Shown here: in pieces, positions 1 through 36,677 of the stretch
How positions within the stretch are numbered: the first letter of the stretch is position 1
How the letters are laid out: each line of letters opens with the position of its first letter
Translations under genes and position numbers: made by a program
From: Verrucomicrobiota bacterium
Lineage (GTDB): Bacteria > Verrucomicrobiota > Verrucomicrobiia > Limisphaerales > JADLHS01
DNA: 36,677 nucleotides
Reading direction: 5' to 3'
Assembly (NCBI GenBank): GCA_008933055.1
Contig: WBXK01000006.1
Location: 1-36,677 of the forward strand
The notes under the pieces: generated by a model
The model's database searches: none
The model's input: only the letters and a program-made list of their open reading frames with translations
Told to the model about the DNA's origin: nothing

Positions 1-1
1 A

Positions 2-91
2 TATATGGGCCCGGCCCGCAAGATGGTGAAAGACCTCGTTCGCCACAAGTTGAAGAATGTTCTTTGCAGTGCTGGTCACGCCTTTGACTAA
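2..91 (+). CDS. 3' end of a truncated CDS (...YMGPARKMVKDLVRHKLKNVLCSAGHAFD*), product unknown
   Basis: Open frame from the window edge to TAA at 89-91, followed directly by a strong terminator hairpin. Confidence 0.4.
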   Translation, partial: YMGPARKMVKDLVRHKLKNVLCSAGHAFD

Positions 92-111
92 AATTTTTCA
101 GTCCTTCTCAA

Positions 112-142
112 ACCCCCAAGCCAATTGGCTTGGGGGTTTTTT
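112..142 (+). terminator. Rho-independent terminator
   Basis: CCCCCAAGCCAATTGGCTTGGGGG palindrome followed by TTTTTT. Confidence 0.85.
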
Positions 143-353
143 ATTTCCGACGTGGGCTCGCGCAACGTTGGCACAACAACGCGGCACTTGGCTCAGGTTT
201 TTGCGCCAAGCTTGCGCGCATAAAAGATCGTCTCTGTTCGGCATTTCGTGAGTAGTTATTGATTTCATTGGGGTATTTATGCGCTCAGGGGTTTGGCATC
301 TCCCGAGCTAAGGCAAGATTCGGATAGTGAAACAATCAAACGAAAGGTAAAAC

Positions 354-806
354 ATGAACATCGCTAAGTATCAACGCCCCACAGTCATCGCATGGCCGTC
401 GTTCAGTCCGTTCAACAGTTTGAGTGCCGAACTGGATCGGTTGTTTGAAGCCCCGCTCGCGGCGCTTGCGCGCCAGAGTTGGTCGCCCACAATCGACGTC
501 CTTGAGGACAAGGACAATTACTTCATCTTGGTCGAGTTGCCGGGATTGAAACGGGAGGACATCAAGGTCTCTCTGGAGGATGTCACGTTGACCATTTCCG
601 GCGAGCGCAAGGTTGAAAAGCGCACGGAAGAAACCTCTGTGCATCGCGTGGAGCGATTCATTGGACGCTTCGAGCGATCCGTCGCCTTACCTGCGACGGT
701 TTCGGCGGAGAAGGTGAAGGCCACCTACACAGATGGCGTTCTGACTCTCACGCTGCTCAAGACCGAACAGGCAAAGCCGAAGCGTATTGATGTGACGCTG
801 AACTGA
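354..806 (+). CDS. Hsp20/alpha-crystallin small heat shock protein
   Basis: Alpha-crystallin domain: DNYFILVELPGLKREDIKVSLEDVTLTISGER...GRFERSVALPATV...ATYTDGVLTLTLLK. Confidence 0.95.
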   Translation: MNIAKYQRPTVIAWPSFSPFNSLSAELDRLFEAPLAALARQSWSPTIDVLEDKDNYFILVELPGLKREDIKVSLEDVTLTISGERKVEKRTEETSVHRVERFIGRFERSVALPATVSAEKVKATYTDGVLTLTLLKTEQAKPKRIDVTLN

Positions 807-829
807 CTTGGTGGGCGGTTGTGAAGAAG

Positions 830-866
830 CAAACCGCACGGGCAACCCGGCCCGTGGGGTTTTTCT
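830..866 (+). terminator. Terminator downstream of hsp20
   Basis: aaccgcACGGGcaacccggCCCGTggggtttttc hairpin and T-run. Confidence 0.65.
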
Positions 867-1197
867 TCTGGTGAACGTTTGGTTCAATTTTTCCGAAACG
901 GGATCACCACATTATCTGCCAGTCCGAGTGTGCCAAGCATTGTCTCGGAGAGTACGTAGAGGAACTTCACCACTTTTATCCATGGATTCTGTTTAAGCGC
1001 GGTGGTTTGCTTGAGCTAGTCGCCGCGCGCGGCATTGGAGACATCGCGCCCACCTCGGCGACAATCCTAGGAGATGGCCAGAGTATTGAAGTTTAGGTAA
1101 GCAATCGCCAACGCGTGAGAGGGTTTGCGTGTAGAAATAATTCAAACATTGGGCGTAGACATATCAATGTTTTGCGTCGATGGAGACGGCGCAACAT

Positions 1198-1917
1198 TTA
1201 ACGAGACGCGCTGGATAATTTATGGCGTGCGATCAATTCCACTTCGAGCAATGGGCGCAAGAGAATCAACCCTGTCCGAAGCAATCTGAATCCTCGCTCG
1301 CTCGCACCGAGTCGGAGGGAGAGGTTTGCGGCAAACCGGTCATAGCCGTAGCGCCGTGTAGTTATGGATTCGATTTTAAAATCGCAAAGGCTCGCCAGAT
1401 TGCCGAGGTTTTGTGCATTCCAGTTGTAGAGGTGATGGTTTGGTTCGTCGTTACGGTAACGAGCATAACGCCGTTCACACTCCCAGGGCACGTGCAGTAT
1501 CAACTGGCCCTCAGGTTTCAGGATGCGGGCGATTTGCCGCAGCGTCTGTGCTGGCTCAAGCAGGTGTTCTAGTGTGTGATGACAGATGGCTATGTGTGCC
1601 GTCCCGTCGGGAAGGGCGTTGAGGTCAGTCACAAACTCGATTCCAAGCTCGGCGACACTAGCCGAAAGAAACCCAGACGTGTCGTGTCCGATCCGCCGCG
1701 CGCAGCGGAGGCTGCCCAGATTCCAACCCTTGCCGACGCCTAGTTCAAAGACTACATCTTCTGGGCGCACATGGCGTTGAAATTTTTCCGCGCGTAAGGC
1801 CATTAACCAGGGTAACGCTTCGGATCGCAACGCGCGCTTGTGTTCGTGATAGGCATGACCAGATGCCCCGTGGTAAAGCTGCGCTGCGGGATCCGTCTCA
1901 GGTGAACTTGGTTTCAT
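1198..1917 (-). CDS. Class I SAM-dependent methyltransferase
   Basis: VVFELGVGKGWNLG motif I, AHIAICHHTLEHLLEP, LKPEGQLILHVPWE; ATGA overlap with the upstream ORF. Confidence 0.8.
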   Translation of the reverse strand: MKPSSPETDPAAQLYHGASGHAYHEHKRALRSEALPWLMALRAEKFQRHVRPEDVVFELGVGKGWNLGSLRCARRIGHDTSGFLSASVAELGIEFVTDLNALPDGTAHIAICHHTLEHLLEPAQTLRQIARILKPEGQLILHVPWECERRYARYRNDEPNHHLYNWNAQNLGNLASLCDFKIESITTRRYGYDRFAANLSLRLGASERGFRLLRTGLILLRPLLEVELIARHKLSSASR

Positions 1918-2921
1918 GATGGTTTTTGGAGAACCATGACGAGGTTATCCGCGAGATTCAACGCGCACAATCCGGTTTCCATTCCCCTCAAAACGGCATT
2001 GATCGGTTTGAGCACTGGGTTCTGTTTGTAGCGGGTTGTTCGCGTCAGGAGTTGTGCGCGTTCTTGATCGGACACTAATTTTCCCGATGACTTCCAGTCC
2101 TGCCAGATGACCAGTGGATTAAAATGGGTTGAGCCTGAATCAATAATCTGAAATCCGCTTCGGCGCGTCAAAAGTTGGTTCAAGGTTGCTGCGGTGAAGT
2201 AATTGACGTGTTGCGGGAGAATATAACGGTAATTCTTGCCGAGCAATCGTACAGCGAGCGACTCCATATTCGGGACAAGCACAAAGCAGCAGCCATGAGG
2301 GTTCAAAACCTCCCACGCCTTGTCGATAAATTGCCGGGGATTGTGCAGGTGTTCGATGACTGCCCAAAAAGTAATGGCATCGAACTTCCGTGCACCGAAA
2401 TCCTGTTCAAGAAAATTCTCGCGCAGAACAGTCACCCCGCGTGACTCCGCGTAGTCCAACGGACCACCGCTCACATCTGTGCCGAGGATTCTGTAATCAG
2501 CAGGCCAGCGTTTCTTGAGCTGAAATAGAAAGCCGCCCGATCCGCATCCGACATCCAACACCTCGCCGCGTGGGCAAAACTTTCTAAACAGGCGCAGCTC
2601 CCGCTCGAAACGGACGTTAGAGTAATCGCTCGCAAGTTTCGCAGGCGACAGATAGTAGTCTGCACCTTCCGTGTCGTAGAAGCTGCCGCTTGCCATGTCG
2701 ACCTGAATAGGGTCAACGTAGATCATGCCGCAACTAGTGCATCGAACGAGTTGCAACTCCACTTTGCGCCAGTGGGTTTGGCTCTTTGGCGAGCCGCACA
2801 CGGGACAATCGCGATGCACGGTCGCTTGATTGGGGTGAGATGTTTTTCGATTTATCAGCTTGCTGACTATGGAAACATCAGCTGTGGATTTGGACAATGT
2901 TAGAGTAGAACGTGATAACAA
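1914..2921 (-). CDS. Class I SAM-dependent methyltransferase with N-terminal CxxC (type 12-like); annotated start uncertain
   Basis: CPVCGSPKSQTHW...LVRCTSCGMIYVDP; EVLDVGCGSGGFLFQL; DAITFWAVIEHLHNP; LNPHGCCFVLVPN. Confidence 0.85.
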   Translation of the reverse strand: MLSRSTLTLSKSTADVSIVSKLINRKTSHPNQATVHRDCPVCGSPKSQTHWRKVELQLVRCTSCGMIYVDPIQVDMASGSFYDTEGADYYLSPAKLASDYSNVRFERELRLFRKFCPRGEVLDVGCGSGGFLFQLKKRWPADYRILGTDVSGGPLDYAESRGVTVLRENFLEQDFGARKFDAITFWAVIEHLHNPRQFIDKAWEVLNPHGCCFVLVPNMESLAVRLLGKNYRYILPQHVNYFTAATLNQLLTRRSGFQIIDSGSTHFNPLVIWQDWKSSGKLVSDQERAQLLTRTTRYKQNPVLKPINAVLRGMETGLCALNLADNLVMVLQKPS

Positions 2922-2947
2922 AAAAGGGCGTCCTTGAGGACGCCCTT
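2919..2947 (-). terminator. Rho-independent terminator downstream of tsf
   Basis: aaaaaaGGGCGTCcttgagGACGCCCtt; the U-tract lies on the minus-strand transcript. Confidence 0.85.
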
Positions 2948-2966
2948 CGTGCTTAGAGTCTTTTGC

Positions 2967-3812
2967 TTACGCGGACGCTTCACCGACTTGGAAGCGGACA
3001 AAGCTGCGGATGACGATCTCGTCACCGAGCTGTTTCCCGACTTCGGCGACGTGATCTTTCACACTGATCTCGGAATTGCGTTTCACGAAACCCTGATCCA
3101 CGAGGCAGTAAGTCTGGAAGAATTTGTCCAAAACGCCAGCAAGAATCTTCTCCATAGCCTGAGCAGGCTTGCCCTTGAGGCGGTCAGACTGCGCGGCGAT
3201 TTCGCGTTCCTTGGCGACGACTTCGGGGGAAACCTGATCACGAGAAACCGCGTGCGGATGGCCAGCAGCAATCTGCAAGGTGATGTCGCGGACGAGTTGT
3301 TTGAACTCATCGCGGTTTGTGGTTTCTGCTTTGCCTGAGCCGACTTCCACGAGCACTCCGACTTTTGCTCCGGTGTGGATGTAGGCAGCGACGAGGCCGT
3401 TGCCGCTGACTTCCAAACGGGCGTTGCGGGTGATTTTGATGTTCTCGCCGATCTTAGCAACGGCAGCTTGACGGTCGGCTTCGAGGTCAACAGCGGGATT
3501 AGCGGCGACCTTCTTGGCGATCTCATCGCAGAACGCCCGGAAGCCTTCGTTGCGGGCGACGAAGTCGGTTTCGCAATTGATTTCCACGAGAACGCCAAAT
3601 TTTCCGCCGGGCGTGATGTGCTGGGCGATGACGCCTTCCCGGGCATCGCGCAGGGACTTTTTGGCCGCCCCAGCTATGCCGGATTTGCGGAGATTGTCCA
3701 CAGCCTTGTCCATGTCACCGTTCGCTTCGACAAGCGCCTTCTTACATTCCATCATTCCGACGCCGGTCATCTCTCGGAGTTTGCCGACGTTGGCAGCAGT
3801 GATTTCAGCCAT
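2967..3812 (-). CDS. tsf: Elongation factor Ts
   Basis: N-terminal TGVGMMECKKALVEANGDMDKAVDNLRKSG; GVLVEINCETDFVARNEGF. Confidence 0.97.
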   Translation of the reverse strand: MAEITAANVGKLREMTGVGMMECKKALVEANGDMDKAVDNLRKSGIAGAAKKSLRDAREGVIAQHITPGGKFGVLVEINCETDFVARNEGFRAFCDEIAKKVAANPAVDLEADRQAAVAKIGENIKITRNARLEVSGNGLVAAYIHTGAKVGVLVEVGSGKAETTNRDEFKQLVRDITLQIAAGHPHAVSRDQVSPEVVAKEREIAAQSDRLKGKPAQAMEKILAGVLDKFFQTYCLVDQGFVKRNSEISVKDHVAEVGKQLGDEIVIRSFVRFQVGEASA

Positions 3813-3870
3813 AAAATTAGTTGAGTGTTACAGGTTGAGGTTTGATGGCCCTAGCCATTTAGAAAATCCC

Positions 3871-3914
3871 GGGAAACGGCGGCGGTGTTCTTCAGCTGCA
3901 CCGCCGCGTTTCCT
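3871..3914 (-). promoter_or_regulatory. Large inverted repeat in the rpsB-tsf intergenic region
   Basis: ggaaacggcggcggtg ... caccgccgcgtttcc, complementary with one bulge. Confidence 0.6.
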
Positions 3915-3922
3915 GGAAATTA

Positions 3923-4693
3923 TCATGCAGCCGGGGTAGCTTCAGCAGCAGTCGCAGTTTCCATGTTTTGGCTTTCTTCCGTTTGCTTCCGGCGACTGGA
4001 TTTGGACTCAAACTCGGCTTGCGCGCGGGTGATTACCTGACAGACAGTGGAAAGAATCATGCGCACGGAACGAATCGCATCGTCGTTAGCTGGAATCGGG
4101 TAATCCACGAGATCTGGGTCGGCGTTTGTGTCAGTGATGGCGACGACAGGGATGCCGAGCTTGCGGGCTTCGGCCACGGCGTTGTGTTCTCTCTTGACGT
4201 CTACGACGAACATGCAACCAGGGTTTTTGTCCAGCGTGCGGATTCCGTCAAAATACTTCACCAGACGTGCGGCTTCACGGCGGATGACAGCTTGTTCCTG
4301 CTTCACGTAATTGTTGATGCTGCCGTCTGCTTCCATCTTCTCGATTTCGCGCAATCGGGCGAGAGACTTTTTGACAGTGGCAAAATTGGTAAGCGTACCG
4401 CCTAGCCAACGCTCAATAACGAAATACTGATTGGATTCCTTAGCGGTTTCCTTCACGGCATGCTGAGCCTGCTTTTTTGTCCCTACAAACAGAACCTTCT
4501 GTCCTTTGGAGACCGTTTTGGCGAGGAATTCGCACGCGAGCTCTAGCTGAGCTAGCGACTTGCTCAGGTCTATGATGTGGATGCCGTTGCGCGCGTCATA
4601 GATGAACGGTTTCATCTTGGGATTCCATCGCTTGGTCTGGTGACCGAAGTGAACGCCTGCTTCCAATAATTCTTTTACGCCGATACTTAACAT
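3923..4693 (-). CDS. rpsB: 30S ribosomal protein S2
   Basis: KELLEAGVHFGHQTKRWNPKMKPFIYDARNGIHIIDL; RWLGGTLTNFATV; IPVVAITDTNADPDLVDYPIPANDDAIRSV. Confidence 0.98.
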   Translation of the reverse strand: MLSIGVKELLEAGVHFGHQTKRWNPKMKPFIYDARNGIHIIDLSKSLAQLELACEFLAKTVSKGQKVLFVGTKKQAQHAVKETAKESNQYFVIERWLGGTLTNFATVKKSLARLREIEKMEADGSINNYVKQEQAVIRREAARLVKYFDGIRTLDKNPGCMFVVDVKREHNAVAEARKLGIPVVAITDTNADPDLVDYPIPANDDAIRSVRMILSTVCQVITRAQAEFESKSSRRKQTEESQNMETATAAEATPAA

Positions 4694-4762
4694 GTTTCCT
4701 TTTGGTTAAAACCCTAATTCAGGGCATCCCGCGGAATTCGGGATTGTTTTCAATGTTGTTAT

Positions 4763-4800
4763 GGCTCGATTTCACCGCCTCCACACGGAGGCGAAGAGCC
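4763..4800 (-). promoter_or_regulatory. Structured 5' leader candidate upstream of rpsB
   Basis: Nested hairpin GGCTC..CGCCTCC-acac-GGAGGCG-aa-GAGCC between rpsB and the neighbouring gene. Confidence 0.45.
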
Positions 4801-4934
4801 GTTTCCCCAATGCCAGTTGCCCGTCCAAAGGGGCGGAGAGATTAGCAAAGAAGTGCACGCTGGCAATGGTTTATTTGGAGAATGTGTAACCGATCGCTAG
4901 TGATATTTGCTCCACGCTCGAAGTGATTCGCCGA

Positions 4935-6242
4935 TCACTTTATCACGCTTGCGACCAGTGGGAGGAGTTTTGGACGGTTGGCTGAAATTTTAAATGCGCT
5001 TGCGAGTCGTTCGCCAGCTAGGCGGGCTTGATTGTCCGAGTCCGCATGGATGCGGCAAAGTGTTTGGCCTGACTTGATTGCCTCTCCTGGCTTCGCGATT
5101 TGATCCAGCCCCACATCGAAATTCACCACAGACTCTTTGCTCAAACGACCACCGCCCAAATCACGGATGACTTCGCCTAGAATCCGCGCGTCGGAGCGAG
5201 TGACGTAGCCAGAACACCTCGTTTTTAATTCGAGGACGACCTTGGCGGTGTGATTGAGTGAGAGTTTTTGTTTCACCTCGGCCAAGTCTGCGCCTTGTGC
5301 CATGAGCATCTCATCCCATTTCGCGCTCGGCGCGCCTGAGTTGAGACAAGCTTCCGCTTGTTTTCGTGCGGCATTGAAAGACTTCGCTTTGTGCGTTTGC
5401 ACGAGCAAGTGCGCGGCGCAATCTACGACAAGCACGCGCAAATCTTCCGGGCCCATGCCGGCGAGGCACGCGACGCTTTCTTTCACCTCTAGCCAATTGC
5501 CCGAAGCGCGACCGACAGGTGTATTCATATCAGTTAGCATTGCGCGGGTGTTCACGCCGCATTGATTGCCAAGCGCAACCATTGTCTTCGCCAACTTGAT
5601 CGCCTCCGCGCGCGTTTGCATGAACGCAGCGCAACCGAACTTCACGTCGAGTATGAGAGCACCCAAACTTTCCGCGAGTTTTTTGGAGAGAATCGAAGCT
5701 GTGATGAGTTGAATGCTAGGCACCGTACCCGTCACATCGCGAAGCGCGTACATTTTTTTATCCGCCGGAACCATGTTGTCCGTCTGTCCGCAGATGACAC
5801 AACCGACCTTCTGCACGATTTCGGTGATGCGTTTGGCAGGTAGCAGCGTTTTGAAACCGGGAATGGAATCCAGTTTGTCTAATGTCCCGCCCGTGATGCC
5901 AAGTCCGCGACCAGAGATCATCGGCACGCGAAAGCCGAGACACGCGAGCAGCGGCGCGAGCGGCAGAGAAACCTTGTCCCCGACTCCACCAGTGGAGTGC
6001 TTGTCCACTATCGGGCGTTTGTCCTTAGGGAATTTCAATACGTCACCTGAATCCCGCATGGCGAGAGTGAGCGCAGTGGTTTCCGCTGTGTTCAATCCGC
6101 GAAAGAAAACGGCCATCAGGAACGACGCCAGCTGGTAGTCAGGAATCTTGTTGGTGACGACGCTAGCAACAATTTCGCGAAGCTGCGCGGTGCTGAGCGT
6201 GTGGCCGTCACGCTTGGATTCGATGAGGGAGAGAAAGTTCAT
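4935..6242 (-). CDS. deoA: Thymidine / pyrimidine-nucleoside phosphorylase
   Basis: DKHSTGGVGDKVSLPLAPLLACLG; MISGRGLGITGGTLDKLDSIPGF; LGNQCGVNTRAMLTDMNTPVG. Confidence 0.95.
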   Translation of the reverse strand: MNFLSLIESKRDGHTLSTAQLREIVASVVTNKIPDYQLASFLMAVFFRGLNTAETTALTLAMRDSGDVLKFPKDKRPIVDKHSTGGVGDKVSLPLAPLLACLGFRVPMISGRGLGITGGTLDKLDSIPGFKTLLPAKRITEIVQKVGCVICGQTDNMVPADKKMYALRDVTGTVPSIQLITASILSKKLAESLGALILDVKFGCAAFMQTRAEAIKLAKTMVALGNQCGVNTRAMLTDMNTPVGRASGNWLEVKESVACLAGMGPEDLRVLVVDCAAHLLVQTHKAKSFNAARKQAEACLNSGAPSAKWDEMLMAQGADLAEVKQKLSLNHTAKVVLELKTRCSGYVTRSDARILGEVIRDLGGGRLSKESVVNFDVGLDQIAKPGEAIKSGQTLCRIHADSDNQARLAGERLASAFKISANRPKLLPLVASVIK

Positions 6243-6247
6243 GGAGA

Positions 6248-6769
6248 TTACAATGCTCGGTGAAAGTCGTCAGTCCGAACCCCTCTGAAAAACATACTGC
6301 TGTGCACGCGCCGCTCTTTTCCCGTGAAAACAACGGTCACGCAGTAACCGAGAAAGTTAAGGTGTTGAAGTGACATTTGGGTGGTCTAGTTGATGTCGTG
6401 CGGATCGAGTTTGGCTGCTCTCTTTGGTGACTTTTTAGCCTTCCATTCGATAATGGCAGCGGGTATTTTGATAGGCCTCCATGCGTCATCCAATGTCGTC
6501 ATGCGAGGCTGATCCCATATGACCAAGTCCTTTCGCGCTCCGACTTTTGTTCCCACTCCTGTCGGTTGTATTACACCGATTTCGATCCTAACCTGAGCAA
6601 AGTGTTCAATCGGATTGCTAGGACGAACTTCGTTTAAGAGAAAAGCGTGCGTAAAAAGGTTTACACAATCGTTTTCCTTGCCCTTCCATCCTGATGTCAG
6701 AGGCCAATTCTCGAATTCTGAGAGCGTTTTAGCGATCAGGTTGTTCAGGCTTCGCCGCTTCGTATCCAC
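6248..6769 (-). pseudogene. PD-(D/E)XK nuclease-like ORF interrupted by an in-frame TAG at 6386-6388
   Basis: GARKDLVIWDQPR...IPAAIIEWKAKK fits D-(x)n-ExK; same frame stays open for 45 codons after the TAG (TTQMSLQHLNFLGYCVTVVFTGKERRVHSSMFFRGVRTDDFHRAL). Confidence 0.5.
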
Positions 6770-6778
6770 AGGTGTTGC

Positions 6779-8038
6779 TCAACCCGCGAACTTCTTCGCC
6801 GTGATCGTCGAGTTATGACCGCCGAATCCAAAGGAGTTGTTCACTATGGCGTTGACCGGCATCTCGCGAGCGGTGTTCGGCACATAGTCGAGATCGCACT
6901 CAGGATCGGTCGTGGTGTAATTGATCGTGGGCGGCACGATGCCGTGGTTGATTGCGAGAATGCACGCGGTCATCTCTACCGCGCCAGCCGCGCCGAGCAT
7001 GTGTCCGGTCGCGCCTTTGGTGGAACTGACGGCCAGCTTTCGGGCGTGATCACCGAAGGTGGTCTTGATCGCCTGCGTTTCGCAGGCGTCACCTTGCGGC
7101 GTTGATGTGCCGTGGGCGTTGATGTAGGAAATGTCCATGGTGTTCAGGCCACCGGTGCGGAGCGCAGCCTTCATACAACGTGCCGCCCCTTCGCCGCCTG
7201 GGGCAGGGGACGTGAGATGATACGCGTCCGCAGTGTTGCCATAGCCGACAATCTCGCAATAGATTTTTGCGCCGCGTTTCTTTGCGTGATCCAATTCTTC
7301 GAGGCAGAGAACGCCCGCGCCTTCACCCATCACGAATCCATCGCGGTCTTTATCGAAAGGACGTGACGAGCCTTTCGGGTTGTCGTTGCGGGTGCTCATG
7401 GCGCGCATGGAGCAGAAGCCGCCTATGCCCACGGGAACAATCGCCGCTTCACTGCCACCTGCGAACATCATCACAGCCTCGCCCATCTTTATAGTGCGCC
7501 ACGCTTCGCCGATGGCGTGATTTGCCGTGGCGCAAGCTGAGCAAGTGGCAAAATTTGGCCCGCGCAGATTATTGTACATCGAGAACAGGCCGCTCGCCAT
7601 GTTGCTGATGAGCATCGGAATCATGAATGGCGATAGGCGACTAGGTCCGCGTTCGAGAAGTACTTTGACTTGCGCCTGAGTTGTCTCCAGACCACCGATG
7701 CCAGAGCCTAGGATGACGCCGATCTCGTCGCAGTTCAGTTTGCTTAGGTCTGCGCCGCTGTCTTTGAGTGCCTGCCAACCAGCGTGAACGCCGAATTGCG
7801 AGTAGCGATCCGTGCGGCGGACCTCCTTGGGGTTAGGGAATGCGTGGGTGAGATCAAGTTCAGAGACCTGACCTGCTACTTGCGTGTCGTATCCCGTCGG
7901 GTCAAACGCCGTGATGCGATCGATGCCGCACTCGCCGGCGATCAGCCGTTTCCAAAACGTGTCCACATCGTTCCCCAGCGGAGTGACAACTCCCAATCCC
8001 GTCACTACGACTCTGCGTTCTTGCCAGTTGCTCGACAT
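6779..8038 (-). CDS. fabF: 3-oxoacyl-ACP synthase II
   Basis: RRVVVTGLGVVTPLGNDVDTFW; ATCSACATANHAIGEAW active-site Cys; NAHGTSTPQGDACET; NNSFGFGGHNSTI. Confidence 0.97.
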   Translation of the reverse strand: MSSNWQERRVVVTGLGVVTPLGNDVDTFWKRLIAGECGIDRITAFDPTGYDTQVAGQVSELDLTHAFPNPKEVRRTDRYSQFGVHAGWQALKDSGADLSKLNCDEIGVILGSGIGGLETTQAQVKVLLERGPSRLSPFMIPMLISNMASGLFSMYNNLRGPNFATCSACATANHAIGEAWRTIKMGEAVMMFAGGSEAAIVPVGIGGFCSMRAMSTRNDNPKGSSRPFDKDRDGFVMGEGAGVLCLEELDHAKKRGAKIYCEIVGYGNTADAYHLTSPAPGGEGAARCMKAALRTGGLNTMDISYINAHGTSTPQGDACETQAIKTTFGDHARKLAVSSTKGATGHMLGAAGAVEMTACILAINHGIVPPTINYTTTDPECDLDYVPNTAREMPVNAIVNNSFGFGGHNSTITAKKFAG

Positions 8039-8049
8039 AAAAATAAAAC

Positions 8050-8086
8050 GGGGCAGTTCAAGCTGCGTTCAGCCGAGCTGCCCCGA
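8050..8086 (-). repeat. Intergenic hairpin between acpP and fabF
   Basis: CGGGGCAGttc...gagCTGCCCCG inverted repeat. Confidence 0.6.
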
Positions 8087-8104
8087 AATCTAGTGGGTCA
8101 CAAA

Positions 8105-8347
8105 TTATTTCGCGGACTCTTCGACGTATTTGATGACGTCGCTCACGCTCTGGAGCTTCTCGGCTTGTTCGTCGGGGATTTCGTTGCCGAACTCCTCTTC
8201 GAGAGCCATGACGAGCTCTACGGTATCCAGCGAGTCAGCACCGAGATCCTCGATGAACTTGGCTTCGGGGGTGACTTGTTCGGGCTTGACGCCGAGTTGC
8301 TCGACGATGATGTCCTTGACGCGTTGTTCGATTGATTTTTCTGACAT
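8105..8347 (-). CDS. acpP: Acyl carrier protein
   Basis: [34 protein letters not shown]. Confidence 0.98.
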
Positions 8348-8411
8348 GTTTAATTTCTGTTAAATTCTTCAATCTGTTTATTCGGCATGGCGAATACGGT
8401 CAAGCCTCGAT

Positions 8412-8939
8412 TCAGTTTTTTTTCTGCGGTCCATTGCGCTTTGCGTTGACAACCAATCCCCAAATCAGGACGAACGCCCGCGCAAACTCCTGCGGACGTT
8501 CCGCCACCCAGCGCGAAATTTCTTCCTCCGCAAACCACTCCCCGCGCTCAATCTCCTCTGTATTCAAAGTGAACGGACCTTCGCTCTCGCATCGATAAAC
8601 CCAGACGAATTCCTGTCCCGTCTCCGCGCAGGCTTCGATCCGCAGAATTCTGTCCGGCGCTTGCACAAGCTTCAAGCCAATCTCCTCCCACACCTCGCGA
8701 ATAGCGCACATATCGTAATCCTCCCCGCGATCCACATGCCCCGACGAAGACGAGTCCCACTTACCCTTGGCTGTATCCTTCGTCATGGAACGTTTTTGGA
8801 GGAAAAGCTGCCCGCGCGAGTTGAACACCAACACGTGCACCGCGCGATGCAGCAACCCGCGCGCGTGAACTTCCTTGCGTGGCGCTTGCCCTACGACTTC
8901 ATCGCGCTCGTTGACGATGTCGAATATTTCTTCGCTCAT
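8412..8939 (-). CDS. Nudix hydrolase (IPP isomerase / YfcD-like)
   Basis: FDIVNERDEVVGQAPR...LLHRAVHVLVFN; Nudix box GHVDRGEDYDMCAIREVWEEIGL. Confidence 0.9.
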   Translation of the reverse strand: MSEEIFDIVNERDEVVGQAPRKEVHARGLLHRAVHVLVFNSRGQLFLQKRSMTKDTAKGKWDSSSSGHVDRGEDYDMCAIREVWEEIGLKLVQAPDRILRIEACAETGQEFVWVYRCESEGPFTLNTEEIERGEWFAEEEISRWVAERPQEFARAFVLIWGLVVNAKRNGPQKKN

Positions 8940-9186
8940 TAAAGATATTGCAGCGGCGGCGGGAGGAGTGTCTGATCAAATCCCATCAAGGTCAGTCGCC
9001 GCACAATGGGGACTATTCAAATCCGGCGCATGAAATGCAGCAATGATATTCTGATGCTTAGTAGCATGCTATCTTCGTAGACAACCTGTTTTCTCCGCAT
9101 CATTCATTGACTCTGACACCGACTTTGCTAGTCTCAAAGCTCATTTTTAATGGCATTTCACGGCTCAAACTGAACTAGAAACATTT

Positions 9187-11928
9187 ATGGCAAAATCTAA
9201 ATCCACAAAATACGTCTACACTTGGGGCAACAAAAAAGCTGACGGCGACGGCAGCATGAAAGCCCTCCTCGGCGGCAAGGGCGCGAACCTCGCCGAAATG
9301 ACCCGCATCGGTCTGCCCGTGCCTCCTGGGTTCACCATTACCACCGAGGTTTGCACTTATTTTTACGCGCACAAGCGCACTTACCCGAAGGAGCTTCAGG
9401 CTCAGATGGAAGCGGGAGTCGTTAACATGGAGAAAATCATGGGCACGAAGTTCGGTTCGACAACGGGTATGCCGCTGCTCGTTGCCGTGCGCTCAGGTGC
9501 GCGCGATTCCATGCCGGGCATGATGGACACGATTTTGAATCTCGGCTTGAACGACCAAGCGGTCTTCGCGCTCGCTGATGCCACCAAGAATCCTCGCTTC
9601 GCGTGGGATTGTTACCGCCGTTTCATTCAGATGTATGGCGACGTGGTGATGGGTGTGCAGAAACGCGAAGGCGAAGATCACGAGCCGTTCGAGACCGTCA
9701 TCGAAGAATTCAAGCACGAGAAATATCACGGGGACATCGAAGACTCGAAGCTCACCGCCGAAGATCAAGCCGAACTCGTGAAGCGTTTCAAGAAGCTCGT
9801 CAAGGATCGCACTGGAAAAGATTTCCCGACGAATCCGTGGGATCAATTGCGAGGCGCAGCGGGCGCGGTGTTTGGCTCATGGATGAACGATCGCGCGAGT
9901 GTGTATCGTCGCAAATACAACATTCCGACCGAATGGGGCACAGCCGTCAACGTGCAGGCGATGGTGTTTGGTAACACCGGTGAAGATTCCGGTTCTGGCG
10001 TGGCGTTCACGCGCAATCCCGCGAATGGCACGAATGAATTCTACGGTGAATTCCTCATCAACGCTCAGGGCGAAGACGTCGTCGCTGGCGTTCGCACGCC
10101 CGAACCCGTTTTGAAGCTCAAGACGCAGATGCCCAAGAGCTACGCGGAACTCATGGCCGTTCGCAAAACTTTGGAGAAGCACTTCAAGGACGTGCAGGAC
10201 ATTGAATTCACCGTCCAGAGTGGCAAGTTGTTCATGCTTCAGACGCGCAACGGCAAGCGCACTGCTGCCGCTGGCCTCAAGTTCGCCGCGGACATGGTGA
10301 AAGAAAAACTTATTGATTGGGAAACCGCCGTGATGCGCAACCCTGCCGATCAGTTGGAACAATTGCTTGCTCCAATTTTTGATTTGAGCGAAGTGAAAAA
10401 AGCCAAAGTCATCGCTACCGGTCTCCCGGCTGGCCCTGGTGCGGCCACTGGCAAAATCTACTTCAATGCTGACCGCTCGGTGCAAGCTGCTGAGAAGGGC
10501 GAGAAGGTTCTCCTCGTTCGCGTTGAGACTTCGCCGGAAGATTTGCGCGGCATGATTGCGGCGGAAGGCATCCTAACCGCTCGCGGTGGTGTCAGTTCGC
10601 ACGCGGCACTCGTTGCTCGTCAGATGGGTAAGGTCTGTGTGTGCGGCGCGGCAGGCGTCGTCATTGATTATGACAAGAAGACCACGACGATTGACGGCGT
10701 GACTTATAACGAAGGCGACTTCCTCTCGATTGATGGCACGTCCGGCCTTGTCTATGCGGGCCAGATCAAAACCGCGCCGTCGGAAATCATCACCGGCCTT
10801 CTGAACAACGACAAAGTTGCGCAGAAGACCGAGAAGTATAAGAACTACACGCAGCTCATGGCGTGGTGCGCGAAGGCCACCAAGCTGCAAGTCCGCACCA
10901 ACGCCGATACGCCCGAGCAGACCGAGCAGGCGATTGCGTTCGGCGCAGTCGGCATCGGCCTTACCCGCACGGAACATATGTTCTTCGAGGGCGACCGCAT
11001 TGACGCGATGCGCGAAATGATTCTCGCTGACTCACTCGCTTCCCGCGAAGAAGCGTTGGCGAAATTGCTCCCGTATCAACGCGATGACTTCTTCGGCATC
11101 TTCAAGGCACTGAAAGGTTATCCCGCGACGATCCGTTTCCTCGATCCGCCGTTGCACGAATTCTTGCCGCACGCGAAAGAGCAGCAGATGGATTTGTCCC
11201 GCAAGCTCGGCGTGTCCGTGGAGAAAATCATGGCGCGCGTCCACGAACTCCACGAGTTCAACCCAATGCTTGGATTCCGTGGCTGCCGCCTCGGCATCAA
11301 GTATCCCGAAATCACCCGGATGCAGGCCCGCGCCGTCCTCGAAGCCGCCGCTGATGCGACCAAGAAAGGTTTCAAAGCCAAGCCCGAAATCATGATCCCG
11401 CTCGTTGGGTTCAAGAAGGAATTGGATTTGCAGGTCGCCATCGTTCACGAAGTCGCTGCCCTCGTACAGAAGGAGAAGAAGGTTAAAATCTCCTACTCTG
11501 TCGGCACGATGATCGAAATCCCGCGCGGCGCGTTGACCGCCGACGAGATCGCGCAGACTGCGGAGTTCTTTAGCTTCGGCACGAACGACCTCACACAAAC
11601 CTGCCTCGGCATGTCGCGCGACGACTCCGGTTCATTCCTCGGTGCTTATACTGAGAATGAAATCGTGAAGAAGAATCCGTTCGCCTCGATTGACCAGACC
11701 GGCGTCGGTCAGCTCATCGAGATCGCCTGCGCGAAGGGCAACAAGACCCGCCCCGGCATCAAGCTCGGCATCTGTGGCGAACACGGCGGAGACCCTGACT
11801 CCGTCAAGTTCTGCCACCGCGTTGGCCTAACCTATGTGAGCTGCTCACCTTATCGTGTGCCCGTCGCCCGTTTGGCCGCTGCTCAAGCCGCTATCGAAGA
11901 GAAGCGCAAAGCTTCAAAGAAGAAGTAA
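9187..11928 (+). CDS. ppdK: Pyruvate, phosphate dikinase
   Basis: [67 protein letters not shown]; 913 aa. Confidence 0.97.
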
Positions 11929-11945
11929 TTCGCATCTGAAAATTC

Positions 11946-11981
11946 AAAAAGCCGTTCCGGGAAGCCGGAGCGGCTTTTTAT
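11946..11981 (+). terminator. Terminator downstream of ppdK
   Basis: aaaaaGCCGtTCCGGgaagCCGGAgCGGCtttttatt. Confidence 0.85.
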
Positions 11982-12197
11982 TTCTAGCGGCGAAAAGAAC
12001 AAGAACGACTATCACGTTGTTAGTAAAGCGGTCCGATGCCTTGTTTCACTGCGTAAGTCTCATTATCTGTTGGCGGACGATTCGGCGTTCATCTTGTTGA
12101 TTGCTCAAGCTCGGGGTGACGTTTCGTGGTAAGACTCGGGCAAAGTTGATTCTCTTCCGTCTCGACTCTCCGTGCTGCGATTTGTGATCGGACCAGC

Positions 12198-12433
12198 ATG
12201 AAATGCCCGGACTGCAAGCGGGCGTTGAAGAAAATCCATGTCGGCTCGGCTGCTCTCGACATCTCATCTGTCAGGGCGACTACGGCGTGATCATAGATCG
12301 TTGTCCCACATGTTCCGGTATATGGCTGGATCACGGCGACCTTGGAGACATGCGCGAAGAAACCATCCCTACACCGCGCCCCGTGCGGCATGTGGTGGAG
12401 CGGACGAATCGAAAGCACAATGAGTTGTGCTGA
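12198..12433 (+). pseudogene. zf-TFIIB-like zinc ribbon protein, apparently frameshifted
   Basis: MKCPDCKRALKKIHVGSAALDIS in one frame (ATG 12198) continues as CQGDYGVIIDRCPTCSGIWLDHGDL in another frame (ORF 12203-12433). Confidence 0.5.
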
Positions 12434-12558
12434 TCAATTTCCAGATGGTGCGCGAGGTGCAACGATTGAGCATCAGCGTCGCGTGCTCTGGGGAAACTCT
12501 TCTGAAGTGTCTAAGTTCAACTTGCCAGCAACCCGTCTCACCCGGACAATCTGCCACA

Positions 12559-13359
12559 ATGAATCGCATCGTGGAACGCTTCACCAAACTGAAGCGCGAT
12601 AACAAAAAAGCTTTCGTTGTCTATATCGGGGCAGGAGATCCAGATCTCGAAGCCACACGCCAACTGGCTCTGGAATTCGATAAAGCAGGCGTGGACGTGT
12701 TGGAACTCGGCGTTCCCTTCAGCGATCCGCTTGCAGACGGTTTGGTGAATCAACTCGCCGCCCAACGCGGTCTTGAATCCGGCACTACGCCGCCTAAGCT
12801 GCTCGAAACAGTCACCGCCATCCGTAAGCAATCCCAAATCCCAATCGTCTTCTACGTTTATTTCAACATCATCCATCGTGTCGGCATGGAGCAATTCATC
12901 GTCGATTGCGCCAAGGCGGGCGTGGACGGTTTGCTCGTGCTCGATCTGCCGCCGGAGGAATCGGACAACTACGAAGCGCAGATGGCCAAGGCGGGTTTGT
13001 GCAACATCTACCTTGTCGCGCCAACCACTCCCGAAGCGCGCATGGAAAAGATCGTGAAGCGCGCTGCGGGTTTCATCTACTACATCTCGCGCGAAGGCGT
13101 GACCGGGATGCAAAGCAGTGTTGCTTCCAACCTCGAATCTCAAATCGCCAAGATTCGCGCACATACGTCGCTCCCTATAGCCGTCGGCTTTGGCGTCTCA
13201 AATCCCGAGCAAGCGAAAGCCGTGGCGAAGGAGGCGGATGGTTGCGTTGTCGGAAGTGCAATTGTGAATCAGATTGCCGCAAATGGAAAATCTCCGGAAC
13301 TCGTGTCTAAGCTGGGTGCATTCGTGAAAGCCATGGCGGATGCGGTGAAATCAATCTGA
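12559..13359 (+). CDS. trpA: Tryptophan synthase alpha subunit
   Basis: MNRIVERFTKLKRDNKKAFVVYIGAGDPDLEATRQ; LELGVPFSDPLADG; DGLLVLDLPPEES; REGVTG; start chosen at ATG 12559 rather than the track start at 12427. Confidence 0.93.
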   Translation: MNRIVERFTKLKRDNKKAFVVYIGAGDPDLEATRQLALEFDKAGVDVLELGVPFSDPLADGLVNQLAAQRGLESGTTPPKLLETVTAIRKQSQIPIVFYVYFNIIHRVGMEQFIVDCAKAGVDGLLVLDLPPEESDNYEAQMAKAGLCNIYLVAPTTPEARMEKIVKRAAGFIYYISREGVTGMQSSVASNLESQIAKIRAHTSLPIAVGFGVSNPEQAKAVAKEADGCVVGSAIVNQIAANGKSPELVSKLGAFVKAMADAVKSI

Positions 13360-13366
13360 GTTCTAT

Positions 13367-14500
13367 ATGAAAGCAAAGACCGTCATCAAAGACCGTTTCG
13401 TCATTATCATGGCCGGGGGACGCGGCGAGCGTTTCTGGCCGGTGAGCCGCGAGAAGACGCCCAAACAACTCATCAAGCTGCTTGGCGACAAATCGTTTTT
13501 GCAAGAAGCCGTCGCGCGCGTGCTGCCGCTCGTGCCGCTCAAGAACATCTTCATCATCACCAACGAAGCGCAGGCGGCTGAGGTGCGGAAACAGTTGCCC
13601 AAGTTGCCCAAGGAAAATGTCGTCGCAGAACCTGTGGGTCGCGACACCTGCGCCGCCGTCACGTTGGGCGCGGCACTCGTCGGCGCGCGTTCGACGACGG
13701 GCGTCATGGCGGTGTTGCCTGCGGATCATGTCATTCCTGAGGAGAAGAAGTTTCAACAAGTCTTGAGCGATGCATTTGATGTCGCGGCGAAAGGACAGGC
13801 CATCGTCACCATAGGCATCAAGCCCACCGAGCCTGCCACGGGTTATGGCTACATCCGCACAGGAGTTGAATTGCCCACGCCGCCTGGCGCAAAGAAGACC
13901 AAGACTATATTCTTCAAAGCCGAACAGTTCGTCGAGAAACCGAACTTCGAGACGGCGCTTGGATACGTGAACAGCGGGCAGTATCGCTGGAACGCCGGGA
14001 TGTTCGTGTGGAGTTTCATCACCGTCACCAACGGCTTGGAGAAGCATCAGCCTGAGATGTTCGCCGCGTGTCAGCGCTGGTTCAAGGTCGCCACCAACGG
14101 CCCGAAGCTCGCCAAAGTTCTCGCGAAGGAATATCCCGCCATCAAAAAAATCTCGATTGATTTCGCGCTGATGGAACACGCGCAAAATGTCATTTGCGCG
14201 GACGGCGCATTCGCGTGGGACGATCTTGGGGCGTGGCCCGCGCTCGCTCGCCACATCAAAGCCGACGCTGAGGGTAATTGCGCTGTCGCTGATTTCATCC
14301 ATGTGGACGCCGCGCGCAACATCATCTATGACGCGCGTAGCAAGGATCGTCGCACGCCCATCGCCGTCGTGGGGCTGCGAGATTCAATCCTCGTGCAGAC
14401 TGACGATGCCGTCTTGCTCGCGCACAAATCCCAAGCACAAAAGATAAAGGACATGGTCAAGAAACTCGCCGAGGATTCGCGGCTGAAGAAGTTGGTTTGA
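13367..14500 (+). CDS. manC: Mannose-1-phosphate guanylyltransferase
   Basis: IIMAGGRGERFWPVSREKTPKQLIKLLGDKSFLQEAV; VVAEPVGRDTCAAVTL; FVEKPNFETAL; YRWNAGMFVW. Confidence 0.93.
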   Translation: MKAKTVIKDRFVIIMAGGRGERFWPVSREKTPKQLIKLLGDKSFLQEAVARVLPLVPLKNIFIITNEAQAAEVRKQLPKLPKENVVAEPVGRDTCAAVTLGAALVGARSTTGVMAVLPADHVIPEEKKFQQVLSDAFDVAAKGQAIVTIGIKPTEPATGYGYIRTGVELPTPPGAKKTKTIFFKAEQFVEKPNFETALGYVNSGQYRWNAGMFVWSFITVTNGLEKHQPEMFAACQRWFKVATNGPKLAKVLAKEYPAIKKISIDFALMEHAQNVICADGAFAWDDLGAWPALARHIKADAEGNCAVADFIHVDAARNIIYDARSKDRRTPIAVVGLRDSILVQTDDAVLLAHKSQAQKIKDMVKKLAEDSRLKKLV

Positions 14501-14530
14501 CAGGATGCTGCGGGTGGGTAGAGTCGCGCC

Positions 14531-15974
14531 ATGCGCTCTCATACGCAATGGCTCCAAAAGGTTGTAAGGGTTTTCACTCTGATGACCGCACTCTTTTCCA
14601 TCTCGGCAACAACATCGTTTTCCCAAGCCTCGTTGTTTGATCCGACTTTCAATATAGGGTCAGGAGCAAACGGGACGGTTTATGGCATCGTTCCACAAGA
14701 CGATGGAAAGGTAATTGTCGGAGGTTCATTTACAGAGATATCGGGTCAGCCATGCACAAACCTTGCCCGACTTAATGCTGACGGAAGGTTGGACACCACA
14801 TTTCCTCAAGGGACGGATGGCGCAATCTATCGAATGCTCAAACAGCCGGATGGGAAGATTTTGGTCGGTGGAGCCTTTACTAACCTCCAAGGAGTCTTGC
14901 GACAACGTATCGGAAGGTTGCATACCAATGGTACCGTTGATATGAGCTTTGATGCAGGTGTCGCTGTTCCTGAAGGCGTGATGGTTTTAACCCTTGCCTG
15001 CCAGTCGGATGAAAAGGTGTTAGTTGGAACGGTTCCACCTTCGGGAGCATTTTCTTTTCTCAAGCGGCTGCTTCCCACAGGTGAACTGGACAATTCTTTC
15101 ATCCAAACAAATGTTTTTTTGGGATCGTATATTTTGGCAATTTGCATACGCACGAATGGTTCAATCTTGGTAGGTGGCGGATTTAATCAGGTCAACGGAT
15201 TTTCCGCTTCTGCGCTGGCACTAGTAGCTACAAATGGGGTGCTCGATACGGAGTTCGCATCGCCGATACAGACGATTTTTGCCTACGGCTCTCCCTACGG
15301 CTCGGGCATCTATGCTATGGCCGCACTGTCTGACAACAGTATTTTGATGGGTGGTGGATTTTTTCGCGATGGTTTTTTAACGAATAAATTGGTGCTTGCA
15401 AAGCTGACCAGCAGTTTAGCTTGGGACTCCAGTTTTACGATAGATACCTTTAACTCGGAACCTTTAACTCCTGGCTATGTTATGGCGATCTCATTGCAAA
15501 CCGATGGCAAAATGATCCTCGGCGGTAATTTTCAAAGAGTCGGAGGCTAGGAGGCAATCTTTGGTGCGACTCGATTCGGATGGGCATGTTGATCCATGCT
15601 TTGATCCGGGAATTGGTTTATCTCCTTTTCACTTCGCCGAGTTTTACAGGGGAATTTCTTCAATTGCACTCCAATCCGACGGCAAAATTCTGGCAGCAGG
15701 GAATTTTGGCAACCTGATGTCTGGAGCAAATTGTATCACCAGACTTTTGCCGCAATCTGAGTGCGGCGCAATACGCGTACATCTCCGCAAGGACGGATTT
15801 GGCGGTTACCTTGTGGCTGGCACTTGTAATCCCGGAGGAACAAATCACCTCCAATGGTCCACAAACCTAGTGGACTGGGAAACCGCCACCAGCACTACGT
15901 CGCCCTACGTTGCTACGTCGAACAGTTTCTGGTTTAAACCTGAACTGTTCTTCCGGGTCAAACAGGAATATTGA
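14531..15974 (+). pseudogene. Secreted delta-60 repeat protein, apparently broken by a single-nt frameshift near 15543-15550
   Basis: Repeats such as DDGKVIVGGSFTEISGQPCTNLARLNADGRLDTTF; frame 1 ends ...GGNFQRVGG* and the next frame continues ARRQSLVRLDSDGHVDPCFDPG... to 15974. Confidence 0.75.
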
Positions 15975-15988
15975 GCAGCCTGATTGTT

Positions 15989-18436
15989 CTACTCCCTCAT
16001 CGTCGCCTGCAATTGTCCCTTTAGCGCGTCCACGACTTTCGTGTGAGCCGAGTTAATATCCGCATCCGTCAGTGTCTTGTCTGGGGCGCGATAGGTGAAG
16101 GCATACGCCAGACTCTTCTGTCCGTCCGGCACGTTCTTGCCACGGAACACGTCGAAGAGTTCCACGGTTTCCAGATTCGCGGCCTTCGCCTGCTTCACAG
16201 TTTGCAAGACGGCTTCGTGCGTCACGGCTTCGGGCACAAGCATTGCCACGTCGCGACGGCTTGAGGGGAATTGCGGGAGTGATTTGAACGACTTGCCTGC
16301 GTTCCGGCGCGCGATGAGTTGATCGAGATTTATTTCAGCTAGCAACACGGCGTCGCGCAGATCGTATTTCTTCGCGAGCACGGGAGAAACCAGGCCGATC
16401 TCGCCAAGCGGAAGCTTTCCGCCGAGCGCAATTGTTGCGGACTCGATGAACAACGCAGTGCTTTCCGCGCGTCGTGTGAATGCAACGCCGCGAACGCCGA
16501 ACTGCTCCAGCAATTCCTCAGCGAAACCTTTCAAGTCGGACACGTCAAACTTCGCATCGCGCTCCTCGCCGCTCCAGAAAAGCGGATTGCGGCTGCCAGT
16601 TAGTGCGATGGCCACGCGACGTTCTTCTTTGGTCGCTCCGTTGCTCTTGATGAACACACGCCCGATCTCGAACAATGCCACGTCATAATTCTTGCGCGTG
16701 ATGTTGTGTCGCAACGAGTGCATCAAGCCCGGCAGCAGACTTGGTCGCAGCACGTCCATGTCGCTGCTCAACGGATTCGCCAGCGCTACAATTTCTTCTG
16801 GCTGCTGACTTCTGACTTCTGACTTCGCAATCAACGTCTGCCCCTGCGCCTCGTTCAATCCGAGGCCCGCGAGGATACGACGCGCTTCGGAGATTTGGTC
16901 ATAGACGGAATCAAAAGCGTTCGTGCCGAGCGCACCGCGCGGCGGTGTGGCGGGCGTGTTGTTCAATCCATTCAACCGCTCAATCTCCTCGATCAAATCC
17001 GTGTCGCGCTTCACATCCACGCGCCAGGTCGGGACGCTGAACGTGCATTCGCCGGGTTGTTGTTCGACGACGCCGAAGCCGAGTTTGGCGAGGAACGAAA
17101 CCTGATCCGCATGCGAGATGCCGATTCCCAGCAGGTCTTTCGTCTTCGAGTAATGCAGGTTCACTTGCTTGAGTTGGGCAGGTTTGGGATAAATATCCAC
17201 TATGCCATCTGCAAATTGACCGCCTGCAGTTTCTAAAATCAACTGGCATGCACGTTGACTCGCCCAATCGCAGATATTCACGTCAGCACCCCGTTCATAG
17301 CGGTAGCTTGCATCACTTCGTAGCCCAAGTTGCTTGCTCGTGCGGCGGATATTTGTTGGATTGAAATACGCGCTCTCGATCAAAACATCCACAGTCTGCG
17401 CATTGATCTCGGTATTCGCGCCGCCCATCACACCAGCGAGAGCTATGCCTTTGGTTTCATCGGCGATCAAAAGCATTTCACCTGTCAACGTGCGCTCTTG
17501 ATTGTCGAGTGTCTTGAATTTTTCTCCAGCAACAGCCCGGCGGACAACGATGGTTGGCTTGCCATCTGCGCCTTTGGCGATGAGATGATAATCAAACGCG
17601 TGCAGCGGCTGGCCGACTTCAAGCATTACGTAATTCGTCACGTCCACGACGTTGCTGATGCTGCGGATGCCGACTTTCTCGAGAGTATTCTTCAACCAAT
17701 CAGGGCTCGGCCCAACCTTCACACCTTTGATGACGCGAGCGGTGTAGCGAGGACAACGCTCTGCATCTTCAACGCGGACGGAAACCAAGCTCTCTGTTTT
17801 GACCCCTGACTTCTGGCCTCCAATTTCAGGAATTCGCAGCGGATTCCCTGTCACTGCCGCCATTTCCCGCGCGATGCCGATAACGCTGTTGAGATCAGGG
17901 CGATTTGGCGTGACTTCGAGATCAAACACCACATCACCGCCGCTGCGTCCGAGATATTCGCCGAACGGTTGACCGACTTTCGCGTCCTCGCGTAGGATCA
18001 GCAGCCCGTCCTCTTTCTTGTGCCCGATGGTTTCAGGATCCAAGAGCAACTCTTCGTGCGAGCAAAGCATCCCGTGTGATTCGACGCCGCGAATCTTGCC
18101 GACCTTGATGGTGAACGGTTCTTTCTCGCCGGGTTTCGGCGGCAACGACGCACCGGGCAGGATGAGCGGGACTTTGTCGCCCGCCTTGAAGTTTTGAGCG
18201 CCGCAAACGATCTGTCGTTCGCCGATGCCGTCGTTAACGCGACAGAGCGAAAGCTTGTCAGCACCCGGATGTTTGTCGCGCGTGATGACTTGAGCCACGA
18301 CGATGCCGTCGAACGCGCCTGAAATCTTCTGCACGCCCTCGACTTCGAGGCCGAGCATGGTGAGACGTTCGACCGTCTCTTCGACGGACCAGTTGAAATT
18401 AACGTATTGTTTGAGCCAGTTTAGCGTGACTTTCAT
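15989..18436 (-). CDS. pheT: Phenylalanyl-tRNA synthetase beta subunit
   Basis: MKVTLNWLKQYVNFNWSVEETVERLTMLGLEVEGV; tRNA-binding domain; C-terminal FPSSRRDVAMLVPEAVTHEAV anticodon-binding fold. Confidence 0.97.
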   Translation of the reverse strand: MKVTLNWLKQYVNFNWSVEETVERLTMLGLEVEGVQKISGAFDGIVVAQVITRDKHPGADKLSLCRVNDGIGERQIVCGAQNFKAGDKVPLILPGASLPPKPGEKEPFTIKVGKIRGVESHGMLCSHEELLLDPETIGHKKEDGLLILREDAKVGQPFGEYLGRSGGDVVFDLEVTPNRPDLNSVIGIAREMAAVTGNPLRIPEIGGQKSGVKTESLVSVRVEDAERCPRYTARVIKGVKVGPSPDWLKNTLEKVGIRSISNVVDVTNYVMLEVGQPLHAFDYHLIAKGADGKPTIVVRRAVAGEKFKTLDNQERTLTGEMLLIADETKGIALAGVMGGANTEINAQTVDVLIESAYFNPTNIRRTSKQLGLRSDASYRYERGADVNICDWASQRACQLILETAGGQFADGIVDIYPKPAQLKQVNLHYSKTKDLLGIGISHADQVSFLAKLGFGVVEQQPGECTFSVPTWRVDVKRDTDLIEEIERLNGLNNTPATPPRGALGTNAFDSVYDQISEARRILAGLGLNEAQGQTLIAKSEVRSQQPEEIVALANPLSSDMDVLRPSLLPGLMHSLRHNITRKNYDVALFEIGRVFIKSNGATKEERRVAIALTGSRNPLFWSGEERDAKFDVSDLKGFAEELLEQFGVRGVAFTRRAESTALFIESATIALGGKLPLGEIGLVSPVLAKKYDLRDAVLLAEINLDQLIARRNAGKSFKSLPQFPSSRRDVAMLVPEAVTHEAVLQTVKQAKAANLETVELFDVFRGKNVPDGQKSLAYAFTYRAPDKTLTDADINSAHTKVVDALKGQLQATMRE

Positions 18437-18568
18437 GAGAAAATAGCGGCGGTTAGGATAGTTTTTGCCTCCCGGACTGCCTAGAGAATTATGATGCTTT
18501 GGCTCGCAGGTAATTTGTGGAGCGATGGATTTTTCCCGAGCTCGATTGCGGGTGAATGAAAATTCATA

Positions 18569-19978
18569 TTACTTCGCCGTGACGCCCCCGCCGAGTGATT
18601 TGTAAACCGCTACTAAACTGGTCGCCGTGCGAGTTTCGCTTTGTACAAGTTGCTCCTGAAGATCCAGCAGCGTTCGCTCGGCATCCAATACGCTCAGGAA
18701 ATCTGCCACACCATCGCGATAACGCTGCCGCGCGAGTTCCACCGCTTCAGCAGCGGTGCGCTCAGCTTCGCGAAGATAACCCAATCGTTGCCGCTCGTGG
18801 CCGAACGTCACAAGGCTGTTCTCTGTTTCTTCAAGCGCGAGCAGGACGGTTTTTTCGTAAATGGTCAGGCTGCCCTCCGCCCGCGCATTCGCCGCACGAA
18901 TCTGCTGCCGCACGCGTCCAAGATCAAATGCAGCCCAAGTTAAATGTGGACCAAAGCCCCACGCCGTCGTGCCGGCTTTGCCGAGATCGCCAGGATGATT
19001 TGCCTGGAGTCCTATGCTCCCTACAAAGGTCATTGCCGGAAACAGATTGCCGACTTCCACGCCGATGTTCGCGGTCGATGCTGCTAGGGAACGCTCAGCA
19101 GCGCGTACATCAGGGCGACGGCGCAGAAGTTCGGTTGGATTTCCAATCGCAAAATCAGTCCCGCGTACCGGGAGCGGTTTTGGCGAAATTAATTCTCCAC
19201 GCAGGGCCGTCGGTTGTTGTCCGCACAGAACGGAGAGCCGATGGATGGCTTTTTCTTGCGCCGTTTCAAGTGGCGGAACGGTCGCGAGCGTTGTGTTCAT
19301 CAAGGAGCGTGCTCGCGCGACGTCCAGTTGGGTGCCCTGCCCACCATCTCGCAAAGCTTCGGCAAGCTTCACGATGTCGGACTGATTGGTGGCATTGCGG
19401 CGCGCGACGCTGAGCAGCGCCTGAATCCCACGAAGTTCGAGATAATTCACCGCGACTTCCGCCCTCACGCTGACGAGAACGTCGTCGCGCGAAGCTGCCA
19501 CGGACTCAACCGTGGCCCGGGCTGCTTCGACGCTCCGACGTGATCTTCCCCACAAATCCAATTCCCAAGTCGCATCAAATCCGACGCGATACAATTCCAT
19601 GCTTCGCTCATGCCGTGACTTGTTGGGCTGGGTGGCGATGCTCGTCTGCAGGTTCTCGTAGTAATTGTCACTGCGAATCGCAGGCGCATAATCAAACCGG
19701 GCTGCTGTCCACAACGCGCGAGCTTCATGCAAGCGTGCTTGAGCGAGACGCAAATCGTGATTGTTAGTGGAGGCGAACAAGATGAGACGCTGCAGCGTCT
19801 CGTCGTTGAATCCACGCCACCAATTCGTTTCTATTTCGCCGTTTGTAGTGGAAGTAGCGTTTCCGAACGCGGCTGGTTCGGGTGTCTTTGGTTGCCGATA
19901 ACTTGGGCCGACGGCGCAGCCAGCAAAAGTCAGAAGCGTGAGTGCTGCCAAAGTTGAGAAAAACGGCTTCGGATTCAT
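18569..19978 (-). CDS. RND efflux outer-membrane lipoprotein (NodT/OprM family)
   Basis: Lipobox LLTFAGCAVGPSYRQP; RRRPDVRAAERSLAASTANIGVEVGNLFPAMTFVGSIG; REAERTAAEAVELARQRYRDGVADFLSVLDAERTLL. Confidence 0.93.
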   Translation of the reverse strand: MNPKPFFSTLAALTLLTFAGCAVGPSYRQPKTPEPAAFGNATSTTNGEIETNWWRGFNDETLQRLILFASTNNHDLRLAQARLHEARALWTAARFDYAPAIRSDNYYENLQTSIATQPNKSRHERSMELYRVGFDATWELDLWGRSRRSVEAARATVESVAASRDDVLVSVRAEVAVNYLELRGIQALLSVARRNATNQSDIVKLAEALRDGGQGTQLDVARARSLMNTTLATVPPLETAQEKAIHRLSVLCGQQPTALRGELISPKPLPVRGTDFAIGNPTELLRRRPDVRAAERSLAASTANIGVEVGNLFPAMTFVGSIGLQANHPGDLGKAGTTAWGFGPHLTWAAFDLGRVRQQIRAANARAEGSLTIYEKTVLLALEETENSLVTFGHERQRLGYLREAERTAAEAVELARQRYRDGVADFLSVLDAERTLLDLQEQLVQSETRTATSLVAVYKSLGGGVTAK

Positions 19979-22900
19979 TTAATGGCTTTCTTCTGCTGGA
20001 TGAGATTGGACGGCAGCAGCTTTGGGTTTGCGAAAGCGCTCGGACACGCCGCGCACGGCGATGTAAAACACCGGCGTGAACAGCAGGCCGAAGAACGTCA
20101 CGCCCAACATCCCGTAAAAAACTGCTGTGCCTAAAGCGCGCCGCATCTCCGCGCCTGCGCCGGTTGCTAACACCAACGGCAACACGCCCAAAATGAAAGC
20201 GAAGCTCGTCATCAAGATCGGGCGCAATCGCAATCGACACGCCTCCACCGCCGCCCCGAAACGATCCATGCCCGCATCTTGTCGTTGTCGTGCGAACTCG
20301 ATGATGAGGATTGCGTTCTTCGCCGATAACCCGACCAACACGACTAGCCCGATCTGCGTAAAAATGTCGTTGTCGCGACCAGTCAGCCAGACGCCGCCGA
20401 TGGCGCTGAGTAGACACATCGGCACGATTAGGATTACCGCGAACGGCAGGCCCCAGCTTTCGTATTGTGCCGACAACATGAGAAACACAAACACGACGCA
20501 CAGCGGGAAGATGAAATAGATGCTGTCGCCCGCGAGAATCTGTTGGAACGTCAGGTCGGTCCACTCGATGGCGAATCCTTCCGGAAGATTGTCCGCCGCG
20601 AGCTTATTCACCTTCTTGATCATCTGCCCGGAACTGACGCCGGGCACGGTGCTGCCGGTGACGTCCGCCGAGTAAAACAAGTTGTAGCGCTGCAAACGAT
20701 CCACGCCGCCGATCTTTGTCACTTTGGCTAGCGCGCCAATCGGAACCATCTCGCCGAGATTGTTGCGCGTCTTGAGTTGCCCGACGCTGTCAGGATTGAC
20801 GCGGAATTCCGGCTCGGCCTGTGCATACACTTGCCAAGTGCGCCCGAACAGATTGAAGTCATTCACATACACCGAGCCGAGATACGTCTGCAACGTCTCA
20901 CCGATGTCGGCCATGTTCACACCCATGCTCTTAGCCTTGACGCGATCAATGTCCACACGGAACTGCGGCACGTTCGCGCGAAAACCGGAGATCAGCGAAA
21001 TCAAATCCGGCTCTTTCTGCGCGGCTTCAAGCAATCGCTTGGTCGCACTTTCGAGCGCGGCCAATCCGGCGTTGTTCAAGTCCTGCACTTGGATCTTGAA
21101 GCCGCCGGCATTACCCAAACCGCGCAACGGCGGCGGCGGAAGCACGAGCACACGACCCTCCTGCACGACGGACAATTCCTTGCGGATTGTCGCCAGCAGT
21201 TTTTCACCGCGCAGCTTTGAGTCTTTGCGATTCTCGAACTTGTCGAGAACCAGAAACGCCGCGCCGACGTTGGGTTGATTCGCTTGTAGAACCGAGGAGT
21301 ACCCAGAAATCGCGAACGTGTGTGCGATGCCGGGAATTTTGCGCGCGATTTCATCCACATGCTTCACCACCGCATCCGTGCGCTCGAAGGAAGACGCGTC
21401 AGGCAACTGCACCACCACGATGAGATAACCCATGTCTTGCGAGGGAATGAAGCCTGTCGGCACTTTGGCAAACGTAAACAATCCCAAACCGACCAGCCCG
21501 GCATAAACAACGAGCACTACTACTGCTGCGCGAACCATTCGCCGCACTACGCCCGCATAAGCATCACCCGCACGCTGGAAGATGCGGTTGAATCCACGGA
21601 AGAACCAACCAAGCGTCGCGTCGAGAATATTGGAGAACTTGTCCTTCGGTGCGCCGTGTTCCTGTAACAGAAGCGCGCACAACGCCGGACTGAGCGTGAG
21701 CGAGTTGAACGCCGAGATGACCGTTGAAACGGCGATCGTCAGCGCGAACTGCTGGTAGAATTTCCCGGTGATGCCGCCGATGAATGCCGTCGGCACAAAC
21801 ACCGCGCACAACACCAAAGCCACGGCCACGACCGGACCGGTCACTTCCGCCATCGCTTGAATGGTGGCTTCACGCGGCTTCAAACCTTTCGCGATAAACC
21901 GCTCAACATTCTCCACGACGACGATGGCGTCATCCACGACGATCCCGATGGCGAGCACGAGCCCGAAGAGCGAGAGATTGTTCAGCGAGAAACCAAACAT
22001 CTTCATCACCGCAAGCGTGCCTATGAGCGACACGGGCACGGCCAGCAGCGGAATTAGCGACGCGCGCCACGTTTGGAGGAACACTACGACCACGATCACG
22101 ACGAGGAGAATTGCTTCGATCAAGGTATGAAGTACCGCCTCGACCGACGAACGTATGAATTGCGTCGGGTCGTAGTTCATGCGGTAGTCCAAGCCGGGTG
22201 GGAAAGTTTTCTTCATTTCCCGCATCATTAGATAGATGTCGTCCGCTGTGTCCAAAGCGTTGCTGCCAGGAAGTTGAAACACGCGGAGCGAAACGGCGTT
22301 GTAACCGTCCATGTAGGTCTTCGTCGAGTAATCGCGCGCGCCGAGCTCCACCCGGGCGACATCGCGCACGCGCGTGACCTCACCGTCGCGACCGGTCTTC
22401 ACCACGACTTCGCCAAACTGTTCTACCGAAAGCAAGCGGCCTTGAGCCACCAGCGTATATTGAAAGTCAGTACCCTTCGGCGTCGGAGGTTGACCGAGCG
22501 AGCCGGCGGCGATCTGCAGATTCTGCTCCCGTAAAGCCCTCGTCACGTCACCGGCGGTGAGATTGCGCGCGGAAAGTTTTTCCGGGTCGAGCCAGATGCG
22601 CATCGTGAAATCCTGGCCGCCGAGCGAGTTCGCGTCGGCCACACCTTTGATGCGGGCGATCCGGTCGCGCACTTGCAACGTCACAAAGTTGGCGAGATAG
22701 GAAACATCGCGCGAGCCATCTGGGCTGAAAAATTGCACCGCCAGCGTCAGGTCGGGTGATTGTTTACGCGCAGTGACGCCGACGCGCCGCACGTCTTCCG
22801 GCAAGCGTGGGAGGGCGGTGTTGACGCGGTTCTGTACCTGCACCTGGGCTTCATCGAGGTCCGTGCCAAGTTGAAACGTGATCGTGATCTGCACTTTGCC

Positions 22901-23161
22901 ATCGCTGGTGCTCGACGACGACATGTAGAGCATGCCTTCCACACCATTGATTTCCTGTTCGAGTGGCGTGGAAACGGTTTCGGCTAACGTCTGCGCGTCC
23001 GCGCCTGCATAGGCTGCTGTCACGATGACTGTGGGCGGTATGACGTTGGGATACTGCGAGATCGGCAGCCCGAAGTAGGCGAGTCCACCCAGCAGCGTTA
23101 TGACGATGCTCAGCACAGCCGCGAAAATCGGGCGATCGACGAAGAAGCGCGGGATGTTCAT
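19979..23161 (-). CDS. RND efflux transporter, HAE1 family (AcrB/MexB-like)
   Basis: MNIPRFFVDRPIFAAVLSIVITLLGGLAYFGLPISQYPNVIPPTV; GIVVDDAIVVVENVER; 1060 aa. Confidence 0.97.
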   Translation of the reverse strand: MNIPRFFVDRPIFAAVLSIVITLLGGLAYFGLPISQYPNVIPPTVIVTAAYAGADAQTLAETVSTPLEQEINGVEGMLYMSSSSTSDGKVQITITFQLGTDLDEAQVQVQNRVNTALPRLPEDVRRVGVTARKQSPDLTLAVQFFSPDGSRDVSYLANFVTLQVRDRIARIKGVADANSLGGQDFTMRIWLDPEKLSARNLTAGDVTRALREQNLQIAAGSLGQPPTPKGTDFQYTLVAQGRLLSVEQFGEVVVKTGRDGEVTRVRDVARVELGARDYSTKTYMDGYNAVSLRVFQLPGSNALDTADDIYLMMREMKKTFPPGLDYRMNYDPTQFIRSSVEAVLHTLIEAILLVVIVVVVFLQTWRASLIPLLAVPVSLIGTLAVMKMFGFSLNNLSLFGLVLAIGIVVDDAIVVVENVERFIAKGLKPREATIQAMAEVTGPVVAVALVLCAVFVPTAFIGGITGKFYQQFALTIAVSTVISAFNSLTLSPALCALLLQEHGAPKDKFSNILDATLGWFFRGFNRIFQRAGDAYAGVVRRMVRAAVVVLVVYAGLVGLGLFTFAKVPTGFIPSQDMGYLIVVVQLPDASSFERTDAVVKHVDEIARKIPGIAHTFAISGYSSVLQANQPNVGAAFLVLDKFENRKDSKLRGEKLLATIRKELSVVQEGRVLVLPPPPLRGLGNAGGFKIQVQDLNNAGLAALESATKRLLEAAQKEPDLISLISGFRANVPQFRVDIDRVKAKSMGVNMADIGETLQTYLGSVYVNDFNLFGRTWQVYAQAEPEFRVNPDSVGQLKTRNNLGEMVPIGALAKVTKIGGVDRLQRYNLFYSADVTGSTVPGVSSGQMIKKVNKLAADNLPEGFAIEWTDLTFQQILAGDSIYFIFPLCVVFVFLMLSAQYESWGLPFAVILIVPMCLLSAIGGVWLTGRDNDIFTQIGLVVLVGLSAKNAILIIEFARQRQDAGMDRFGAAVEACRLRLRPILMTSFAFILGVLPLVLATGAGAEMRRALGTAVFYGMLGVTFFGLLFTPVFYIAVRGVSERFRKPKAAAVQSHPAEESH

Positions 23162-24336
23162 CGGTTGGAATTCGTGCTGGCGTTGGACACGACGTTTGTG
23201 CTCATCTCGACATGCTGCGGCTGGACCGTTAGGCCAAGTCGCGCGGCCATCAACCCGGCGACGATAACACGGTCGTTCTCTTTGAGCCCATCACGAATGA
23301 TGCGCAAACCGTTCTGCAACGGCCCAGTCGTCACGGCACGATATGCTACGGCGTTGGTCTCATTCACTGTGAGAACATACGGCTTGCCCTGATCGCTCAA
23401 GATGGCGCTGTCACGAATCAGCATAGCTTTGTATTCGCCCGGACCAGGAATGCGGATGCGCGCGAAAAATCCCGGCGACATCAGTTTGTCCGCATTGGGA
23501 AATACCGCCCGGGCGCGGATCGTGCCGGTGGCGGGATTGAGTTGGTTGTCGACGAAATCAATCTGGCCTTTGTGCGGAAAACCGGTTTCGTTGCCGAGTC
23601 CCATTTCCGCGGCAATCGGCTCAATCAAGGGAATCTTCCGCACGCCCTCGCGATACATCTGGCGGTATTTCAAAACCGACGCTTCGTCCGCATCAATGTA
23701 ACAATAGATCGGGTCGAGCGAGACGATCGTGGTCAACAACGTCGCGCCAGCGGTGTTGCCGCCGGTGACGAGATTGCCGGCGGTAACTCGCGCGTTGCTG
23801 ATGCGGCCAGAGATCGGTGCGCGCACTTCCGTAAATTCCAGATCAAGTTCCGCAGCCGTCAATGCCGCTTCCGCCGAACGCACTACGGCGTTCGCTTCGG
23901 TGGCGGCCTTCATACGCGTCTCAAACAAATCGGTCGAGATGGCTTTGTTCGCGACGAGTCCTTCGGCGCGCTTGGCTTCGCCTTGCGCAAGTTCGGTGCG
24001 GGCGCGGGCGGCGGCGACTTCAGCTTTGGCGCGATCTACCACGGCCTGATACGGGCGCTGATCGATCGTGAACAATAGATCGCCTTGCTTCGCCTCGCTG
24101 CCTTCTTTGAAATGCACGTGATTGATATAGCCCGAGACGCGGGCCCGCACTTCCACCGTTTCGGGCGAGGCGAGGCGACCACTGAATTCATCCCACTCAT
24201 TGACCATTCGCGGAATGGGATTAGCCACAGAGACCGTTGGCATACTCGCCGCGGTGTTCTTGGCAACGGGTTTTCCGCAACCCGCCACAAATCCCAACAA
24301 GATTAAAAGCAAACCTACCGCTCGGTATAATTTCAT
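23158..24336 (-). CDS. RND efflux periplasmic adaptor lipoprotein (MexA/AcrA-like)
   Basis: MKLYRAVGLLLILLGFVAGCGKPVAKN lipobox; VEVRARVSGYINHVHFKEGSEAKQGDLLFTIDQRPYQ; start trimmed to ATG at 24336. Confidence 0.94.
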   Translation of the reverse strand: MKLYRAVGLLLILLGFVAGCGKPVAKNTAASMPTVSVANPIPRMVNEWDEFSGRLASPETVEVRARVSGYINHVHFKEGSEAKQGDLLFTIDQRPYQAVVDRAKAEVAAARARTELAQGEAKRAEGLVANKAISTDLFETRMKAATEANAVVRSAEAALTAAELDLEFTEVRAPISGRISNARVTAGNLVTGGNTAGATLLTTIVSLDPIYCYIDADEASVLKYRQMYREGVRKIPLIEPIAAEMGLGNETGFPHKGQIDFVDNQLNPATGTIRARAVFPNADKLMSPGFFARIRIPGPGEYKAMLIRDSAILSDQGKPYVLTVNETNAVAYRAVTTGPLQNGLRIIRDGLKENDRVIVAGLMAARLGLTVQPQHVEMSTNVVSNASTNSNR

Positions 24337-24564
24337 GACTGGAGTCGGAGGCGTGATGCCTCGCTTAATTTCAATAATGATAGCGGCACTTCCCGCTTTG
24401 CATAGACGCCGTTTTGAATATCGATTATTTCTCGCGTGTATGAATGGGTTGAAAGACTTGCCGCGAATCCGCACATATGTGGGCATCATCAGTTGCGGCA
24501 GCGCTCCAAGGTCTTGGCCACAATGGTGATTTCTGACATAAGCCTTGATGGCTCAAAGCGTTCA

Positions 24565-25002
24565 TCACAAATCTTGCATCGCGGTGGCCAGTGCAGCTTG
24601 GATTTTTCTCGGACCGTCACCGCCGAGCCGTTGGTCTACATCTTCCAAGCGGTGGATCAAGTCGAGGACTTGCTTGCGTGAATATGGGCCGCCGGCAGCG
24701 TTACAAAAGTGTGTGCGACAACCGAACGGGCGATCCCCGTAGATCATGCATTGGCCCGTATCGCGTTTGAGCAGTGGGCACGCGCCGTCTGTGGATTCCG
24801 GCAGAGTCTTGCGTCCGGTGGCGCGAAACGCTTTGGCTGCGAGGATCGCTTCACCTTTGGTGAGGTGTGGCGTCAGACCGGTGAGTTGAAACCGGCAACA
24901 CTCGGTGCGCGCCTGGCAGGAGCGGTCCAAAGGTCGCTTTGCCAGTTCTGCATACACTGCCCGGACTTCGCCCAAGGCGCTCTGTAACTCTTCTCGCCTC
25001 AT
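24565..25002 (-). CDS. YkgJ-like cysteine-cluster protein (putative Fe/Zn cluster)
   Basis: CQARTECCRFQLTGLTPHLTKGEA...CPLLKRDTGQCMIYGDRPFGCRTHFC. Confidence 0.75.
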   Translation of the reverse strand: MRREELQSALGEVRAVYAELAKRPLDRSCQARTECCRFQLTGLTPHLTKGEAILAAKAFRATGRKTLPESTDGACPLLKRDTGQCMIYGDRPFGCRTHFCNAAGGPYSRKQVLDLIHRLEDVDQRLGGDGPRKIQAALATAMQDL

Positions 25003-25130
25003 GCCGAGTTAGAAATTCGTTCTGAATGATTCCAAAACAGATTTTTGGTTTCCAGAGGAAATTCCCGGAGAAAATTTGGCGGTATGCGCGGCGTGTTTTA
25101 TCTGGCACGATTCGGTGTCAGGTTTTCATC

Positions 25131-25898
25131 ATGAACATTTCATCTGCCATCTTTCATTGCAGCGCCCCGGACTTGGCGTCGTGCCCGGACGAGTCGTTGC
25201 CTGAGTTCGCATTCATCGGTCGCTCCAACGTGGGCAAGTCTTCGCTGCTGAATTATCTGGCGGGCAAGGGAAAACTGGCGCGCGTGTCACCCACGCCGGG
25301 GTTCACGAAGCTGATCAATTTTTTCACGATGAGCAAAACGTGGCGGCTCGTGGATCTGCCGGGATACGGCCACGCACATCTGGCTCGGAAAGATCGTGCG
25401 GAGTTCAACGCAGCGGTGCTTGATTATCTTCGCAATCGTCCAAATCTTCATTGCGTCTTCGCTTTGATTGATGCCGGACTTCCCCCGCAGCCGATTGATC
25501 TGGAATTTGTGGAGTGGCTTGCAAATCACCAGGTCGCGTTCGTGCTTGTTTTCACCAAGACTGATCTGGTCAAGCCTGAAGTTGTGCAGGCAAACATCGG
25601 CGCATTCAAGGAACGGCTCTCAGAGTGGTGCGAGAAATTGCCGGAGGTGTTTTACTGTTCTTCAGAGTTGAAGCGGGGTAGGGGAGATTTGCTAGGCGTA
25701 ATTCAGGAAGTGCTCGCGACGATGCCAGTTGAATCCGTTGAAGGCTTTGAACCGCAGCCAAGCGAGGAAGCCTTGGGCGAAACCAAAGAGCTTCCTAAAT
25801 CCATCGCGCCGCCTACCGACAACTTTCTGGCAATCCGTCAGACATCAGGCGCGCGTGATGTCCGCGGCAAGCGTCCAAAAATTCCTCGCCCGTGGTGA
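25131..25898 (+). CDS. engB: Ribosome biogenesis GTP-binding protein YsxC/EngB
   Basis: EFAFIGRSNVGKSSLLNYLAG; VSPTPGFTKLINFF; LVDLPGYGHA; FTKTDL; start trimmed to ATG 25131. Confidence 0.95.
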   Translation: MNISSAIFHCSAPDLASCPDESLPEFAFIGRSNVGKSSLLNYLAGKGKLARVSPTPGFTKLINFFTMSKTWRLVDLPGYGHAHLARKDRAEFNAAVLDYLRNRPNLHCVFALIDAGLPPQPIDLEFVEWLANHQVAFVLVFTKTDLVKPEVVQANIGAFKERLSEWCEKLPEVFYCSSELKRGRGDLLGVIQEVLATMPVESVEGFEPQPSEEALGETKELPKSIAPPTDNFLAIRQTSGARDVRGKRPKIPRPW

Positions 25899-25925
25899 GA
25901 CGGGGCGTAAGTGGCTCGCTTTGGA

Positions 25926-26390
25926 TCAAATATTGTTGCCGGAGCGGCTCATCAATCGGGTCTTGAATTCAGCCAGTAAGTCGTCGTAGAAATCCACAGC
26001 GTTCAGCGTGGTAGTCACCGTAGAATCATAGTTTACAAGCGTGACCATAGTGCTGTAGGTGGCGGTGTCATGAACGGGCAGCACGGCGCGGATGCCACCT
26101 TTTGGTCCGAGGCGAAAGTAGCAATCATTCTCGTGGATTTGTTGTACTACGACGACTCGATACCCCACCTTTGCCAGAAACATCTGGTAGGAATTCGTAG
26201 TGACGATGGCCGCAAGCATTAAGGAAGGCGCAACGTTAAGACCATCGAACACAGCCTTCAAAGTTTTGAATTCGGGGCGTGCTAAGATGCGGGCGAAACG
26301 TTGTTGCTCGGATTCACCAGGCGAGAGTTGGCCTGTCACTAGGGTGACAGTCGCATTGATGGCAGGACTAATTGGTGGTGCATTATTCAT
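25926..26390 (-). CDS. Hypothetical protein
   Basis: Long ORF starting at MNNAPPISPAINATVTLVTG; no recognised motif. Confidence 0.5.
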   Translation of the reverse strand: MNNAPPISPAINATVTLVTGQLSPGESEQQRFARILARPEFKTLKAVFDGLNVAPSLMLAAIVTTNSYQMFLAKVGYRVVVVQQIHENDCYFRLGPKGGIRAVLPVHDTATYSTMVTLVNYDSTVTTTLNAVDFYDDLLAEFKTRLMSRSGNNI

Positions 26391-26538
26391 AAAAACTTGT
26401 GTGGTGAGAGATGATTCCTCGACCCGAACTCGCAAAAGCGGGAACCCAATCATTGTGGCGGGTTGCTATGGGAAAGTCCATGATTCATAACGAGAATCGG
26501 GCGAAACTTACCGGTTTCGTTATCACCATTGCCTAAGA

Positions 26539-27381
26539 TCACACTCGCAGATAAACATAAATTGCGAAGACTATGGCAGCGAGTCCAGCCACGGCTGCGA
26601 TGGACCATAGGAAACTTCGCTTCTGGGCGGCGATCGCAAAAGTGGAAACGATGACTGCAGCTTGGGCGGCGAGCATTCCGAAGAAAAATTTTCCGCTGCG
26701 TTTGTGGTGTCGTTCGGCAGAGATGTTAGCCTTGCGAACTTGCAACTCGTAGAAACCTGCGATGGTTTGATTGAGCCGCGCCTCGGCTTCATAGCGCATA
26801 GCGTTGTAACGCATCTTTGCGGCGGTGAGATCGCGTGCGGCGGCTTTATCGCTTGCGGGCAGGGCTTTCTCCAATTGATCGAGCGCTTGGCTGGCTGGCG
26901 CGGTGAGGGTATCGAACGCGATGGAGTTATCCTTTGCCGATTGCAATGCGGCTGCGAGCGACTTGTCGTCCACGGGTTTCAATATGGCGGTGATCTCGGC
27001 TTCGGACTTTTGGAGTTCAATGGCTTCAAGCGCAGCGGCGACTTTGGAATCCATGCTGGTGGTGGCGGATGTCGGAATTTTTTTAAGCGCTGGATTGTCT
27101 ATCGCCCGGATTTCAGCGGTGGCGTGGAGGAGGTCGTAGGAATTCTTTTGCATGGCGCCTCGAAGTTTCTTTGCCTGGAAGTAAGCCCATTGGTCTCCCG
27201 CTTTGGATTGTAGTTGTGCGCCGAGAGCGCGGTCGTACTGAGCGCGTGTCATTTCGCTGGACGCCAGGCCAGCGAGCAACGTCGCGATGACCGTCATAAT
27301 GACTGGCGTGGCGAGGAGCGTTTTGCCCCACTTAGTTTGCGGCACTTCGGCGGCCAATTGATCCGGGACTTTTGTCTTCAT
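26539..27381 (-). CDS. DUF4337-like membrane protein
   Basis: TKWGKTLLATPVIMTVIATLLAGLASSEMTRAQYDRALGAQLQSKAGDQWAYFQAKKLRGAMQ; C-terminal TM helices. Confidence 0.6.
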   Translation of the reverse strand: MKTKVPDQLAAEVPQTKWGKTLLATPVIMTVIATLLAGLASSEMTRAQYDRALGAQLQSKAGDQWAYFQAKKLRGAMQKNSYDLLHATAEIRAIDNPALKKIPTSATTSMDSKVAAALEAIELQKSEAEITAILKPVDDKSLAAALQSAKDNSIAFDTLTAPASQALDQLEKALPASDKAAARDLTAAKMRYNAMRYEAEARLNQTIAGFYELQVRKANISAERHHKRSGKFFFGMLAAQAAVIVSTFAIAAQKRSFLWSIAAVAGLAAIVFAIYVYLRV

Positions 27382-27430
27382 CTGCGGAGAGGCTACACAA
27401 CCGGGTGCGTGCAAGGCAACGGAGTTGGTT

Positions 27431-28330
27431 TCACCACTTGCAGCGAAGAACTTCGGGTGTTTTACCTTGCTTGCGAAGTTTGCGGAGGCTGAGAGCTTCG
27501 TGACGTTTGGCGAGGCGGACGCCCGCATCGTCAGTCATCAGTGGACAATGGAAATATTCTGGCACAGGCAAGTCGAGCGCGCTATATAGCAGTATTTGCC
27601 GCGCGGTGCTAGCGAGCAAATCCTCACCGCGAACCACTTCGCTGATCTGCATGGCAGCGTCGTCCACTACGCAGGCGAGTTGGTAGGCGGGAACATCGTC
27701 GTGCCGCCAGATCACGAAATCCCCGATGTCTTTTCCGGCGACGAACGATTGTGGGCCAAGATTGTTATCGGTGAAGGAGATGGTTTCGCCATCGGGAACA
27801 CGGAAGCGCCAAGAGAAGCGAGTGGACGCTTGGAGGTTGAAGGATACAGGGTCCTCCGCGCGATTGCTTAAGTTGCAACCTTCAACCTTTGACTCGCGGC
27901 TCTGCTTTGGTCGGCACGTTCCTGCGTAGATCGGTTCGTCATCGTCTTCTCTGTGCGGAGCACGCGAGGCGGTGGCGATGTCTTTGCGTGAGCAGGTGCA
28001 GGGGTAAATGATTCCGCAGGCGCGGAGTTGATCGAGCGCAGCGCGATAGTAACTCATGCGTTCGCTCTGGTTATAGGGCGCGAATCGTCCTCCACAGTCC
28101 GGGCCTTCCTGCCAGTCAAATCCGAACCATTTCAAGTCGTCGAACATTGCGGATGCGAATTCTTGTTTGCAACGTTGGTGGTCAAGGTCTTCGTTGCGAA
28201 GAATCAATGTGCCGCTCTGAGAGATGGCGCGTAGTTGTGCAGTCCAAAAAGTCCGCGCATGGCCGAGGTGGAGATGGCCGGTGGGCGATGGGGCTAGGCG
28301 TCCGCGATATGTGGTTTGGTCTGAGGACAC
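27431..28330 (-). CDS. gluQ: Glutamyl-Q tRNA(Asp) synthetase
   Basis: YRGRLAPSPTGHLHLGHARTFWTAQLRA; LRNEDLDHQRC; DFVIWRHDDVPAYQLACVVDDA; VRLAKRHEALSLR. Confidence 0.92.
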   Translation of the reverse strand: MSSDQTTYRGRLAPSPTGHLHLGHARTFWTAQLRAISQSGTLILRNEDLDHQRCKQEFASAMFDDLKWFGFDWQEGPDCGGRFAPYNQSERMSYYRAALDQLRACGIIYPCTCSRKDIATASRAPHREDDDEPIYAGTCRPKQSRESKVEGCNLSNRAEDPVSFNLQASTRFSWRFRVPDGETISFTDNNLGPQSFVAGKDIGDFVIWRHDDVPAYQLACVVDDAAMQISEVVRGEDLLASTARQILLYSALDLPVPEYFHCPLMTDDAGVRLAKRHEALSLRKLRKQGKTPEVLRCKW

Positions 28331-28345
28331 GTCGCCTGTCTTCCG

Positions 28346-29380
28346 TCAATAAGTGAGCAATACCAGTAGATTCTGACCACGAGATGCTAGTTCCCATTGC
28401 CCTTTGCGTTTGGTGAGAAGCTTGCCGCAGGGGTTTTTCTTCTGCTCGGCATCATTAACCGAGAGGAGGTGGAATCTGGATTTGCCTTTCAGCTCAGATG
28501 CGGCGCGCGGGATCAGTTCGATGGGGATACCATTGAAGTTCAGGGCGAGTTCGTAACCAGCGACGCCTTCCTTCGTGGCTTGTGCGTTTGGTTTGATGAG
28601 CGGCGCGTAGCGGGTAAGCCACGGGAAATTTGTGTCACGCACGGTTACGCGGCAAAGCACCGGCTGGCTTTGGAGGAGTTTGACGAGGTTGAAGCCTGCG
28701 CCTTTGTCGTTTTGTTCTAATAGGATGGCGCGCGGATCAATGCCCAGAAAATTCTGACCATTCCACTGGCCGTGGTCGTTTCGTTGTCCGGGAAATTTTT
28801 TTGCATGCCATGATGCAAAGCGTTCGTTGAGCAAGAGGTTCAGTTCAAAGTGAACGTGAGCACGATCTTTGGAGATGCCTTGGCGCGTATTGGCGGTGCG
28901 ACCCATCACGCCGATCTGTTCGCCGCTTTTGATGGTTGAGCCAGCTTTCAAGTCCTCGCGGACTTCGCGCAAGTGTGCATACGTCGAATAGATTTCGATG
29001 CCATCAATCGTGTGGCGCAGGATGATGTAGTTACCGTAGTTGGAGAGTGCAGATTTGCGGTTAATGTAGGCAACCGTTCCGTCGCTTGTCGTGTTGACGG
29101 GATCGGCGGGTTCGCCGTTTTTGTCGCGTTGCAGGCAGCGGATGTCGATTCCTTCGTGCATCTGCCAACCTTCGGTGCGAACGCAACCAAAACAGCCGCT
29201 CGTCCATGGTTTGCCGACGGTGGGAACAAAAAACTTTTCACCGCCCCCGTTGGCGTCGTAAAGGGCTCGGTTGGCGGTGGGAAGATTGAACGTCTCGGCA
29301 ACTAGGAGTTGTCCGGTAAGTGAGCCGACTCCGATGACGAAATGAATGAATTGCCGGCCGGCGAAACGGAAACACCTCAC
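28346..29380 (-). CDS. M23 (LytM-type) peptidase domain protein
   Basis: MHEGIDIRCLQR...SDGTVAYINRKSALSNYGNYIILRHTIDGIEIYSTYAHLREV...KSGEQIGVMGRT...RAHVHFELNLLL. Confidence 0.88.
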   Translation of the reverse strand: MRCFRFAGRQFIHFVIGVGSLTGQLLVAETFNLPTANRALYDANGGGEKFFVPTVGKPWTSGCFGCVRTEGWQMHEGIDIRCLQRDKNGEPADPVNTTSDGTVAYINRKSALSNYGNYIILRHTIDGIEIYSTYAHLREVREDLKAGSTIKSGEQIGVMGRTANTRQGISKDRAHVHFELNLLLNERFASWHAKKFPGQRNDHGQWNGQNFLGIDPRAILLEQNDKGAGFNLVKLLQSQPVLCRVTVRDTNFPWLTRYAPLIKPNAQATKEGVAGYELALNFNGIPIELIPRAASELKGKSRFHLLSVNDAEQKKNPCGKLLTKRKGQWELASRGQNLLVLLTY

Positions 29381-29946
29381 TTTGTTCCTCCGTTTTTCGC
29401 ATTTTCAGGAGCTTTTTTCTTTTTTGGTTCTTTGAAGCCTGCGGCTTTGTTCCAACCTTTCACAATGGTGTCAGCCTCTTCTCGGTCAGCATCAGGCGAG
29501 AATGAAAGGTTGCCATCGGAGATGCGACGCATGATTAGGGGGGCAGCGAGCCAGCGGTCAAAGACGTTCGTGCCCTGACGAAACTGGCTGCGGATTGCGA
29601 AACGGCGTTGCGGATTAGTAGAGGAATATTGTTCGAGCAAGTGTTGACCTTGTTGGTTCAACTGGATGGAGAGTATGAATTCATCACCGCTCTCGACCAC
29701 TTTAGCGGCACTGATGTCTGTCTCGTTGAGGAATGGCGTCTTCTCGATGGTCACCGAAATTGGCGAGGTGCGAATGACGGAAACCTTTTCAGTCATATCC
29801 GATGGATTATTTGGAGCTTCGAGATGGACGCGTAAACTGGCGATTTGATTTTTTGATTTAGATGGGAATGATTCGCAGCCGCCGCCTACGACGAGCGCGG
29901 CAGCTAGCAACAAATAGATGTTGAATCGTGGCGGACGAATTACCAT
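29377..29946 (-). CDS. Lipoprotein, possibly SecD/SecDF-P1-like
   Basis: MVIRPPRFNIYLLLAAALVVGGGCESF lipobox; ETDISAAKVVESGDEFILSIQLNQQGQHLLEQYSSTNPQRRFAIRSQF resembles a P1 domain; ATGA overlap with the M23 gene. Confidence 0.6.
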   Translation of the reverse strand: MVIRPPRFNIYLLLAAALVVGGGCESFPSKSKNQIASLRVHLEAPNNPSDMTEKVSVIRTSPISVTIEKTPFLNETDISAAKVVESGDEFILSIQLNQQGQHLLEQYSSTNPQRRFAIRSQFRQGTNVFDRWLAAPLIMRRISDGNLSFSPDADREEADTIVKGWNKAAGFKEPKKKKAPENAKNGGTK

Positions 29947-29991
29947 AGTATTCACACGAAATCGTAACACGAAAGCAAAGTAAAGACTGAT

Positions 29992-30102
29992 ATGGGACAA
30001 CAAACTAACAAGACCACCAAACGAAAACGCGCCAACGCCTATATGAAGCGCAAAGCCACGGCTGTTAAAGCAAAAATCAAGATTAAGAAGAAGACCGCCT
30101 GA
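29992..30102 (+). CDS. 36-aa highly basic small protein MGQQTNKTTKRKRANAYMKRKATAVKAKIKIKKKTA (below the ORF-track cutoff)
   Basis: Complete ATG-TGA ORF immediately followed by a rho-independent terminator; strongly Lys/Arg-rich. Confidence 0.65.
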   Translation: MGQQTNKTTKRKRANAYMKRKATAVKAKIKIKKKTA

Positions 30103-30118
30103 CGGTTCTTGATGAATC

Positions 30119-30146
30119 AAAAGCCGCCCGATATGGGCGGCTTTTT
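30119..30146 (+). terminator. Terminator downstream of the 36-aa basic ORF
   Basis: aaaaGCCGCCCgatatGGGCGGCttttt. Confidence 0.9.
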
Positions 30147-30278
30147 GTTTTTGTGCGTTCATACAAGATGCACGCGCCCTTGTCGCCATCGCAACCCCTC
30201 CGCTAATTGCATTTACTGATGCCATGTCATGTATATGCGTGTCAGACAAAGCAAGCCATGGTGGCCGATAACCAACTG

Positions 30279-30578
30279 TTAGGCGATAAGGTCGCCCTTT
30301 TCCTCTGATGGCGGCCAGAGGGTTTTGGGTGGTTCAGACGCTTTTTCCACTAATTGCACAACGGGCTCGGGGGGGGCGATTAGGTCACTCTTCTGCAGAT
30401 ACGCGCGTTGGATGTCTGCGTAGGCCCTCGTCTCGTCATAATTGAGCCGCGGCGGGAGCAGTTTTGTTGAATCCAACCCACAAACCAGCCTGCCAAAGTC
30501 TGTGCCGATCCCGAGCAGTCGAGACATCTGACTCAAACTCGGTATGCCGTGAGGATGACGCTGATGATAATTATCCAC
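30279..30578 (-). CDS. Hypothetical 99-aa protein
   Basis: GTG-start ORF MDNYHQRHPHGIPSLSQMSRLLGIGTDFGRLVCG...; no recognised domain. Confidence 0.4.
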   Translation of the reverse strand: MDNYHQRHPHGIPSLSQMSRLLGIGTDFGRLVCGLDSTKLLPPRLNYDETRAYADIQRAYLQKSDLIAPPEPVVQLVEKASEPPKTLWPPSEEKGDLIA

Positions 30579-30620
30579 ATTTTCGAGTCAGCCTCAGGAG
30601 GCATAAACATATCGAAAGAC

Positions 30621-30797
30621 TCACTTCCTCGACTGCAAGAACTCTGACAACTTCGTGCCATCGGCAACCTGCGTCTCAATCTTCAGGAGGTTCGTCATGA
30701 AATACACGACGCCAATCGGGATCGTGATCACCAAGAATCCCAGTAGGGTCAGGATGAGCCAACTCCCATGCCATTCATATTGTGTAACTTTATCCAT
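30621..30797 (-). CDS. 58-aa single-pass membrane protein MDKVTQYEWHGSWLILTLLGFLVITIPIGVVYFMTNLLKIETQVADGTKLSEFLQSRK
   Basis: Complete ATG-TGA ORF missed by the length cutoff; one clear hydrophobic helix. Confidence 0.65.
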   Translation of the reverse strand: MDKVTQYEWHGSWLILTLLGFLVITIPIGVVYFMTNLLKIETQVADGTKLSEFLQSRK

Positions 30798-31025
30798 CGG
30801 TCTTCCTTTGTTTTAGTGGGTGATTTGCTCTGCCGCCTTGCATTGAGACTGAGCAACTGGTTTGGCGTCAAACACAGTCATAGGTTGCCTAGCGAGTCTG
30901 CGCTTTTGGTTTTGGTCTTCAAGTGTTTTTATTTTTTGGAAAGCCGTGTGCGCGGTGGAAGCAGTGGAAGACAACGGTTCTGGATCGTGAGCTGATGTTG
31001 TTTGAGGGGAGGGTGTTGGTCGAGT

Positions 31026-31069
31026 AAATCGCTACGCCCCGTTTTACGGGGCTTCGCTTCACGCGATTT
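31026..31069. repeat. Double-stem palindrome immediately upstream of the GIY-YIG gene
   Basis: AAATCGC tac GCCCCG tttta CGGGGC ttcgcttcac GCGATTT. Confidence 0.7.
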
Positions 31070-31078
31070 TGAAAAGTG

Positions 31079-31435
31079 ATGAATATTTCCTACGTTTATG
31101 TTTTGCAGTGGGAATCTGATGACGGGCTATACATCGGTTTCTCGACGGATTTGCGGCGGCGGCTCAAAGAGTACCAGGCGGAGAAGTCGTTTGCAACGTC
31201 GTATCGAGGGCCGTGGAGGTTGATTTATTACAAAGCTTATTTGGAAAAGGCCGATGCGCTCGGCCGGGAGAAGTTTTTGAAGAGTGGCTGTGGGCGTCGT
31301 TTTTTGAAGGCTCAATTGAGACATCATTTGTTAAACTACCCGGTGCGGCCCGCCGCCAAGCGGTTTTACGCGGCAGGATTTACTCGGTCATGCAGATTTG
31401 GCCGCTACTCAAATTTACACGCATGTGATGAATAA
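31079..31435 (+). CDS. GIY-YIG nuclease domain protein
   Basis: ISYVYVLQWESDDGLYIGFSTDLRRRLKEYQAEKSFATSYRGPWRLIYYKAYLEKADALGREKFLKSGCGRRFLKAQLRHHLL; family-like region ends about 31336, tail atypical. Confidence 0.85.
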   Translation: MNISYVYVLQWESDDGLYIGFSTDLRRRLKEYQAEKSFATSYRGPWRLIYYKAYLEKADALGREKFLKSGCGRRFLKAQLRHHLLNYPVRPAAKRFYAAGFTRSCRFGRYSNLHACDE

Positions 31436-31480
31436 GCCACGGATCGCGGCGGCGGAGTCCGCTGGAGGGGTGGCCGGCAT
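31374..31480 (+). pseudogene. C-terminal remnant of a tyrosine recombinase (integron-integrase-like)
   Basis: Frame 3 reads QDLLGHADLAATQIYTHVMNKPRIAAAES, matching the LLGH..(S/A)TTxIYTHV tail; no N-terminal portion. Confidence 0.7.
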
Positions 31481-31518
31481 TGGCGCGGATGGATTTAGGT
31501 TTTATATCTGCACAAATC

Positions 31519-31547
31519 AAAAGCCGCCCGAAATGGGCGGCTTTTTT
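31519..31547. terminator. Terminator hairpin, near copy of the one at 30119
   Basis: AAAAGCCGCCCgaaatGGGCGGCTTTTTT. Confidence 0.85.
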
Positions 31548-31598
31548 GCTGGGATGAACGGAGACGCTCCCCGGCCATCTGATGGCGAGACAGTGGGG

Positions 31599-32009
31599 TC
31601 AGTTGGAGCGGATGTAATCGTCTGCTTCTATGACACTGCTGTCATCAAATCTGCGGTTTGGTCCGGCGGAGCGGATGAGGATGTTGGCCTCGGAGAAGTA
31701 AATTTTGAGCGGCGTGCCCCACGGATCCACGTATTCGCTCTTTTCGTTCAACTCATTCTTGCGACCGACGAGGATAATGACGTTTTTTCCATTTTCGCCT
31801 GACAATGCTTTTGCGATGTTCGCATTGCCGCCTGTTGGGTAACTGCCTACGCGCTCTTTGTATTTTTGAAGGCCCACGAAGAGGTTATCCACATCCTCGT
31901 TGTATCTTGTGGTTCGGGCATTGGCGCGGAGTGTGGACCATGCTCTTGAAGCCCAAAGTGCGCAGAGGACCACGGTAATCAAGCCGATGCCGACGAGTAT
32001 TTTTCTCAT
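31599..32009 (-). CDS. GspG-like (type II secretion pseudopilin-like) protein
   Basis: N-terminal TM segment, DVDNLFVGLQKYKERVGSYPTGG...EYVDPWGTPLKIYF...IRSAGPNRRFDD. Confidence 0.8.
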   Translation of the reverse strand: MRKILVGIGLITVVLCALWASRAWSTLRANARTTRYNEDVDNLFVGLQKYKERVGSYPTGGNANIAKALSGENGKNVIILVGRKNELNEKSEYVDPWGTPLKIYFSEANILIRSAGPNRRFDDSSVIEADDYIRSN

Positions 32010-32201
32010 GCAGGATCAATTTAGCAGGGGGAATACCAACAAGGGGAAGCATTCTGACTGCTGGAGGGCGTTATGGATGTCGCAGACCCATCGCTGCCCG
32101 GTATCGGGACTGTTCAAGTCATGTGGTCGCGGTCTTCCCAAGCCTGTTTCAACTCCGAAATCAATACTTGGAACTGAGCGCGACGGACTTTAGTTTAAGG
32201 C

Positions 32202-32963
32202 GTGTTTCGTCCCTGCATTGATCTTCGAGACGGCAAGGTTGTTCAGATAGTCGGTGGCACGCTGAGTGACAACCCGGCGGATGTGCGTACTAACTACGTC
32301 TCCGAACGCCCTGCGTCATGGTTCGCTGACCTTTATAAACGCGACCATCTCACCGGCGGCCACATCATTCTATTGGGTGCTGGCAATGAAACGTCTGCGC
32401 GTGAAGCTTTGGCGGCGTATCCGGGCGGAATGCAGATTGGCGGCGGGGTGAATGCGTCCAATGCCCGCAGCTGGCTGGAAGCTGGGGCGTCCCACGTCAT
32501 CGTCACGAGCTGGGTATTTCGTGAGGGGCGCGTGGATGAGCCACGGCTGGCAGAATTGGTCAAGCTGGTCGGCCGCGAGCGGCTTGTGCTGGACTTGAGC
32601 TGCCGGAAGCGCGATGGAAATTATTACGTGGTCACAGATCGTTGGCAGAAGTTCACCGATGTGACGCTGTCTGCGGCGACGTTTAAAAAGTTTTCAAACT
32701 TGTGCGCGGAGTTTTTGATCCATGCAGTGGATGTCGAAGGGCTGTGTCGCGGCATTGATGGCGAGCTTGTGGAGAAACTGGCCGCTTGGTCTTCCATTCC
32801 CGCGACCTATGCTGGGGGCGCGAATTCTCTCACCGATCTTGAAACGGTTCGGCGATTGAGTCAGGGCAGGGTAGGGCTGACGATCGGCTCCGCGCTGGAC
32901 ATCTTCGGCGGCGAAGGCGTGCGCTACGAGGACGCGGTCAATTTCAATCGTAGCCACTGTTGA
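32202..32963 (+). CDS. hisA: Phosphoribosylformimino-AICAR isomerase, eukaryotic HIS6-like type
   Basis: FRPCIDLRDGKVVQIVGGTL; HLTGGHIILLG; YPGGMQIGGGVNASNARSWLEAGASHVIVTSWVF; RLVLDLSCRKRDGNYYVVTDRWQKF. Confidence 0.9.
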   Translation: MFRPCIDLRDGKVVQIVGGTLSDNPADVRTNYVSERPASWFADLYKRDHLTGGHIILLGAGNETSAREALAAYPGGMQIGGGVNASNARSWLEAGASHVIVTSWVFREGRVDEPRLAELVKLVGRERLVLDLSCRKRDGNYYVVTDRWQKFTDVTLSAATFKKFSNLCAEFLIHAVDVEGLCRGIDGELVEKLAAWSSIPATYAGGANSLTDLETVRRLSQGRVGLTIGSALDIFGGEGVRYEDAVNFNRSHC

Positions 32964-33034
32964 GGCGCGGCAGACCTGGAAAATGGTTTTGACTTGGATG
33001 GCGAGTAGTCGTTAAGGTTTAATAGGTTTTGGTT

Positions 33035-33110
33035 GGGGTCGTAGCTCAGTTGGTAGAGCACCACAATGGCATTGTGGGGGTCATCGGTTCGAACCCGTTC
33101 GGCTCCACCA
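33035..33110 (+). tRNA. tRNA-Ala (anticodon GGC), 3' CCA encoded
   Basis: GGGGTCG acceptor pairs CGGCTCC; GCTC..GAGC D-arm; CCACA-ATGGCAT-TGTGG anticodon arm; GGTTCGAACC T-loop; ACCA end. Confidence 0.95.
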
Positions 33111-33121
33111 TCCAAAACAAG

Positions 33122-33152
33122 AAGCCTGCAACTCTGTTTGCAGGCTTTTTTT
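33122..33152 (+). terminator. Terminator downstream of tRNA-Ala
   Basis: AAGCCTGCAActctgtTTGCAGGCTTttttt. Confidence 0.85.
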
Positions 33153-33605
33153 ATTGGCTCAAGCCTCTCGTTTCCGGCCTGACGGGTTGGACGATTCCGC
33201 GATTTGAGGATGCACCTTGTTTTTACAAATTTTATGAATAGGAGAGGGATAAAGAGGATTCTCAACTCAACCCCGTTCTGAAAACGCAACTGGCCCGCCT
33301 GCTGGTTGTCTGGACGTGGTGATTGGCTATGACGACCGTGGCCCCGGTTGCGGTTACGCCGCACGTAGTTCAGAAAATATCCCAGTGCTGTGGCTGTGGT
33401 TAGCTAGCCAGAAATCCAAAATGCAATTCGGAATCCCTTGTCGGAAACGCGTTTGTTAAAACTCGGCGTGACTCTGGTTAACCGTAATAATACAGAATAC
33501 AGCCAGTGGCATTTCCTGATCAATACCGGGAAAAACTTCCACCAAATAACTTGCTTCATCTGCCAGTGACGGCATTTTGAGGTTCGTTTTACAGGCATTA
33601 AAAAC

Positions 33606-34490
33606 ATGAAGGGAATTATTCTAGCAGGCGGGGCCGGTTCTCGGCTTTATCCGTTGACACTTGTTGCGAGTAAGCAGCTCCAGCCGGTGTATGACAAACC
33701 GATGGTTTATTATCCGCTGACGACTTTGGTGGAGGGTGGCATCAAGGAGCTCTGCCTTATCTCCACGCCGCATGATTTGCCGCGCTTCAAGCAATTGCTT
33801 GGCGACGGATCGCGCTTTGGGCTGACGATTGATTATCGCGAGCAGGAAAAACCAGCGGGTATCGCGCAGGCGTTTCTGATCGCCGAATCATTCATCGGGA
33901 ATGACAACGTGACGTTGATCCTTGGCGACAACATTTTTTATGGCGGCGATGCTTTTGGCCGCGCGTTCTCGGAATTTAAAGGGGGCGCTACAATCTTTGG
34001 TTATCACGTCAATGATCCCGAACGTTACGGCGTGGTGGAATTTGATGCGAGCGGTCAGGCAATTTCGATCGAAGAAAAACCCAAGCACCCCAAGAGCAAT
34101 TATGCAGTGCCAGGGCTGTACATCTACGATAATGAGGTGCTGAATATCGTCAGAAATCAAAAGCCATCTGCGCGCGGTGAGCTTGAGATCACGGACGTGA
34201 ATGTGACGTATCTCAAACGCGGCAAGCTGCGCGTCTCGCGACTTCCACGAGGGTTTGCGTGGCTGGATGCGGGCACGAGCAGCAGCCTGCATGAAGCTAG
34301 CGCGTATGTTCAGACGATCGAGAAGCGAGCGGGCGTCAAGATTGGCTGCCCAGAGGAGGCGGCGTTTCGAGCTGGGACTCTTTCACTGCCTCAACTGAAT
34401 GAACTTACGGGCAAAATGCCCAACTGCGAATACCGGGACTATCTTGCGTCCGTGGTGGCTGAAGCAAACCGACTCAAAAACGAAAAATGA
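33606..34490 (+). CDS. rfbA: Glucose-1-phosphate thymidylyltransferase
   Basis: MKGIILAGGAGSRLYPLTLVASKQLQPVYDKPMVYYPL; ILGDNIFYG; VEFDASGQAISIEEKPKHPKSNYAVPGLYIYDN. Confidence 0.97.
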   Translation: MKGIILAGGAGSRLYPLTLVASKQLQPVYDKPMVYYPLTTLVEGGIKELCLISTPHDLPRFKQLLGDGSRFGLTIDYREQEKPAGIAQAFLIAESFIGNDNVTLILGDNIFYGGDAFGRAFSEFKGGATIFGYHVNDPERYGVVEFDASGQAISIEEKPKHPKSNYAVPGLYIYDNEVLNIVRNQKPSARGELEITDVNVTYLKRGKLRVSRLPRGFAWLDAGTSSSLHEASAYVQTIEKRAGVKIGCPEEAAFRAGTLSLPQLNELTGKMPNCEYRDYLASVVAEANRLKNEK

Positions 34491-35440
34491 TACTTCTTCT
34501 TGGCGGCACGGGTTACATCGGGCAGGCATTTGCGACGGAGCTTCAGCGGCGGAACAAGCCGTTCGTGACGCTCTCTAGGCGTGAATTGGATTACGCGCGC
34601 TTCGATCAGCTCTTGAGCTTTCTGAAATCGCGCAAGCCAGAGTTCGTCGTCAACGCAGCGGGCTACACCGGCAAACCAAACGTCGACGCGTGCGAAGTGG
34701 CAAAGGCTGACACTCTTGTTGGAAATGCTATGCTCCCGCAAACCATCGCGCACGCGTGTGCGGCGATGAATATCCCGTGGGGGCACGTTTCATCTGGCTG
34801 CATCTACTCTGGAGCAAAGGTGAAGATTGGCGGGGTGGTCCGCACCGAGAAAGACATGACGAGGCCCGAGATGCGGGAGTTAGTGGCGAAGTCGCCTGAG
34901 AATATTTTGGGTTTCACCGAGACGGATACACCGAATTTTTCATTCCGCGACCTGCCGTGCAGTTTTTATAGTGGCACCAAAGCGTTGGGTGAAGAGGTTC
35001 TAGCTGGCATTGGCCAGAGTTACATTTGGCGATTAAGAATCCCGTTCGATGAACAGGACAGCGCCCGAAACTATCTGAGCAAAGTGCAGCGTTATCAGAA
35101 GGCTTACGACAACATCAACTCGATTTCGCATCGCGGTGATTACGCTAAAGCGTGTCTGGATCTGTGGGAGAAGCGCGCTGCTTATGGTGCTTACAATGTG
35201 ACCAATCCTGATTTCATCTCCACGAGGGAAGTCGTTGGGATGATCGAGAAACTCTTGAAGCCCAATCGCAAGTTTGAGTTCTGGGAAAGTGACGAAGAAT
35301 TTTACAAAATTGCGGCCAAGACCCCTCGCTCAAATTGTGTGATGGATGTCACGAAGTTGCTCTCGGCCGGCGTGAAAATTCGTTCGGTCAGGGAAGCGGT
35401 GGAGACTTCGCTGAAAAACTGGAAACCGGAAAACATTTAA
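34487..35440 (+). CDS. SDR-family sugar-nucleotide reductase, NRS/ER-like (dTDP-4-keto-6-deoxyhexose epimerase/reductase candidate)
   Basis: [100 protein letters not shown] overlap with rfbA. Confidence 0.8.
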
Positions 35441-35453
35441 CTGGAAATCTACT

Positions 35454-36473
35454 GTGAACTTACTTGTCACTGGCGGCGCTGGATTCATCGGATCAAACCT
35501 GATCCAACACATCATCGAAAAACCTGAGATCAAGAAGCTCATCAATCTGGATTGCCTCACCTACGCTGGGCATCCAGCGAATCTTGAAACGGTCTCCAAG
35601 AATTCTAAATACGTTTTTGAGAAAGTGGATTTGCGGGACAAGGCGGCAGTCATCCGAGTTGTGGAGCAGCACGGCATCACGCATGTCATGCACCTAGCGG
35701 CGGAATCGCATGTGGATCGCTCGATCACAGGGCCTGGAGATTTCATCAGCACCAACATCGTGGGCACATTCAATCTGCTCGAAGCGTGTCGTGCGTTCTG
35801 GGTTGGCAAGTTTGATGACAAGCGCTTTCATCACGTCTCGACTGATGAGGTCTATGGCTCGCTCGGCGCGACGGGATATTTTACTGAAACAACTCCTTAC
35901 GCCCCCAACTCGCCTTACTCAGCCAGCAAAGCGTCCAGCGACATGATCGTCCGCGCGTATCATCACACTTACGGGCTGAACACGGTGATAACGAATTGCT
36001 CGAACAACTACGGGCCGTTTCAGTTTCCTGAGAAGTTGATCCCGGTGGTCATACAGAATTGTCTCTCGCGGAAAAACATTCCTGTTTACGGAGATGGCAT
36101 GAATGTGCGCGATTGGCTTTATGTGCGCGATCATGCGGAAGCGCTATGGCAGGTCTTGAATCGCGGCAAGACAGCGGAGACCTACAACATCGGTGGTCAC
36201 AATGAGTGGGCGAACATCAATATTGTGAAACTCATCTGCGATCTAATCGACGAGATGTCTCCGGAATCCGGGGGCAAAACGCAAACGCTGATCACCTATG
36301 TGAAAGATCGTCCGGGGCACGACCGGCGATACGCTATCGATGCGAGCAAACTTCAAAATGAGTTGGGTTGGGTACCTGCCTACACGTTTGAGAAAGGCAT
36401 TCGGGAGACGGTGCGTTGGTATCTCGACAACCAGGCATGGGTCAAAACGGTTTTGGCAAAGCCAGCTCACTGA
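35454..36473 (+). CDS. rfbB: dTDP-glucose 4,6-dehydratase
   Basis: [92 protein letters not shown]. Confidence 0.97.
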
Positions 36474-36494
36474 GAGTGTTTGCAGGGGTTTTGG

Positions 36495-36526
36495 AAAACG
36501 GGCGCATCCCTGATGCGCCCGTTTTT
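36495..36526 (+). terminator. Terminator downstream of rfbB
   Basis: aaaaCGGGCGCATccctgATGCGCCCGtttttt. Confidence 0.9.
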
Positions 36527-36677
36527 TGGATTGAGTCACGCCCTGTCGTTGGTCGTGTCACTCTGTCGGATTTTAAGAGATTAGTGCGCGGCTTACATCT
36601 TTCACTCTGACTTCCTTCTCCGTTTCAATCCGCCGTTAAATATTTCAGGATGAGTAAACCGTAAAAATTACAGGCAA

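Follow-up and report, generated by a model that had tools for sequence, protein, structure and literature searches.

HisA, the ProFAR (BBM-II) isomerase of histidine synthesis, is recognised by more than one curated profile. Canonical HisA, such as the E. coli enzyme, belongs to TIGR00007 (whole-protein cut-off of 228.95 bits). The subfamily TIGR02129 (hisA_euk, cut-off of 229.3 bits) takes its name from eukaryotes; this type was first described in yeast and plants. Bifunctional HisA/TrpF enzymes also exist, and their profile (TIGR01919, PriA) has a cut-off of 306 bits. The solved structures of the eukaryotic type include yeast His6 (2agk) and Medicago truncatula HISN3 (9fcf and 9fcg), the two Medicago entries being engineered D57N mutants. 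The 2006 paper on the structure of yeast His6 reportedly proposed Asp9 and Asp134 as the acid–base pair. In the literature searched, which included few subscription journals, we found no report of a eukaryotic-type HisA in bacteria (Fibrobacter included) and no activity measurement on a bacterial member.

A gene of the eukaryotic type in a bacterial contig

The window (the whole stretch of DNA analysed here, 36,677 nucleotides from a Verrucomicrobiota bacterium) contains a hisA gene whose ORF, on inspection, encodes 253 amino acids, with a GTG start and a TGA stop (Table 1). An in-frame TAA at 32196-32198, two codons 5' of the GTG, makes the latter the sole possible start, and the N-terminus agrees in the alignment with the "MFRPCIDL" start of the relatives. 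All the motifs quoted in an earlier, sequence-only reading of this DNA are present in the ORF, and the gene stands alone as that reading stated, with no further his gene within the window. The GC content of hisA is 58.0% and its GC3 64.6%, compared to GC3 values of 0.59–0.73 for the neighbouring genes. The composition therefore gives no sign of a recent foreign origin, and a recent transfer judged by this measure is ruled out.

Table 1. Position of hisA and of its predicted functional residues in the window
Feature	Position	Strand	Basis or equivalent
Eukaryotic-type hisA (TIGR02129), ProFAR/BBM-II isomerase	32202..32963	+	profile score, PDB matches, model
D7 codon, predicted acid–base catalyst, strand 1	32220..32222	+	yeast Asp9, Medicago Asp57
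G80-G81-G82, phosphate-binding motif, strand 3	32439..32447	+	invariant in relatives, common to canonical HisA
D131 codon, second predicted acid–base catalyst, strand 5	32592..32594	+	yeast Asp134
G205-G206, second phosphate-binding motif, strand 7	32814..32819	+	invariant in relatives, common to canonical HisA

A tRNA-Ala (GGC) gene lies just 3' of hisA, at 33035-33110 (+). An antisense ORF which spans it, 32924-33364 (-) (GGAERVRTDDPHNAIVVLYQLSYDP), is very likely spurious since it is the reverse strand of this tRNA gene. Elsewhere in the window, a gene for a DUF5122 beta-propeller protein (14531-15974, +) is apparently split into ORFs 14531-15550 and 15561-15974, possibly by a frameshift or a sequencing error.

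The window protein matches TIGR02129 over residues 2–250 with a score of 372.1 bits (E 1.5e-111), whereas it reaches only 75.1 bits with TIGR00007 and 31.6 bits with TIGR01919, both under their cut-offs. The assignment to the eukaryotic (HIS6/plant) type, proposed in the sequence-only reading, is thus borne out, the eukaryotic-type profile being far ahead of that of bacterial HisA. The solved structures matched by sequence follow the same order: Medicago HISN3 (9fcf) with 282 bits and yeast His6 (2agk) with 246 bits, compared to 41 bits for the best canonical HisA (4gj1). The AlphaFold2 model (pLDDT 91.2, pTM 0.89) is a (β/α)8 barrel, and comparison with the folds of the PDB places it nearest to His6 and HISN3: the top three matches are 9fcg (TM 0.95), 9fcf (0.94) and 2agk (0.86), and the remaining listed matches are at about 0.76 or below.

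The window protein and yeast His6 are 42% identical over the structural alignment, and both match TIGR02129 over their full length. His6 differs by a very long branch, by small insertions and by a tryptophan in place of G95 of the bacterial set; the window protein, for its part, comes from a bacterial host and is known here by its sequence and its model. The plant enzyme is closer (54% identity over the structural alignment, rmsd of 1.6 Å), but it has insertions near residues 20 and 60 (numbering of the window protein), and the plant and window genes are on separate branches of the tree. With canonical HisA, the window protein has in common the barrel, the predicted reaction, D7, the GGG and GG motifs and W148. 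Unlike canonical HisA, it carries its second aspartate of strand 5 two residues earlier, has a longer strand 5–6 region and an extra D233, and, as in the rest of the subfamily, has a glutamate (E179) in place of the aspartate of the RDG motif.

The conservation of the active site was examined in an alignment of 117 bacterial members, 2 eukaryotic and 17 canonical sequences, and in a separate set of 25 sequences. D7, the strand-1 aspartate which is also present in canonical HisA, is invariant in the 25 aligned relatives and conserved in more than 95% of the 117. It aligns with D57 of HISN3; 9fcf shows an asparagine at this position because the crystallised protein is the D57N mutant. D131 is also invariant in the 25 relatives. 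It lies two residues ahead of the canonical aspartate, whose position is occupied by S133: canonical HisA has G or A at the position of D131 and D at that of S133. The counterpart of D131 in 2agk is chain position 133; as the chain count runs one lower than the usual numbering, this residue corresponds to yeast Asp134. Both aspartates of His6 are kept in the window protein, and the roles proposed for Asp9 and Asp134 are predicted for their counterparts D7 and D131.

By analogy with yeast His6 and Medicago HISN3, the protein is predicted to be active as an isomerase. The barrel would hold both phosphates of ProFAR via G80–G82 and G205–G206, D131 would protonate the aminoaldose ring and open it, and D7 would catalyse both the enolisation and the proton transfer of the Amadori rearrangement. 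The product, PRFAR, would then be used by HisH-HisF.

Mutual exclusion with canonical HisA in Verrucomicrobiota

The genome that contains the window is a draft of 2.51 Mb in 199 contigs, 78% complete, which was examined by targeted searches. Two of its genes exceed the PF00977 cut-off, the window hisA and a hisF which adjoins purC (contig C132); hisB is found on another contig (C183). The sequence-only reading had proposed a search for an additional hisA of the canonical type: none of the genes in this 78%-complete genome exceeds the TIGR00007 cut-off, and such a gene is likely to be absent. Since hisF and hisB are present and no canonical hisA is found, the window gene most likely encodes the enzyme of the fourth step of histidine synthesis.

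The distribution of the two types was determined in 388 Verrucomicrobiota genomes, most of which are more than 90% complete, by matching the TIGR02129 and TIGR00007 tables by eye, row against row. The eukaryotic type is over the cut-off in 161 genomes (41%) and the canonical type in 195; none contains both, where about 80 would be expected by chance. A Fisher test was also applied to this exclusion, although its p-value is not to be taken literally because the genomes are related. In genomes with the eukaryotic type, the best TIGR00007 matches have E-values of 1.3e-45 or weaker (the cut-off corresponds to about 1e-68), and these matches look like HisF. A further 13 genomes with the eukaryotic type were checked, and again none has canonical HisA over the cut-off.

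A sequence scan of GTDB genomes returned at least 572 relatives of the window protein. The best 80 of these come from Verrucomicrobia (mostly subdivision 3/Limisphaerales), Lentisphaerae, Desulfobulbaceae and their kin, Paenibacillus, Spirochaetales and Nitrospirae, and the type occurs in 10 of 148 Desulfobacterota genomes. In this analysis, kinship with the nearest relatives is also what identifies the phylum as Verrucomicrobiota. The supposedly narrow occurrence of this subfamily among bacteria, which made the gene appear unusual in the sequence-only reading, therefore does not hold: the type is general in this phylum and present in several others. The label "eukaryotic-type HisA" is misleading for an enzyme that some 40% of the members of one bacterial phylum possess and that occurs sporadically in several others, where it replaces canonical HisA. 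Pathway predictors which know canonical HisA alone would miscall many such bacteria as histidine auxotrophs.

Four near-complete genomes (G113, G005, G069 and G105) have neither type over the cut-off, and are probably those of histidine auxotrophs. Another genome has two hisA genes of the eukaryotic type which score equally and lie about 1.2 kb apart (G157:C42:48040-48789 and 49977-50726), as a result of either tandem duplication or faulty assembly.

The function is seldom supported by the neighbouring genes: of the roughly 115 loci of the eukaryotic type that were inspected, L013 is the only one with the gene in a his operon. There, hisD (2192-3508), hisB (3505-4110) and hisH (4111-4998) are followed, after a gap of 2 bases, by the eukaryotic-type hisA (5001-5774), which occupies the slot of canonical hisA in L121, L123, L124 and L126. 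In Paenibacillus J2TS4, hisZ-G-D-B-H is separated from hisF-I by a gap of 388 bp, the eukaryotic-type hisA is elsewhere and there is no canonical hisA; a decayed hisA was sought in the hisH–hisF gap and no remnant was found. The lack of a hisA beside hisH was considered as a sign of displacement and rejected, since genomes of genus g18 which have canonical HisA also lack it at this place.

Two alternative histidine systems coexist within one genus (g4, family f4; L178 and L179 as opposed to L172 and L180). G051 and G185 have canonical HisA in a compact and complete hisGDC(NB)HAFI operon with a fused hisNB, and G287 and G302 have the corresponding part of it; in G232 and G221, hisB and hisH form a pair and the eukaryotic-type HisA is encoded elsewhere. 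It looks as if the whole operon had arrived in some species. G113, one of the near-complete genomes mentioned above, belongs to this genus and also lacks hisB, as expected if the eukaryotic-type gene serves histidine synthesis only.

The window gene is thus almost certainly the cell's ordinary ProFAR isomerase (EC 5.3.1.16), catalysing step 4 of histidine synthesis as a member of the TIGR02129 subfamily. In a rival reading, the protein acts differently or more broadly, as a HisA/TrpF isomerase of the PriA kind or as a regulator, and a canonical hisA is hidden in the sequence that the 78%-complete draft lacks. Such a gene could exist there, and there is a weak match to TIGR01919; however, this match is far under the cut-off, the mutual exclusion with canonical HisA is strict throughout the Verrucomicrobiota sample, a 97% complete genome of the same order (G296) likewise has this type only, and the fold and active site fit dedicated ProFAR isomerases, which makes this role very unlikely. 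The fragmentation of the draft might also suggest that a foreign contig was binned into the genome, but the 36.7-kb contig carries the core genes tsf, rpsB, pheT and fabF, with similar composition, the closest relatives of the protein come from the same phylum, and G296 has the gene too; the probability of such an artefact is negligible. For this genome, hisA is an ordinary housekeeping gene whose product was correctly recognised, and what is still of interest is its evolution, which has more to do with eukaryotes than with this bacterium.

Relation to the yeast and plant enzymes

In a tree of 96 rows, the eukaryotic-type sequences split from canonical HisA with full support. The phylogeny, which the sequence-only reading had proposed as a check, does not bring the window gene close to eukaryotes: it is nested among verrucomicrobial genes, and the two eukaryotic sequences lie elsewhere in the bacterial tree. 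Here, "eukaryotic" designates the subfamily and not where the gene came from. The transfer of a eukaryotic gene to this bacterium or its recent ancestors is suggested by that name and by the nearest solved structures, which are from plant and yeast. Yet the nearest relatives are verrucomicrobial (75% identity), a large bacterial clade encloses the window gene, with neither eukaryotic sequence close to it, the type is widespread among the sampled members of the phylum and the base composition is like that of the neighbours, so that this transfer is most improbable. The subfamily is most likely a long-standing bacterial lineage and a one-for-one substitute for canonical HisA; in Verrucomicrobiota, its gene usually stands alone and has been passed down within the phylum, not recently taken up from a eukaryote.

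Yeast His6 falls within a clade of Verrucomicrobiota that belong to the same class but to other families (SH-aLRT 99, and 100/100 with a second taxon set). Medicago HISN3 belongs to a set of three rows, in which its nearest rows are Desulfobacteraceae and Opitutaceae sequences (97/98). Trees constrained to group yeast with Medicago are rejected for both of the taxon sets used (AU p of 0.0065 and 0.0059). Separate bacterial sources of His6 and HISN3 are a lead, not a result, since these two sequences make up the whole eukaryotic sampling and yeast sits on a very long branch (1.3–2.2).

The separate placement agrees with published reports. According to one of them, plant HISN2 and fungal HIS4 originated in deltaproteobacteria or neighbouring orders (PMC8102479). 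According to another, two deltaproteobacteria have a fused HisHF that groups with those of plants, although a transfer in the opposite direction, from plants to bacteria, was proposed in that case (PMC1963479). It may be, tentatively, that "eukaryotic" HisA is a bacterial subfamily which eukaryotes acquired at least twice, the donor having been Verrucomicrobiota-like for fungi and Desulfobacterota-like for plants; we consider this possible rather than probable. If the separation of yeast and plants holds with more eukaryotes, an essential eukaryotic pathway would have been built from different bacterial donors. Plants may even owe several histidine enzymes to such bacteria, since some Desulfobacterota have the fused HisHF known from eukaryotes.

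These HisHF proteins, of 530-584 aa, are encoded at L185:61-1815 (+), L186:538-2211 (+), L190:1131-2723 (-) and similar loci. They resemble eukaryotic HIS7, with 616 bits for the yeast structure 1jvn compared to 187 bits for the next match. The fusion is present in 7 of the 10 Desulfobacterota genomes with eukaryotic-type HisA, compared to 16 of the 138 without it (Fisher p 8e-5, without correction for relatedness).
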